64,000 nt of DNA from Saprospiraceae bacterium (lineage in GTDB: Bacteria > Bacteroidota > Bacteroidia > Chitinophagales > Saprospiraceae). The notes under the pieces are model-generated. The model was not told where the DNA came from and did no database searches. It saw only the letters and a list, made by a program, of their open reading frames with translations. Positions 1 to 64,000 of this stretch are shown here, in pieces. Positions within the stretch are counted from its first letter, which is position 1. Each line of letters opens with the position of its first letter. A program made the position numbers and the translations under genes. Where the stretch lies: the NCBI GenBank assembly GCA_013214355.1, contig JABSSL010000007.1:103538-167537 (forward strand). The letters are read 5' to 3'.

Positions 1-217
1 AATAAAGCAGGAAATTTTTAGTTATGAAAGAATAACAAAATAATCCAATATTAGGTTCAGTAAGTGCGTTGGTTGGGTTGGGTGTCAGATCCCTTGGTAA
101 AAATGTAATTTTGACACCCAATCCGTGTTAGAGCGAAAAATGTGCCAGAAATTTTTCTGGTCTGATTCAACCACAAAACTTTGTAAATCCGGATTATGTT
201 TAGTGGTTTTTAATTGA

Positions 218-239
218 TACTTTTGCGTCAAGCGCAAAA
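218..239 (+). promoter_or_regulatory. Bacteroidetes-type -7 box TACTTTTG overlapping a TTTTGCG-tcaag-CGCAAAA hairpin
   Basis: TAnnTTTG consensus at 218-225; inverted repeat 221-239, just upstream of the STAS gene. Confidence 0.5.
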
Positions 240-261
240 ATGAACAAAGAGAAGCTAAAAA

Positions 262-654
262 ATGAAGTATTCCGTTGACAAACAGGAGAAATATACTGTC
301 TTTACCTTAATGGAGGATAACCTCAACTCCTTAGTGGCCCCAAAAGTCAAGTCTGAATTTGTCATTTTATCACAAGAAGGTGTTAAGAATCTAATCCTTG
401 ACCTCACACATGTCAAGTTTGTAGATTCGTCAGGCTTGAGTGCCATTTTGACAGCTAATCGCATCTGGAAGAATGGTGGCTCTTTCATTTTGACAGGTAT
501 TGAGCATCCCAGTGTACAAAAGTTAATTGAGATTTCTCGTCTTGATACTGTACTTACCATTATTAAGACGGTACAAGAATCCATCGATTTCGTCTTCATG
601 GATGAAATTGAGCGAGAGCTGAACAAAGAGGAAGAAGGAAATGAGCCCGTTTGA
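262..654 (+). CDS. STAS domain protein (anti-sigma factor antagonist-like)
   Basis: LILDLTHVKFVDSSGLSAILTANR is a typical STAS DSSGL motif. Confidence 0.88.
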   Translation: MKYSVDKQEKYTVFTLMEDNLNSLVAPKVKSEFVILSQEGVKNLILDLTHVKFVDSSGLSAILTANRIWKNGGSFILTGIEHPSVQKLIEISRLDTVLTIIKTVQESIDFVFMDEIERELNKEEEGNEPV

Positions 655-1558
655 GGTTCAACTCCTAGGGACTAATTCCGCTTTACCTGCATTTGGGAGA
701 CATCCTACCTCCCAAATTCTTACCATACAAAAATACAAGTATCTGATCGACTGCGGTGAGGGAACGCAAATGCGTTTCCAAAAGTTTGGTGTTAAGCCAG
801 GCCGCATGAATCAGATCTTTATTAGCCATTTACATGGAGACCACTTCTATGGCCTGATCGGCCTCTTAACTACTTTGGGCTTGATTGGCCGTAAACGCCC
901 GCTGGATATATTTGCACCCGAAGGCCTGGAGGAGATCATTCGGGTGCAAACCAAATACGCTGGCGGCGACCCTCCCTTCACGATCCGGTTCCACGTTACG
1001 GACACAGAGAAGCATCAGCTGATCTTCGAAAACAACCAAATCACTGTTCATTCTATTCCATTGGATCATCGAGTGCCCACTAGTGGCTTTTTGTTCAAAG
1101 AGAAACCAAAGGCTAGGAAGATGATTGGTGCAAAGATCCAGGAATACAATATTCCTTACAGTGCCATCCCCGCTATTAAGGACGGAAAGGATTTTATCGA
1201 TGCGAAGGGGCAACGCATTGCCAATGCCTTACTAACCGAAGAACCCACTCCTCCGCGTAGCTACGCTTACTGTTCGGATACCCGATACAAGGAAGATATC
1301 ATTCCGCTGATCCAAGGGGCGGATATGTTGTACCATGAGTCTACATTCCAAGAGGATCTAATCGAAAAAACTATACCCACCGGGCATTCTACTGCTTTGC
1401 AGGCTGCGAAAATAGCCAAGCAGGCTAATGTCGGCCGATTAATCCTCGGTCATTTCTCTTCTCGCTATGAGGACATCAATAGTTTTGCCGACGAAGCTAA
1501 AGCCGTCTTCCCAACGGTAGTAGCTGGTGTTGAAGGGGAAACCTATGCTCCCCTGTAA
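641..1558 (+). CDS. rnz: Ribonuclease Z
   Basis: LGTNSALPAFGRHPTSQ, HLHGDHFYGL, full-length tRNase Z beta-lactamase fold; overlaps the STAS stop by 14 nt. Confidence 0.95.
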   Translation: MSPFEVQLLGTNSALPAFGRHPTSQILTIQKYKYLIDCGEGTQMRFQKFGVKPGRMNQIFISHLHGDHFYGLIGLLTTLGLIGRKRPLDIFAPEGLEEIIRVQTKYAGGDPPFTIRFHVTDTEKHQLIFENNQITVHSIPLDHRVPTSGFLFKEKPKARKMIGAKIQEYNIPYSAIPAIKDGKDFIDAKGQRIANALLTEEPTPPRSYAYCSDTRYKEDIIPLIQGADMLYHESTFQEDLIEKTIPTGHSTALQAAKIAKQANVGRLILGHFSSRYEDINSFADEAKAVFPTVVAGVEGETYAPL

Positions 1559-1600
1559 GGCGGACAATCTTAGAAAAGGTTCTCTTTAAAATAGACATGT

Positions 1601-2167
1601 ATGGATCAGGAATTAGCTCAACGGATCTTAACCTTAGCAGCTAAAGACCAGGAGAAGCGCTATCATCTCTTCAATTTAGAACACGATCTAAACAGTACTG
1701 AAGCAAGTAAGGAAAGGGCACGCGCAGACATCGAGGCAGCAGACAAGGAAAACCTGATTGCTATCCGAGTCATTTTCGAGGAGCATGGTTTTCCTTCGAA
1801 GTCTCTGGTGGGGGAGGAGGCATCGCATCGATTTTGGATGCTAGTACAGCATGCCGACCAGGATGTGGATTTTCAAGCTGAGGTCGCTGCTGATCTGGCC
1901 GTCAAGTATAAAGAGGGCGAAGCCGATGTGAAAGATTATGCTTTTTTACTGGATCGGGTACGGATAAATCGTGCCCAGAAACAAGTATACGGAACCCAGG
2001 TAGAGTTGAAGGCCGATGGTTCTGCCTTTATTCCCAAGTCTCTAGAGGACCCGGATGCCGTCGAGCAAAGAAGAGCACAGGTTGGTTTGGAGCCCCTCTC
2101 AAAATATCTGACTGATATGAACAAACTGTACAGTTACAGCCTGAAAACAAGCCGTAAAACTTTGTAA
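1601..2167 (+). CDS. DUF6624-like hypothetical protein
   Basis: YAFLLDRVRINRAQKQVYGTQ motif typical of the DUF6624 family. Confidence 0.65.
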   Translation: MDQELAQRILTLAAKDQEKRYHLFNLEHDLNSTEASKERARADIEAADKENLIAIRVIFEEHGFPSKSLVGEEASHRFWMLVQHADQDVDFQAEVAADLAVKYKEGEADVKDYAFLLDRVRINRAQKQVYGTQVELKADGSAFIPKSLEDPDAVEQRRAQVGLEPLSKYLTDMNKLYSYSLKTSRKTL

Positions 2168-2218
2168 ACGAAATGTAAATGCCTGGAATTCTGCCATAAA
2201 AGGTGTTAATTTTGGGGC

Positions 2219-3172
2219 ATGATTACTGGGAAACTTCGACTACAGGGATTTGGATTTATTTTCAGCTTACTGCTATGCTTGCCTGATCAGGCAATGTCCA
2301 ACACACCGAGTTTTGAATTGGAGGTTAACTTAGCCTTACGAGAAATTGGACATCACTTATTACTCGAACAAGGAGACTCTACCTCGGCAATACCCCCAGT
2401 GGTGTTTGAAAAAGATCGTGGATTCTATCTGAAATTTGGGGGAGCCTTGGATTACGAAAGGCTGCAGGAGTTGGTGGAAGAGACCTTTCAAAGCAAAGGA
2501 TTGCCTTCGACCTACAGTTTAGCACTATTCGATTGTGAAACGGATGTGTTGATGTTGGGATATAGCACTCGAGAAGTTAAACCGCGTGATCTTCCTTCGG
2601 AGGTTAGCTGTGTAGGGAGGGATGAACTTTCTAATTGCTATCACTTAGCAGTAAACTTTCCTGCTCAGGCGGAAAAGGAAGACACCTTTTTATTAGTAGC
2701 AGCAATAGTGCCGATCGTCGTTCTGCTCTTGGGTGGATTCTGGTGGTGGAAACAAACGCAGCCTGAGCGACCTATCCCCGGGCAAATGGAAGTTGTAGAG
2801 GAAGCCCGAACACCTATCTACCAGTTGGGGCCATTGCGATTCGAACCGGAGAACCAGACTTTATTGGGAGAAGGGGAGCCACAACGATTAACCTTCCGAG
2901 AATCCAAGCTCTTGGACCTTTTTTGTCAAAATAAAAACCAGCTGTTAACGCGGGAGAGCATATTGGAATTTGTATGGGGAGACGAAGGAGTAATGGTGGG
3001 TCGGAGTATTGATGTCTTTGTCTCGCGATTACGGAAAAAACTCAAAGCTGCGGATAACATTAAAATCGCAAGTGTCCACGGAGTTGGCTATCGAATGGAA
3101 ATTGAGGAGCAGCAGACTGTGGAAGAAGCTAAAGGTTCTCAAGGCTTTACACTAAACCTGACAGATAATTAA
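2219..3172 (+). CDS. Membrane-anchored winged-helix (Trans_reg_C) transcriptional regulator
   Basis: N-terminal signal/TM, extracytoplasmic region, TM VAAIVPIVVLLLGGFWWW, C-terminal OmpR-type wHTH (LTRESILEFVWGDEG..VDVFVSRLRKKL..VHGVGYR). Confidence 0.85.
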   Translation: MITGKLRLQGFGFIFSLLLCLPDQAMSNTPSFELEVNLALREIGHHLLLEQGDSTSAIPPVVFEKDRGFYLKFGGALDYERLQELVEETFQSKGLPSTYSLALFDCETDVLMLGYSTREVKPRDLPSEVSCVGRDELSNCYHLAVNFPAQAEKEDTFLLVAAIVPIVVLLLGGFWWWKQTQPERPIPGQMEVVEEARTPIYQLGPLRFEPENQTLLGEGEPQRLTFRESKLLDLFCQNKNQLLTRESILEFVWGDEGVMVGRSIDVFVSRLRKKLKAADNIKIASVHGVGYRMEIEEQQTVEEAKGSQGFTLNLTDN

Positions 3173-3354
3173 CTCGTAGGTAATTATCCTGCTTGATTTT
3201 TCTCTTTTCATGCCAAATATCTCATTCGTCCGAGGTAGGACAATACTGCTAATTGCTTAATCTGATCCAGCTAGCACCAACCCTCTGTAGGTGCCTACTT
3301 CTCTTTAAGGCACAAAAGCTGGATTGCTTACTGAATCATCTAATATAGCACCCA

Positions 3355-3852
3355 ATGTGGAGATCTATTCTGCTTAGCTTCTTGTTTTTAAAACTCACTT
3401 TAGCACTAGCTGGGCAAAGTGGTATTTCCTTCGAATCACTTGACAAGATCTTGGATGATCAGGCTATACCAACTTATTACCTGGCAGGCAAACTGTATTC
3501 AGGAATAACTGTCGACTCTTTTGAGCAAGGAGAGAAAGTCTATCATTACGAAATCGAAGTAGGTAAAATTCAGCAACACACGGCCTATTCCTATCGTGGC
3601 CAAATGGTGAGAGATTTCAATTACAAGAATGGACTGCTCGATGGTAAGATCACCAGTTTTTTTGACAATGGACAAAAGTATTACGAGGATCATTATAAAA
3701 AAGGGAGGAGAGAGGGACGTCAATTCGGCTGGTATCGGGATGGCAGTCCTCGGTATGTAATTGATTGTATGGGAGGCGTAGAGATTTTCCGCACGGATTA
3801 TCCTAAGCCGCAATCCGTAAGTAAGAAATCATCTGAGTCGACTAAGCAATAA
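3355..3852 (+). CDS. YwqK/MORN-repeat-like secreted protein
   Basis: Repeats of FDNGQKYYEDHYKKGRREGRQFGWYRDGSPRY type. Confidence 0.65.
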   Translation: MWRSILLSFLFLKLTLALAGQSGISFESLDKILDDQAIPTYYLAGKLYSGITVDSFEQGEKVYHYEIEVGKIQQHTAYSYRGQMVRDFNYKNGLLDGKITSFFDNGQKYYEDHYKKGRREGRQFGWYRDGSPRYVIDCMGGVEIFRTDYPKPQSVSKKSSESTKQ

Positions 3853-3854
3853 TC

Positions 3855-4799
3855 ATGAAAAAAGTAGTATTCACTGCCTGGCTAGTATTCGCTGGGCTGA
3901 TGGGAAACTTGGCCATAGGACAAGAAGGTAGTCCCTTGTACCGCTCTACCGATAATGGCCTGACTTGGCATCCCTGGAACGAAGGGATGGCGGAAGCTCT
4001 GCGAGTAGATCAGATTATGCCTTACGCCAAGAAAATCTGGATATTGACGGAAGGACAGGGATTGTTTGTCTCGTCAGATGAAGGAAGGCGCTGGACTAAG
4101 CCCGGATTTTCCATGTTGCTTCCTCAGAAAGGAGACGTGATCCATGCCTATAAGAATCTGCTGTGGTTGGGTACTTATGAAAAGGGAGTGTTAGTCTCAG
4201 CGGATCAAGGTAATAGCTGGGTTCCTTGTAATCAAGGCTTGCAGAATCTAACTATTCGAGCTTTTCATAGCCGAGGGGAGCATCTTTGGGTAGGTACGAA
4301 TGAGGGCGTGTATAGCTGGGATGCCGTTGCCAAAAAGTGGAAAGCTCAGCTAGGAGGTGTTCAGGTAAATGACTTTGCCCACATGGGGCATCGCCTGTTT
4401 GTAGCTACCCATAAAGGGCTGCATATCTCAGGTGATCAGGGAGTGAATTGGGAGGCTGTCGAAATGGATGGTACGATCAAACAATTGTACTTGTGGAACG
4501 GGCAATTATATGCATCCTCGATGCATCGTAAAGTATGGAAGTACAATTCCGCTGGCAATACTTGGCAGGATGATACGACTTTCTTTCCTCCTCAGGGCCT
4601 TTCTACCACCATTCTTTATGGTGACGAGGAAGTGATTTATGTTACGCAAGAACAACAGCTTTATCGAAAAAATAAAGGACAAACAAGGTGGGAGCTAGTA
4701 TCCAACGACCTGGATCAAGCTGCCTATTTCAGAGATCTCAAAATGGTACAGCCCGGAGTTTTCTTCCTGGCTTGTGCAGTAAAGCCTTCAATAAAATGA
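3855..4799 (+). CDS. BNR/sialidase-like beta-propeller secreted protein
   Basis: Repeated STDNGLTWHPWNEG / SSDEGRRWTKPG / SADQGNSWVPCNQGL motifs; signal peptide. Confidence 0.75.
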   Translation: MKKVVFTAWLVFAGLMGNLAIGQEGSPLYRSTDNGLTWHPWNEGMAEALRVDQIMPYAKKIWILTEGQGLFVSSDEGRRWTKPGFSMLLPQKGDVIHAYKNLLWLGTYEKGVLVSADQGNSWVPCNQGLQNLTIRAFHSRGEHLWVGTNEGVYSWDAVAKKWKAQLGGVQVNDFAHMGHRLFVATHKGLHISGDQGVNWEAVEMDGTIKQLYLWNGQLYASSMHRKVWKYNSAGNTWQDDTTFFPPQGLSTTILYGDEEVIYVTQEQQLYRKNKGQTRWELVSNDLDQAAYFRDLKMVQPGVFFLACAVKPSIK

Positions 4800-5923
4800 T
4801 AAGAATCACCCGACTTAGCCTGTTATTCCTCGCCTTTACCCTTACGGCTAAATCCCAAAACACCAAACTGCCCTCCGCCCTGTCCAACTGGGAAAAAATC
4901 GCCATGATCAATGAAGTATGGTACAAAGACGGTTCCCGCTATGTACATTCTTCTTTTGAGTATGCGGGTACAGGGTTTTTGTTGGATACGGGCAAAGACA
5001 CGCTGGCCGTGACTGCTAAACATATCCTTTGGATTGCACAACCTAAGCAACTGGAAAGGGTAGCCATCAATGGACAAATTGAAAAATGGTGGCTGCACCC
5101 CAAAGGGGATACCACCGAAGGTGTTTACCTGGACCAACTGCTGAATGAAGATCCCGCCGAAATGTTGGGAGGGCCTACGGGCACGATTGGACAAAGAGAT
5201 TGGCTAATTTTCTCGATTAAAGAGATGAAGGGGAAGCTGCCTGCACTAAAAGCGCGTTACACACCGGTCAAGCAGGGCGAAAAACTATACTACCCCGCCT
5301 GTCCCTACCAAAGTAAGGACTGCATCCTGGGTGAGGCGGAGGTCCTAACTGGCCATGGAAACCGGATTGTTTTCACCAAAGAGGTCCCCGGCTTTATTGG
5401 CGGGGCGAGCGGCTCTCCCTTGGTCGATAGCCAAGGACGAGTGGTAGGTGTTTTGGGGGGTACTAGCGTCCATCCAGAAAATGGAGAACCCGCCCTGTAT
5501 GGTATCAGCACTCATTACCTGAAGAAGGTACTGTCGAAATCCCCGCATCTCAACGATCACTTAATTCCGGTTGGTGAGGTACTTTGGCCGATTATCAATG
5601 CTAAAGGCATCGAAGCAGCCTTAGAACACTGGGAGTCACTCAAGCAATCAGAAATCACTCATTACTACTTGGATTTACTTCCTGAGACCTTCAATAAGGT
5701 GGGGCAGGAGTTCTTGGAATTGGGCCAGCTTGCGCACGCGATTACTTGGTTCAAGGCAAGTTACAATGATAACCCCTGGCTGCCTTCCACGCGGAAGCTA
5801 TTAGCTCAGGCCTATGAAAAACAAGGTGAAAAAGAGCAGGCTCGAAAGACGCTGGAGGAGCTCTTGCAGAAATGGCCTGAAGACAAGGAAGCGAAGGAAA
5901 GGCTAGATCGTATTGGCCAATAG
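4796..5923 (+). CDS. Trypsin-like serine protease with C-terminal TPR region
   Basis: GTGFLLDTGKDTLAVTAKHI, GGASGSPLVDSQGRVVGVLGG; start at internal ATG with signal peptide, ATGA overlap with the upstream stop. Confidence 0.8.
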   Translation: MIRITRLSLLFLAFTLTAKSQNTKLPSALSNWEKIAMINEVWYKDGSRYVHSSFEYAGTGFLLDTGKDTLAVTAKHILWIAQPKQLERVAINGQIEKWWLHPKGDTTEGVYLDQLLNEDPAEMLGGPTGTIGQRDWLIFSIKEMKGKLPALKARYTPVKQGEKLYYPACPYQSKDCILGEAEVLTGHGNRIVFTKEVPGFIGGASGSPLVDSQGRVVGVLGGTSVHPENGEPALYGISTHYLKKVLSKSPHLNDHLIPVGEVLWPIINAKGIEAALEHWESLKQSEITHYYLDLLPETFNKVGQEFLELGQLAHAITWFKASYNDNPWLPSTRKLLAQAYEKQGEKEQARKTLEELLQKWPEDKEAKERLDRIGQ

Positions 5924-6009
5924 AACAGGGAGAAAGCTTTTATCCATTCCTTTAATCCGAAGAGAGGATTTTTGCGTATAAGTGTAGAAAGCCTAAGATA
6001 GACGTAACT

Positions 6010-6387
6010 ATGAACACTACACCTACACTTCGGATATTGATCATTCTAATAATAGGTTTATTGGCCAGTCTTCCAGGAAAAAGCCAGAGCATTACCAAGC
6101 GCGGACATCCTGAACACTTCATTGTCGGGGCCTTACTAGGCGGAGTAACTTCATATCTAATCTATCAAAAGACAAATAATAAATGGAAGGCTTGGGCCAT
6201 CGGGCTTGGAGCCTCCGTACTTGCGGGAGCTATCAAGGAGGCCATTGACCCTGAAATCCTGGGGAGGACTGCTAGTACCGAAGATTTCTTGTATACGGGT
6301 TTAGGTGGGATAGTAGGTGCAAGTATTGTATTTCCATTAAATAGAAAGAAGAAGAAAGGGGAGGGGATTAGTACGGCCTTCTATTAG
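6010..6387 (+). CDS. Small putative membrane/lipoprotein, hypothetical
   Basis: ORF with N-terminal hydrophobic segment and Gly-rich TM segments. Confidence 0.65.
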   Translation: MNTTPTLRILIILIIGLLASLPGKSQSITKRGHPEHFIVGALLGGVTSYLIYQKTNNKWKAWAIGLGASVLAGAIKEAIDPEILGRTASTEDFLYTGLGGIVGASIVFPLNRKKKKGEGISTAFY

Positions 6388-6401
6388 CGCCTAATCGAAG
6401 A

Positions 6402-7145
6402 TTACTTACCTAGAAAACGACTCAGGAATTGCTGCTTTCTACGACGAGAAAGATTAAGGTGTTGTCCATTGTTCATGACAATCTCCCCACCATCTCCTTT
6501 AATGTATTCCTTGACGTGACTCAGATTAATTAAATGCGATTGGTGGATGCGGAAAAAACCAAAGTCCACCAGGAAGGTTTCGTAATCCTTTAAGGTTCGG
6601 CTGGTCATCACCTTTTCCCCTCCTTGCAAAAACAATCGCGTGTAATTAACCTCACCTTGTAGATAAAAGATATCCTCCAGCGGGACTACTTTGAATCCAT
6701 TTACATTTTGTATAACCAACTTTTTAACGCTATGCTGATCGAAGTTCTCGATTAGAATTTTGGTGTGTTGTGGCAATTGAATGGGCGTCTTGGCTTTTTC
6801 AAATCGATCGAGCACCTTATTGAGTTCACTGATTTGAATAGGCTTAAGTAGGTAGCCAAAGGCTGCCATTTGGAAAGCCCGTATCGCGTAGTTGTCGTAA
6901 GCCGTGACGAAGATGACTTCCGCTGAGATGTTGGGCAATTGTGCCAACAGTTCAAAGCTGGTACCGCTCTTGAGTTTTATGTCCAGAAAGATGAGATCTG
7001 GATCACTACGCTTGATTAAGTCAATGCCAGTGGAGATGTCGTCTGCCTCCCCGATAATTTCAATCGGTTTGTTGGTGGTAGCTAGAAAGATCTTTAGGGT
7101 GTTCCTGGCATTCACCTCATCGTCAATAATGATGGCTTTGATCAT
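6402..7145 (-). CDS. LytTR-family response regulator
   Basis: Receiver domain (IIIDDE..DLIFLDIKL..VTAYDNYAIRAF) plus LytTR DNA-binding domain (FFRIHQSHLINLSHVKEYIKGDGGEIVMNNG). Confidence 0.95.
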   Translation of the reverse strand: MIKAIIIDDEVNARNTLKIFLATTNKPIEIIGEADDISTGIDLIKRSDPDLIFLDIKLKSGTSFELLAQLPNISAEVIFVTAYDNYAIRAFQMAAFGYLLKPIQISELNKVLDRFEKAKTPIQLPQHTKILIENFDQHSVKKLVIQNVNGFKVVPLEDIFYLQGEVNYTRLFLQGGEKVMTSRTLKDYETFLVDFGFFRIHQSHLINLSHVKEYIKGDGGEIVMNNGQHLNLSRRRKQQFLSRFLGK

Positions 7146-7206
7146 ACGAACATGTTTAGAGTTTCATGATTGCGCGAGAGTGAGTTAATTTTGAGCTGGT
7201 CAAGGC

Positions 7207-7231
7207 AAAAAACCTGCCTTTGCCGGCAGGC
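7207..7231 (-). terminator. Putative intrinsic terminator for the histidine kinase gene
   Basis: On minus: CCTGCC-GGCAAA-GGCAGG followed by TTTTTT. Confidence 0.55.
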
Positions 7232-7329
7232 AGGCGTAGGCATACCTGAAAGGTACGGCGAGGCTTTTAAACGAAGGACAGATTAAAATTAACTGCTCGT
7301 AGCCGATTGATGGAATTGTAAATATGTTC

Positions 7330-9252
7330 TTAATTCATTGATATCGTTAGTTCTACACTTACACCTGATTCCTGGGGATTGTTTTGAATATTGATTGTTC
7401 CCCGGTTGCCTAGTCGCTCTTTCGTAATTTGAATTCCCTTGGAGACATGTTTTTGTCTAGTGACTTCATTCGATGATGGAAGGCCAACGCCATTGTCCCT
7501 AATCAAACACTTGAGCTGCTCCCGTGTCTCATCCCAGTTAATATCAATCCAGATATGACCCTTGCCTTCCTTAGGAGCGATCCCATGCCATATGGCATTT
7601 TCTACAAAGGGTTGAAAGATTAATGGTGGTAGCTCTAGTAGTGCCGAGTCCACATTGTCCGCAGTGTGGATGCTATAATCTAGATGATCTTCTAGTCTTT
7701 CTTTTTCAATATCAAGATATAGCTTTAAAGTATCTAACTCCTGAGCGAGGGTATGTTCGGGTAGCTTAGACTGGTCAAGTACCCGTCGGATCAGTGAGCT
7801 GAATTTACCTAAGAATTCATTGCCTTGAATCAACTTCTGATTCACAAAGAAACCTTGGATAGCATTCAGGGCGTTGAAGATGAAGTGCGGATTCATTTGA
7901 GCGCGTAAAAGGCCATATTGGAGTTCCGCTTGTCTTTTTTCCAATTGTAGCACTTTGTTCTTTTGCCTGACGTGATATAACCAATACAAGGCTGCTAAGA
8001 GTGCTGCCACAATCAGCACAGCCAAACCCAATAGATTGAGCCGATGGCGTTCAGCCTGCAATTGGAGTTGGGATTCTGAAAGCTCTCTTTTGTATTGAGC
8101 TGTTTTGTATTTGACATCAAATTCCTCCAGACTTTTTTGGGTTTCTTCGGATAGAATGGAGTCCTGAATTTCGTGATATTTCTGTAGAAAATGATAAGCC
8201 TGCATCCCATCCTTTAATTGGAAATGAAGACCAGATAAATGTCGATAGGTTTCTGCCATGGCCACTCGCTGTTGTGTGGCTTCTAAGTACCCCAAGCCTT
8301 CTTGGAAATACTGCAGACTTTCTTCCCATTTCTCCAGCTCCTTCGCAGCGATTCCTATATTGACGTAGAAAGGGGCATTGAGCTGCTCGGGCGCATATTC
8401 TCGAGCGAGTTGAAGCGCAGTTTTGAAATCATTATAAGCTTTTTCGAAAAGCTTCTGCTCCAGAAACAGGATCCCTCGGTTGTTAAGTATGTCGGCGGCG
8501 AGATCGGGGTTATTGGTGGTGACTCCTTTGGTGGTTTGTGGGGCTTCGGCTTTGGGGAGGCAGGCGAAAGCAGCATCGTAGGCTGCCTCTGCTTCTGCAA
8601 ACTGTTTCAGGTCACTATAATTGATGCCCATCAGGCTGTGGAGTGAGGATTTCATAAACCAATTGTCCAATTCTTGGGCCAGTTCCAAGGCCTCTTGTGC
8701 CCGAGCGATGGCGGCCTCTGCTTGGAAGGCATCGGTTAAGCAGGCGGCGTGATTGAAGAGGAAGATCAGGAGTTTAGTCTCATCTGCGGCTTTTCTCGCC
8801 CAGCTTTCGGCTTGATGATAGCCTTGAATAGCTTGTTCGAAAGCGCCAACCTGGCACAATTGCCGACCTTGATTATTCCAAACCGCCGCCAATTCACTAC
8901 TATCAGGTATGGACGAGAAGTAATGATAAGCGGAATCGTAAAGTGCTATGGCTTTTTCTGCATAACCTAGGTAGGCTTCGGTTAACGCTAGATTTTTGAA
9001 GGCTTTTCCACTGCCATACGCATCATTAAGTTGGCGAGATAGGTCGAGGGCCTCGGTGGCATATTGATAGGCTCTACCTGAATCCGTGGGATGATATTGG
9101 TAGGCAATTTGATTGAGTAGGGTCATTTTGATAGAGGGCTCCTCAGTCCTCGCCAAGACTCGTTCTAAGCTGTCCAACTGCCCCTGCAGTTCAGCAATTG
9201 ACCCCAAAAAACATCCTACTAGCAATACACAGACAAGGAAATGATATCTCAT
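7330..9252 (-). CDS. TPR-containing LytS-type sensor histidine kinase
   Basis: TPRs, one TM, QMNPHFIFNALNAIQGFFVN His_kinase motif, ATPase DNGVGLP. Confidence 0.93.
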   Translation of the reverse strand: MRYHFLVCVLLVGCFLGSIAELQGQLDSLERVLARTEEPSIKMTLLNQIAYQYHPTDSGRAYQYATEALDLSRQLNDAYGSGKAFKNLALTEAYLGYAEKAIALYDSAYHYFSSIPDSSELAAVWNNQGRQLCQVGAFEQAIQGYHQAESWARKAADETKLLIFLFNHAACLTDAFQAEAAIARAQEALELAQELDNWFMKSSLHSLMGINYSDLKQFAEAEAAYDAAFACLPKAEAPQTTKGVTTNNPDLAADILNNRGILFLEQKLFEKAYNDFKTALQLAREYAPEQLNAPFYVNIGIAAKELEKWEESLQYFQEGLGYLEATQQRVAMAETYRHLSGLHFQLKDGMQAYHFLQKYHEIQDSILSEETQKSLEEFDVKYKTAQYKRELSESQLQLQAERHRLNLLGLAVLIVAALLAALYWLYHVRQKNKVLQLEKRQAELQYGLLRAQMNPHFIFNALNAIQGFFVNQKLIQGNEFLGKFSSLIRRVLDQSKLPEHTLAQELDTLKLYLDIEKERLEDHLDYSIHTADNVDSALLELPPLIFQPFVENAIWHGIAPKEGKGHIWIDINWDETREQLKCLIRDNGVGLPSSNEVTRQKHVSKGIQITKERLGNRGTINIQNNPQESGVSVELTISMN

Positions 9253-9598
9253 GCTACTGACTATTACAATGGATAATGTTAAATGTATAATGAAAAATTG
9301 GACATGCCGGGTTGCAAAGGATATTGTTGATTGTTTAATGAAAAATTAGTAAATATTTTCCTTCAACACAAAACACTGAAAATCTGGTATTGAAACTGTA
9401 CATCAAACACTATTCATTATAAATTATCCACTAAAAATTAACCTAACCCATTCAACACTATTCATTAAACCTTATTCATTAAACCTTATTCATTACAAAG
9501 AGGCCTGCCCAGTCCTAGGAATCAATCCCTTCACTCGGCAGACCTTACTTTAAACGTCTACTGTCTTGTCTATACTTCCGTAATTCTTAGATGTTTCA

Positions 9599-10684
9599 TC
9601 ACTTTAGTGAGCAATCATAAGCTTTCTTTCCGTAGGCGCTATAGATCTTAGTTCGGCCATACCCACCGCCGCTGTAATTCTGGAGGAAAAGAATATGCTC
9701 TAAAAAGCACTGTCCCGTATTATCTCGATAAGTGATTGCTGCGATTCGTTGTCTGCTCACTGGCCTTCCGGTAATATCGTTGTTCACGGCCCATTTGCGG
9801 CTAGTGATGATGGCGCTTGTCGGTTTGTAGCTGGGAGATGCAGCACCGGCGACGCGCATGAAGTCAGCTTCTAAGGCAGCATCTTGTACATCCGCTACGG
9901 GTAGTTCTGAAACCACCGCGGCCTTTTGCTGATTACTTCTCGCTTGATTCAATATTTGGCCTTTATTGGCCTGCATATCATCCACCCGTTTGGTGTAGGC
10001 TTCAAGCGTCTGATTCTGAGGGTCGACCTGTCGATAGGCTTTGACGTAGAACACCAATTCACGCATATCGCCATCAAAGAAATTTTCGACATGGGTGCCT
10101 TCCAGTTCAGCTATCTTTTTGTCTACCTTTTCCTTAAACTTTACCTCCGCGAGGACTTCATCAAAATCTTTGATCTCGCCTTCCAATTGCAGCGTCCTTT
10201 GTTGGGTGAAATCGTTGGCCTTGGCAAAGGATTCGCTGGCTTTGAACTGTTGGATCATCGCAAGCACTTTCTGGCGGTCAAAAGACTTCATATTGTCCCA
10301 AAGGTATTGGCAGCGAGAAAAGGGGTTAGCCTGTTTCAGCGTAATGAACTTGCTGGCCCAGTTGCCAATTTCACTCTCCACATCGTGCATTTGCAGTCGG
10401 TTCGCCTTCTGGGCATCAAAGCCCGATTGCCATTGCTCCAGTTTTGCTACTTCATTCGCAATGTCATCACCAAAGCCCTTTTTGACCAGTTTTTTCATGT
10501 AGTACATGGCATTCTTTACAAACTTTTTGCCATTGCTAGTATCTCCTGTTTTCATATAGTTTTCGGCTTTTTGATAGAATTTGATAAAGTTCTTGTAGTC
10601 AAAATCATCTTGAAGGGGTTTGTCCTGGCTCATGATTGGGATTGAAAGGGTGAAGAGTAATAAAAGGGATGTTAGGTATTTCAT
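9599..10684 (-). CDS. Hypothetical secreted protein
   Basis: Long ORF with signal peptide MKYLTSLLLLFTLSIPIMS. Confidence 0.75.
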   Translation of the reverse strand: MKYLTSLLLLFTLSIPIMSQDKPLQDDFDYKNFIKFYQKAENYMKTGDTSNGKKFVKNAMYYMKKLVKKGFGDDIANEVAKLEQWQSGFDAQKANRLQMHDVESEIGNWASKFITLKQANPFSRCQYLWDNMKSFDRQKVLAMIQQFKASESFAKANDFTQQRTLQLEGEIKDFDEVLAEVKFKEKVDKKIAELEGTHVENFFDGDMRELVFYVKAYRQVDPQNQTLEAYTKRVDDMQANKGQILNQARSNQQKAAVVSELPVADVQDAALEADFMRVAGAASPSYKPTSAIITSRKWAVNNDITGRPVSRQRIAAITYRDNTGQCFLEHILFLQNYSGGGYGRTKIYSAYGKKAYDCSLK

Positions 10685-10691
10685 GAGAATC

Positions 10692-11363
10692 TTATTTTGC
10701 TTCGATAATGTTGACTAAGAGTTGCCAGAATGCTGTAGCTTCTCCTCGCAGTGGGACTTCGGTCATGCCGGACTTAGCCACGAAATCCGGATCATTGAGC
10801 GCTTTTTCGATAAGGCTATCATCTTGATACTTTGAATTGGCCTTTAGGTCTGCCACTACTGCTGCTCGAGTGGTACTGATGGCGTCGAGGTAGGCTCCAA
10901 AACTGACTAGTGGTTGATAGTCGTAACCTCGGCATTGTAGGGCAGTCGTTTTTCCGTCCTCCTCAACAGCTTGGGTGTCAAATAAGACGGTCTCTTTACT
11001 TGTCAGCTCGTCATTTCGGTCTAGGTAGTATTTGCGGACGATAGGGATAAAGCCCTCTTCATTTAATTCAAAATCAATATCGTATTCGAAATCTTTGTAG
11101 AAGGACTTCGATTCCTTACGAGCGAAATTGTAGTATTTACCTTGGTGAATGACGATGATGCTACCCATGTAGATGTCATAGAAATAGAAGCCGTCCCATT
11201 TCTGATGTTTTTCCTTGGTGGGGGATGGTTCAGCTTCGACCTCTGCAGTCGAATTGGTAGTAGGAACACTACTGCTCACGATGTTTGCTGCTTCGCTGGA
11301 TTCCTTTGATCCGCATGCCATTAAGACTAGAAATAGCACCGCTAGAATGATGTGTGATTTCAT
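10692..11363 (-). CDS. Hypothetical lipoprotein
   Basis: Lipobox LVLMACGS; 8 bp from the downstream gene. Confidence 0.75.
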   Translation of the reverse strand: MKSHIILAVLFLVLMACGSKESSEAANIVSSSVPTTNSTAEVEAEPSPTKEKHQKWDGFYFYDIYMGSIIVIHQGKYYNFARKESKSFYKDFEYDIDFELNEEGFIPIVRKYYLDRNDELTSKETVLFDTQAVEEDGKTTALQCRGYDYQPLVSFGAYLDAISTTRAAVVADLKANSKYQDDSLIEKALNDPDFVAKSGMTEVPLRGEATAFWQLLVNIIEAK

Positions 11364-11418
11364 AGGATGATGTTTTACAGTTTAGTGCCGAGCGAAACAA
11401 CCAAAGTTTCTGAGGCTT

Positions 11419-11468
11419 AGTCATCCGAAGTTTGTCTTTGTCTCGTCTAAAAGAAACTTCGGATGACT
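11419..11468. repeat. Dispersed hairpin family, copy A
   Basis: AGTCATCCGAAGTTT / AAACTTCGGATGACT perfect 15-nt arms, 20-nt loop. Confidence 0.8.
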
Positions 11469-11520
11469 CTTCCTGGAAAACTTCCGTTGTTTGCAGCCCA
11501 GCTTGCTGAGTTAGTAGGTT

Positions 11521-12633
11521 CTATTTTCTTTTGTACCAAAATTGATGCGGTCCTCCTTCGACAATGGTGAGTGGGTCTTGATGCACTTTGCGATCTTGTT
11601 CGGGATGTTGGATGAACTTCCCATTCTTTACTTGGAAAGGGAAATGTCGTTTCAATTCCTGACCCGTGCAATCTTTGGTATAAACGATCATTTCATACTT
11701 ACCATCGGTAAAGTCACTCTTTTTCACTTGCTGCCATACATCTGGGTTAGTACCTGGAATTTTGGTGACTTGCACCGAATTATTGATCCATTTGGTGCGA
11801 GTGGAACCACCGGTGTTGTAGTCTTTGGGTGCATTGAAGCTTCCCTTTTTAGAGCCTTGCATGCGACTATCGTAGGCCCCGAAGATTTTGCCATCTTTCA
11901 ATAATTCATACTTGAACTTGTAGTCGCAGTTTTTCTCCACCCTAAACTTGTTCTCTACATTGGTTGTGGTGTTATCAATGAAATGATGCCAAACCATGAG
12001 ATCTTTGTCAGAGTAGCTAGAGAAGTCAAAGTAGTTCCAATCTTCCCATGGACCCTTGAGGAATAGGCAGGAGGTAAAGGCTGCGTAAGGATCATCCACT
12101 TTTTTCTCAATTACCTCAAAGGGGAAGGTGTAGTAGAGTTTTCCTGCTGCATAAAAATCCAATCGATACTTTCCCTTGCCAATTTGAATGAAATCCTCCG
12201 TTTCGTGTACCTGTTTTTGATTCATCACAGCAGCTACTTTCAGGACGGGGTTAACGGAGTAGTGAAATCTTCCAGCGACTTCCCTTGATTCCGTGTTGAC
12301 TACATCGGCATAGAGCAGCAGATCTTCTTTCTTGTAGCTGTCGTAGTTGGCCTTATCTCCTTTTTTAGTGCTAGTGGGAAGGAAGGATACGGCTAGGTTT
12401 GGGGTACTTAGCTTACCATCAATCGTCAGCTTGATCCCACCAGAGAGTAGGCTTTCCATCGTAATGGCAGGTGTGAAAGGGGAGGAAAAGTCGAGTTCTA
12501 CCCCGCCGCCTTGGGCTTTGTTCTTTTTAAGTCCTAGTTTGTTTTTAAGTTTGCCCAATTGAGCGTGGGTGGGTGAAAGGGGTGTTAGGCTTACCATCGC
12601 CACCAAAAAGAGCGTCCAGTTTAGTCTTTTCAT
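11521..12633 (-). CDS. Hypothetical secreted protein
   Basis: Start reassigned to ATG at 12633 (MKRLNWTLFLVAMVSLTPLSPTHAQ signal peptide). Confidence 0.75.
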   Translation of the reverse strand: MKRLNWTLFLVAMVSLTPLSPTHAQLGKLKNKLGLKKNKAQGGGVELDFSSPFTPAITMESLLSGGIKLTIDGKLSTPNLAVSFLPTSTKKGDKANYDSYKKEDLLLYADVVNTESREVAGRFHYSVNPVLKVAAVMNQKQVHETEDFIQIGKGKYRLDFYAAGKLYYTFPFEVIEKKVDDPYAAFTSCLFLKGPWEDWNYFDFSSYSDKDLMVWHHFIDNTTTNVENKFRVEKNCDYKFKYELLKDGKIFGAYDSRMQGSKKGSFNAPKDYNTGGSTRTKWINNSVQVTKIPGTNPDVWQQVKKSDFTDGKYEMIVYTKDCTGQELKRHFPFQVKNGKFIQHPEQDRKVHQDPLTIVEGGPHQFWYKRK

Positions 12634-13442
12634 TTTCTTAGTTTTAAAGGATTGTTGCCCCACGAGAGGTGAGGTATGAGAAATACATTTTTGAATTCTA
12701 GTAGTTGAAAAAGCTGAGGGGAAGAATGTTATGACAAAAGTAGGAGGCAGGAGGAGGTGCAGCAAGCTAGATTGATGGCTTGGTCAAGGGCATTGATTTC
12801 TTGGTAGAAAGTGGATGGAATTCGGTAGTTATGGCAATCTATACGTAATCAAGGTTTAATAGTGTATGAAAGGCGTGGATGCCCTGGTCCCTTCCCAGCC
12901 TTGTTTCGTGCCTGTCCAGAGGCAGATAGATTTTTACCAGCAATACCACGCATTTAATAGACCATTCAAGGTCTGGCGCCTTAGGTAGAACGGTGGCTCA
13001 GATATCGTACATAAATGCACGAAGATCCCACCTGTATATCTGGCTAGGCATATGTTGTCACGCTGTGACAGGCGCTAGCACTGACTGCTTTGGGTATGGT
13101 AAATATGTCCCGCCTCTCGAAATAATATCCCTGTATGGTGAAGTTCAAAAAACTAGGACCACCTGATTTCGACCACTCCATATTCGAAGTATATAGCAGC
13201 GGATCCTTGGAGAAACTTCGGATGTCTACCGCTCTGGAGGATAATTGTATCCTCATACTTAGTACACACTATCCGTTTATCTTTGCGAGGCACAAAGATC
13301 AAAGGGTACATGAAAAGCAGTACGGTGGCCAGGAAGCTACATGGCGCGTCGGTGAAGCAGTTGAGACTCGTCACCTACTTGGCTTTACTCTTCGCTTGTC
13401 CATTACACTGAGTACATAATTATTTAAAAAAGCTGGGCACTG

Positions 13443-13486
13443 TATCCGAAGTTTCCTTTTGATAGGTCCACGTAAAACTTCGGATA
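13443..13486. repeat. Dispersed hairpin family, copy C
   Basis: TATCCGAAGTTT / AAACTTCGGATA 12-nt perfect arms, 20-nt loop. Confidence 0.8.
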
Positions 13487-13524
13487 TCTGCCGCGCCGCT
13501 CTTAAATTCATAATTCTACAAGAC

Positions 13525-14604
13525 ATGAAAGCAGCAATAATTGGTACAGGCTTAATTGCCAATACACACGTACAGGCCTTGCAATCTTTAGGGCAGGATG
13601 TGGCGGCAGTAGTAAACCGGAACCAAGAACGAGGCGAAGCCTTCGCTCGAAAATGGAATATCCCAAGTTGCACCACCTCCTTTGCGGATGCCCTGTCCGA
13701 TGAGATTCAGGTAGTACACATCTGTACCCCACCGGCCTTGCATTACGATATGATCAAGGCAGCACTGATGGCTGGTAAGCACGTCGTTTGCGAGAAGCCG
13801 ATGTGCATCGAACCCCAGCGGGCAAGAGAACTAACAAAGCTCGCTCAAGAAAAAGGACGGATTGGAGCGGTCGTCTTCAACGTGCGCTTTCACGAAGCCT
13901 CCCAGCACGCCAAAGCCAAACTAGCCGATTCCGCCTTTGGCCCCATTCGCCTCGTTCATGGCTCCTACCTCCAGGAATTTCACGCCCTGCCCGACTACTA
14001 CTCCTGGCGCTATCAGCCCGAACTAGCCGGGCCCATGCGCGCCCTCACGGAAATTGGTTCTCACTGGATTGACTTGGTGCACTATTGGACGGGATTAGAA
14101 ATAACGGCTGTATCTGCACAATTTGGGGCGTTTGATCCGGAGCGGAAGTTGCGGGAGGGAATGATGCATAGGGGAGGAGAGGGGGAGCAGCTAGAGGTAT
14201 CCTCAGAAGATGCTGCTATGCTGAGCCTGCGCTTTTCTAATGGAGCGATCGGTAATGTGGTGTTGTCGGAGATCTCCCATGGAAGAAGCAATCGACTGCA
14301 ACTTGAAATCACAGGCACCCAACAGTCGCTGTGGTGGAACAATGAGCAGCCCTATCAATTGCATCTAGGCGAGAAATTCCACGGCTTTCAAACCCTCACC
14401 TTTCCCTTTGGAGATGGCTTTGGGCGGACCTTCCAGGCTTGTTTTGCGGCTATCTATGCTGATATTGAAAGGGGAGAAACTAGCCCCGATCACCCCTACG
14501 CTACCTTTGAGGATGGGTACAGGAATGCGGCGGTGTGTATGGCGGCGTATCGGAGTGCACAGGAGGATGGAAAATGGAGAATTGTAATGGATAATGTTAA
14601 ATGA
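13525..14604 (+). CDS. Gfo/Idh/MocA family oxidoreductase
   Basis: MKAAIIGTGLIANTHVQALQ, HICTPPALHYDMIKAALMAGKHVVCEKPM; start reassigned to 13525. Confidence 0.93.
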   Translation: MKAAIIGTGLIANTHVQALQSLGQDVAAVVNRNQERGEAFARKWNIPSCTTSFADALSDEIQVVHICTPPALHYDMIKAALMAGKHVVCEKPMCIEPQRARELTKLAQEKGRIGAVVFNVRFHEASQHAKAKLADSAFGPIRLVHGSYLQEFHALPDYYSWRYQPELAGPMRALTEIGSHWIDLVHYWTGLEITAVSAQFGAFDPERKLREGMMHRGGEGEQLEVSSEDAAMLSLRFSNGAIGNVVLSEISHGRSNRLQLEITGTQQSLWWNNEQPYQLHLGEKFHGFQTLTFPFGDGFGRTFQACFAAIYADIERGETSPDHPYATFEDGYRNAAVCMAAYRSAQEDGKWRIVMDNVK

Positions 14605-14690
14605 AGAATGTATAATGCTGAGGGAATAATTGTAATGGATAATTGAAATTTGTACTTCCCTAAATAGTATTGATCACGGATCAGGAAAGC

Positions 14691-14714
14691 CCTGAGACCT
14701 CCGCTCGGGTTTTT
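14691..14714 (+). terminator. Putative intrinsic terminator
   Basis: CCTGAG-acctccg-CTCGGG then TTTTT. Confidence 0.5.
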
Positions 14715-14813
14715 ACTTTGGGCTTGAGCTCAAGCTAATTCCTCTTGTATAAACCATGTTCTAATGTATCGGAGACTCAGGGATAATAAGAAAAGCGCTG
14801 TCAAATACGGTTG

Positions 14814-15569
14814 CTATATCTTCTCGAAGGCGTCCATCATGGCGTAGCTCATGTCCGCCAGGTTGAGGTAGACTTTCCTTGCAGGTACTTTCAGACCATT
14901 GATCTCCAGCTCACCTTTAAAAAGTGCTATGCCTCCTTTTTGATCTTTGCCCCAACTGTTGTTGATGCTAATAGCTTCCAAACGATAGCCATTTTCGGTG
15001 TCCACATAGAGTTCGATGGGGGCCTCTTTGTACATCCAGCCTTTGGCATTGGGAAGATTAGCGAAGGAAATGGTGGTATAGGTTTTTCCATAGAGGGTAG
15101 CTTTGCCTACTTTGGGTAAAGGCCTAGCACCCGCGCTCTGGTAAGCCAGTGGCATGCTGAAGTGAATAGTATGGTGTTCCGACATTTCTAAAACGGAGGA
15201 TTTGGTTAAACGGTAAGGCCAAGGATGTAGTCTGGCTGGGATGTCCCCCTCTGCCATTTTTGTACCATTTACTTTAAAGAAAGGCTTTCCGTTTTCTCGG
15301 CCGATGGTGAAGGTGCTGTCCTGGTAGTGGCGGGTACTATGATAATACCCTGCTTTATTGTCGATGGAGACATCCTCTATGGAGATATCTTCATCAAAAA
15401 TGGTATGCATTCTCATGCTTCCAGAGAACTCATCCCAGATGCCGTTGGGGTCATAGTATTGAACTACTTTATCGAATATTTCATTGGCAGTCATTTCCTT
15501 TTCGCCAGAAGAGGTACTTGCCACTAATAAGACTAGTAGAGGGGAGAGGTAAATCAGAAATTTTTTCAT
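14814..15569 (-). CDS. DUF6503-like secreted protein
   Basis: Signal peptide; overall pattern resembles outer-membrane lipoprotein sorting-like proteins of Bacteroidetes. Confidence 0.65.
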   Translation of the reverse strand: MKKFLIYLSPLLVLLVASTSSGEKEMTANEIFDKVVQYYDPNGIWDEFSGSMRMHTIFDEDISIEDVSIDNKAGYYHSTRHYQDSTFTIGRENGKPFFKVNGTKMAEGDIPARLHPWPYRLTKSSVLEMSEHHTIHFSMPLAYQSAGARPLPKVGKATLYGKTYTTISFANLPNAKGWMYKEAPIELYVDTENGYRLEAISINNSWGKDQKGGIALFKGELEINGLKVPARKVYLNLADMSYAMMDAFEKI

Positions 15570-15791
15570 GTTTTGTAGGTTATGTGAAGTGGGATAGTGA
15601 ATGTCAGGAGCAAACCTACGGGAAGCAAGGTGAAGCAGGCTTCACTATTGTTGCAAATGTCTTAGCTATTGTTGCTTGGGCCTTTCTAGGTCTATTTTTT
15701 CTGTCGAAGAAGACTAGTGGTGAAATAGATTTCCTTCCGGTGAGTTGTCCTATTTCTTTATGCCCAATTGACAAGGGATAAAAGAAATGTT

Positions 15792-16367
15792 ATGACGAAA
15801 TGTAAATTGTTACTACTGGTCCTAATGCTGTGTTTTGGTTTGCCTATGACAGCTCAGCAAGCAAACGGTTTTGCCATTGAGACCGATCCGGTTTCCACTG
15901 TCCTTGGCGCCAGAACGATTTCCTTGCTATTGGAACCGTCGCAATTGCCTCACTGGTCTTTCTTTACCAACGTAGTGCAGGCCGATTTTCCCGACTGGAT
16001 GGATGACTTTTTAAACCCTACAAACAAGGACAAAGGCTTTGAAACGAAGATTAATATTGGTGGTGGTTTTGCCGTGGATTATTTCCTGCAGGCACAACGA
16101 GAAGGGCTCTATTTTGGATTGCTGAATTTGTTCTTCCAAAATGAAGTGAGTAGAGCAGAAGCCAGTGAAAAAGTAATGACCCACAATATTATCCCAAGGT
16201 TGGGGTATCGCTGGTATCCCTTCCAAAAATCAGCCTTTTATGTCAATCCCTTTGTGGGGCTCCGGTATGAATATGCTTGGGATACTGCGGTGCGTCTTGA
16301 GGGTCAGGAATTCTCTGCTGCTGGGACTCAGCCTTTTGCTACGGTCCATATTGGCTATCACTTCTAA
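15792..16367 (+). CDS. Hypothetical outer-membrane beta-barrel-like protein
   Basis: Signal peptide MTKCKLLLLVLMLCFGLPMTAQQ; C-terminal VHIGYHF ending in aromatic residue. Confidence 0.65.
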   Translation: MTKCKLLLLVLMLCFGLPMTAQQANGFAIETDPVSTVLGARTISLLLEPSQLPHWSFFTNVVQADFPDWMDDFLNPTNKDKGFETKINIGGGFAVDYFLQAQREGLYFGLLNLFFQNEVSRAEASEKVMTHNIIPRLGYRWYPFQKSAFYVNPFVGLRYEYAWDTAVRLEGQEFSAAGTQPFATVHIGYHF

Positions 16368-16378
16368 AAGGATGATTC

Positions 16379-16870
16379 ATGGAATACAAAACAATAGTAG
16401 AAGTGAAAGCTGGCATTACGACCATCACAGCAAAGGCTGAGATCAATGCTACCCCAGAAAGAGTTTGGGAAACACTAAGATTTCCTGGTGAGATTGCCCG
16501 TTTTCATCCCTTGATTAAAGCCTCTAGGATGACGAGTGCTACACCAGCCGGTTTGCACGCCAAGCGCCATTGTGAGTTATTACCGATGGGGGAAATGGAG
16601 GAAGTAGTAACCGAATGGAAGGAAAAAGAGGGATTTACCATGGAAGTGGTCGGTGGTAAAATGTTGCCACCTTATCTACTGATGATAGGTCGGGTTAGTA
16701 TGAAAAAACGAGAGGAGAAGACGGAGGTGAGTTTCCAATTCTCCTATCAGCTGAAGTTTGGCTTCGTAGGAAGAGTGCTAGATCAATTACTCATTCGATC
16801 ACAATTCAAAAAAGCGCCGCCCCAATATGTATTAGGCTTAAAGGCGTACGTCGAACAGAAAAGCAATTAG
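16379..16870 (+). CDS. SRPBCC family protein
   Basis: AEINATPERVWETLRFPGEIARFHPLIKAS. Confidence 0.8.
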   Translation: MEYKTIVEVKAGITTITAKAEINATPERVWETLRFPGEIARFHPLIKASRMTSATPAGLHAKRHCELLPMGEMEEVVTEWKEKEGFTMEVVGGKMLPPYLLMIGRVSMKKREEKTEVSFQFSYQLKFGFVGRVLDQLLIRSQFKKAPPQYVLGLKAYVEQKSN

Positions 16871-18108
16871 GGTAACATCTTTTTCCGGATTAAGTCCTTT
16901 TCCTTATCTGAAGTCGAAAGTTTTAAGGCAGTTTCGAAATACGGGACTGCCTTTGCTCTCTCATGTAATTCTAGGAAGAAAACGCCTACCGTGGCGTAGT
17001 ATTGGACGTTTCGTTGCAGGACAGGGTTGTTGGATAAAGTCAATAAAGTTTGTAAGGCTTCTTTGCGCCTTCCTGCATAGAATTTGGCTAGGTTGTGGTT
17101 AAGTTTTACCAAAGGACTGTCATCCAATTTTTCCATGATGGCGTATTGCTGAGTGATACTTTCCCAATTGGTGCTTTCAAAGGTAGTGGCAAGACAGTGT
17201 TCCGCAGCAATACCGGCTTGTAGATGGTAGATGCTTGGCGTACTACCAGAAATGGCTTGCTCCAAATATTCCATTCCTGTAGCGATGAGCGAGTGATCCC
17301 ATAGACCACGATCTTGCTTACTCAGTATGACTAGAGCCCCTTCCGCATCGGTACGACTTTCAAAGCGCGCAATGTTTAGGAACATTAAGGCCATCAACGC
17401 TTTAGCTTTCCTTGCTTGCTCAAACCTAGTGATGACTTGCCTCAAAAGGCGAATAGCCTCGTAGCAAAGCTCAATTCGGATGGTCTTTTCGTGATGACTA
17501 GAGTAATAGCCTTCGTTAAATAAGAGATAGAGCGTAGCAAAGACTGCATCCAGTCTTTCTTTTAGTTCCTCTGCTCGCGGTATTTCATAGAGGATGGTTT
17601 GATCCCGAAACTTCTGCTTGGCTCGATATAGTCGTTTATTAATGGTGGCAGCCTGTGTCAACAGGGCGCTGGCGATTTCGGGAACGCTTAATCCACACAG
17701 GGTTTTTAAAGCAAGGGCGATCTGTGATTCTTTGGGTAAGGCAGGGTGGCAGCAGGTGAAGATCATCTTTAGGGTACTGTCCGCTTCTAGGGGACTATTG
17801 AGCTGTAAATCGGCTAGAGGGGTTTCCTGGAAGGAAGGAACGATTTTATCGCGATAGAGCTGTTTGCGTTTGAGGACATTGATCGTTTTTTTCTTAGCCA
17901 CATCCATCAGCCAAGCCTCTGGATCATCGGGAATAGTCCGAATGCTCCATTTTTCCATAGCTTCCATCAAGGTATCTTGAACAATGTCCTCAGCTAGCTG
18001 TACCGCTGATAAGCCGAAATAGTTGACCAGAATGGCTACCAAACGACCATAGCTGTGCCGAAAAAAATGCTCAGCTAACTGATGGGGATATGGATTCGCG
18101 TCTTTCAA
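16867..18108 (-). CDS. ECF RNA polymerase sigma factor, ECF42-like with long C-terminal extension
   Basis: Sigma region 2/4 (AEDIVQDTLMEAMEKW..PDDPEAWLMDVAKKKTINVLKR..VPEIASALL) plus ~200 aa TPR-like C-terminal extension; overlaps an upstream DGPF protein. Confidence 0.9.
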   Translation of the reverse strand: MKDANPYPHQLAEHFFRHSYGRLVAILVNYFGLSAVQLAEDIVQDTLMEAMEKWSIRTIPDDPEAWLMDVAKKKTINVLKRKQLYRDKIVPSFQETPLADLQLNSPLEADSTLKMIFTCCHPALPKESQIALALKTLCGLSVPEIASALLTQAATINKRLYRAKQKFRDQTILYEIPRAEELKERLDAVFATLYLLFNEGYYSSHHEKTIRIELCYEAIRLLRQVITRFEQARKAKALMALMFLNIARFESRTDAEGALVILSKQDRGLWDHSLIATGMEYLEQAISGSTPSIYHLQAGIAAEHCLATTFESTNWESITQQYAIMEKLDDSPLVKLNHNLAKFYAGRRKEALQTLLTLSNNPVLQRNVQYYATVGVFFLELHERAKAVPYFETALKLSTSDKEKDLIRKKMLP

Positions 18109-18467
18109 GGGTAGTGGGGTGTAATCATGGGTCTGACTAAGATTTCAAAATATTCCACTAAGGGAGAACTGTTGGCAATTTCAGTGGCTTCATCTAAGCT
18201 TTTGGCTTGTATAATAACGAAGCCAGCAATGATCTCCTTAGCCTCTAGAAAAGGCCCATCTGTGGCAATTTTATCTTTCTCCTTGATCAAAGCTCCTTTC
18301 CGTTCCAGGCGATTATCCGTAACGTAATGTTCCTCTATGGTCGTGACCCACTTTCGGTAGGCTTCCAGTCTTTTTTGCAGTTGTTCAGGGGAGTAGTCTA
18401 GCTCCTTTTTTCCCTTTAAGAGCAGTAGGTATTGTTTCATTTCGTCTTTGTCATTTAAGGGTGGCAC
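18105..18467 (-). CDS. YCII-related DGPF-domain protein
   Basis: KQYLLLLKG...KIATDGPFLEAKEIIAGFVIIQAKSLDEA; 4-nt overlap with the sigma factor. Confidence 0.92.
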   Translation of the reverse strand: MPPLNDKDEMKQYLLLLKGKKELDYSPEQLQKRLEAYRKWVTTIEEHYVTDNRLERKGALIKEKDKIATDGPFLEAKEIIAGFVIIQAKSLDEATEIANSSPLVEYFEILVRPMITPHYP

Positions 18468-18520
18468 AGCCGAACTTGTACCGAGTAGTACTTGGGCTAA
18501 GTTCGGATGTTTGCGCTGTG
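18465..18520. repeat. Dispersed hairpin family, copy D (compensated variant)
   Basis: CCGAACTT / AAGTTCGG plus outer CACAG / CTGTG. Confidence 0.65.
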
Positions 18521-18527
18521 TAAGGTA

Positions 18528-19844
18528 CTAGGGGCGTTGCAAACCAAAGATAATATTATCTCCCTTGCCCCGGCAAAAGGCATCTACCTGATAAGGCATA
18601 CAAGCTCCTACAAGCCCAATCCCGTTTGGATATGCTACCGTTTGAAGTACGCGCTTCGGGGGATTTTGATCAACAACGGCCTGTTTATTCTTAACGGTAC
18701 CCGCGTAGATCCAGCCTTGGTATTTTTCAGGGGTCAAGGTGAGCGCTGTGCCTCGTAGATGGTAATCACCGGTTTCGTCCACATCTGTCTCAGACATAAA
18801 TACGCCGGAAATAGCCGTAGCATGATATTTTAGAGAGTAAGTGCCATTGGCGCGAAATCGGATCGTAAATAGACTTTGATTGGCTTGATTACTGCTGGAT
18901 CTGAATTGTTGGATAGTACCACCAATTTTGCCTACTCGCCATTGCCCGATAAGTTCTTTTGAGCTCAAGACTTTCGAAGGCATTTCCGTTACTCTACCCA
19001 TATTACTGGAATGATACTGTCCAGTGGTGCTATTAGGTGCATAAGTGGCATGACTACCGGTAGAAGCAGGGCCATCGTGTCTTTGGTCTAAGTCAAGCTG
19101 TGGGTCAATGGGCTCGATTTGCTCTAAAATCCGGCGAATCGCTTTGGTGCCATTTAGACCTTCAAGTTGAGCCGCAACGGCAATAAAAGCTCCTATGTAC
19201 CCCTTCTTATGATTGAAATCACGCCGGAAATAAGTAGCGGCCTGAATCTTCTTGCCATCCTTCAGTAGCTCAAACTGATGAACTTTACCTAGCTCGGCTA
19301 GCCCGATGTACCTAAAAGCAGCATTTCCAGACAGATCTGACAACCACTGACTAGATTTGCGGCTAGAATAGATAGTTTGAAAGGGTACTTTTTCGATATA
19401 AAAACCCGGCGCCGCTTGCGCTCCTGGTGCTAATACTACGATAAATTCTCGGTCGTTAATGGTCTTTCTTGAGGCAGTCCAATTGGAAGGGATTGGAAAG
19501 CGAATTTCTTCATCTTCGTAGTGATTTGTTTCCTCAGATGGGGCATCTTGGTGTAATACATTTGAAATGGGTGCTAAGCTGTTTCCCTCTTGAATCTCGC
19601 TATCTTCTTGCGGTTGCCCGCAGGCTAAGAAGAGAAAGAGTAGGCAGAGTAAGTAGTCCCTGTACGGGTATCTAGGGACAGTCCTTTTTTGTCTGCGTAT
19701 AATGCTGTGCACATGATAGTAGCTGAACAAGGGAGAAAAGGATTTTTCAGCCTGATGCCGCTTTCTAGGGGGTAGCCATTCCACTGTTTTATTCTGCTGG
19801 TAAGATGCTTTTGGGTTTATCATAACTGTTTTAGAATAGGTCAA
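18528..19844 (-). CDS. Hypothetical lipoprotein (start uncertain)
   Basis: Long ORF; internal lipobox LLFLFLACGQ suggests a later start than 19844. Confidence 0.65.
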   Translation of the reverse strand: MTYSKTVMINPKASYQQNKTVEWLPPRKRHQAEKSFSPLFSYYHVHSIIRRQKRTVPRYPYRDYLLCLLFLFLACGQPQEDSEIQEGNSLAPISNVLHQDAPSEETNHYEDEEIRFPIPSNWTASRKTINDREFIVVLAPGAQAAPGFYIEKVPFQTIYSSRKSSQWLSDLSGNAAFRYIGLAELGKVHQFELLKDGKKIQAATYFRRDFNHKKGYIGAFIAVAAQLEGLNGTKAIRRILEQIEPIDPQLDLDQRHDGPASTGSHATYAPNSTTGQYHSSNMGRVTEMPSKVLSSKELIGQWRVGKIGGTIQQFRSSSNQANQSLFTIRFRANGTYSLKYHATAISGVFMSETDVDETGDYHLRGTALTLTPEKYQGWIYAGTVKNKQAVVDQNPPKRVLQTVAYPNGIGLVGACMPYQVDAFCRGKGDNIIFGLQRP

Positions 19845-19941
19845 GTGAGAAACTCAAAATAGGACAGGAACGGAGAATCAATTGAAAAAAGCCCGCCAGC
19901 AACTGACTTCTTTCGTTTTTGGTAGACTCGATCCTACTAAT

Positions 19942-20146
19942 TGAAGTTGTTTAAAAATGTCTCACTGGCCGCGATGAAGTGCTTTTCGACTCACTCTTCG
20001 GTTTCCTGCCGGCCGAGCAGGCGGGTTTATCGCCACGTAGCGCTGCTATCCTGCCTGGCGGCTCGACAGGTGCGACTCTAAAAAAGCCTCAATTGAGCCA
20101 AAAATCTTCTCCATTTCGACTCAGCAGACATTCTTGAACAACTTCA
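19942..20146. mobile_element. Putative MITE-like element
   Basis: 21-nt TIRs TGAAGTTGTTTAAAAATGTCT / AGACATTCTTGAACAACTTCA (19/21), flanking TAAT at 19938-19941 and 20147-20150, no ORF. Confidence 0.55.
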
Positions 20147-20158
20147 TAATGATGATAA

Positions 20159-21820
20159 TTATGGACAATCCGTTTTTTCAAAATATAGCTGATAAGCCTT
20201 TTGTCCACTGATCAGACAATGGGTGATTCGACCCTGTGTATCTCTCTTGAATTCTACTCGTCCAAAATAAGATTCATTGCTAATAAAGGCGTCTGGGGCA
20301 ATGGGGCGAAAGCGGATGTCCGGGTTGAAGGCGTGAGTGGCGACGAGACTCCCAGATCGTTGTATAAAAGCATAGCGTGTTTCTAGTTCTTCATTTACAA
20401 AGGCCCCGGTATACTCATGTAAGCTTTCCTCATCGTAAGTGGGAGGGGAGAGTGTGACTTTTTGTCCGGGATAGGAGAAATCCGAGAAGTGCCAGCGCAA
20501 GCCCTGATCAGAAAAAACAATCTTGCTGTGGGGGCGATGTGGAAATTCAAAGGCTTGTGGTTCGACCAGCGGAGGCAGGGCCAGTCCATCCCCAGCCCCA
20601 TAGCCGGTAAAGAATAGGGTGTCGTTCTTCGCAAATATAGTGATGTATAAGCCTGGAAATACCTGATAATCGCCGGCGAATCGCTCTAGCTCTTTCGTGG
20701 TATAGCTAGGTGGAGTAGTTCCCGGCTGCTCATCGAGCTGCTTAGCCAGAAATATATCGATCATCCCGTATGCAAGATTTAAGGGGTTGAAGGCTTCGTA
20801 GTTTCCAGTAATAGCTACCGTAAACTGATATTCTGGAACCCGCAATAGGTAAGCTCGAAAGCCCGCATCTCCACCTCCGTGGAATTCAACCTTGACACCT
20901 CTATATAATTTGGTTTCCAGCCCCAGACCATAGGGTATGCTTTCTCCCGAATTAAGTAGGCTAGGCTGAGCCATTTTGGCGACGAGGGCGGCGCTTCCCA
21001 CCACTAGCTTGTCATAGTTTTGTGCCCAAAGGCTCAGGTCTTCGGTGGTGGTGTATAAGCCGGTAGATCCAACAATAGCTGCATTCATCGGAAGATACTG
21101 ATAGCCCTCTTCGTGCTTGATATAGGAATCGGCTTTATTCGTCACCAGTACACCTGGATCTTCGCGAAACATACTGTTCTGCATGCCAAGTGGAGATAGA
21201 ATGCGTTCTTGTACGAAGGTAGAGAAGGGGAGTCCGGATACTCGACTTACAATTTCTGCCAGGAGAACATATCCCGCATTGGAGTATTGAAATCGCTTCC
21301 CTGGCTTGAAGTTCAACCCCTTTTGCCGTAAGAGAAGGGCTACCATTTCGGACTGACCAATCAATTCCCCTTCTTGCCTTCCCCGCAAACCATTAAGGTC
21401 GTAGTTGTTCCGAAAGCCACTGGTATGATTAGCCAATTGTCGTACACTAATGGAGTAGGGTAAGTCCTTTAGTTCGGGTAGAAATTTAGTGATCGGGTCA
21501 TCTACAGAGAGTTTTCCGGCTTGTTCTAGGAGTAGTATAGAGAAAGTGGTGAATTGCTTGGAAATTGAGCCGACTAGAAATACGGTGGAATCAGAAATGG
21601 GAATGCGATGTTCAAGATTAGCGAAGCCTTGTTGTTTTTTGTACAATGTACGGCCGTTCTGTTTTACCGTGATCGCTAGGCCCGGCCCTGAACCTTGATC
21701 GTGCACCTTCGCCAATCGATCAGCTTGTTGTAGCTGTTGGTCCGCACTTTGGCAAAGGGCCGGAGAGGTCGATAATAGGATGAATAGAGAAGTAATTACA
21801 GGTAGAAGCAGTTGTTTCAT
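20159..21820 (-). CDS. Serine hydrolase (beta-lactamase/PBP class C-like)
   Basis: FLVGSISKQFTTFSILLLEQ (SxxK), FQYSNAGYVLLAEIV (YxN), C-terminal beta-rich domain. Confidence 0.92.
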   Translation of the reverse strand: MKQLLLPVITSLFILLSTSPALCQSADQQLQQADRLAKVHDQGSGPGLAITVKQNGRTLYKKQQGFANLEHRIPISDSTVFLVGSISKQFTTFSILLLEQAGKLSVDDPITKFLPELKDLPYSISVRQLANHTSGFRNNYDLNGLRGRQEGELIGQSEMVALLLRQKGLNFKPGKRFQYSNAGYVLLAEIVSRVSGLPFSTFVQERILSPLGMQNSMFREDPGVLVTNKADSYIKHEEGYQYLPMNAAIVGSTGLYTTTEDLSLWAQNYDKLVVGSAALVAKMAQPSLLNSGESIPYGLGLETKLYRGVKVEFHGGGDAGFRAYLLRVPEYQFTVAITGNYEAFNPLNLAYGMIDIFLAKQLDEQPGTTPPSYTTKELERFAGDYQVFPGLYITIFAKNDTLFFTGYGAGDGLALPPLVEPQAFEFPHRPHSKIVFSDQGLRWHFSDFSYPGQKVTLSPPTYDEESLHEYTGAFVNEELETRYAFIQRSGSLVATHAFNPDIRFRPIAPDAFISNESYFGRVEFKRDTQGRITHCLISGQKAYQLYFEKTDCP

Positions 21821-21938
21821 TCGTTCGAAATTTTTGTTGAAACAAAACTGCTAGGAATGATCCAAAGAGTCGTCCGAGTAAGGGAAATCGAACGGATTAG
21901 TAGACGAGTAAAGTGTCCGAATAAAAGTCGGACTTTCT

Positions 21939-22997
21939 CTAAGTGGTTGATTTTCTGTAATTAGTAGGCGTTTGTCCCGTTTCCTTTTTGAAGGCGGTGT
22001 AGAAGGAAGATTTGGAGTTAAAACCGACTTGATAGAGGATTTCCAGGACGGTGAGCTCCGGTTGATTCTGCAGCAAGGCCTTTGCTTCCGTGATCCGGAA
22101 CTCATTGATGTAGTCAAAGAAATGTTTTCCTAGGTGTTGATTGATGAGCTGGGAGACAAGCTTATCGGGTAGGCCTATCCCATCGGCTAGTTTTTGCAAA
22201 CTTAGCTCGGCATCCAAATAGGGGCGTACGGTCTGCATATGGTTCGAAAGCTTTTCCAATTCTTTCTGGTGTTCTTCAGGGAGTTCTGTTGGATTGGACT
22301 TAATCGGGAGTAAATTCTTATCCACCCCAAGGAATAATTTAGGTCGGTACAGCGCTTTTAAGACGAACCAAGAAATCACACTCAGGGCAAAAATGCTAAT
22401 GATCAGATTGATCAAAGGCAGATAGTCCCAAGCGGCTTGGTTGAATAGGATATCGCGAATGAGTACGAAGGTATTGCCAAGTAAAAATAGGAGAGTCGTT
22501 TGTAGGAGCCATTTGTAAGTGATCTGATGGTTCGTAGAGTAATTCTCTCGATAGAGCGTGCGAAAGGTGCTAAGACTGACAAAGACCGCTACGATATAGG
22601 CATAGTATTGTAGTTGAGCTACGATGCTAAATAGCTGGAGTGCTTCTGCTGAGATCTCCGAAATTATAAAGAATAGGAAGAAGCCCAGAGCGGGTAAGGC
22701 ATGTAAGATATGTTTGCCTTCCAGCTCATAGTTGTGGAAACAAGCTGAGCGTACATACAGCCAATATAAAGGCATTTGCAATAGCACACTGGCTAGTCTC
22801 AGACTCTCCCACCAAGCAAAGCTTGTTTGAGGTATAAAGAGTCCTACTAAATCAATAGCAGTGACCAATAGGAAACTGGCAAAAATATAGTTCGGTAATT
22901 TCCGCTCCGATTTAGCCGTCAACAGGAAAAATGCCAAAAGAAGTAGGAGAAAAACGATGATCTTACCAATGTCCGGAATTAAGGCTGTCCCCGCCAT
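21939..22997 (-). CDS. AraC-family transcriptional regulator with N-terminal membrane domain
   Basis: Seven-ish TM helices then AraC HTH (LSLQKLADGIGLPDKLVSQLINQ..FNSKSSFYTAFKKETGQTPTNYRK). Confidence 0.93.
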   Translation of the reverse strand: MAGTALIPDIGKIIVFLLLLLAFFLLTAKSERKLPNYIFASFLLVTAIDLVGLFIPQTSFAWWESLRLASVLLQMPLYWLYVRSACFHNYELEGKHILHALPALGFFLFFIISEISAEALQLFSIVAQLQYYAYIVAVFVSLSTFRTLYRENYSTNHQITYKWLLQTTLLFLLGNTFVLIRDILFNQAAWDYLPLINLIISIFALSVISWFVLKALYRPKLFLGVDKNLLPIKSNPTELPEEHQKELEKLSNHMQTVRPYLDAELSLQKLADGIGLPDKLVSQLINQHLGKHFFDYINEFRITEAKALLQNQPELTVLEILYQVGFNSKSSFYTAFKKETGQTPTNYRKSTT

Positions 22998-23129
22998 GAA
23001 TATGCTTTAAATAAGATTTGATTGGGCCACAGAATAGGGAGAATTTTTGATCTATTAGAAAGAGAAGGGATTGAATTTTGACAGCTAGCTACTAAATGAG
23101 ATGCAAGACTACTGCTCAGTAGAAGCGTT

Positions 23130-23187
23130 GGCGACACATCCGAAGTTAATCAAGGCGCATACTCGTAAAACTTCGGATGTTTGCGCC
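23130..23187. repeat. Dispersed hairpin family, copy E
   Basis: ACATCCGAAGTT (23136-23147) / AACTTCGGATGT (23169-23180), outer GGCG/CGCC. Confidence 0.8.
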
Positions 23188-23224
23188 GAGGATCATTTTA
23201 GACCTGCCCTGACTGACTTAAATA

Positions 23225-23400
23225 CTATTCTTCCCATAAAGCCTCCCAGAGCGCAGCACTAGGTTTCGGATAAGAAGGCTTGGCCACTTCCGCCTTCCAT
23301 TTCTCCGAAATGAATTCACTCACCTGCATCCGGGAATGCAAATGATAAACAAAGGGAGGAGGAGCTGAGATGTTTTGGACATAATCATCGTTCGATTCTA
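23225..23400 (-). pseudogene. C-terminal remnant of an unidentified gene
   Basis: Open frame without early start: ESNDDYVQNISAPPPFVYHLHSRMQVSEFISEKWKAEVAKPSYPKPSAALWEALWEE*. Confidence 0.35.
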
Positions 23401-23798
23401 AAGCTTTTTTCTATGATCTCTCGCAAGACACCATGATCTATTTCATCTAGTTTCTTGATATACAAACAACCCCGCCCATGTTTATGAGGCCCCAATCTGG
23501 ATAGGAGTTCCTTTTCCCGCTCCAAGTCGAACATCACATATACAGATAAATGCGCCTTTGCTGGCGAAAAGCCCACATTGAACCATTCGTACTCCTCGCC
23601 ATTCTTTCGCTGGTATTTGTATTTACCAAACCCAACTATACTGACGCCCCAAATCTTGGGCTCCAAGCCCGTTACTTCCTGGATCATTTTCAAGACTTCC
23701 TTGCTGTCTGTCTTTCGTCTTTGGTTGGAAATCGCTTCGATAAATTCATCTACATTTCGATCCGTTTCTGAATTGACTAAGCTTTTCTTTTTTGCCAT
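23385..23798 (-). CDS. DUF1801-domain protein
   Basis: EFIEAISNQRRKTDSKEVLKMIQEVTGLEPKIWGVSIVGFGKYKYQ. Confidence 0.88.
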   Translation of the reverse strand: MAKKKSLVNSETDRNVDEFIEAISNQRRKTDSKEVLKMIQEVTGLEPKIWGVSIVGFGKYKYQRKNGEEYEWFNVGFSPAKAHLSVYVMFDLEREKELLSRLGPHKHGRGCLYIKKLDEIDHGVLREIIEKSFRIER

Positions 23799-24082
23799 GA
23801 CATTGCTTTTGGGTGCACAATCAAAGGGTAATAGAGGATTAAGCTAGCAAATTACTTTAGCATCCCCAAAATGAAAGAATTCGTCATCAGACTTTATTCT
23901 TACCCAATTACGGACACTTACTCGCCGAGGATGAAGTGGTTCTGGACAAGATTTTGTCTCAAATCTTGAATGTATAAGAAGTTGAAGCAGCCTTTAGGTA
24001 TCTCATCAGTCCTTTGTTTGTTCATAAGATTAGCTTGCCAGTAGGCGTCTTACCATTTTACACACACTCAACACAAAGGATA

Positions 24083-25453
24083 ATGAAGAAAACATTACAA
24101 GTCTTATTTCTATTTGCTATTTCTACCGGTCTTTTTGGCCAAATGCCGAATACCCTCACACCCAGCGATAAGGTGTATGGTCTATCTAAGTTTTGGCAGG
24201 AAGTGAACTATAATTTTGTATACCTCAACAAAGTAGACCGTGACCAATGGGACGCAGACTATCGACAATTGATCGCTGAGGTACAGACAACCAAGGATGA
24301 CTACGAATATTATCGACTCCTGCAAAAGTTTTGTGCCACGCTCAAGGATGGGCATACCAATGTTTATTTCCCGAAGGGGATTCAAGAGGAATTGTACAAT
24401 ACCTACTTTGGTGAGTACCGACTGTGGTCTTCGAACATTGATGGAAAGGCCATTGTAAGTCGAGTCAATTTGAGCAAAAAGGATGAGTTACCCATTGGCA
24501 CGGAGATAATTGAAGTCAATGGGATGAGTACCAAGGCATACCTGGAGCAAAAGGTCATTCCCTATATTTCATCTTCAACCGACTATATTTTGTGGGATCT
24601 CGCTGTTTCTCGCATGTTTCAGGCTCCCAAAGGCACCAGCTTTGAAGTCACATTCAAGTTGCCTGATGGCCAGAAAAAATCGCTGAGTTTAACCCACACG
24701 GAGACTACTGAACAAGAAGTTTTCCCCGCCTTTGAACCCTGGGAGTTAATGGAGTTCAAATGGATCAATGATGATATTGCTTATGTTTCACTTAATTCGT
24801 TCGGTAATCCTAAGATTGATTCCTTGTTCATCGAGAAGTTGCCGGAGCTCTATAAAGCTAAAAAGCTGATTGTTGATCTGCGCAAGAATGGAGGAGGGAA
24901 CACGCCCATTGGCAGAGAAATCTTAGAGTATCTTACAGATGATCCAGTACTATACGGATCGAAAACGCGAAGTAGACTACACATTCCATCTTTTAAAGCC
25001 TGGGGGACGTGGACCTCTGCGCAGGACACCGTCGGTAGCAGTTGGGCCACACAGAAGTATTTATCTTTTCGAGACAATTATTTTCACGACTTCAATTATC
25101 AGGGCACAAAGGTACGATTAGACGCCAAACGCTTGGTGGTGCCAACGGTACTGCTGATCGGTCATAACACAGCTTCGGCTGCGGAGGATTTTCTCGTATA
25201 TGCCGATAATCAAAAGCATATGACGAAGATCGGTGAACCTTCCTTTGGCAGTACTGGACAACCATTTCAATTCAAGTTACCTGGTGGAGGCTCGGCTCGG
25301 GTGTGCACGAAGCAAGATATGTATCCTGACGGTCGAGAATTTGTCGGAGTAGGTATTCAGCCTGATATTCTAATTAAGAAAACGGTTAATGATTTCCTAG
25401 AAGAAAAAGATCCTGCGCTAGAAAAGGCCATCGAGTATTTGGAGAAAGATTAG
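24083..25453 (+). CDS. S41 family peptidase (C-terminal processing protease-like)
   Basis: LIVDLRKNGGGNTPIGREIL, TVLLIGHNTASAAEDFL; start reassigned to 24083. Confidence 0.9.
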   Translation: MKKTLQVLFLFAISTGLFGQMPNTLTPSDKVYGLSKFWQEVNYNFVYLNKVDRDQWDADYRQLIAEVQTTKDDYEYYRLLQKFCATLKDGHTNVYFPKGIQEELYNTYFGEYRLWSSNIDGKAIVSRVNLSKKDELPIGTEIIEVNGMSTKAYLEQKVIPYISSSTDYILWDLAVSRMFQAPKGTSFEVTFKLPDGQKKSLSLTHTETTEQEVFPAFEPWELMEFKWINDDIAYVSLNSFGNPKIDSLFIEKLPELYKAKKLIVDLRKNGGGNTPIGREILEYLTDDPVLYGSKTRSRLHIPSFKAWGTWTSAQDTVGSSWATQKYLSFRDNYFHDFNYQGTKVRLDAKRLVVPTVLLIGHNTASAAEDFLVYADNQKHMTKIGEPSFGSTGQPFQFKLPGGGSARVCTKQDMYPDGREFVGVGIQPDILIKKTVNDFLEEKDPALEKAIEYLEKD

Positions 25454-25458
25454 GTAAG

Positions 25459-25632
25459 TTAGGTTGGGTAGAAAGCCAAGATGAATTTCCGCCAGAAACC
25501 AGAGAAATTTATGTTACAAAGTGCTTAGCCTGGGCTAAAGCGGAGCAGCCAAAATGGTTGATGCCACCGGCAGATATGGCAGAGGTTAGGGCCATTCAAA
25601 ATGGCGAAGGGGCCCCAGGATGGGGTGATTAA
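25459..25632 (+). pseudogene. Possible gene remnant without a start codon
   Basis: LGWVESQDEFPPETREIYVTKCLAWAKAEQPKWLMPPADMAEVRAIQNGEGAPGWGD*. Confidence 0.3.
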
Positions 25633-25779
25633 CTTTCCTTTCTGAACCAGTTTAAGAATTGCCACTTACAAATTCTGCTGTTTACTTAGGATTTGATGAG
25701 GTTTACTGAAATCGATGGAACGTGATGCGGAAAGCAGCTAGCTTGCATTCATTCTCAAACAACCTAAAAAACTAAGCTG

Positions 25780-26166
25780 ATGAGTAATCTAGCAGTTGTC
25801 CAAAAAGCCTATCAAGATTTTGGTGCCGGAAATATCCCCGCCGTACTTGCGGTACTTGATGAGAATGTAAAATGGATGGGATCTAGCGGCTTTCCATTCC
25901 ACGATGGAGATGGTATAGTGGTAGGCCCACAGAGCGTACTGGAAAAAATCTTTACCAGGATTCCGGAATTCTTCACGGAATTCGGTATCGATGTTCAACG
26001 CTTGTACGAAAGTGGAGATACCGTGATTGTAGAAAGCTTTTTCAAAGGGGTTTGGAAAGCCTCAGGGAAGCCATTCCAGGCAAATGGCATCACACTTTGG
26101 GACATGAAGGATGGGAAGGTAACCCGGACTTTTGAAGCAATTGATACGGGGGCTATGATGAACTAA
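25780..26166 (+). CDS. SnoaL/NTF2-like protein
   Basis: VQKAYQDFGAGNIPAVLAVLDENVKWMG. Confidence 0.88.
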   Translation: MSNLAVVQKAYQDFGAGNIPAVLAVLDENVKWMGSSGFPFHDGDGIVVGPQSVLEKIFTRIPEFFTEFGIDVQRLYESGDTVIVESFFKGVWKASGKPFQANGITLWDMKDGKVTRTFEAIDTGAMMN

Positions 26167-26228
26167 ACTATAGTTCCTATTGGGCTGGGGCCTACTATTT
26201 ACGGTAGACTCCAGCTCTACAAGCTTAT

Positions 26229-26269
26229 GTAGTGTGACCATAAAGCCGGAGGGTCTATTGTCGCACTAC
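26229..26269. terminator. Hairpin between convergent genes (possible terminator)
   Basis: GTAGTGTGAC / GTCGCACTAC, 21-nt loop. Confidence 0.4.
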
Positions 26270-26320
26270 TTATCTCTTAATCAGCACCCCAGGATAGTTT
26301 TGTGTTGCCTTTTTCTGCTC

Positions 26321-28138
26321 TTAGACCACCTGGCCATTCACCCATACTTTTTCAATTCCTGTGGAGCGTGCAGTGGGAGATTGGATGGAAGCATTGTCCA
26401 TTACCGTTTCGGGCTTAAACAGTACTAGGTCGGCGAAATAGCCTGGAGTGATTAGCCCTCGATTGCGAATACCTAGCTTTTCTGCGGGCAAGGCTGTCAT
26501 TTTGTGAATGGCTGAAGGCAAAGAAAGTACACCCTTCTCCCGAACGTATCGACCCAGTACGCGAGTAAAGGCACCATGTCCTCTTGGGTGCCCACTCATG
26601 GCTCCGTCTGAGCAAATGCTAGTATGTTCCCATCGGAGAAAGTTGCTGATGTCTTCCTCACTCATAGAAGTAGCCACGATCGATCCTGATTCTTCCTTTT
26701 CTGCTCCTACTCTAATGATCCGTAGCAAGGCTTCCGCTTCACTCTCATTGTTCATTTGTCCGATCTCGGTAATCGTTTTCCCCTCAAAGGTTCGATTGGC
26801 TGGAAAATTGACCATCACGGAGGTAGCAGGGTCGAAGAGTTCCTGGGTGGCAAATTGAGCACTAGCTAAGCTTGTGAAATCTTTCTTGGGAAATAGAACA
26901 CGCGGCGTGGAAGACCACATCGTGTAAGGGTATACATCAGCGCTTATGTCTACTCCTTGCTGCCTAGCCCGTTGCAATTGTTGCAGTAAGGAAGCAGAGG
27001 AACCCCATCGGCTTCGCTGTGCAATCTTAATGTGAGTAATTTGTACGGGCAATTTGGCTTCCCGGCCAATATCAATGATCTCCCCGATTGCCTCATTTTG
27101 GTAGACGTCTTCACTGCGGATGTGACTAATATAGATGCCTTGATACTTTGCGGCAACTTTGGCCAACTCAATCACTTCAGCCGTATTGCTATAAAATGCC
27201 GGCTCATACTCTAATCCGGAAGAGAGTCCCAAAGATCCATTTTTGAGTTCTTCCTCTAGCATCTTCTTCATGACATCAATCTCGTCAGGTTTAGCTTTTC
27301 GCAGCACATCTCCCTTCATAGCCCTACTACGTAAGGAGGAATGACCCGTAAAGCTGGCTAGGTTGACACTAACAGCTTGAGTCTTAAGTTGAGCTGCCAG
27401 CCTGCTTACAGGAGTTGATCCACCATCTTGCCCTACCACGATGGTCGTGACCCCTTGGTTGGTAGCCGCTACACAGGAGGGGTTATCTGAAAGTCCCCAA
27501 TCATGATGACTATGGCTGTCTATAAAGCCGGGAGCAAGTGTTAGCCCATCTCCATCGGTATATAGTTCTCCGGGTGCGATGGGTAGTTTGCCCACTTCTT
27601 GAATACGGTTATCTACAATCCTTACATCGGCTTTAAAGCTAGGTAGTCCACTACCATCGATAATATTGACATCCGTGATGACTTCAGTTTGCGGAAGCGC
27701 CCATGATTTTCCATCCAGGATGTTCTTCAATAATCGTCCAGCACGCCCCTCAGTACCATTGGATAGGAAGACCAATGTTCGATTGCCTTCCAGGTAACGA
27801 ACCAGAATATTTCTAAAGCCCACCCATCCGCCGGTATGGGATACTACTTTTCCGTCTTTGGAGACAAACCAGCCAAAGCCGTAGCTAGTTGCTTCGCCAT
27901 TGTTTAGTTTGGCTGGTGTAATAGCCTCTTTAAAGGTGGAGGACTTCACGAGCTTCTCCGTGTAGAGGGCTTGATCCCACTTTAGCAGGTCTTCTGCTGA
28001 CGCATAGATATTGCCATCTCCAATGATTCCATCAAATCGGACGAGATCATTCTTAACGATTTTTCCCCCTTCATACCGAAAGCCAAAAACCCTAGAGTCA
28101 GGAGCTTCTCCAAGGATAGAGGGGATCCGCTTATAACT
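26321..28138 (-). pseudogene. 5'-truncated serine hydrolase / D-aminoacylase (amidohydrolase) fusion
   Basis: Beta-lactamase C-terminus (SYGFGWF..VSHTGGWVGFRN) fused to D-aminoacylase (GFIDSHSHHDWGL..TTIVVGQDGGS..GMSGHPRG-like); frame stays open to 28138 with no ATG and no serine hydrolase N-terminus. Confidence 0.65.
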
Positions 28139-28982
28139 TTACGAACTTCAGGTTGGCGGATTTCTGGCCACTGCTGATTCGGATGATATAAATACCTCCG
28201 ATCAAGTTTTCGATCGGAAGTCTGGTCGTTTGTTCACCGGCGACAAACTCCCTTGATTGGCGTCGCAACAACTGACCGCTCAAGCTGTAGATTTCCATCT
28301 GATAGTTGTTGGTACTAGGCATATTGCTGCTTAATTGAATGAAATCCCGTGCTGGATTCGGAGCAACCGAAAGGTCAAAGGTATTTGCCAATTCCTGCGT
28401 ACTGGACACCACGGCTTCCTCGAAGACAAAAGTGGCGCAGTCTGCATTGTCGCCCGAGGTGGACCCATTAAGATTGACACCATTCCCACAAGCGTAAAAG
28501 GTTACAACTCCAGCGCCTGCGCTAGGGGCTACCCAGTCTACGGTGAATTCATTGCTTGAGCTCGGACTGGTATGTTCAACGTAGGTGCGATTTGAGAGTT
28601 CGACTATATTGGCATTGCTTGAGGCATTTACCCATGAATTGATAGCATCTCCATTCATGTCTAAAGGAGCATTTAGGCTCAGCATTTGAAAACCATATGC
28701 TGCTGGAGAACCCATTTGGGGATCCAAACTTACCTTCAAGGTGTAAGTGGTCTCTGGCTCATATTGGGTGACAGCCAGACCATCGGCATTCGTTGCCTCG
28801 ATGTTTAAGTCAACTTGAATATCGGCATTATTCCCATGGCAGGAAATGCAGGTGCTGTTAGAGTCTCCAGGTGCACCCGTATTCCCAGATCCAGCGGCGG
28901 TGGCTCTTCCGGAAGAGCTACTTTGAAAGAGACAAAAGGAAAGTAGCAGTCCAAAGGCAGTATAAAGTAATCGATTCTTCAT
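28131..28982 (-). CDS. Reeler-like/choice-of-anchor V protein with T9SS type A sorting domain
   Basis: CISCHGNN motif, C-terminal LSVAPNPARDFIQLSS..YSLSGQLLRRQ..GGIYIIRISSGQKSANLKFVKL. Confidence 0.85.
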   Translation of the reverse strand: MKNRLLYTAFGLLLSFCLFQSSSSGRATAAGSGNTGAPGDSNSTCISCHGNNADIQVDLNIEATNADGLAVTQYEPETTYTLKVSLDPQMGSPAAYGFQMLSLNAPLDMNGDAINSWVNASSNANIVELSNRTYVEHTSPSSSNEFTVDWVAPSAGAGVVTFYACGNGVNLNGSTSGDNADCATFVFEEAVVSSTQELANTFDLSVAPNPARDFIQLSSNMPSTNNYQMEIYSLSGQLLRRQSREFVAGEQTTRLPIENLIGGIYIIRISSGQKSANLKFVKL

Positions 28983-29214
28983 CAGAGATAGATTTATAGT
29001 ATTAGACGTGATATCCGTTAGACCAATAGGTAAAGATTATTTTTCCCAATAGGTTCTTGAAAATGGGATAATTGTCTCAGCCCAAGCATATCTCTACATT
29101 CTGATCGTGAACCAGTGGCTAGAATATAGAACCACATTTTTCTGATCTTCTTCCTGCTCTATTTCACTATATTTGACAACACCTTTTCTCTATAAAATCC
29201 TAAATGATTGATCC

Positions 29215-30450
29215 TTGGAATCATTCGAGAAGAACAGGCAATACCTCAAGTTTTGCTTATATGGCTTTTTAAAGAACCTCAGGTTTTATGATGCCTTTCT
29301 CTTATTGTTTTTTCTAGATAATAGTCTAAACTACAGTCAAATCGGGCTACTTTATGCAGTTAGAGAGATTACGACAAATCTGCTTGAAGTTCCCTCAGGT
29401 CTCCTGGCTGATGCCTATGGCCGCAAGCGGTCGCTTCTGCTAGCATTCCTAGTTTATATCTTGGCCTTTTTGACCTTCTATTCTTCAGCTAATTTCTTCC
29501 TACTGCTGATCGCCATGGTGTTGGTAGGTACGGGGGACGCTTTTCGTTCCGGTACCCATAAAGGTATGATCATGGATTACCTGCGCATCATGGGGTGGGA
29601 ATCCCAAAAGATCAATTACTATGGCCATACCCGTTCCTGGTCTCAATTGGGATCAGCCGTATCGGCTCTAGTGGCTGGTCTGACTGTCTTTTATGCGAGC
29701 AACTATAGGATCATCTATCTAATCTCCATCACTCCATACCTGCTGAACTTCGTCAATATCTATACTTACCCATCAGCTCTAGATCATCCCTTAAAACGGA
29801 AAAAGCAGCTGAGGAAAGGACCCGTAGCTATGTTGAAGGATCTTTGGTTTGTTTTAAAGCAACCTCAAGTGTTGCGCATTGTAAATTCTGCGGCCCTACA
29901 TTCTGCTTACTTGAAATCCATCAAGGATTATATTCAACCCCTAATCGTTAGTTTGGCTGTCCTCTTGCCCTTTTTGTCTTCTATGGAAATAGAAAGTAGG
30001 AATGGCTTAGTAGTCGGTATAACCTACTTCCTCATCTTTTTGTTGACTTCCCTTGCTTCTCGGAATGCTGGTCGCGTTTCGGAAAAGAAGATTCCAAATA
30101 TCCAGAACAAAACATTGTTCCTAGGTTTTGTGGTAGGGGTGTTGAGCGGAATCCTGTTTCATTATCAGCTATGGTTATTATCCTTGCTGTTTTTCATGGT
30201 GATCTATCTCATTGAAAATGTACGAAAGCCGATCTTGACAGGCTTCTTAGTAGATAGAGTACCTAATGAAATACTAACATCTGTTATCTCTGCTCAGTCC
30301 TTTTATCAAACCTTGACAACCGCCACCTTGTCAATTGTATTGGGGGTACTGGCAGATGGTGTTGGAGTTGGATTGGCCTTGGCCATGATGACGGGGACTT
30401 TAGCTGTCTTTACTTTGTTTTTGGGAAATAGAACAAGTACTCCATCTTGA
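29215..30450 (+). CDS. MFS transporter (probable TTG start)
   Basis: ~12 hydrophobic helices, EVPSGLLADAYGRKRSLLLAF. Confidence 0.85.
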   Translation: MESFEKNRQYLKFCLYGFLKNLRFYDAFLLLFFLDNSLNYSQIGLLYAVREITTNLLEVPSGLLADAYGRKRSLLLAFLVYILAFLTFYSSANFFLLLIAMVLVGTGDAFRSGTHKGMIMDYLRIMGWESQKINYYGHTRSWSQLGSAVSALVAGLTVFYASNYRIIYLISITPYLLNFVNIYTYPSALDHPLKRKKQLRKGPVAMLKDLWFVLKQPQVLRIVNSAALHSAYLKSIKDYIQPLIVSLAVLLPFLSSMEIESRNGLVVGITYFLIFLLTSLASRNAGRVSEKKIPNIQNKTLFLGFVVGVLSGILFHYQLWLLSLLFFMVIYLIENVRKPILTGFLVDRVPNEILTSVISAQSFYQTLTTATLSIVLGVLADGVGVGLALAMMTGTLAVFTLFLGNRTSTPS

Positions 30451-30502
30451 AAAGAGAACCGTGGATTGGTATACTGTTCTTCAGATGTACACTGCTATCA
30501 TC

Positions 30503-30540
30503 TTGTTCAGTCCTGAACAAGGGATGTTCGATAATGAACA
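30503..30540 (+). promoter_or_regulatory. Double TGTTC-N6-GAACA upstream activating-like site
   Basis: TTGTTC-N6-GAACAA-N4-TGTTC-N6-GAACA. Confidence 0.6.
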
Positions 30541-30605
30541 CTTTTTTGGGGTTTTTTCTGCTTGTTGATGTGGTATATGGTTGATTTTTAGTGATTTATG
30601 TAGCG

Positions 30606-30621
30606 TGGTATGGTTTTGGGA
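30606..30621 (+). promoter_or_regulatory. Sigma54-like promoter
   Basis: TGGTATGGTTTTGGGA, 36 nt before the ATG; GG at -24, GG rather than GC at -12. Confidence 0.4.
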
Positions 30622-30656
30622 ATGATATTGATATAGAATCTTCAAAAATCCTGGAT

Positions 30657-33065
30657 ATGATCCGCCATCTGCTCACTTTGACCTTTCGAAATTTTGCCAG
30701 ACATAAAACTTCTTTCCTGGTCAATTTGACCAGTTTATCCGTTGGACTTGCTTGTATTTTGCTGATTTATTTATGGGTAGCAGATGAACTAGGCGTTGAC
30801 AAGTTCTTCCAGGATGATAGCCGCCTTTATCAGGTCATGAACAACATGACTTTCTCTCAAGACATTCAAACTTTTGACGTGACGCCCGTTCCGCTAGCCG
30901 CTGCCTTAGCCGAAGAGATGCCGGAGATAGAATACGCAGTCTCAGTCAATGACTTCTTTAGTTGGGGAAGCCGAGAGGGAATCTTGACGAAGGGGGAAGT
31001 TCATTTTAAGGCTACAGGGGCTCATGCCAGCCAGGACTATTTTCAAATCTTTTCATACCCCCTGCTAGCAGGAAGTAAGGAATCAGTTTTAGCAGAAAAG
31101 ACGGGGATGGTACTATCGAAGAACTTAGCCTTGGCTTTATTCCCTTCGGTAGAAGCTAGTATGGGGCAAACTGTAGAATGGGATCATCCAGACTTTGAAG
31201 GTCCTTTTCAAGTCTCTGGGGTTTTTGAGGCTCCACCGGCCAGTGCTACGACTCAGTTTGATGTCATTTTTCATTTGGATGTTTTACTAGAAAATGATCA
31301 ATATGCGAGCGAATGGAATGGATGTTATGCCCAGACTTATCTTTTACTAAAGGAGGGAACGGATATTGAGCAGTTCAATCAGAAAATTGCAAAATTTCAG
31401 GAAACGAAGAATGAAAATCTGAGCCAATTTGAGCTGTTCGCACAACGATATTCCGATCGTTATCTCTACAGTCACTACGAAAACGGACAAGTAGCGGGTG
31501 GTCGAATTGCCTATGTGAAGTTATTCTCTCTAATTGGTCTTTTTATCCTGATCATAGCTTGTATCAACTTCATGAACCTGTCTACTGCCCGGGCTTCTTT
31601 AAAGATCAAAGAGATCGGCGTGAAAAAAACGGTCGGAGCAACTCGGAAGGCCTTGATTTTTCAGTTCCTTTTTGATGCACTATTGGTTAGTTTACTGGCT
31701 TTTCAAGTGGCACTTGTCGTTGTGAGCTTACTATTGCCACAGTTCAATGCTTTGACAGGGAAGCAAATGGAACTTCAGTTTGGATTCCAGCAGAGCCTAG
31801 TGATCGGCATGATTGTGCTCTTCACGGGCTTAATCGCAGGGAGCTATCCCGCCTTTTATCTCTCTGGCTTTAATCCGATGACAGTCTTGAAGGGAAAGTT
31901 GAATAAAGCCACTGGTGTAGCTTGGGTGCGACGGGGTTTAGTGATTTTTCAATTTGCAGTTTCAGCCATTTTTATTGTCGGATTATTAGTGGTGAATGAG
32001 CAAATTGAATTTACACAAACCAAAAATTTAGGATACGACCGCGACAACATCTTGTCGTTTAGTTGGCGAGGTGATTTATATAGCGAGTATGCCGTTAGGG
32101 AAGAAGGACAATCTAATCAGCAATTTGAAACCTTCATGCAGAAGCTAAAGGCATTACCTGGCGTGGTCAACGCCTCTAGTATGACAGGAAGTATTGTTAA
32201 CAAAATGTACGGCCAGAGCGGGATTACCTGGTCTGGTGATGACTCAGAACGTAATTTTTTGTTCCAATCACCCGTGATTGGCCCGGAGATGATAGAGACA
32301 CTTGGCATCGAATTGCTCGCGGGAAGAACCTTTTCCTTAGAGCATGGCGACAATGCAAGGAGCGTTATCCTCAATGAAGCTGCGGTGAAACTGATGGGAT
32401 TAGAAGATCCGGTTGGTAAAAGCATGGGCTACAATGGAGGCAGTGAAATTATTGGCGTGGTGAAAGACTTTCACTATGGCTCTCTCCGACAGTCCGTTGA
32501 TCCGCTGTTCTTTAGGTTTGAACCCAATGGTCGAGATATTTTGGTGAAAATAAAAGGTGGTACGGAGCTCGAGACCATGAAACAATTGAGCGAATTGCAT
32601 GGGGAATTCCTTCCTCGACACCCCTTCGAGTATACCTTTATGGATCAGGACTACCAAGACTTATACGAGTCAGAAAATCAGGTAGCTTCGCTTTCCAATT
32701 ACATGGCAGCCATCGCGATCATCATTTCTTGCCTAGGTCTCTTTGGGCTAACCACTTTCACCGCTGAGCGTCGCTCCAAGGAAATAGGCATTCGACGAAT
32801 TATTGGAGCAAGTATTCTAGATATCATGCGCATGCTGTCTAGAGACTTCACCAAAACCATTTTGGTGGCCATCGCTATCGCCCTTCCGGTGAGCTTCCTG
32901 ATTTTAAGTCAATGGCTGAACGACTTTGTCTACAAGGTCGATTTACAGTGGGAGTTCTTTGCGGTGGCAGGTCTCGCTACCTTACTCATCGCCTGGCTAA
33001 CCATAGGTTTACAAACTTTCAAGGCAGCCAATATCAATCCGATTGAGTATCTACAGGATGAGTAA
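30657..33065 (+). CDS. ABC transporter permease (FtsX/MacB_PCD type)
   Basis: MIRHLLTLTFRNFARHKTSFLVNLTSLSVGLAC, two FtsX regions (KEIGVKKTVGATR; KEIGIRRIIGAS). Confidence 0.94.
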   Translation: MIRHLLTLTFRNFARHKTSFLVNLTSLSVGLACILLIYLWVADELGVDKFFQDDSRLYQVMNNMTFSQDIQTFDVTPVPLAAALAEEMPEIEYAVSVNDFFSWGSREGILTKGEVHFKATGAHASQDYFQIFSYPLLAGSKESVLAEKTGMVLSKNLALALFPSVEASMGQTVEWDHPDFEGPFQVSGVFEAPPASATTQFDVIFHLDVLLENDQYASEWNGCYAQTYLLLKEGTDIEQFNQKIAKFQETKNENLSQFELFAQRYSDRYLYSHYENGQVAGGRIAYVKLFSLIGLFILIIACINFMNLSTARASLKIKEIGVKKTVGATRKALIFQFLFDALLVSLLAFQVALVVVSLLLPQFNALTGKQMELQFGFQQSLVIGMIVLFTGLIAGSYPAFYLSGFNPMTVLKGKLNKATGVAWVRRGLVIFQFAVSAIFIVGLLVVNEQIEFTQTKNLGYDRDNILSFSWRGDLYSEYAVREEGQSNQQFETFMQKLKALPGVVNASSMTGSIVNKMYGQSGITWSGDDSERNFLFQSPVIGPEMIETLGIELLAGRTFSLEHGDNARSVILNEAAVKLMGLEDPVGKSMGYNGGSEIIGVVKDFHYGSLRQSVDPLFFRFEPNGRDILVKIKGGTELETMKQLSELHGEFLPRHPFEYTFMDQDYQDLYESENQVASLSNYMAAIAIIISCLGLFGLTTFTAERRSKEIGIRRIIGASILDIMRMLSRDFTKTILVAIAIALPVSFLILSQWLNDFVYKVDLQWEFFAVAGLATLLIAWLTIGLQTFKAANINPIEYLQDE

Positions 33066-33234
33066 GGCGACCTCCTGTTTTCCGTCAAATGCTTGCAAAT
33101 GATGCACTTGGCACAGTGACATAGGAATCTTGTTTGTTGAATGATCTGGGGTTTATGTACGATGTCAATTATTCCTCCTACATTTAATCCCCAATGCTGC
33201 ATTATCCATTCAACATTCAACATTCAACATTACA

Positions 33235-33759
33235 ATGCATCCCGATACCCAAGCAATCATTGAGCATTACCAATTTGACCGCATACCGGTAGAAGGAACC
33301 TTTTACAAATCTACCTATCGAGCTGCTCAGCAGGCTAATGATGGAACGCCAGTGGGGACTGCTATTCTTGGCCTCTATACCGAAACGCCCAAGAGTGTTT
33401 CCTGTTTTCATCGCTTACCGTATGATGAAGTATGGCATTTTTATGGCGGAGATCCTTTGCAGCTATATCTATTGAAAGAAGGGGGAGAGATTGAGGTGGT
33501 CACCATGGGCGGGGATCCTCTAGCGGGGCATCGAGTACAGTTTGTCATACCGGCGAACACCTGGCAAGCCGGCGAAATCCAAACTGGAGGACGCTATGCA
33601 TTGTTTGGCTGTACTATGGCTCCAGGTTTTATGGGAAAAGACTTTGAAGCAGCTCCTTTGAAGGATTTATTGGAGCACTATCCGGCTCATGAAGCCTTAC
33701 TACGTCGACTCAGTGTGAACGAAGATCAAACCGAAATGCCAGAAGGCTACATTGGATAG
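33235..33759 (+). CDS. Cupin-domain protein (DUF985-like)
   Basis: FHRLPYDEVWHFYGGDPLQLYLL..VQFVIPANTWQAGEI. Confidence 0.88.
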   Translation: MHPDTQAIIEHYQFDRIPVEGTFYKSTYRAAQQANDGTPVGTAILGLYTETPKSVSCFHRLPYDEVWHFYGGDPLQLYLLKEGGEIEVVTMGGDPLAGHRVQFVIPANTWQAGEIQTGGRYALFGCTMAPGFMGKDFEAAPLKDLLEHYPAHEALLRRLSVNEDQTEMPEGYIG

Positions 33760-33825
33760 CTAGTATTCAGGAAGAATTTGGCTGCGGAAGCCTATCTTTA
33801 GGCATTGGTTTCAAAAACTTAAGAC

Positions 33826-35217
33826 ATGCGGCTACTCTTTCAAATTTTCCTTCTTGTTTCTTTATCCACTTCTACGCTCCTAGCTCAAGATTTTTACTTC
33901 GGTGCAGATCAATCCTATGTCAATGAAATGGAGGATTGCGGAGCGGTATTCAAGGAGAATAATGTGGCAAAAGATGTGTATTCGATCTATAAAGATCATG
34001 GCTGCAATCTGGTGCGTTTGCGCTTGTGGCACACACCTAGTTGGTATGATAACCTTAATGAAGGTCGGCGATATAGTGATCTAGCTGATGTGAAGAAGAG
34101 CATTGCCCGGGCCAAAGCTAGTGATATGGCCGTACTACTTGATTTCCACTTATCAGATAATTGGGCTGATCCGAGCAAACAATTGGTGCCAGCGGCTTGG
34201 CTTCCGGTCGTGGATGACTTGCCCAAATTGCAGGATTCCCTCTACAATTATATCTATGCTACCCTATCCGAATTAGCGGATGAGAACCTCTTACCAGAGA
34301 TGGTGCAGATCGGTAATGAAACCAATCGAGGGATTCTTCTTTCTCCGGAAGATAATCAGACTTGGACCTTAGATTGGGCTCGCAATGCAGCCTTGTTCAA
34401 TAAAGGGATTCAAGCGGTTAGAGATGTGGAGCAAAGCGAGGGGGAGGAGATCCAAGTGGTTATCCACCTGGCAGGACCAGCGGATACGGATTGGTACGTG
34501 GAAAACTTTGTGGCCAACCAGGTCACAGATTTTGATATCATCGGAATTTCTTACTACTGGGCCTGGCACAAACCCACCACCATTGCACAGACTGGATCCA
34601 TTATTGAGGACTTACGTTCCAAATACCCTGGCAAAGAGGTATTGATTGTGGAAACCGGATACATCTGGACCCAGGAAAGTGCCGATGCAGCCAATAATAT
34701 TATTAGTGAAATACATCCGGATTTTTCCCCCGCCTCACCCACTAACCAACGCGATTGGCTGATCGAGTTAGCTCAAGAAGTGATTGCTAAAAAGGGGCTG
34801 GGTGTAATTTACTGGGAGCCATCTTGGGTATCTACAAGCTGCTCCACGCAATGGGGACAGGGCTCTCATCAGGAGCATGCTACCTTTTTTGACTTTGATA
34901 CCAACTTGCTGTTGCCTGGAGGAATTGAATGGATGGAATATGACTACGGACTCCTATCCGATACGGAGCAGGCATCGGAAGAGAAAGCTATTGATTTTGA
35001 TGTTCGGACTGATGGAAGTGTCCGGGTAGTCAATAAATTTGGAAAATCAGGCTGGAGCTACAGTGTAGTCGATAGTTTGGGAAGAGTGGTAGAGCACGGA
35101 AAGTTAGGGAGCGGCGATTTGGAGGTATCCCTGCGGACTGAGCCGCCTGGACACTATACCTTGACGGTAGGGCAGGGGAGACAAGTCTACACCGTTTCCT
35201 TCATTAATCTAAAGTGA
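33826..35217 (+). CDS. Arabinogalactan endo-beta-1,4-galactanase (GH53)
   Basis: GADQSYVNEMEDCG..VRLRLWHTP..LLDFHLSDNWADPSKQ..MVQIGNETNRG..VETGY; possible T9SS-like C-terminus. Confidence 0.93.
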   Translation: MRLLFQIFLLVSLSTSTLLAQDFYFGADQSYVNEMEDCGAVFKENNVAKDVYSIYKDHGCNLVRLRLWHTPSWYDNLNEGRRYSDLADVKKSIARAKASDMAVLLDFHLSDNWADPSKQLVPAAWLPVVDDLPKLQDSLYNYIYATLSELADENLLPEMVQIGNETNRGILLSPEDNQTWTLDWARNAALFNKGIQAVRDVEQSEGEEIQVVIHLAGPADTDWYVENFVANQVTDFDIIGISYYWAWHKPTTIAQTGSIIEDLRSKYPGKEVLIVETGYIWTQESADAANNIISEIHPDFSPASPTNQRDWLIELAQEVIAKKGLGVIYWEPSWVSTSCSTQWGQGSHQEHATFFDFDTNLLLPGGIEWMEYDYGLLSDTEQASEEKAIDFDVRTDGSVRVVNKFGKSGWSYSVVDSLGRVVEHGKLGSGDLEVSLRTEPPGHYTLTVGQGRQVYTVSFINLK

Positions 35218-35243
35218 TCCTCCACTAAGCTTATTACCATAAG

Positions 35244-36119
35244 ATGCGCATTTTTCGTTTTGATAAAACCAAGTATGGGAAAGAGCTATTGATGGACCTT
35301 GGTCGTTTCGAGGGTACTCCCAAATTTTTTTTCTCTTCGAAAGTACATTGTACAGATTTCTTCGAAATCATGATTTTCAGGAAAGGGAATGGATATCTAC
35401 TCCTGGATGCTGAAAAGATCGAAATCCAAGACAATACCTTTTTGTTTGTAGCCCCATTTCAGAAGCGACGCTGGTATGTGGATGCCAAGAACATATCTGG
35501 CTTTTTTCTCATTTTTGAAAAAGACTTTTTGGCTACCTTTTTTGCCGATAAGCTATTTGTTTACCGGATGCAGTACTTCTACAATCTGCAGACCCGCCCT
35601 TACTTCATTCCAGATCAGCGCCTGTTTGCCTATTCCCATGATATCTTTGATGAGATCTTCTCCGAATTACAACAACCTCGTTCTGATTCTACTCACTTGC
35701 TTCGTTCCATTCTCTATTATATGCTTATCAAAATGAATAGGGCTTTTTGTCGCTATCATGAATTAGAGGAGGATACCGCGCTTAATAACTATGCCTATGC
35801 CTTTAAGGCCGCTCTGGAGGAACATATTGTAGAAAAGCAGCGGGTGGCTGATTATGCAGCATTATTAGGCATCAGTAGAATTAGTTTGAATACCGCTACG
35901 CGGAAGCAGTATGGGGTCACAGCCTCGGAAATGATTAAAGATCGTTTGATCGCTGAAATAAAGACGGCCCTCCTTTTCTCTACGGCTACCATCAATGAGA
36001 TTGCCTACAGCCTGCATTTCTCGGAGCCCAATAATTTTATTCGCTTCTTCAAGTCGAAAACGGGCTTTTCTCCCAAAGCTTTTCGAGACACTTATCAAAT
36101 TGATAGTTCTTTTGCCTAA
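35244..36119 (+). CDS. AraC-family transcriptional regulator
   Basis: C-terminal AraC HTH: INEIAYSLHFSEPNNFIRFFKSKTGFSPKAFRD. Confidence 0.93.
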   Translation: MRIFRFDKTKYGKELLMDLGRFEGTPKFFFSSKVHCTDFFEIMIFRKGNGYLLLDAEKIEIQDNTFLFVAPFQKRRWYVDAKNISGFFLIFEKDFLATFFADKLFVYRMQYFYNLQTRPYFIPDQRLFAYSHDIFDEIFSELQQPRSDSTHLLRSILYYMLIKMNRAFCRYHELEEDTALNNYAYAFKAALEEHIVEKQRVADYAALLGISRISLNTATRKQYGVTASEMIKDRLIAEIKTALLFSTATINEIAYSLHFSEPNNFIRFFKSKTGFSPKAFRDTYQIDSSFA

Positions 36120-36139
36120 TTGATCTTTCCCGTCGATCC

Positions 36140-36154
36140 AAGTTGTGACAACTT
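36140..36154. promoter_or_regulatory. Perfect palindrome, candidate operator
   Basis: AAGTTGT-g-ACAACTT overlapping a promoter-like ACTTTG, 34 nt before the next ATG. Confidence 0.45.
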
Positions 36155-36187
36155 TGTGCTAAGAAATTCAACACAAAATTAAGTCAC

Positions 36188-36703
36188 ATGCGAAAGCAAA
36201 TGCTCATTGGGTTTGGCCTGGCGCTCGCCATGCTAGTCAGCCCACAATTAGATGCACAAACTAAAAAACGTAAAAAGATGGAAAAGGAACTTAAAACGAC
36301 TGTTCAACAGTTCTATGATGCGCTAAGCACGGCTCCAGGTGATGGTAGTGCTACCCAAATTGCCAACTGGATGGAATCGGATTGGACCTCCACCCCAACC
36401 CCTGCTGGCGGAGCAGGCTTGGAGGGCTTCGTCAAAACCTTGCACATGTTTCACGGAATGATACCGGATCTTAAATGGGATGTCAAGGAAATGTTGGTAG
36501 CTGGCAACAACGTGATCGTGCGCAGCGAAGCGTCAGGCACGCCTAATTCTCCAGAGGGCTACTTTTTCGGCGTGCCGACTAAAGGCGAGAAAGCCTTTTC
36601 CATCCAAACCATCGACATTCATACCGTAGAAAACGGTAAGCTAGTCAAAGCCTATCATTGCGAAGATTGGGCAACCGCCATCCAACAGGTGAGTGATCAA
36701 TAG
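36188..36703 (+). CDS. SnoaL-like / ester cyclase family secreted protein
   Basis: VQQFYDALSTAPGDGSATQIANWMESDW..HGMIPDLKWDVKEML. Confidence 0.85.
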   Translation: MRKQMLIGFGLALAMLVSPQLDAQTKKRKKMEKELKTTVQQFYDALSTAPGDGSATQIANWMESDWTSTPTPAGGAGLEGFVKTLHMFHGMIPDLKWDVKEMLVAGNNVIVRSEASGTPNSPEGYFFGVPTKGEKAFSIQTIDIHTVENGKLVKAYHCEDWATAIQQVSDQ

Positions 36704-36707
36704 CTGA

Positions 36708-37283
36708 TTACTTCCAATTCCAAAGAATGATGGCCCATTCTTCTCCATGATCCGCATCCGTGTAAATATGGATTGTTTCGAAACCTACCCGCTCATGTGC
36801 GCGCATCGAGCGGGTATTTCGGGTGGCTACTTCCGTAACGACAAAATCATACTCCCCGGATAATTGACGGCGTTGCTCATGATACATGCCATCAAATAAT
36901 CCCTTACCCCGGAAGGCTTTGTCCACACATACTTGCCCCATTACGTAATAACGATATTCGAGAAGAGATTTACCCTGATAGGATAGTGTAGAGAGCATTT
37001 TGAACATGGGGATTAAGACAGGGATTTTTGCCGAAAAACGCTCCAGCATGACTAGCGCATACCCTACGACCTTACCTTCGGCACTAGCAATGATCTGTGG
37101 CGCGCTTGCATTCATACTGGACAAGAGTGGAAAATCATGCTCTACGGTAACAAAGCCCTGATCTTTACTTTCTTCCTGGGAAATGCTCTTTGGGAGATTA
37201 ATCTGTTGTAAAGCCAAAATTTGTTCTAGCTCCAAGTCGCTATCCGCAGCATAGTAGATAACGGGTGTATTGTGTGAACTCAT
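36708..37283 (-). CDS. GNAT family N-acetyltransferase
   Basis: GQVCVDKAFRGKGLFDGMYHEQR..RNTRSMRAHERVGFETI. Confidence 0.9.
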   Translation of the reverse strand: MSSHNTPVIYYAADSDLELEQILALQQINLPKSISQEESKDQGFVTVEHDFPLLSSMNASAPQIIASAEGKVVGYALVMLERFSAKIPVLIPMFKMLSTLSYQGKSLLEYRYYVMGQVCVDKAFRGKGLFDGMYHEQRRQLSGEYDFVVTEVATRNTRSMRAHERVGFETIHIYTDADHGEEWAIILWNWK

Positions 37284-37451
37284 ACTAGGTAGGCTGATGT
37301 TTGTGCTGCCAGTCTATTCCTTGTTTTTGGTAAAACGAACACCAGGTGATGGAAATCTCTGCCAGCGTGAATTTTTTGTCTCCAAACAACGTTGTGCGAA
37401 TATAAAACGTTCCTTGTAAGAGGTAAAACAACGACCCCAAAACCTACAACT

Positions 37452-38255
37452 ATGGAAAAAAAACTTGGTATAGTCCTCTCTGGGGGAGGGACGCGTGGTA
37501 TGGCCCATATAGGACTGCTTCAGGCACTGAAAGAGCATGGAATAGAGCCCGATTATATTGCGGGAGCGAGTGCGGGGGCATTGGTCGGGGCTATGTACGC
37601 GGCAGGTTGCTCTCCTGAGCAGAGCCTTGAACTCTTTACGAATACTCCACTCTTTAGCTGGACAAATTATAACTTAACCCGCTGGAAGCCAGGGCTATTT
37701 GATACCGAGAAATATCGAAAATACTTCCTTCGATTTCTTCCTGATGATACCTTCGAAGCACTACAGAAACGACTTTTTGTCTCAGTCACAGATGTTTGTA
37801 CGGGACGCCCAGTGATTATGAATAGCGGCCCGATCATTAGAGTGCTTTCTGCCTCGGCTGCGGTTCCACCTGTCTTTAGCCCGGTGCTAATTGAGGGCAC
37901 CTATTATGCCGACGGCGGCATCATGAATAACTTTCCGCTAGAGCCTTTGGAAGAACGATGTACACATATTTTAGGTAGTTATGTGAGTCCAGTCCGTCAT
38001 GTTGAAGCCAAAGAGATGTGGAATTCTTTCAATTTAGTTGGGCGTTCGTATGAGTTGGTTACCCATGCGCAATCTTACGTGAAATTTCAACGATGTGATT
38101 ACCTCTTTTCTCCTAATGAATTATATCCGTTTGGTTTGTTGAACACCGGCAAGTTAGAGACGGTCTATCAGGTAGGATATGAGAAGGCTTTAGAACAGAT
38201 ACCGCAGATAAAGCAGGCACTGGGATTAGCCAATGATCAACTGATGGCTTCCTAA
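37452..38255 (+). CDS. Patatin-like phospholipase
   Basis: LSGGGTRGMAHIGLLQAL, GASAGALVGAMYA, DGGIMNNFP; start reassigned to 37452. Confidence 0.95.
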   Translation: MEKKLGIVLSGGGTRGMAHIGLLQALKEHGIEPDYIAGASAGALVGAMYAAGCSPEQSLELFTNTPLFSWTNYNLTRWKPGLFDTEKYRKYFLRFLPDDTFEALQKRLFVSVTDVCTGRPVIMNSGPIIRVLSASAAVPPVFSPVLIEGTYYADGGIMNNFPLEPLEERCTHILGSYVSPVRHVEAKEMWNSFNLVGRSYELVTHAQSYVKFQRCDYLFSPNELYPFGLLNTGKLETVYQVGYEKALEQIPQIKQALGLANDQLMAS

Positions 38256-38310
38256 AGGCCTGTTTGGTGATCGCCAAATGTGTACTTCAACTAAAGGACC
38301 TTGTGTAAGC

Positions 38311-38340
38311 AAAAAAAAGAGCCCCAGCAAGTGGAGCTCT
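38311..38340 (-). terminator. Intrinsic terminator of the 38410 gene
   Basis: Minus: AGAGCTCC-acttgct-GGGGCTCT followed by an 8-T tract. Confidence 0.7.
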
Positions 38341-38409
38341 AGATAATTTAGTGTTTTGGTTTGGGGTTAAATCTGGGGTTATTAATAAATGCTGTCTAAG
38401 AAGTTTCGT

Positions 38410-39429
38410 TTACAGTTCCTGCTGGGTTTCTAGTGCTGTATAGAAAGAGTCCATATATTCAAGAAGGTCCTTTCTAGACTTACGACTCATGATTGTGAAG
38501 TCCTTAATTGTCTTTTCCATTGCTGCTCTTTTAGCGATCATCATACCTTTGGCAGCCATTAAAGCTTTAGGCATGTTGGCAGATCCTAAGAAAGCTCTAT
38601 CTCTAAGGGTAGTCAATTGATAGTCTTTATTTGGCACAGCGTAGTTGGCGTTTACGAAGCCAGAGAAGTCGAAGTCGTAAGGTACAGTTACGTATTTGCC
38701 TGTTGTTTCGACTTTAACCAACTTAAGGTTACGGTTCATCTTAAGTGACCAGTCTGTGTTTCCGATCATGTACTGGAACAAAGCGTGCAATTGCAAGTTT
38801 GTCGCGTCGTACTCAGCTTCTGGGCGGTTGAAGCAGTCCTCACAGATTTGCCCGCCTACTCGGCTTGCCATTTGATCAGAGTCTTCGATAAGGATACCGT
38901 AGCGAGTGTTTGCTTCGTTGGTGTTTTTGTCTATGTAAGTTACTTCTGCCAATTGTACTCTGAAACTTTGTCCAGACAATTGATTGTACAATTTGTAAGC
39001 TAGGTATTCTCTCAATACGGCATCATCACCTTGCTTAGAATCGTAGAAGTGTGTTACTAATTTGTAGTCATTATCTTCGCTCAAACCTTGTGCGATCAAT
39101 TCTTTTTTAGAGAATTTCAACTTAAGAGGAGGCATCTCACTCTTTACTCTTCTAAATCTTCCTCTCGCTCTTACTTTTACACTGTAGGTTTCAATATTGT
39201 TAATACCAATGATGCTGAATTTTGCTTTTTGGTATTCGTTGCTTTTTTTGTTTGCATGCAAAGCCTCCATATCTAACTTCAACTCAACCTTTAGAATTTG
39301 CTCTTGGTTAAATTGGTCAAATACGCTAGGAGTCATGGTGGTAGCAGCAGAATCTGCAGCGTAAGCTTGGCTCATTCCAAGAGCGCTAAGCAAAACAACC
39401 ATCACAACATTTTTTAATAAGGCTTTCAT
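38410..39429 (-). CDS. CotH kinase-like secreted protein
   Basis: VKVRARGRFRRVKSEMPPLKLKFSK, LREYLAYKLYNQLSGQSFRVQLAEVTYID, YDFDFSGFVN. Confidence 0.6.
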   Translation of the reverse strand: MKALLKNVVMVVLLSALGMSQAYAADSAATTMTPSVFDQFNQEQILKVELKLDMEALHANKKSNEYQKAKFSIIGINNIETYSVKVRARGRFRRVKSEMPPLKLKFSKKELIAQGLSEDNDYKLVTHFYDSKQGDDAVLREYLAYKLYNQLSGQSFRVQLAEVTYIDKNTNEANTRYGILIEDSDQMASRVGGQICEDCFNRPEAEYDATNLQLHALFQYMIGNTDWSLKMNRNLKLVKVETTGKYVTVPYDFDFSGFVNANYAVPNKDYQLTTLRDRAFLGSANMPKALMAAKGMMIAKRAAMEKTIKDFTIMSRKSRKDLLEYMDSFYTALETQQEL

Positions 39430-39578
39430 GATATTTAATTTGTAAGATTATCTCGTTGAATACATTACAAAGATGCAGTGATAGCAGGCCTTTTGCCACT
39501 TTTTTCGAGTGAACTGTGGTTTTTTTCAGACGAACGGAGCAAAAAGTGGAGTGGACTGAAAAAGGGGGGCAAAATCGT

Positions 39579-39649
39579 CGATAAAAGTGCTCTTTTTACC
39601 GATAAATGGAAGGGGAGGATTATTTGAGACTGAAATGATCGATAAAAGT
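39579..39649 (-). promoter_or_regulatory. Phased direct repeats CGATAAAAGT / CGATAAATGG / CGATAAAAGT
   Basis: Starts at 39579, 39600, 39640 (21 and 40 bp apart). Confidence 0.35.
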
Positions 39650-39798
39650 CACGTTTTGCTGTGAAAATTTCGTTAAAAACACCTCCAATGTAAAGAAATC
39701 GTTAACAACCACGCGGGTTTCAGCATCGAATGCAGGGCTACGAGGTTGAAAAGAATAGCTTAGACATCTCTATATATAAGGACAAACTATAGGCTAGT

Positions 39799-40968
39799 TC
39801 ATCGCGCATAATCCTTCAAAATAGAGATGTATTGTTCGCATTGTTGCAAGGCCATGTCTTTAAAGTAAGACTTTTTGATCTCCTGTAAGATAAGTTGCGC
39901 TTGCTCAAGCTTGCCAATTAGGATGGGCCAGGGGGTGATAGGGGCACTTTGCGCTTGGTTTTGTTGAAATAGAGCCACTACGTGATTAATGAGTGTTTCC
40001 GCGAAGAGCTCAGTCTGCCATTTATGAAAGGTAACAAGCGAGTCTGCTCTTTCACAAATGCTGATAATCTCCTTTTGTAGGCGTATCATCGGCTCGAGTT
40101 GATCTTGCATTTGAAATATATCTACCGAATCAGATAAGGCGCCTGCGAAGTCCATGAGGGCGTGACCATACTCCTCCTGCATACCTCCCGAGGGGTTGTA
40201 ATGGTAAGCTACGGTGGCCAAATGTATACGTCGATCGCTTGTTGGCAATTGTAAATACTGCTGTAAGCTATCTTGATAAGCATAAGTAGAATCACAGCTG
40301 TTTAGATAATTACTTATGGCTACTTCCCCCGCTTCGTAGGTCTGGGGAAGGATCGGACAAGCTAACAATTGCCAAAAGGGAACGATCGGTAGATGGGTTT
40401 TTAGAAATTGCTCTGGTGCGCTCAGGAAAAAATCTTCGTTGACACGAGTATAGGCTTCATCATTAAGCGCCAGGCTACTGCCCCAGGTGGCATCTAAAAG
40501 GTACCAGTCACCTGCTAATTTAACGGCATTCCAGCTGTGATCCGGTTCATTTAGGTCTGCTTTAGAGGTCGCTGTACCTTTACTATAACCATCAACGGTG
40601 GAGGCTTCAAGCCCTGCTAGATTGGCCATGGCTTTAAACAGTTGCGCATAGCCCATACAGATGGCCTTTCTTCGAGTCAGAATATCCCTGATGTTTTTAT
40701 TGATGCGCTTACTATTCTCTTCAATTACTTTGTGGTCGTAACTAATATTACTCACGATCCAAGTATAGATAGCCCTTGTTTTTTCAAAATCGTTTTCTGC
40801 TCCCTCCGTCAGGTAGGCCGTGAGTCTGGGTAGATCCTCCTGTAGCTTTTTTGGTGCCTTGAGCGCACGTTGATCAATCTTCTTTTTATTAATTGGAAAA
40901 TCCTGCTGGGCAAGCCCATTTACACAGAGGCACGAGAGTAAAAGTAAAGGTAGGGCAAGTAGTCGCAT
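39799..40968 (-). CDS. Transglutaminase-like domain protein
   Basis: ILTRRKAICMGYAQLFKAMANLAGLEASTVDGYSKG..HSWNAVKLAGDWYLLDATWG. Confidence 0.92.
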   Translation of the reverse strand: MRLLALPLLLLSCLCVNGLAQQDFPINKKKIDQRALKAPKKLQEDLPRLTAYLTEGAENDFEKTRAIYTWIVSNISYDHKVIEENSKRINKNIRDILTRRKAICMGYAQLFKAMANLAGLEASTVDGYSKGTATSKADLNEPDHSWNAVKLAGDWYLLDATWGSSLALNDEAYTRVNEDFFLSAPEQFLKTHLPIVPFWQLLACPILPQTYEAGEVAISNYLNSCDSTYAYQDSLQQYLQLPTSDRRIHLATVAYHYNPSGGMQEEYGHALMDFAGALSDSVDIFQMQDQLEPMIRLQKEIISICERADSLVTFHKWQTELFAETLINHVVALFQQNQAQSAPITPWPILIGKLEQAQLILQEIKKSYFKDMALQQCEQYISILKDYAR

Positions 40969-41167
40969 CGAGTGATCTTTATGTTGGGATATACATTACT
41001 AAGATACAGCTTTTTGCCCCCCGCAACAAGCAAGCCCGCGGACAGAAGCGTCGCAATACGGGTCATTTGTGGAGAGGGGATAATGCTTTATCGTAAAAAG
41101 TGGCATCTTGTTCAAATTCGACTTACATTTTTGCCAACTTCAGAATCTAAGTGCTAAGCCTCGGTAT

Positions 41168-41815
41168 ATGAAAGTATTTCTACTGCAATCATTTAAAGTG
41201 CTGTTGGTGCTGATCTTACCCTTCGTGACCCTCATTCGGGGCGCAGTATTTCTTCATGAGCAGTACGAACTATGGCCATGGCCGGCACTGGCTGGGGGGA
41301 TCATCTTTAGCGCCGCCTTGATCTTTTTCTATCTCCTGTACATCCAACGCTGGATTGGTCAGCGATACGGCGGAAAACCCTCCTTTAAGAAAGGGCATTG
41401 GTTGGCTCTATTCCTGGTTTTGGTTTACTGTTTACCAGCTGTATTCTATCTATCTAATAACAATGCCAAGCATCCCGAAGTAAGGGATGAATTCACTAGT
41501 CTTCACCCCATCTTGAGATTGGGAATCAGTACCCTGGTTTTTCTCGATGGAGACCTTATCCTCACCGATGGCTCCCGACAGCCGGAAGATTATCGAAAAA
41601 TGGGCTTGAAAACTAAAGCACATTCTTTACACTACAAGCAAAGTAGTGGCTATGCTCATGCGGTAGATATTCGAACGAAAGGACGAAGTGAATTCCGCAA
41701 CTTCCTGATAAAGACCTATTTCCAAGGTATGGGATTCAATACCCTACGGCACGTCGGCACCGATGATCACCTGCATGTATCTCTTATGAGTCACGACCGA
41801 AAAGGAGGGATTTGA
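41168..41815 (+). CDS. Membrane protein with LAS (M15-like) metallopeptidase-like C-terminus
   Basis: Three TM helices then HSLHYKQSSGYAHAVDIRT ... DDHLHVSL. Confidence 0.5.
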   Translation: MKVFLLQSFKVLLVLILPFVTLIRGAVFLHEQYELWPWPALAGGIIFSAALIFFYLLYIQRWIGQRYGGKPSFKKGHWLALFLVLVYCLPAVFYLSNNNAKHPEVRDEFTSLHPILRLGISTLVFLDGDLILTDGSRQPEDYRKMGLKTKAHSLHYKQSSGYAHAVDIRTKGRSEFRNFLIKTYFQGMGFNTLRHVGTDDHLHVSLMSHDRKGGI

Positions 41816-41949
41816 AATGAACAATGTTGAATGAGAAATTAACAATTGGCACTGTTCATTCTTAGTAATCTACTATCTATTCTAAACTATCCATTCTGCA
41901 CTCTACATTATTCATTCAACATTATACACATTCTCCCTCCCAACTTCCC

Positions 41950-41957
41950 TATCTTTG
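41950..41957 (+). promoter_or_regulatory. -7 promoter element of dcd
   Basis: TATCTTTG matches TAnnTTTG, 28 nt before the ATG. Confidence 0.55.
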
Positions 41958-41984
41958 CGCTCAATCAAAAAGGCTGCAAATAGT

Positions 41985-42521
41985 ATGATATTAAGTGACA
42001 AGAAGATTTTAGAAGGGATAGAGAATGGAGACATTGTGATTGAACCCTTTGATCGCTCCTGCCTAGGCACCAACTCCTACGATGTGCACTTGGGCAAGTG
42101 GTTAGCCATTTACAAAGATCATATCCTAGACGCCAGAAAACATAATGAAATAGAACATTTGGAGATTCCGGAAGGCGGATTTGTCTTGCATCCGAACACA
42201 CTCTATTTGGGGGTGACAGAGGAATATACAGAGACCCATCATGCCGTTCCCTTCCTAGAGGGGAAGTCCAGTGTTGGTCGATTGGGGATTGACATTCACG
42301 CCACTGCGGGAAAAGGTGACGTTGGTTTTTGCAATACTTGGACCCTGGAGATTTCCTGTACCCACCCTGTACGCGTATATGCGGGTATGCCGATCGGACA
42401 ATTGATCTACTTCCAGGTGGAAGGCGAGATTGAGAACTATTACAACCGCAAACCTGGCGCTAAGTACAATACACGTACGGTCAAGCCAGTAGAAAGTATG
42501 ATGTGGAAGAATAAATTTTAA
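41985..42521 (+). CDS. dcd: dCTP deaminase
   Basis: MILSDKKILEGIENGDIVIEPFDRSCLGTNSYDVHLG..EGKSSVGRLGIDIHATAGKGDVGFCNTWTLEI. Confidence 0.95.
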   Translation: MILSDKKILEGIENGDIVIEPFDRSCLGTNSYDVHLGKWLAIYKDHILDARKHNEIEHLEIPEGGFVLHPNTLYLGVTEEYTETHHAVPFLEGKSSVGRLGIDIHATAGKGDVGFCNTWTLEISCTHPVRVYAGMPIGQLIYFQVEGEIENYYNRKPGAKYNTRTVKPVESMMWKNKF

Positions 42522-42550
42522 GCCAAGTTCCTCTCCCTGAAACAAATTTA

Positions 42551-45500
42551 ATGGATAACCTCAAAATCATCTCAGCTGGTGCCGGAAGTGGTAAAACTTA
42601 TCGCTTGACTCATGAAATGGTTGGCCTCCTGAAATCGGGCGTCCGCCCTAGTGGGATTATTGCGACTACCTTCACGAAAAAGGCGGCGGCGGAATTGCAA
42701 GAGCGGGTGCGTGTGAGTCTACTGGAGGAAGGGATGACGGAAGCAGCGGATGAATTGACCAACGCACTCATTGGTACGGTACATGGACTGGGGGTGAAAC
42801 TACTGCGACGCTTTGCTTTTGAGGCAGGGGTGTCTCCTCAGGTAGATATTATCGCAGATGAAGACCATCAGGTCATGTTCAATCAGTCCTTGGCTACGGT
42901 GTTGACAGAGGAGCGGGTACAGGCCATGGAGCACCTGAGCGACCGCTTGGGGTTGAACAAGCGAGATTTTTACGATTGGCGGAAAGAGGTCCGTCTGTTG
43001 ACTGAGGTGGCACGCTCCAATAACTTTTCTCAGGCGGTATTGGAAACCAGTAAGCAACGCTCTTTCGATAGTTTCAAAGCCTTCTTGGGGAAGAAAACCG
43101 ACCAGGATGCCAAAACCTTCCTGCAAGCTTTAGAGCAAAAGCTTCATGAAGCGATTGATGCGGTCGATCAAAATGAAGACAGTACCAAAAAGACCTCAGC
43201 TGCACTCCAGACGCTCAAAGCCATCCATCGAGATTTACGACTTCGCGGCAATATCTATTGGTATGAATGGGTAAAGATTGCCAAGATTGGAGTAGGGGCT
43301 AAGAGCCGAGAAGATGTGGCAGACTTGATCGATTTTGCGCGAACCCATGATACGCACCCAGATTTTCACCAGGATATTAAAGCTTACATTGATCAGTTGT
43401 TCGATATCGCGATCGAGGCGTTGAAGGAATATCAACAGTATAAGAATAGCAGGGGCTTGATTGATTATACGGATATGGAGGTATTAATCAATGAGCTATT
43501 GGATAACGAGGCGGTAAAGAAGATCTTACAAGAAGAATTGGATCTGTTGATGGTAGATGAATTTCAGGATACTAGTCCGATTCAACTAGAAATCTTCCTG
43601 AAGCTATCAGCTTTTGCTAAATACTCGGTTTGGGTCGGGGATCCTAAACAGTCGATTTACGGCTTTCGAGGAGCCGAACCTCGCCTCATGCAAGCTATCA
43701 TCCAACAAATCGGTATTCGGCCAGAAGATATACAAGAATATTCTTGGAGATCCCGAGAGGATATTGTGTTTGCTACCAATGCTTTGTTTACCAAAGCCTT
43801 CTCTAACTTGCCAAAGGAACAGATTGCTTTGAAGCCCAAGCGCTGTAAGCAAGCTGGTCCAGATTCTCAAAACAAGGAATCTGAACCGATCGAAATGGGA
43901 GATGCCCTGGTCCACTGGCATTTTCAGGTGGAGGGTGAGGGACGTCCGCCCGGAAAGCCTTGGATGGAAAATGCGATTGCCAATACCCTCAAGGCCTGGT
44001 TAGATCGTGGCGTGTTAATTCAGCCAAAAGGCAGCAAGACTTACCGGAAAGCACAGCTAGGGGATGTGGCTATCCTCTGCCGATCCAACGCTGCTTGCCA
44101 ATTGATGGCAGAGGCATTGCATCGGGCCGGCATCAAAGCGGCCATTGCTAGAAACGGACTCCTACAAACTGCTGAGGCCAAATTGATCTTGGCCTGCCTC
44201 AAATACATTTTACACCCAGAAGACTCTCTTTCCGTTGCTGAAATATTACTCCTGGCTGCCGAGATGCCAATTCAGGAGATCATTGAACACCGGATGGATT
44301 ACCTGAAGGCAGTAGGGGGAGAAAAGCATCCGGTACTTTGGGCTTCCGAAAAAGAGCTGATCGCCAAATTGGATCGACTAAGAACGCAGGTTGAGGAGCT
44401 ATCCGGGGCGGAGATCCTAAATATGGTGCTACAGGAACTGGACCTTAGGCGATTGATTGTTAGTTGGGGTAAAACAGCACAGCGCCTGGATAATGTAGAC
44501 GTGCTTCGTCGTTTGGCACTGCAATACGAAGAGGCCTGTAACCGACTACATAGTGCGGCTTCCCTGGGAGGGATGCTGCTATGGCTCAATGACTTAGAAA
44601 ATGAGCAAAAGGATGCACAAGGATCAGGGGAGGGACCAGATGCTGTACAAATTCTGACTTACCATAAGAGCAAAGGGCTAGAATGGCCGGTGGTCATCTG
44701 CCATAGCTTGGAAGGTTCTTTGCGTGCTGATGTTTGGGGAATGGAAATCGTAGCGGAATCCGAGGAAGTAGATTTGAATGATGTGTTGGGCAACCGTTGG
44801 CTACGGTATTGGGTGAATCCCTATGCGGATCAGATTAGGCGGACACAGCTAGAGGAAAGGATTTCGGAGAGCCAAGCACAGAAAGAACAGACAGAGATGG
44901 CCCTCCAGGAGGAGGCAAGATTAATGTACGTTGGTATTACCAGAGCTAGGGATTATCTAGTGATCCCAACCGGACCGAAACCCACGCGTTGGCTCAATCG
45001 AGTTTGGCATAATGGACAAGGAGATTTCCCTACACTGGAAGAAGCCACTTACGAGTCACCATGGACTTGGGATGGACACTATCTCAACAAAGAAACCGAG
45101 ACCTTTATCTATCCAAGAGCTTTTCCTTCAGCTGAACTGGCAGAATCCGAGATCCGCTTTGTAGAACCGGCAGCTGGTCAACAAGAACACTCGATCTATC
45201 GGATAGATCTCAAGAAGGACACACCAGTGAGTGTTAGTCAAGTAGGGCAAGTAGTGGCGCGACACGCTTATCTAAAGGAGCTGCGCCTAGTGGATGATTT
45301 TGATAAGTATACTTTGGCGAAAGCCATTAAAGCCTTTCATACGGCTGATCGGTTGACCTATGAGCTTGAGCTGAGACAGGAAATGGCTGAAGGGATCATT
45401 GGTAGATTTGAAGTGTCCGAGATGATTGAGATGGAAGGCCTAGTGCATGCTGGTACCCAGTGGCGAAACTTTGTTGAGCATCATTTCCCCGCGAAACAGC

Positions 45501-45787
45501 AATTTAGGAAGTACCCTATCCGACATTATCACCAAGGACAGCTATTTGAAACCATAGTTGACCTATTAATTGAGACTGAAAAGGGATGGGTGGTGATTCA
45601 GAATAGTAGTTATGCAGGTAGTGATAAGAACTTGGATAAAAAGACCATAGAATTAGCCAGCTGGTTTTACCTGGTAAGAGAAGCCATAACTGCAATATTT
45701 GGCACCCCCTCGATCCAGACCTTTGTGCACTTTGTACTCAGTGCAGATTGTTATGAATTAGAGGTTGCAAAAACTACCGCTTCCTAA
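42551..45787 (+). CDS. UvrD/RecB (AddA-like) helicase with degenerate C-terminal nuclease-like region
   Basis: SAGAGSGKTYRLTHEM, TTFTKKAAAEL, MVDEFQDTSPIQ, VGDPKQSIYGFRGA, LTYHKSKGLEWPVVI, RLMYVGITRARDYL. Confidence 0.93.
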   Translation: MDNLKIISAGAGSGKTYRLTHEMVGLLKSGVRPSGIIATTFTKKAAAELQERVRVSLLEEGMTEAADELTNALIGTVHGLGVKLLRRFAFEAGVSPQVDIIADEDHQVMFNQSLATVLTEERVQAMEHLSDRLGLNKRDFYDWRKEVRLLTEVARSNNFSQAVLETSKQRSFDSFKAFLGKKTDQDAKTFLQALEQKLHEAIDAVDQNEDSTKKTSAALQTLKAIHRDLRLRGNIYWYEWVKIAKIGVGAKSREDVADLIDFARTHDTHPDFHQDIKAYIDQLFDIAIEALKEYQQYKNSRGLIDYTDMEVLINELLDNEAVKKILQEELDLLMVDEFQDTSPIQLEIFLKLSAFAKYSVWVGDPKQSIYGFRGAEPRLMQAIIQQIGIRPEDIQEYSWRSREDIVFATNALFTKAFSNLPKEQIALKPKRCKQAGPDSQNKESEPIEMGDALVHWHFQVEGEGRPPGKPWMENAIANTLKAWLDRGVLIQPKGSKTYRKAQLGDVAILCRSNAACQLMAEALHRAGIKAAIARNGLLQTAEAKLILACLKYILHPEDSLSVAEILLLAAEMPIQEIIEHRMDYLKAVGGEKHPVLWASEKELIAKLDRLRTQVEELSGAEILNMVLQELDLRRLIVSWGKTAQRLDNVDVLRRLALQYEEACNRLHSAASLGGMLLWLNDLENEQKDAQGSGEGPDAVQILTYHKSKGLEWPVVICHSLEGSLRADVWGMEIVAESEEVDLNDVLGNRWLRYWVNPYADQIRRTQLEERISESQAQKEQTEMALQEEARLMYVGITRARDYLVIPTGPKPTRWLNRVWHNGQGDFPTLEEATYESPWTWDGHYLNKETETFIYPRAFPSAELAESEIRFVEPAAGQQEHSIYRIDLKKDTPVSVSQVGQVVARHAYLKELRLVDDFDKYTLAKAIKAFHTADRLTYELELRQEMAEGIIGRFEVSEMIEMEGLVHAGTQWRNFVEHHFPAKQQFRKYPIRHYHQGQLFETIVDLLIETEKGWVVIQNSSYAGSDKNLDKKTIELASWFYLVREAITAIFGTPSIQTFVHFVLSADCYELEVAKTTAS

Positions 45788-45828
45788 TACGCTTCCATTC
45801 TGTTAACGAAAATAGGCTGTATAAATAG

Positions 45829-45850
45829 GTTTCAATTAGCCAATTGAAAC
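45829..45850. promoter_or_regulatory. Perfect 9-bp inverted repeat
   Basis: GTTTCAATT-agcc-AATTGAAAC upstream of the 45903 gene. Confidence 0.45.
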
Positions 45851-45902
45851 GATCGGATACTGCCAAAAACATAGGTTTGCTGCAAACTAAATTCATCAAA
45901 AC

Positions 45903-46310
45903 ATGAAAAAATTGTTTGTCCTATTCTTTCTTTGGCCAGTTTTTACCTCTTGTGACTTTCAAGAGGAATCTAGTGGAATAGATCCGAATGTATTGCTTGG
46001 GGAGTGGATTTTAGATATGAGTCCGCATACAAGGGCCGATTCAAACTTTGCCCTGATGAACATCACCCATGTAGAAGAACACTCTTTTGAAGGGGAGTTT
46101 TATCGGGAGGGAGTACGGATTCAAAATGCTCACATCAATACGCAATTGGGCGTGCTATATGCAGCACTGGTATCTGAGGATGGTACAGGTACCTATAACA
46201 CCTCTTTCTACTATAAGGAAGGAGTCCTGTATGGGACAACGCATGCGGTAAATCGAAACTTCTTATCTGTGTGGATTGCTAAGAAAGCTAGGAAAGATGA
46301 TAATCCATGA
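45903..46310 (+). CDS. Hypothetical lipoprotein
   Basis: Lipobox-like FTSCDF and a complete ORF. Confidence 0.65.
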   Translation: MKKLFVLFFLWPVFTSCDFQEESSGIDPNVLLGEWILDMSPHTRADSNFALMNITHVEEHSFEGEFYREGVRIQNAHINTQLGVLYAALVSEDGTGTYNTSFYYKEGVLYGTTHAVNRNFLSVWIAKKARKDDNP

Positions 46311-46803
46311 ATGAAGACTGTTGCCCTATTTTTAAGACCAGTACTTTCATCTCACCTTCTAAATATCTCGCTCTCAGAGCTTGAAATACATTAGTTGATT
46401 TTTATAATCTATTTTTCTATATTTGTCCGACTTAAACTCCTTCGTTTAATCCTCGTTGAGGTTCCCCGATTAATGTAATGTTCTCCAAACCCAAGTCCGT
46501 TCGTAGTCTACCCAGATTTGTCACCTCTGACAGGTTAACTATGCTTATCAAGCAAAGCAGTAAAATTGAAACTTTGGGCCAAGTGCTTCGTATACTTGAA
46601 AAGTACACTGACTAAATCGTCGGCTTGCTGGCGTCTGACTACTCCACTTTCCATTGTACCAACTCTAACCCATTTCACTCAACACATTGCTATTGCATTG
46701 TATCAGTATGATCCCTTTGGAGGCAACTTAGGGATGCATATATTTTTCCGTGGTCTTTCAAAACCTAACATGAGAAACTATCATCCTTTAATTTCTATGA
46801 ACA

Positions 46804-47211
46804 ATGACAACACTAAAAACTGCTGAAACTACAGCGATTCAGCTTAAAAACTCTCCGATTATTACCGCCGAAGTAATCTTTGGCTCGCCCAAAAAGAACT
46901 GTGCAGGTATCGGCATTTGCAAAGTTAGCCCGGTAGACAATGCTACAACCGTAATGCCTTGCCGCAGTGTTCGAACTGAAATTGCTGGTGTAAGAAATAA
47001 CAGCTTGCGCCTACGCGTACCTATGGATGGTTTATGTGCCAATCTGATAGATCGCCAATTTCGTTTGGGTAAATTTAAGATGGAGGAAGCCTTTGAACTT
47101 CCTGCATGGTTGGTAGCGCAGTTGCAATTGCCAGCTTCGCATATCAAAGCAGGTAGCTATCCAGTAAAATTCGACGATCGATATATCGATATCCGGTTAA
47201 GACTGAGCTAG
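46804..47211 (+). CDS. Small cysteine-motif protein, unknown function
   Basis: FGSPKKNCAGIGICKV..TVMPCRSVRTEI..VPMDGLCANLIDRQF. Confidence 0.65.
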   Translation: MTTLKTAETTAIQLKNSPIITAEVIFGSPKKNCAGIGICKVSPVDNATTVMPCRSVRTEIAGVRNNSLRLRVPMDGLCANLIDRQFRLGKFKMEEAFELPAWLVAQLQLPASHIKAGSYPVKFDDRYIDIRLRLS

Positions 47212-47419
47212 TTGCCGAGAAGACTGTACTGATCTTACTGAATGGAACTCGAGTAACTGTCGAAGTTCTGAACAATTATTCTAGAGTGATTTTGTCCTCT
47301 TGGAGTGCTATCAGGATATGCAAAATTTGTCCGTAGCATGCATCCAAAAGACATGTAATTAAGGGAGCTAAAGTGCTCTACATACATACCAAAATATCAA
47401 AGAATAGACAGTATTAAGC

Positions 47420-47450
47420 ACCTCCAATTTCCGGCATTGAAGTTGGAGGT
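47420..47450. terminator. Strong hairpin downstream of the 46804 gene
   Basis: ACCTCCAATTTC-cggcatt-GAAGTTGGAGGT, 12-bp stem with one T.G; no U tract. Confidence 0.4.
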
Positions 47451-47860
47451 AGGAAGGTCAAACGGATAAGAGTAGTGCTATCTTTTATCCCACTTTACCT
47501 TCTTCTTACAGGTGATTCGCCAGTGTTTGCTCTTTCACAACTTTTCATTTAAGCATACATTACCCTTTGAGTGAGCACTGGCGGTTCCTGCATCTTTACG
47601 CAGAGGACTTTTTTCTCCTATTGTCGCACTGCTTAAGGTAAGGCTATCCGGGGCCCAGACGGGTACACCAGGCAGATACATGCTTTGTCTGATATAAACA
47701 GGACCCTTACGTTAATCTATTATTATCTCTTTGTCAGGATAACATCATGCCTTCCTCTTTTATCCGATTAAATGTTAAACCTGTCTAAAAGCAAGTTCCC
47801 ACACTTGTAGATTGTTCCTATTGCTTGTAATTTTAGGGGACATAAAAACCAGATCAAGCT

Positions 47861-48658
47861 ATGAAAAACAAATCTACAAGAAGCTTTCCAGTGCTCCTTA
47901 TGGGGGCCTTTCTCTGTTCCACTTTATTCCTCAGTTCGTGTTTCACCCCGAAACCAGTGGTTCGTGTAGAACCGATGGAGGAAGATGTACGCTGGCAGTA
48001 TGGCCAAGCCTTCGCTCGGCAGCAATCTAATGACCTAGAAGTACAAGCCGCTTACAACGGAAATAATCGTGAATACCTTTTCTTTGATGTAGAAGTGACG
48101 AATTTTGGAGAAGAAGAAGTACTAGTTGATCCTAAACAGTTTTACCTGGAAGTTAAGGGTATGAAGATGCGAGCGGCTGACCCGGAGGTAATGCTCTTGG
48201 GCTTGGATATGGACGCCTCCAGAAGAGAGGCGAATTCAAAGAATGCGGCAGTGGCTATAGGTGTGGCTGCGGTGGCGGCTACGGCTGCGATTATCGCGAC
48301 TTCGGATGGAAATGGAAATTCAAACGCTTCCAATAACAACAATGCTAGCGGCAATAGCTTTGATGGTGGATATAACAATTTGGATTTAGCCGTGGACTTG
48401 GTTTCAATCGTCCCCAATTTAATGATTGATCTTTCTGCTCCAAGAGCAGTGGAAGAATTCCCTCCTGTTAATCCACAGGACCGTAACTTTTGGACGGATT
48501 TCACTTTACGTAAAACTACCTTAAGACAAGGTGAACGGGTTAGTGGAAAGGTTCTTTTCCGAACCCTTGATTTAGATGATCGATTCCAGATGGTACTACC
48601 GGTCGAGTCTTCAACCTTTAGAATGCAGTTTAAGCGGTTGTTGTTTCAACCACGTTAA
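47861..48658 (+). CDS. Hypothetical lipoprotein with Asn/Ser/Gly-rich linker
   Basis: Lipobox FLSSCFT; GNGNSNASNNNNASGNS low-complexity tract. Confidence 0.75.
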   Translation: MKNKSTRSFPVLLMGAFLCSTLFLSSCFTPKPVVRVEPMEEDVRWQYGQAFARQQSNDLEVQAAYNGNNREYLFFDVEVTNFGEEEVLVDPKQFYLEVKGMKMRAADPEVMLLGLDMDASRREANSKNAAVAIGVAAVAATAAIIATSDGNGNSNASNNNNASGNSFDGGYNNLDLAVDLVSIVPNLMIDLSAPRAVEEFPPVNPQDRNFWTDFTLRKTTLRQGERVSGKVLFRTLDLDDRFQMVLPVESSTFRMQFKRLLFQPR

Positions 48659-48678
48659 GAGGATGTGTATATTGAGGC

Positions 48679-49635
48679 ATGTATCAATTGGTTAATTGCC
48701 TAGCCCCTTTCCTGGAGCGACAAGCTTACTTGGTTTTGGATGGGGGCTTGGCTAGCGAATTAGAACACCTTGGCATGGATCTCAACGATCCACTTTGGTC
48801 GGCCAAGGTCTTGCTGGAGCAGCCCGACGCCATTGCGGCAGTGCATCGTGCTTATCTCGAGGCCGGCGCGGATTTGATTACTACTGCCTCCTATCAGGCT
48901 TCTTACCCAGGCCTAGCCAACAGAGGTTTAGAGGATGCTGCCATTGGACAATTATTGCGGGACAGCGTTTACTTGGCTAAGACGGTGCGCAATGAATACC
49001 TCCAATCTATAGAACAAGACAGTGAACGTATTAGACCGCTCGTGGCAGCTTCTGTAGGCCCTTACGGTGCCTTTTTAGCTGATGGATCGGAATATACGGG
49101 ACAATATGGTGTAAGTCGTCAAACCCTATATGATTTTCATCGTCCTCGTTTAGCACAGCTAGTGGCGGCAGAACCAGATATCCTAGCGATTGAAACAATC
49201 CCCTGTCTAGAAGAGGCGGAAGTGCTTCTAGCGCTATTAGCAGAATTCCCACAACAACCGGCCCTACTCAGTTATAGTTGTAGAGATGGCAAACACATCT
49301 CCAGCGGCGAACCTTTCAAAGAAGCCGTAAAACTAGTTCTAGGTTGTTCGCAAATCCTTGCGGTGGGCATCAACTGTACGGCCCCGCAATGGATTGGCTC
49401 ACTTTTAGAGGAGGTGTGTGATGAAGTAAAAATTCCCTTGTTGGTATACCCCAATCGGGGAGAAGCTTGGGATCCAAATAAAAAATGCTGGATCCCTGGC
49501 AGTGCTGGAGTGAGCCTAGCTGATCAGGTAGCAACTTGGTACAGCCTGGGCGCTCAGCTTATCGGGGGCTGTTGCCGGGTACGTCCCGTCGATATTACCG
49601 CAATCCGAACAGCTTTAGCTCCTATTCAACCTTAA
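48679..49635 (+). CDS. mmuM: Homocysteine S-methyltransferase
   Basis: LDGGLASELEHLGMDLNDPLWSAKVL..ASVGPYGAFLADGSEYTG..GINCTAPQWI..IGGCCRV. Confidence 0.93.
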   Translation: MYQLVNCLAPFLERQAYLVLDGGLASELEHLGMDLNDPLWSAKVLLEQPDAIAAVHRAYLEAGADLITTASYQASYPGLANRGLEDAAIGQLLRDSVYLAKTVRNEYLQSIEQDSERIRPLVAASVGPYGAFLADGSEYTGQYGVSRQTLYDFHRPRLAQLVAAEPDILAIETIPCLEEAEVLLALLAEFPQQPALLSYSCRDGKHISSGEPFKEAVKLVLGCSQILAVGINCTAPQWIGSLLEEVCDEVKIPLLVYPNRGEAWDPNKKCWIPGSAGVSLADQVATWYSLGAQLIGGCCRVRPVDITAIRTALAPIQP

Positions 49636-51088
49636 TCCTGGCTTCAAAGGGGAAGACGGTTGATTCTTCTCTGGCATTTACCATGATCTCAGCCATTTCT
49701 GCGACAATCTCAGGATGATCCGCAGCTAGATCGTTTTCTTCTCCGATATCTGTAGAGATATCATACAATTCTATGCTCCGTTGAGGGTTTTTAAATATAT
49801 CGTATTTGACGGCTTTCCATTTCCCTTTTCGTACCGCTTGTCGCCCTCCTCTTTCATGAAACTCCCAATACAGGTACTCGTGTTGTGTTTGTTCCTGACC
49901 TAAAAGTGTTGGTAAGAAGGAAAGGCCGTCTATGTCTGATTCCGCCGATAAGCCAGCTACTTCACAGAAGGTGGGGTAGAGGTCCCAAAAGGCGGATAAG
50001 TGATCACTTGAACTTCCAGGGGCTACCTTACTCGGCCAGTAGGCGATGGTAGGTACGCGAATACCTCCTTCATACAAATCCCTTTTATAACCTTTCATTG
50101 GACCATTACTGTCAAAATAATCTGGATCTGCACCCGCTTCCAGGTGTGGCCCATTGTCTGAAGAAAAGATAATCAGGGTGTTTTCTGCAATCCCCAAGGC
50201 TTCCAGCTGTGCGCTAATCTCTCCGACTTGATCATCCAATAAATTGACCATGGCCGCAAAGGCGGCGTGGCCTTCGGGTTGCGAGCCATAGGGACCGCGT
50301 CTGTATCTTTCTCCATCATCTCTTCCTTCGTAGGATTTTTCTGGGTCGTATTTTCCACGATGCTTTTCCATATAAGCGGATGGAGCGAATAACTCTGCAT
50401 GCGGAATCACGGAAGGATAATAGAGGAAAAAGCTTGTGTCCTTATTGGCCTCGATGAATGCTAAGGCTTCCTCATGGATCAGATTTGGCGCGTAAATGCC
50501 TTCCTGCTTACCCTCATTCTCCGCTAGCATTAACTTATCCTGATTGTTCCAGAGGTGGTAGGGATAATAATTGTGAGCTAAGGTTTGACAAAGGTAGCCG
50601 AAGAAGGTGTCAAAGCCTTGATTTTCTGGCGCTCCTTCTGAGCCAGGACCACCAAGGCCCCATTTGCCAAAGGCCCCAGTGACATAGCCTCCCTCTTTCA
50701 GTTTTTCGGCAATGGTAATACTTTCACTGGGTAGGGGTTGTTGCCCTTCTGGTGGAGTTCGCTTGTTACCTCTGATAGGAGTATGACCGGTATGCAGACC
50801 CGTCATCAGACTGGAGCGCGATGGAGCACACACGGTAGTCCCCGCATAATGTTGTGTAAGCATCAACCCCCCTCTGGCCAAAGCATCTAAGTGTGGCGTT
50901 TGAAATCGTTGTTGACCAAAAACACCAATATCTCCATAGCCTAGGTCATCTGCTAAAATGTAAATGATATTGGGTTTGGAAGGGGACTGGGACGCTGTTT
51001 CATCCTTTGGAGAAGGGGACTGGCAACTGAAGCATGCCAATAGAAAGATGGATCCCAATAGTGGAAGCTTTGGAAGGTACTTGTACAT
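49622..51088 (-). CDS. Arylsulfatase-type sulfatase
   Basis: NIIYILADDLGYGDIGVFG..GTTVCAPSRSSLMTG (CxPSR signature). Confidence 0.95.
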   Translation of the reverse strand: MYKYLPKLPLLGSIFLLACFSCQSPSPKDETASQSPSKPNIIYILADDLGYGDIGVFGQQRFQTPHLDALARGGLMLTQHYAGTTVCAPSRSSLMTGLHTGHTPIRGNKRTPPEGQQPLPSESITIAEKLKEGGYVTGAFGKWGLGGPGSEGAPENQGFDTFFGYLCQTLAHNYYPYHLWNNQDKLMLAENEGKQEGIYAPNLIHEEALAFIEANKDTSFFLYYPSVIPHAELFAPSAYMEKHRGKYDPEKSYEGRDDGERYRRGPYGSQPEGHAAFAAMVNLLDDQVGEISAQLEALGIAENTLIIFSSDNGPHLEAGADPDYFDSNGPMKGYKRDLYEGGIRVPTIAYWPSKVAPGSSSDHLSAFWDLYPTFCEVAGLSAESDIDGLSFLPTLLGQEQTQHEYLYWEFHERGGRQAVRKGKWKAVKYDIFKNPQRSIELYDISTDIGEENDLAADHPEIVAEMAEIMVNAREESTVFPFEARIKVE

Positions 51089-51257
51089 GGTTTTTCATTT
51101 TGCTAAACGGCTTACAAGTTACTACGGTAGATCGGAATTGCCAATGAAGCGAGGAAAAATTACCTTTACTTACTGGGCTTGTAATTTGCTCTCCACTGAC
51201 CAGAAACGATTATTGGCCTTTAAACTGAAATAGATTTCAATCAAAAGAAACAGCTAT

Positions 51258-52021
51258 ATGGATATTTTCAACTTAGATGGTAAGGTGGCGCTCGTAACGG
51301 GAGGGAACAGTGGGATTGGTTTAGCTTATGCCAAAGGATTGGTAAAGGCAGGGGCGCGGGTGGCTCTTTGGGGGAGGAATAAGGATAAAAATATGGCGGC
51401 AGTTACAGCCTTGGAAGCACTCGATGGAGAGGCAGCGGCCTTCGTTTGTGATATAACCGAACAGACGCAAGTTGATACCGCTTTCGCCGCTACCCTGGCA
51501 CATTTTGGCCAAGTGGATATCTGTTTTGCCAATGCCGGAGGGGGAGGGCCCCGCGGGATGTTGCATCAGATTAGTGATGCGGATTGGCAAGGAATCTTAG
51601 ATCTGAATTTGAATAGTGTGGTGTATACCTATCGGAAGGTCATTGCCCATCTATTGGAACGGAAAGCACCTGGAAAGCTTATTGTCACCTCTTCTGTGGC
51701 GGGCTTGATGGGAATGGGATATGCCTCAGGATATGCCACGACGAAGGCTGCGGTGCTGGGATTGACTCGAGCTTTAGCAGTGGAATTGGGGCGTAATAAC
51801 ATTCAGGTGAATGCCATTCTTCCAGGCTATGTAGAAACGGAATGTCGATAAAAACGCCTCCAGTCTTTAAGGAGGCCGTCCTGCGAAGATCTGTTTCAGG
51901 ACAGTTTGGAACCTTGGAACAGATGGAGGGTATTGCGGTGTTCTTGGCTTCCTCAGCCAGCGATTTTATGACAGGGCAGAATATCGTTTTAGATGGTGGG
52001 CATACGGTACATCCGATGTAG
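51258..52021 (+). pseudogene. SDR family oxidoreductase with -1 frameshift near 51842
   Basis: Rossmann VTGGNSGIGLA, YATTKAAVLG; C-terminus continues in another frame as MSIKTPPVFKEAVLRRSVSGQFGTLEQMEGIAVFLASSASDFMTGQNIVLDGGHTVHPM*. Confidence 0.85.
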
Positions 52022-52028
52022 GATAATT

Positions 52029-52064
52029 CTACCTCACCGGGTGACTAGTGACCCGGTGAGGTAG
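52029..52064. terminator. Bidirectional terminator-like palindrome
   Basis: CTACCTCACCGGGT-8nt-ACCCGGTGAGGTAG, 14-bp perfect stem between convergent genes. Confidence 0.65.
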
Positions 52065-52075
52065 ACGGAAAACTA

Positions 52076-52750
52076 CTACTTACTTATCTTGGCAGTACCA
52101 CTTCCGGTAGATACTTGAATCTTAGTACCTGAAGTGCCAAAGCTTTTTGTTTTTCTGATCATGTTGTTGTTTCTTCCCCCCCGCTCAATTACTTCCTCTT
52201 TATCGAAGGAAAAAGGGGCGCTAATATTTCCACTCTTTTCACCACATTGCATAACCAGTTCTCCATTGAATTTGAAGCCATTCATTTCGAGACTGGAGTT
52301 ACCAGATCCAGTGTTCAGCTTCATGAAGCCTTCGAAATTTTCAAAACGATAATTCCCACTTCCGGTATTTGAGAATAATTCTATATCAACATCTTCTACC
52401 TCCACATTCCCGGAGGCAGTGTTAGTTCGAATCATAATATCGTTAGGGACTTTCAGTGTCCAGGAAGAAGCCTCGTTCATTCGGCGAGATTTAGATTTCT
52501 CTTTGATTTTTAGCTTTCCGTTGTTATTTGTGATGGATACTTGTACTTGATCGGAATCGTATTCTCCATCTAATAGTACCTGTCCGTTAGAACTAGCTCC
52601 AATCTCAATATTGCCGGAGATGACATCTAGCTCGATCTTTTGGATGTTGTTGTATGACTTTTGGATCGTCTTTGTTTGGGCAAAGGTAAATTGAATACTG
52701 ACTAGCAAAATAGCTATTGGTAAAAGCGATTGTTGAAGTTTCATATGCAT
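52076..52750 (-). CDS. DUF4097-like beta-solenoid secreted protein
   Basis: IQKIELDVISGNIEIG..NTASGNVEVEDVDIELFSNTGSGNYRFENFEG. Confidence 0.85.
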   Translation of the reverse strand: MHMKLQQSLLPIAILLVSIQFTFAQTKTIQKSYNNIQKIELDVISGNIEIGASSNGQVLLDGEYDSDQVQVSITNNNGKLKIKEKSKSRRMNEASSWTLKVPNDIMIRTNTASGNVEVEDVDIELFSNTGSGNYRFENFEGFMKLNTGSGNSSLEMNGFKFNGELVMQCGEKSGNISAPFSFDKEEVIERGGRNNNMIRKTKSFGTSGTKIQVSTGSGTAKISK

Positions 52751-52780
52751 TTTTGTTGTTTGCTGTATATGAAATCAATG

Positions 52781-52796
52781 TGCCAAAGCCATGCCA
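52781..52796 (-). promoter_or_regulatory. Sigma54-type -24/-12 promoter
   Basis: Minus: TGGCATGGCTTTGGCA (GG-N10-GC spacing). Confidence 0.6.
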
Positions 52797-52862
52797 AAGG
52801 AGGGTTTTTGTTGTAATATTCTGATAAATAATGTGTTAGGTTGAGTCGCTTCCTCAGGGCAC

Positions 52863-52900
52863 TGTTCGAATGTGGACAGAATCTGTACGATAGTGAACAA
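52863..52900 (-). promoter_or_regulatory. Double TGTnC-N6-GnACA upstream activating-like site
   Basis: Minus: TTGTTC-N6-GTACAG-N4-TGTCC-N6-GAACA. Confidence 0.6.
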
Positions 52901-52923
52901 ATCGATTCGGTTGAGAAAGCAAT

Positions 52924-52964
52924 AAAAAAGAAACCCGAATCTAGGAGTAATCCTAAATTCGGGT
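52924..52964 (-). terminator. Intrinsic terminator of asnS
   Basis: ACCCGAATcTAGGA-gtaa-TCCTAaATTCGGGT followed on minus by CTTTTTTATT. Confidence 0.8.
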
Positions 52965-53019
52965 CACGATAAGTCCTTTATCATGTAATCTGTTCGGGTA
53001 TATTCCCGACTAGATTAGA

Positions 53020-54453
53020 CTAAAATTCAGCGGTCTTTGGTGCTCTAGGGAAAGGAATCACATCGCGAATGTTGGTCATCCCAGTGATAAAAAGCACCAT
53101 TCTTTCGAAACCGAGTCCAAAGCCGGCATGTGGCGCGCCTCCAAATTTTCGTAAGTCAAGGTACCACCACAATTCCTCTTCAGGGATATCCATGTCTGCC
53201 ATTCTCGACTTGAGAATATCGATTCGCTCTTCTCGTTGTGATCCACCAATTACCTCCCCAATGAATGGGAATAGAACATCCATAGCAGCCACGGTCTTTT
53301 CATCGTCGTTCATTCGCATGTAGAAGGCTTTGATATCCTTCGGATAATCACGAACGATTACAGGCTTCTTAAACTTCTTCTCCACGAGAAAACGCTCATG
53401 TTCTGCCTGTAGATCTGCTCCCCAAGTAGGTTCAAACTCAAAGCGCCCCTTTTTGAAAGGCTTGGAGTTGCGCAGAATATTGATGGCCTCACTGTAGGTG
53501 ATACGTTCGAAGTCGTTGTCTACTACAAAGCGAAGCATCTCGACTAGCCCCATTGGCCGGCGTTTTTCCTTTGGCATGTTCTTCTCCTCCTGTTGGATAC
53601 GTTGATCCAAGAAGGCGAGATCATCAGGATAGTTGTCTAGCACGTAGTTAATCAAGTACTTCACAAAATCCTCGGCTAGATCCATGTCATCGAAGATGTC
53701 AAAGAAGGCCACTTCCGGTTCAATCATCCAAAACTCAGACAAGTGTCGAGTAGTGTGAGAGTTCTCAGCCCGGAAAGTAGGGCCAAAGGTATAGACCTTA
53801 CCCATGGCTAAGGCACCGATTTCTGCTTGCAGTTGACCGGATACCGTTAGGTTGGTCGCCTTTCCGAAAAAGTCTTCTTTGAAATCGATCTTGCCCTCTT
53901 CAGTACGAGGAGGGTTGTCAAGATCAAGTGTAGTTACTTGGAACATTTCCCCGGCTCCCTCGGCATCACTACCCGTTACGATTGGTGTATGTAGGTAGTA
54001 GTAGCCATTGTCGTTGAAATATTTATGAACGGCATAAGCTACGGCATGGCGAATACGAAACACGGCACTAAAGGTGTTGGTACGCATCCGCAAGTGAGCT
54101 TTGTCGCGTAAAAACTCCATCGTTTGGCGCTTGGGTTGCAAGGGGTATTCCTCAGGATCACTACCGCCTAGGATTTCGACTTCGTCAGCGATGATCTCCA
54201 CAGATTGACCCGCTCCCTGAGATTCTTGCAAATTACCTACCACTTTGAGACAAGCGTGAAAATTTATCTTCTTCAAGATCTCTTCGTCCATATTTTCAAA
54301 ATCGATCACTACTTGCACGTTTTTCATGCCGGTACCATCATTGAGTGCAATAAAGCGATTGGAACGGAAGGCTCTTACCCATCCCATGACTGTCACTTTT
54401 TCACCAATTTTGGGCTCAGCTAGTAGCTGAGCGATCTCTGTTCGCTTGCTCAT
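53020..54453 (-). CDS. asnS: Asparagine--tRNA ligase
   Basis: MSKRTEIAQLL..VMGWVRAFRS..TFRAENSHTTRHLSEFWMIEPE..GFGLGFERMVLFITGMTNIRDVIPFPR; start reassigned to 54453. Confidence 0.97.
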   Translation of the reverse strand: MSKRTEIAQLLAEPKIGEKVTVMGWVRAFRSNRFIALNDGTGMKNVQVVIDFENMDEEILKKINFHACLKVVGNLQESQGAGQSVEIIADEVEILGGSDPEEYPLQPKRQTMEFLRDKAHLRMRTNTFSAVFRIRHAVAYAVHKYFNDNGYYYLHTPIVTGSDAEGAGEMFQVTTLDLDNPPRTEEGKIDFKEDFFGKATNLTVSGQLQAEIGALAMGKVYTFGPTFRAENSHTTRHLSEFWMIEPEVAFFDIFDDMDLAEDFVKYLINYVLDNYPDDLAFLDQRIQQEEKNMPKEKRRPMGLVEMLRFVVDNDFERITYSEAINILRNSKPFKKGRFEFEPTWGADLQAEHERFLVEKKFKKPVIVRDYPKDIKAFYMRMNDDEKTVAAMDVLFPFIGEVIGGSQREERIDILKSRMADMDIPEEELWWYLDLRKFGGAPHAGFGLGFERMVLFITGMTNIRDVIPFPRAPKTAEF

Positions 54454-54616
54454 TTTTAACAACTTTTTTTTCTTTGCAATCCAATTGCGAGACAAATAGT
54501 TCCGCAATTTTAGGAAAGTCGCGAAGATAGAGAGATTCAAGGTATCTTATCAATTCTCTAGCCTTTTTTTTCAGCGATCATTAATTGCTTACTTTCGCAT
54601 CTAAAACACCTAAAAT

Positions 54617-55174
54617 ATGAAAGCATCGATTTTGTCTGGTTTACGTCTTGTTAGCCTCTTGCTGACCTTGACTCTTTTGGGTTGGCAGTGTAGTGGTAGC
54701 GCTGGAGAAAAGACAGCCGGCAGTGGGCCTAGTGGCAACTTATTCCAGCGTTATTATGAAACTTATCCAGCTCCACCACCGGTTCGCACTGGAGGTACGG
54801 ATGAGGAAAGAGAAACCTGGAATAGAGCCGTAGCTAACTATGGTAATGGGGATTATGTTGGTGCCATTGCAGCCTTTGAAGAGGCTCTAGCAAATGAAAG
54901 ACCCCCGGATGCTACGGTGAATTTCTATATAGGCGTGAGTCATTTGGAATTGTCAACTCCACGGCCCAAGAAGGCTGTCGAATACTTCAATAAGGTGGTG
55001 ACTGAAAAAAAGGGAAGGTATTATGAAGCAGCTCGTTGGTACAGAGCCATGTGCTATCTAATGCAGGGAGAGATTTCGGAAACTCGTGTCTTCCTAGAAA
55101 GAATGAAAGTGGAAGAGGATGAGTTCAAGAAGGAAGAGGTGCTTAAGTTGCTGTCGCAACTGCCGGGGCAGTAA
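54617..55174 (+). CDS. TPR-containing lipoprotein
   Basis: Lipobox LLGWQCSG; YGNGDYVGAIAAFEEALANERPPDATVNFYIGVSHLEL. Confidence 0.8.
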   Translation: MKASILSGLRLVSLLLTLTLLGWQCSGSAGEKTAGSGPSGNLFQRYYETYPAPPPVRTGGTDEERETWNRAVANYGNGDYVGAIAAFEEALANERPPDATVNFYIGVSHLELSTPRPKKAVEYFNKVVTEKKGRYYEAARWYRAMCYLMQGEISETRVFLERMKVEEDEFKKEEVLKLLSQLPGQ

Positions 55175-55256
55175 AGGATGATTGAAATGGGGAGTCGGAA
55201 TGCAGAAAGCGGAAATTTTCCAACTTCCAACTTCCGCATTCCGACTTCCGCATTCC

Positions 55257-56168
55257 TTATTGATCTTTGCTCAGCTCATCCCAAGCCACCTGTAGGTTGA
55301 CATTTTTGAAACGTCCACCTTGCCAGTCTTCTGCTTTTGGGATCAGCTCCGTCTTCTCTTTGAGTTGTTCAAGTGAAGTACCCTTCCTCTGCTCCTTTTT
55401 CACATATCTTAGGAGTTTCTTGAGGTATATTTCCATTTCTTTCAAATCAGCTGCAGAGCCTGTTACCTCAAAGCCTTGGCCTGCATGACCGAAAATATAG
55501 AGCGTATCTTTATCGAAGGTTTTTCGAGCTTGCTTCAATAGTTTTATCCAATTTTTGATAGAGGCTCCAGCTACCGCGTCAATATTGGGCATACGGTGAT
55601 TAAACATAAGATCGCCCATATGTACGACATTGGCGTTCTCAAGGTGGATTAAGGTATCGCCACTTGTATGGCCAGCCCCGAAATAGTGGAGGCTTACGGT
55701 TTCTCCACCTATCTTTTTGGACCAATTGGTGTCGTAAGTCGTATCGGGTAATAGTGTTTTTTCTAGGTTGCCCCTCTCTTTTGCTACTCTTTCCTGGTGG
55801 AATTTCGAATTACTATGGGCGATCACCTGCTTGACAAAGCCTTTGAAAGCAATGTTACCCCCGGAGTGATCCCCATGGTGATGGGTATTGATCAGTAGAT
55901 CCACCTGACGATCCGTCTTTTCCTGGATCTTTCCAATTAGATTTTTGGCTTGATCGGGAAATTGAGTGTCGATCACGATCACGCCCCCCTTATCGATCAT
56001 CCATCCAATCGTACCACCTCGTTCCGTATAGATTCCTACATTGCGGCGAAGGGGTTTCATCTCTCCTGCCTCAATACCCATAACCTCAGCCATGATGTGA
56101 TGCATCGGAAGCAGGGATGCTCCGGCTAGCAGGCCACCCTGCTTAAGAAAGGTTCTTCTTGTTGACAT
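55257..56168 (-). CDS. MBL-fold metallo-hydrolase with Tat-like signal
   Basis: MSTRRTFLKQGGLLAGASLLP; NTHHHGDHSGGN. Confidence 0.92.
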   Translation of the reverse strand: MSTRRTFLKQGGLLAGASLLPMHHIMAEVMGIEAGEMKPLRRNVGIYTERGGTIGWMIDKGGVIVIDTQFPDQAKNLIGKIQEKTDRQVDLLINTHHHGDHSGGNIAFKGFVKQVIAHSNSKFHQERVAKERGNLEKTLLPDTTYDTNWSKKIGGETVSLHYFGAGHTSGDTLIHLENANVVHMGDLMFNHRMPNIDAVAGASIKNWIKLLKQARKTFDKDTLYIFGHAGQGFEVTGSAADLKEMEIYLKKLLRYVKKEQRKGTSLEQLKEKTELIPKAEDWQGGRFKNVNLQVAWDELSKDQ

Positions 56169-56302
56169 GATTTTCAATTGTGTGTTAGAAGAGTACCCAG
56201 GGGATACTCAGTAATGTGCAATACCTCTAGCTTGTGCTAGAATCATGCGAGTTGTATCTCGAATTTTAACCTTCCTATTGGGTAGTCAAGTGAGCGTGAG
56301 GC

Positions 56303-56731
56303 CTATAAGAATCGTTGTTTCAGTTCTGGTGTAGGAATCATACAGCTTTCTTTCTGTCCAAACCATTTATAGCGGTTGCGGGCAATCCAGTCATAGATCC
56401 GATCCCTGATCCCTTTTGGTATTAGTTTGAACACATAAAACGGACGCCAAAGCCCGCCTAAGTGCCAGGCGATCTGTAAAGGTACATTCGAATGGGTGTA
56501 AAATTGTCCGCCATCGAACATGACCACCGTATTTAAAGCAGAAGGATCCAATCCAGCCTCCACGAGCAAAGCTTGCCCCGCTTCAGATTGCAGCGCACTA
56601 AAGCGGAATTGGCCTTTCGGATCACGCTTAATAATAAATTGTACCAAGCCATTACACAGATTACATACCCCATCAAACAAAAGGATGGGTTTATCGCGTG
56701 GAATTTGCACTGGATCATCGCTCATATTCAA
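56303..56731 (-). CDS. DCC family (DUF393) thiol-disulfide oxidoreductase-like protein
   Basis: LLFDGVCNLCNGLVQFIIKRDPKGQFRFSALQS. Confidence 0.93.
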   Translation of the reverse strand: MNMSDDPVQIPRDKPILLFDGVCNLCNGLVQFIIKRDPKGQFRFSALQSEAGQALLVEAGLDPSALNTVVMFDGGQFYTHSNVPLQIAWHLGGLWRPFYVFKLIPKGIRDRIYDWIARNRYKWFGQKESCMIPTPELKQRFL

Positions 56732-56767
56732 ATGAACGTAAGAATAGCCAACTTGTTCGATAACTGC

Positions 56768-57268
56768 TTATTCTGCTTGTACCTGCGACCGGAAGAAGGC
56801 TCCTAGTAAATTGATTTGCCCGAGGTGATAGGCGTCATGTTGCAGGACTCCTTCGATTAGATAGCGAAAGTTGTACTGATGTTGTCCATTGGACAGTAGC
56901 TTTTTTAACAAGGCATCTTCCTGCTCAGCTAGTAAGCTTAAGATCGTTGTCTGTGAGGCAGCAAATTCCTCCAATAGTTCTTCCCAGCTTAATCCATCTA
57001 CAGCGGGCCAATCTAGTGCTGTATTGAGTTCAATGACGTAGGAATGATTTCCTTGTAAATGCTCGATGAGGAATTGCCGCCAAGCCACCATGTGCCTTAG
57101 GATCTCAGCAATGTTCTTCTTTTCTGGCAGTAAGGATCGAACACTGACTTCGGGACGAATATTTTGTAGGGATGATAAAATATTAGTCCCGTACCAAGGT
57201 TGCCCATCGTAGATGGCTTCAAATCGTCGTATTAAGGCTTGTATTTGCTTGTTTTCATTCTTAGACAT
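56768..57268 (-). CDS. DinB-family protein
   Basis: HMVAWRQFLIEHL..GVLQHDAYHLGQINLL. Confidence 0.85.
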   Translation of the reverse strand: MSKNENKQIQALIRRFEAIYDGQPWYGTNILSSLQNIRPEVSVRSLLPEKKNIAEILRHMVAWRQFLIEHLQGNHSYVIELNTALDWPAVDGLSWEELLEEFAASQTTILSLLAEQEDALLKKLLSNGQHQYNFRYLIEGVLQHDAYHLGQINLLGAFFRSQVQAE

Positions 57269-57486
57269 GGCGATGTATAAGTGAGTAATTGAATAAAATC
57301 GAGTGTAAAACTTCTAAAACATAAGGGCATACTTCAAAGTTCCACTATAGATGACCGCGGGCTAAGTAGAAAAGTTTTTCTAGATGATTGTTCGCTTGCG
57401 GGATTGTATGTGTTTGGTATTAAGGTGATTAGGTACTGAATTTCTTAAGCTGTTAGAGTTTGTGAGTCTATCTATAAATGTTAAAA

Positions 57487-57540
57487 TACGGCACGTGTCG
57501 TAGGTTTTCTTGCATCTACGGCGCGTGTCGTATATCTTTG
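57487..57540 (+). promoter_or_regulatory. Tandem dyad operators and promoter of the BlaI/BlaR1-like operon
   Basis: TACGGCACGTGTCGTA (57487-57502), TACGGCGCGTGTCGTA (57517-57532), TTG at 57510 and TATCTTTG at 57533-57540. Confidence 0.8.
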
Positions 57541-57642
57541 TGGCGGACATATGATCATATTCCTATAAGCTACCTGAGCGCAAGGGTAGACAATTTACTT
57601 TACGCTGACTTACAGAAATGTCAGCGTTCAGAAATACTTGGT

Positions 57643-58035
57643 ATGGAAAATAAAGACAATTATCAACCTTCAGCAACAGAACTAGAGATTCTACAGATTC
57701 TTTGGGAACATGAGCCTACGACAGTTCGCTTCATTTATGAGCAGATCAGCCAGAAAAGGGAAGTAGGTTACACCTCCATCCTGAAACAAATGCAAAGAAT
57801 GGCGGATAAGAACGTAGTACAGCGAGAACTACAAGGTAAGACTCATTATTATCGGGCTATTCCACAACAAGCTGAAGTACAGCAGAATCTATTTCAGCGC
57901 TTTGTAAACAATGTTTATCAAGGTTCAGCTATGAAGTTAGTCATGCATGCCTTAGGGCAGGGGAAGACTAGTGACGAAGAAGTAGAAGCCTTGCAAAAAT
58001 GGATTGAAGCTCAAAAAAAGCAAAAAGATGATTAG
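57643..58035 (+). CDS. BlaI/MecI/CopY-family repressor
   Basis: PSATELEILQILWEHEPTTVRFIYEQISQKREVGYTSILKQMQRMADKNVVQRE; start reassigned to 57643. Confidence 0.95.
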   Translation: MENKDNYQPSATELEILQILWEHEPTTVRFIYEQISQKREVGYTSILKQMQRMADKNVVQRELQGKTHYYRAIPQQAEVQQNLFQRFVNNVYQGSAMKLVMHALGQGKTSDEEVEALQKWIEAQKKQKDD

Positions 58036-60661
58036 CTCATTCAGTGCTGGCCTTGGGCCAATTGGAAAAGCCTTAGGGTGGATGATTATTCACAGCCTAT
58101 GGCAGATTAGCTTAATCGCTTTGGTCTTAGCCTTAGTGTTGAGGATGATTCCCCGTAAGCAGGTGAACACTCGCTATGCTTTGTTATTAATTGGATTAGT
58201 GACAGTAGTTGTTTGGTCGGGCATGACCTTTCAATCCAACTGGACCTATTATGCGTATGTACCTACTATCGAACAAGGGACTGCCTTGGTTCAAGATGCA
58301 AGCCCTATTGAGGTGACTAACTTTGAGCCAGCCGTATCTACTTGGCAGCAAGGTTTTCAGGAAGCCGTGTTTTGGTTGGATAGCCAATTGAGTAGAGTGA
58401 CCTTTATTTGGGGTATAGGCGTGGTGTTGTCTTGCTTGTACTTCATTATGGGATTATCCTATCTCCATTATCTGCAGACGTATCGAGTTAAAGTACCGGA
58501 ACCAGAATGGGTCGAACGATTTACTCGTTTATCCATCCAGATGGGTATCCGACGAAAGGTTCGATTTTTGTTGTCAGAAGTGGTACAGGATCCCATCACT
58601 TTTCGATTGCTTCGACCGGTAATTTTGCTGCCCACCTCTCTGATGACAGGCTTGGAACCCAAGCAATTAGAATTATTGTTGTTGCATGAATTAGCTCATA
58701 TTCGCCGGTATGACTTCACGGTCAATATCCTGCAAACTCTAGTTGAAATAGTCTTTTTTTACCATCCTGCGCTTTGGTGGATATCTCGGAATATTCGGAC
58801 TACTCGGGAACACTGTTGTGATGATGCGGTATTGGCCGTGCAAAATCAACCCGTACTGTATGCCGAGGCCTTAACCCGAATTCCTACTTCCAATTTATCA
58901 CTTAAAAAAAGATTAGCCATGTCCGCAAATAATAATAAGGGAATTCTTAGCCAGCGCATCTTTCGATTGTTTGGTCAATACGAAAGTCAACCACCTATAT
59001 ACAGAAGTATCTTGATGGCCTTTCTATTACTATTTCTCAGCCTTGGATCACAAGCCTTTCGGGTAGTGGAAGATTCTTCATTTCAGGCCGAGGAGCTTAG
59101 TGCAGTCCAAGCAGAACCAGTAGCAGAACTGGCACAAGAGGAAGTAGTACTGGAACCCACATCGCAAGTAGGATCTCAGCAGATAGAGCGGGAGGCACCA
59201 CAGGAATCTGCCTTGGCATCTCCAGTAGAAGTTGCTGCATCAATCATTGAGGGAAAGGTAGTAGATGAAGAGGATCAGCCATTAGTTGGAGTGAGTATCC
59301 TCGTTAAGAACACTACAGTGGGGACTGTTACAGATTTTGATGGAAAGTACAGATTGAAATTACCGACTGACTGTGCAACGCTGATCTTCAGCTATATAGG
59401 CCGGAAAAGTCAGGAGATAGAGCAAAGCTGTGGAGGACAAAAGTTGAACGTTATGTTACCTGCCACCGTAGATCTGGGAGAGGTGGTTGTGATTGGTAAG
59501 CAGGACAAGCCTGAGCGTACGACGGAAGAAGTTAAAGCAGAAAAAGCTATCATTTCTGGTACCGTAAAGGACGAGAAGGGGCAGCCGCTAATTGGAACGA
59601 GTATATTGATCAAGGATACAAAAACAGGCACGATTACCGACCTGGAGGGGGCTTTCAGCTTGACCTTGCCGAGTGAATGTGCTCCACTGGTTTTTAATTA
59701 TGTAGGGAAGCAGGTCGTAGAAGTGGCCAGTGCTTGTGGCGGTCAGAAGCTAGACATTATAATGAAGTCTAAGCCCAAGACAGCTGTTACTGAGAAAAAG
59801 GAGCCGAAGACAGTGGAAGGCTATGTGGTCGATGAGGCAGGAGACCCGCTCATTGGTACAAATATTTTGGTTAAGGGCAAGACGATAGGCACCATTACCG
59901 ATCTAAAAGGCTATTTCAGATTAGCACTACCCAACGACTGTGCTACCTTGATTTTTAGCTATGTTGGTAAGCAAAGTCAGGAGATTACTGAGATATGTCA
60001 AGGCCAAAAGCGAATTGTTCAGCTAGCAACCAAAGAGGCTACTGAAAAGGCCCAGCCTGAACCCGCAGCGGAACAAGCTAAAGCCGAAAAAGTGATTATT
60101 TCTGGTACCGTGAAGGACGAAAATAATCAGCCACTGATCGGAACGAGTATATTAATCAAGGATACAAAAATAGGTACTATCACAGATCTACAAGGCAATT
60201 ACAGATTAGCCTTGCCTGGTGAATGCGCTACACTCCTTTTCAGTTACATTGGTAAACAAACCCGAGAAGTCGCTAATACCTGCGGTAACCAAAAACTAGA
60301 TGTTGTTTTAGAGAACACGAAAGCGGAGTCAGCTGAAGAACCTGCTGCTGAACCCAATCAGCGCATCGAATTACCTGAGGTGGAGATTTCTTCTTCTGAG
60401 ACAAAGATTTTACAGGACTTGAAGGTGTTTCCCAACCCTACCTCGGGAAAGGTGACCGTAAGTTTCAAGCTAACCAAAGATACTAAGGTAATATTTGGTG
60501 TGTATACGATAGAAGGGAAACCTATTACCCTAAATGTAATGGGCTTAGGAGCTGGGACACATCGACACGTTTGGCAGGATGAGGATACGGCAAAGGGTAC
60601 TTATCTAGTACAAATTCAGGCAGAAGGAGAGAAAATTAGCCGACCATTGATTATCGAATAG
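58028..60661 (+). CDS. M56 BlaR1-like metallopeptidase with four CarboxypepD_reg-like repeats and T9SS-like C-terminus
   Basis: LLLHELAHIRRYDF (HExxH), multi-TM N-terminus, four (I/V)xGxVxDExxxPLxGxxILxK repeats, C-terminal LKVFPNPTSGKVTVSF..GTYLVQIQAEG. Confidence 0.9.
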   Translation: MISSFSAGLGPIGKALGWMIIHSLWQISLIALVLALVLRMIPRKQVNTRYALLLIGLVTVVVWSGMTFQSNWTYYAYVPTIEQGTALVQDASPIEVTNFEPAVSTWQQGFQEAVFWLDSQLSRVTFIWGIGVVLSCLYFIMGLSYLHYLQTYRVKVPEPEWVERFTRLSIQMGIRRKVRFLLSEVVQDPITFRLLRPVILLPTSLMTGLEPKQLELLLLHELAHIRRYDFTVNILQTLVEIVFFYHPALWWISRNIRTTREHCCDDAVLAVQNQPVLYAEALTRIPTSNLSLKKRLAMSANNNKGILSQRIFRLFGQYESQPPIYRSILMAFLLLFLSLGSQAFRVVEDSSFQAEELSAVQAEPVAELAQEEVVLEPTSQVGSQQIEREAPQESALASPVEVAASIIEGKVVDEEDQPLVGVSILVKNTTVGTVTDFDGKYRLKLPTDCATLIFSYIGRKSQEIEQSCGGQKLNVMLPATVDLGEVVVIGKQDKPERTTEEVKAEKAIISGTVKDEKGQPLIGTSILIKDTKTGTITDLEGAFSLTLPSECAPLVFNYVGKQVVEVASACGGQKLDIIMKSKPKTAVTEKKEPKTVEGYVVDEAGDPLIGTNILVKGKTIGTITDLKGYFRLALPNDCATLIFSYVGKQSQEITEICQGQKRIVQLATKEATEKAQPEPAAEQAKAEKVIISGTVKDENNQPLIGTSILIKDTKIGTITDLQGNYRLALPGECATLLFSYIGKQTREVANTCGNQKLDVVLENTKAESAEEPAAEPNQRIELPEVEISSSETKILQDLKVFPNPTSGKVTVSFKLTKDTKVIFGVYTIEGKPITLNVMGLGAGTHRHVWQDEDTAKGTYLVQIQAEGEKISRPLIIE
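59242..60315 (+). repeat. Four tandem ~75-aa coding repeats within the M56 protein
   Basis: Approx. 59242-59463, 59549-59770, 59813-60031, 60094-60315; copies 2 and 4 especially similar at DNA level. Confidence 0.85.
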
Positions 60662-60765
60662 GATACCTTCTCTGACGATTTTTGCTTGTTAGAGAACCAT
60701 AAGCCAGAAACCAGTTGCTGCTGTCATTCAGCGGCAGCTGGTTTCTAGATTAGAGAGTTTGGAAT

Positions 60766-62142
60766 TTATTCAAATAACATTTTATACAACTCCTCAATCT
60801 TTCCAATGGTGTTGATCTTAATATCGTAGCGCTCCTTTTCCAAGCCTTTGGTATTGTATTTTGAGATATAGATCTCCTTAAAACCCAGCCGTTCTGCTTC
60901 CTGAATACGTTGCTCGATCCGGCTCACCGCACGAATCTCCCCCGATAAGCCTACCTCTGCTGCGAAGCACACATCGGAAGGGATAGATATATCCTCAAAA
61001 GAAGAGATTAAAGCACTCACAATAGCGAGATCAATGGCTGGATCATCTACTTTGATGCCTCCTGCAATATTGAGAAAAACATCATTCTGTCCCAGCGGAA
61101 AACCTCCCCGTTTCTCCAATACCGCAAGGACCATATTCAAACGCCGGAGATCAAAGCCAGTGGCGGACCGTTGCGGATTTCCATAGACCGCACTGCTCAC
61201 CAAAGCCTGCGTTTCGATGAGCATCGGCCGTTGCCCTTCCATCGTAGCTGCAACCGAGCTTCCACTGAGGTCTTCATCCATTTGAGAAAGTAGTAATTCA
61301 GAGGCATTGCTAATCTCTCGTAAACCCTGTGCATTCATCTCGTAAATGCCCATTTCGTCCGTAGAGCCAAAACGATTTTTCAAGGTCCGTAAAATTCGGT
61401 AGGTGTAGTGCCGATCCCCTTCGAATTGCAGGACAGTATCTACTATGTGCTCTAGCAGCTTTGGCCCAGCGATTGAGCCTTCTTTATTGATGTGGCCGAT
61501 TAGGAATACGGCGATGTTACTTTCTTTGGCAAATCGCTGAAATTCACCGGCACACTCCCGTATCTGAGAGACACTACCGGGCATTGACTCTACGTGTGGA
61601 GAGGCTAGGGTTTGAATCGAATCTGCAATTACGATTTGAGGTGCCAATTCCTCGGCGTGCTGAAGTATCTTATGTGTATTGGTCTCTGTGAGGATATAGC
61701 ATTGATCTGTCAGGAACCCTAGCCGGTCGGCTCGCATCTTTATTTGCTCCTCGCTTTCCTCTCCAGAGATATATAGAATTTTAGCTGGAATGCGGGTAGC
61801 TAGCTGCAGTAATAAAGTGGATTTACCAATACCTGGCTGTCCTCCAATCAGCACGATAGATCCCGGCACAATTCCTCCTCCTAATACTCGATTTAATTCG
61901 CCGTCTGGTGTGACCAGTCTCTCGGTGGTGCCAGCTTGGATTTGCGTTAAGGGGACTGGACTTGGGCTTTTTTTACCAAAGCTTTCATTACGCCATTCTT
62001 GCTTTTTTTCTTGTTTGGTTTTGGCAGCAACTTTTTCTTCCCGGTAGGTATTCCAGGCCCCACAGGCGAAGCATTGCCCATTCCATTTTGGAGATTCATT
62101 TCCGCAGTTGGTGCAGACGAAGATGGTCTTGGCTTTGGCCAT
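60766..62142 (-). CDS. radA: DNA repair protein RadA/Sms
   Basis: FVCTNCGNESPKWNGQCFACGAWNT zinc finger, GGQPGIGKSTLLLQ, KNRFGSTDEMGIYEM. Confidence 0.97.
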   Translation of the reverse strand: MAKAKTIFVCTNCGNESPKWNGQCFACGAWNTYREEKVAAKTKQEKKQEWRNESFGKKSPSPVPLTQIQAGTTERLVTPDGELNRVLGGGIVPGSIVLIGGQPGIGKSTLLLQLATRIPAKILYISGEESEEQIKMRADRLGFLTDQCYILTETNTHKILQHAEELAPQIVIADSIQTLASPHVESMPGSVSQIRECAGEFQRFAKESNIAVFLIGHINKEGSIAGPKLLEHIVDTVLQFEGDRHYTYRILRTLKNRFGSTDEMGIYEMNAQGLREISNASELLLSQMDEDLSGSSVAATMEGQRPMLIETQALVSSAVYGNPQRSATGFDLRRLNMVLAVLEKRGGFPLGQNDVFLNIAGGIKVDDPAIDLAIVSALISSFEDISIPSDVCFAAEVGLSGEIRAVSRIEQRIQEAERLGFKEIYISKYNTKGLEKERYDIKINTIGKIEELYKMLFE

Positions 62143-62464
62143 TATATTATTTATTGTTTGAATTTTAGGTAAATATAAAACAATTAGTTGTGAGAATTGC
62201 TGCTTTTTTTGTTGTCTTCGTTAAGATGTTGGTTATCAGTTTTTTGTGGAGTATGTGTAGCGGACAGTATCGGCTTATATCAACTTTAACATTACTTATG
62301 CGTTTTTAGAGTTGTAAAACAAGAGAAAAACAATTATATTGTTTAGAGCAAAACAAGGAGTTATGGGACAAAATATGATTGTTGCATCACTTGTTTGACA
62401 GCTGCAAAAAAAGGTCAAAATTTAGTAAAGTATCCAATAATTTTGTTTTTTTGCAGTACAAGCT

Positions 62465-62667
62465 ATTTTAATAAGGAAAAAGCCGGATGAAAATCTCTCA
62501 CAAGTGTTAAAGGTTTTGCGCATTGCAACTTTCCGGATGGTTCCCTGTTAAATAAGACAAGTTTAGAAATCATACTCGATTAAGAGCATTCATATGTAGA
62601 TTGTTTTCATTTGGTTTTTTGGGGTTATACAGGGTGCTGCGAGTAATCGCAGCCGCCCTGTTTTTTT
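62465..62667 (+). ncRNA. Candidate small RNA ending at a strong terminator (5' end uncertain)
   Basis: No ORF upstream on this strand, promoter-like TTTTG-N18-TATTTTA before it, terminator at 62630-62667. Confidence 0.4.
62630..62667 (+). terminator. Intrinsic terminator
   Basis: CAGGGtGCTGCGA-gtaa-TCGCAGCcgCCCTG-TTTTTTT. Confidence 0.85.
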
Positions 62668-62683
62668 AACTTCAAGATAGAGT

Positions 62684-62718
62684 AAAGTCCTTCAGGTAAC
62701 TGAAGGACTTTATTTTTT
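62684..62718 (+). terminator. Second intrinsic terminator
   Basis: AAAGTCCTTCAG-gtaa-CTGAAGGACTTT-aTTTTTT, 12-bp perfect stem. Confidence 0.85.
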
Positions 62719-62913
62719 GTTCTAACTTGCACATTTTCAATTACTTCTAGTCAAAAGGGTAAGCAAGGAATTCAAATTGCATGCCTAACTTCCTCAAGAC
62801 CTATCGACTCAACATCCATTATAGCCGGTTGGAAGGCTTCAAATAGTTCCTATTATCTATTTTTGCTGTTCAGCATGCTTGGAAACATCTTTCTAACTCA
62901 AAATCAATGTATC

Positions 62914-63330
62914 ATGATGAAATATTTGTATAGCCTACTTATGCTTTCTCTTTTGCTGGCTTGTAATGCCCAGAATGAAACCAAAGAAGCAGCGAGTGCA
63001 GCACCCACTGCAGCGGCTGCACCTCAAGGTATTCAAGACGTGGACGTAGCAACTTTTAAGGCCAAAATGCAAGAGGATGGAGTAGTACTCCTAGATGTCC
63101 GAACCCCTAAGGAAGTGGCCGCCGGAAAGATTGAAGGAGCCTTGGAAATCGATGTACTGGCAGACGACTTCGCACAGAAGGTACAAGGGTTGGAGAAAGA
63201 CAAAACCTATCTGGTCTATTGTAAAGCAGGAAGCCGGAGCGCTCGTGCTTGTAAAGTGATGGAAAAGGCTGGTTTTAAGGACCTTTATAACTTGAAAGGA
63301 GGGTACACAGCTTGGGCCGACCAAGAGTAA
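62914..63330 (+). CDS. Rhodanese-like domain lipoprotein
   Basis: Lipobox LLLACNA; VVLLDVRTPKEVAAGKIEGALEIDV..YLVYCKAGSRSARA. Confidence 0.93.
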   Translation: MMKYLYSLLMLSLLLACNAQNETKEAASAAPTAAAAPQGIQDVDVATFKAKMQEDGVVLLDVRTPKEVAAGKIEGALEIDVLADDFAQKVQGLEKDKTYLVYCKAGSRSARACKVMEKAGFKDLYNLKGGYTAWADQE

Positions 63331-63411
63331 ACATACACCGTGGTAGGTAGCTGGTAGTGTGCTTGTAGAAAACAGTGAATTTTATCACAATAGAGGCAAA
63401 TAGAGTAAGAA

Positions 63412-63449
63412 CATTGCCCAATACGTCCGCAGGCGGACCCTTAGCAATG
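63412..63449. repeat. Nested palindrome upstream of thioredoxin
   Basis: CATTGC...GTCCGC-ag-GCGGAC...GCAATG. Confidence 0.5.
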
Positions 63450-63517
63450 CTTTGTTTCGACCGTTTTATGATCAGAGGTGTTATACTTGAGAAAATAAAA
63501 AACTAATTGTCAGTGAT

Positions 63518-63823
63518 ATGAAAAGCAAAGTATCGTTCAAGGAATTGGTCAACGGAGAAACACCTGTTTTGGTAGACTTTTTTGCGGAGTGGTGTGGCCC
63601 TTGTAAAGCCATGGCACCCGTCCTACAAGAAGTAGCCGGTGAGATAGGCGAAAAAGCTAAGATCGTCAAGATCGATGTAGATAAGAATCCCGCCATTGCC
63701 GATAAACTACAGATTAGAGGTGTTCCTACTTTTATGCTCTTCAAGGAGGGCGAGATTAAGTGGCGACAGGCAGGAATGCAGTCGGCCAAGCAACTTAAGA
63801 ACGTGATCGAAGCCTACGGCTAG
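63518..63823 (+). CDS. trxA: Thioredoxin
   Basis: [38 protein letters not shown]. Confidence 0.96.
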
Positions 63824-63846
63824 TCCAAAATAAATTCTATACCTTT

Positions 63847-63877
63847 AAGGCTTTCTATCGCAGAGATAGAAAGCCTT
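63847..63877 (+). terminator. Intrinsic terminator of thioredoxin
   Basis: AAGGCTTTCTATC-gcaga-GATAGAAAGCCTT, 13-bp perfect stem. Confidence 0.75.
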
Positions 63878-64000
63878 ATTTATAAGAACCTGTTTCTTAC
63901 GTAGGGCGTCCTCAAAAAGTCGGCGCTGATTTCAGGTTATTATCATACCAGTTCGGCGATTCGAATTGGTTGAGTAAGCCACAGCTCTTGCTGTTGATTT

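Follow-up and report, generated by a model that had tools for sequence, protein, structure and literature searches.

BlaR1/MecR1 with BlaI/MecI are the beta-lactam sensing pairs that switch penicillin resistance. BlaR1 is a membrane sensor protease with an N-out/C-out topology, in which the region beyond the fourth transmembrane helix (TM4) is extracytoplasmic, and it cleaves the repressor BlaI directly (PMC9834060). In S. aureus, signal peptidase cuts BlaR1 at Gly331/Gln332, just past the last transmembrane helix, and the sensor is shed (PMC9834060). Within the type IX secretion system (T9SS), PorV binds the C-terminal domains (CTDs) of cargo proteins (PMC7712824), the glycine of L-beta3-beta4 is required for secretion of RgpB (PMC11285876), domain D4 of PorM by itself suffices for PorN binding (PMC5790014), and PorA, a CTD protein, acts upstream of PorXY-SigP in Porphyromonas gingivalis (PMC7712824). 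In SusC proteins a Ton box comes after the N-terminal extension (NTE), and it has been suggested by the authors of that work that the NTE may confer specificity for TonB orthologues (PMC7782687). In the open-access literature, we found no paper joining BlaR1 with the T9SS and TonB.

The locus described here lies in the window, by which we mean the whole 64,000-nucleotide stretch of Saprospiraceae DNA that was analysed, and consists of a repressor gene and an M56 protease gene with the following parts:

57487-60661: compact blaI-M56 operon with two putative operators, promoter element, blaI and M56 gene
57487..57502, no strand assigned: putative BlaI operator 1, TACGGCACGTGTCGTA, a near-perfect 16-bp palindrome
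57517..57532, no strand assigned: putative BlaI operator 2, TACGGCGCGTGTCGTA, a 16-bp palindrome identified on the same basis as operator 1
57533..57540, + strand: putative -7 promoter element TATCTTTG, abutting operator 2 and following the pattern TAnnTTTG, which we take to be the Bacteroidota-type -7 consensus
57643..58035, + strand: blaI, penicillinase-repressor-type winged-helix repressor of 130 aa (PF03965, E 2e-24)
58028..60661, + strand: M56 sensor protease with NTE repeats and T9SS CTD, 877 aa, ATG start (Pfam, NCBIfam)
58109..58960, + strand: Peptidase_M56 domain, aa 28-311 (PF05569, E 7.8e-32)
58685-58699, + strand: HELAH active site, aa 220-224
58994..59062, + strand: TM4, the last transmembrane helix, aa 323-345, a helix in the low-confidence model
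59048-59059, + strand: SQAF, aa 341-344, candidate signal-peptidase site at the end of TM4, invariant
59243..59461, + strand: CarbopepD_reg_2 / SusC-NTE repeat 1, Cys449-Cys468 (PF13715)
59474..59500, + strand: Ton-box-like LGEVVVIGK, aa 483-491, after repeat 1
59546..59764, + strand: NTE repeat 2, Cys551-Cys570 (PF13715, Cys alignment)
59807..60025, + strand: NTE repeat 3, Cys638-Cys657, alignable with orthologue G002 only, since G001 and G003 have three repeats
60092..60310, + strand: NTE repeat 4, Cys733-Cys752 (PF13715, Cys alignment)
60410..60658, + strand: T9SS type A CTD, seven beta strands, aa 795-877 (PF18962, TIGR04183, both above cut-offs)

The start of the M56 gene overlaps the end of blaI by 8 nt. 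The initial annotation had described the protein as an M56 domain followed by four repeats and a T9SS-like C-terminus, and the Pfam and NCBIfam matches bear out this architecture; the description holds in every testable detail. The architecture lies far beyond chance, since each of its elements scores above a curated cut-off and is seen again in the orthologues; the sequences come from MAG assemblies, which may contain errors, though the orthologues agree.

The catalytic residues of the M56 domain are intact (HELAH and E261xxxD265), and a phmmer search matched the domain to BlaR1 (8exs_A) with an E-value of 5e-14. No transpeptidase match was found in the protein by Pfam, that is, no penicillin-binding sensor domain, and the blaR1_generic model of NCBIfam scored 98.7 bits against a cut-off of 400. 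An outer-surface sorting signal on a polytopic inner-membrane protease had at first been regarded as topologically paradoxical, an objection that falls away because the N-out/C-out topology of BlaR1 (PMC9834060) places the arm beyond TM4 in the periplasm. The idea that the M56 protease is coupled to BlaI and holds its arm outside the cytoplasm is supported.

The BlaI protein matched MecI and BlaI in the PDB. The N101-F102 pair at which MecI is cleaved aligns with His-Ala in this repressor, so that N-F is not conserved and cleavage at another site is possible. The operator palindrome has four strand-matches in the window, a number equalled in 0 of 100 shuffles, and G001 and G002 keep both putative operators at the same 30-bp spacing, making three species with the present one. 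Related sites occur at other members of the M56 clade described below: L256 has TACGACAAATGTCGTA and TACGACAACTGTCGTA, of the related TACGAC...GTCGTA type, 30 bp apart and 5' of blaI, TACGACAATTGACGTA is present twice in L093, and the L038 paralogue in the same genome has a site of similar type, TACGACATTTGTCGTA, at a sister blaI. A genome-wide search found no operator with the R-Y half-site beyond the operon's own promoter and one paralogue, and no operator of the same type was found at the T9SS genes of the genome. Since no other such site was found genome-wide, this BlaI seems, from its candidate sites, to control its own operon alone.

The periplasmic arm contains four CarbopepD_reg_2 stretches, which are SusC NTE modules (Pfam PF13715, E 4.8e-69), and a single repeat of the AlphaFold model superposes on the SusC NTE structure 9hfj with a TMt of 0.84. 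Full orthologues were found in the same genus only, with four repeats in G002 and three in each of G001 and G003. The two cysteines noticed at equivalent positions of each repeat proved invariant in 14 of 14 repeats from four orthologues, and the pair is present in none of the aligned SusC NTE domains from this genome. In the AlphaFold model, each pair is in exact beta-hairpin register (449+468 = 455+462, and so on for the others). This register fits a disulfide but is only suggestive, coming from a full-length model of low confidence (four rows, pLDDT 45.5); the global fold of that model was set aside, and we relied on its strand register and on matches of individual domains. The two cysteines of each repeat are probably joined by an intradomain disulfide, which would staple a beta-hairpin and stiffen the arm. 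Nothing was found in favour of the arm being adhesive, as the initial annotation had proposed, and the adhesin reading was dropped.

Repeat 1 is followed by LGEVVVIGK, which scores 16.7 bits (shuffle P 0.001) with a Ton-box matrix for which ten SusC-type proteins encoded in this genome were used. This motif is 100% identical in three species, compared with just 28-33% for the linkers at aa 345-404 and 492-506, and is missing in G003, one of the four species. The order of NTE and then Ton-box-like sequence is reproduced by this motif alone, at repeat 1 only. Across Bacteroidota, Ton-box-like motifs were present in 13 of 165 M56 arms versus 0.5 in shuffles.

The C-terminus matches both T9SS sorting profiles above their cut-offs, as had been suspected from its letters: Por_Secre_tail (PF18962) aligns to aa 800-876 with 31.1 bits (Pfam cut-off 27) and TIGR04183 reaches 30.7 bits (NCBIfam cut-off 23). 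The C-terminal 88 residues, modelled together with 17 other M56 tails, gave seven strands at a pLDDT of 95.8. In Foldseek, this tail matched 8glk_D (TMt 0.74), which is one chain of a T9SS complex with bound substrate, and 8qb1_A (TMt 0.66), the CTD of mirolase; other Ig-like proteins also match. The L-beta3-beta4 glycine is invariant across the 18 aligned M56 tails. The tail is a genuine type A T9SS CTD, and the organism has a T9SS, as its genome shows by a PorU match of 1208 bits and no fewer than 150 T9SS CTDs.

The 11.2-Mb genome has 17 genes for M56 proteins, all of them with a BlaI-like gene just ahead, and the arms of these proteins carry ankyrin repeats (3), HEAT repeats (1), TonB_C (2) or the present NTE/CTD combination, the others being without a domain assignment; one of the two TonB_C arms also has a Plug domain and a T9SS tail. 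A T9SS tail on an M56 protein is not unique, being shared by a second M56 protein of this genome (L047) and by many in other genera. Nineteen of 165 deduplicated Bacteroidota M56 proteins were T9SS-tailed, as judged with a CTD profile made from the organism's own cargo in a sample enriched for Saprospiraceae and long frames. Ten of the tailed proteins were scanned, nine of which passed the Pfam tail cut-off and eight of which also have TonB_C or Plug (E <= 0.001). Among the 146 tail-less arms, TonB_C was the commonest Pfam module (26), followed by Plug (7), ankyrin (5) and CarbopepD_reg_2 (4), with GldM D3-D4, CHU_C, POTRA and Amidase_3 found once each. In L300, CHU_C, which is the T9SS signal of type B, occupies an internal place in the arm, with TM4 before it and TonB_C after it, and because it is internal and ahead of TonB_C it cannot be a C-terminal sorting signal.

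The frequency of TonB_C and Plug on M56 arms speaks for a rival reading, in which the sensor monitors the TonB/TonB-dependent receptor system and the NTE and Ton-box part would be the business end and the CTD secondary. Such a sensor would also account for the SusC-like succession of NTE and Ton-box-like motif and accords with the suggested NTE-TonB specificity (PMC7782687). The NTE array, however, is limited to orthologues found in one genus, whereas T9SS parts are clade-wide, and one of the four species lacks the motif; we consider this explanation improbable, more so than any other weighed here.

In a tree built from the M56 domain only, all sampled HELAH-class proteins with a T9SS part form one clade (support 98/91, 12 of 52 rows), where a T9SS part means a CTD, intact or decayed, or else D3-D4 of GldM/PorM, the end in contact with the ring of the T9SS, and the T9SS part needs one change versus 11 in shuffles, a statistic that ignores relatedness. 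The clade spans Saprospiraceae, family f51 and Splendidivirga and consists of the orthologues of the present sensor, the L038 type, L256 and L258 (both f51), Splendidivirga L138, L093 (= L061) and L305. The C-terminal domain of the L038 type is CTD-related (hhalign 95.6%, E 1.1e-8, E-values from home-made profiles being approximate) and has lost the PNP and glycine motifs. In L093 and L305, GldM D3-D4 is the entire arm, and both operons continue with a stand-alone gene for a membrane-anchored TM and GldM D3-D4 protein. The labels of L061/L093 and of the L038 type are based on domain searches and were assigned after a rough tree had shown their adjacency to the present sensor. When 20 further M56 proteins were fetched by M56 profile alone, three were T9SS-tailed and just those three joined the clade, a result that is only partly blind: L311 was placed before its tail was seen, but L310 and L313, both missed by a pattern, after their tails were known. 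In the extended tree the clade comprises 15 of 58 rows at 92/80 and was recovered in 91% of the bootstrap trees, and 14 of its members group together at 96/88. Support thus dropped from 98/91 to 92/80 with the added rows, and the clade consists of about ten independent lineages with long branches, in a tree sample of modest size. The T9SS-tailed TonB_C group (L047 type) falls outside the clade and seems to have arisen independently.

Alternatively, the CTD and the NTE repeats could be no more than convenient Ig-like blocks of a periplasmic stalk, and the sensor might respond to something unrelated, for example to fragments of the cell wall or, by way of the cysteine pairs, to redox state. This is consistent with the repeat number being three or four depending on the species, with other arms of the genome being ankyrin, HEAT or without domain assignment, and with the persistence of the motif-less CTD-related domain in the sister lineage. 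What it leaves unexplained is the presence of two unrelated kinds of T9SS part (CTD and GldM D3-D4) in a single M56 clade, along with the conserved Ton-box-like motif, and we regard it as unlikely.

A further alternative is that TM4 also serves as a signal peptide within the protein. Signal peptidase I would then free the arm into the periplasm and the CTD would direct it to the cell surface by way of the T9SS, so that the operon would yield a sensor stump and a secreted four-NTE protein. Release by cleavage had been raised in the initial annotation and has a precedent in the shedding of the S. aureus BlaR1 sensor (PMC9834060). SQAF is identical in 4 of 4 orthologues, the following 60 aa being 7% identical, and TM4 ends resemble cleavage sites more than TM2 ends do (n = 112 M56 proteins, Wilcoxon p 1.8e-8), with scores of at least 5 bits after TM4 in 27 of 112 versus 7 after TM2; the CTD of the present protein is also complete in motifs and fold. 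Against this, the site of this protein scores 5.2 bits, at the bottom of the training range, with a shuffle P of 0.11, so that of the cleavage proposal the precedent stands and the site itself is weak. The protein has no N-terminal Sec signal peptide, its N-terminus being polytopic, and the weak site after TM4 is the sole, internal candidate. Moreover, tails co-occur with TonB_C, a periplasmic domain, and sister members of the clade have GldM arms or the motif-less CTD-related domain. Many other T9SS-tailed M56 proteins are without a signal-peptidase site, and a general release of such arms by signal peptidase was dropped for this reason. For the present protein, release and export appears rather unlikely, and we rank it below the stalk.

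The reading we prefer, to which, judging from sequence comparisons, we give somewhat less than an even chance, is that a BlaR1/BlaI-type circuit has been redirected to monitor the transport machinery of the outer membrane, the T9SS most of all. Given that PorV binds CTDs and PorM D4 binds PorN, an arm ending in a CTD or in GldM D3-D4 should be able to dock on the T9SS, and because both of these arm-end modules should be able to dock from the inner membrane, a docking sensor is favoured over release and export. The arm would stay attached at the inner membrane and span the periplasm. There the cargo receptor or the translocon of the T9SS would recognise its CTD, and TonB may engage its NTE/Ton-box part. 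Whether the arm is docked or not would be relayed by TM4 to the zinc site on the cytoplasmic side, and this site would then cut BlaI and relieve the operon's own repression. Such docking is supported by the intact HExxH/ExxxD residues with an adjacent blaI, the conserved operators, the M56-only clade and the outcome of its extension, as well as by the GldM D3-D4 genes in two operons, the internal CHU_C of L300, and the PorU and CTD complement of the genome. The Ton-box-like motifs on M56 arms and the frequency of TonB_C on tail-less ones point the same way. Docking on the T9SS is opposed by the lack of operators at T9SS genes, the replacement of the N-F pair by H-A, the missing motif in G003, a CTD whose retained motifs are compatible with export, and the few, long-branched lineages of the clade. 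On balance, the sensor more probably watches T9SS machinery than antibiotics.

For the clade as a whole, we propose, still more tentatively, that it is a dedicated and ancient Bacteroidota group of BlaR1/BlaI-type switches that may read the state of the T9SS through arms imitating either cargo (CTD) or the motor shaft (GldM D3-D4), with the present arm offering a TonB handle in addition. The known route for sensing T9SS load or failure in Bacteroidota is PorXY/SigP with PorA; if our proposal is true, a repressor-protease switch with fused T9SS parts would constitute a second, directly testable route. The survey also suggests a rule in which M56 sensors are modular and the arm names the target (TonB_C, Plug, NTE, Ton box, CTD, GldM, POTRA or amidase), a rule that would yield functional hypotheses for many M56 proteins labelled just 'BlaR1-like'.

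Compared with the described systems, the operon shares with BlaR1/MecR1-BlaI/MecI (8exp-8ext) an M56 gluzincin with transmembrane helices, an adjacent blaI, palindromic TAC...GTA operator sites, putative in the present case, and an extracytoplasmic C-terminal arm. It differs from them in having no penicillin-binding domain, a BlaI without the N-F pair and scores far under the NCBIfam BlaR1 cut-offs, and its arm instead combines SusC-NTE repeats with a Ton-box-like motif and a T9SS CTD. The repeats have the CarbopepD_reg_2 fold and the NTE-then-Ton-box-like order of SusC (9hfj, 6ytc), but they occur in four copies with a cysteine pair, in an inner-membrane protein with no barrel. Like T9SS type A cargo (TIGR04183/PF18962), the protein ends in a seven-strand, 80-residue CTD with the L-beta3-beta4 glycine; unlike such cargo, it has no N-terminal signal peptide and carries the CTD on a polytopic inner-membrane protease; any export is putative. 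A functional parallel is PorA of Porphyromonas gingivalis, likewise a T9SS CTD protein used in signalling (PMC7712824). PorA, however, sits at the cell surface and acts ahead of a two-component system, whereas the CTD described here is fused to a membrane protease and would act, if at all, through BlaI.

Within the source genome, 17 BlaI-M56 pairs (loci L037-L053) were present, and the arms of their M56 proteins, the extracytoplasmic parts that follow the last transmembrane helix (TM4), were varied, carrying ankyrin, HEAT, TonB_C, Plug or unassigned repeats. Several of these pairs carry 16-bp operators of their own, of the form TAC...GTA, ahead of blaI. At two of them, L043 and L045, palindromic operators were found as pairs 5′ of blaI with a spacing of 27 or 22 bp (for example, TACGATAATTATCGTA and TACTACAGCTGTAGTA), each distinct in sequence. 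Since each operator pair differs, this suggests that the two loci form separate circuits.

In the window, the operon carrying the sensor with the T9SS C-terminal domain adjoins a divergent cluster, an arrangement seen in three species:

55257-57268 (-): genes for a DinB-like protein, a DCC1-like thiol-disulfide oxidoreductase and a metallo-beta-lactamase-fold protein

Operator 1 of the operon lies on the side of this cluster.

Other arm types were observed among the M56 loci sampled in Bacteroidota, including two POTRA domains (L260) and an N-acetylmuramoyl-L-alanine amidase domain (L254). The arms of L101 and, in the source genome, L049 consist of a short unit that bears the motif KIHNV/KIHGI and is repeated many times. 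In Mucilaginibacter, Chitinophaga and relatives (L167, L183, L189, L190, L193, L194, L196, L203, L204, and L208-L210), the arms terminate in long repeats with a high content of charged residues, for example RDQEQARRDQ. In a further group (L231, L233, L234, L239, L240, L245, L247, L248, and L249), a lipobox-like sequence, for example LPIACSDLR, directly follows TM4, and judged by this motif the arm could become a lipoprotein.

T9SS parts also occur in other M56 loci. In the M56 protein of L300 (321-1718), the type B signal domain CHU_C is unable to serve as a C-terminal signal because it is internal, between TM4 and TonB_C. In L093 and L305, where GldM D3-D4 forms the whole M56 arm, a stand-alone gene encoding one transmembrane helix and GldM D3-D4 lies immediately 3′ of the M56-GldM gene (L093:1130-1858 and L305:3350-4078), and its product resembles the sensor arm without the protease.
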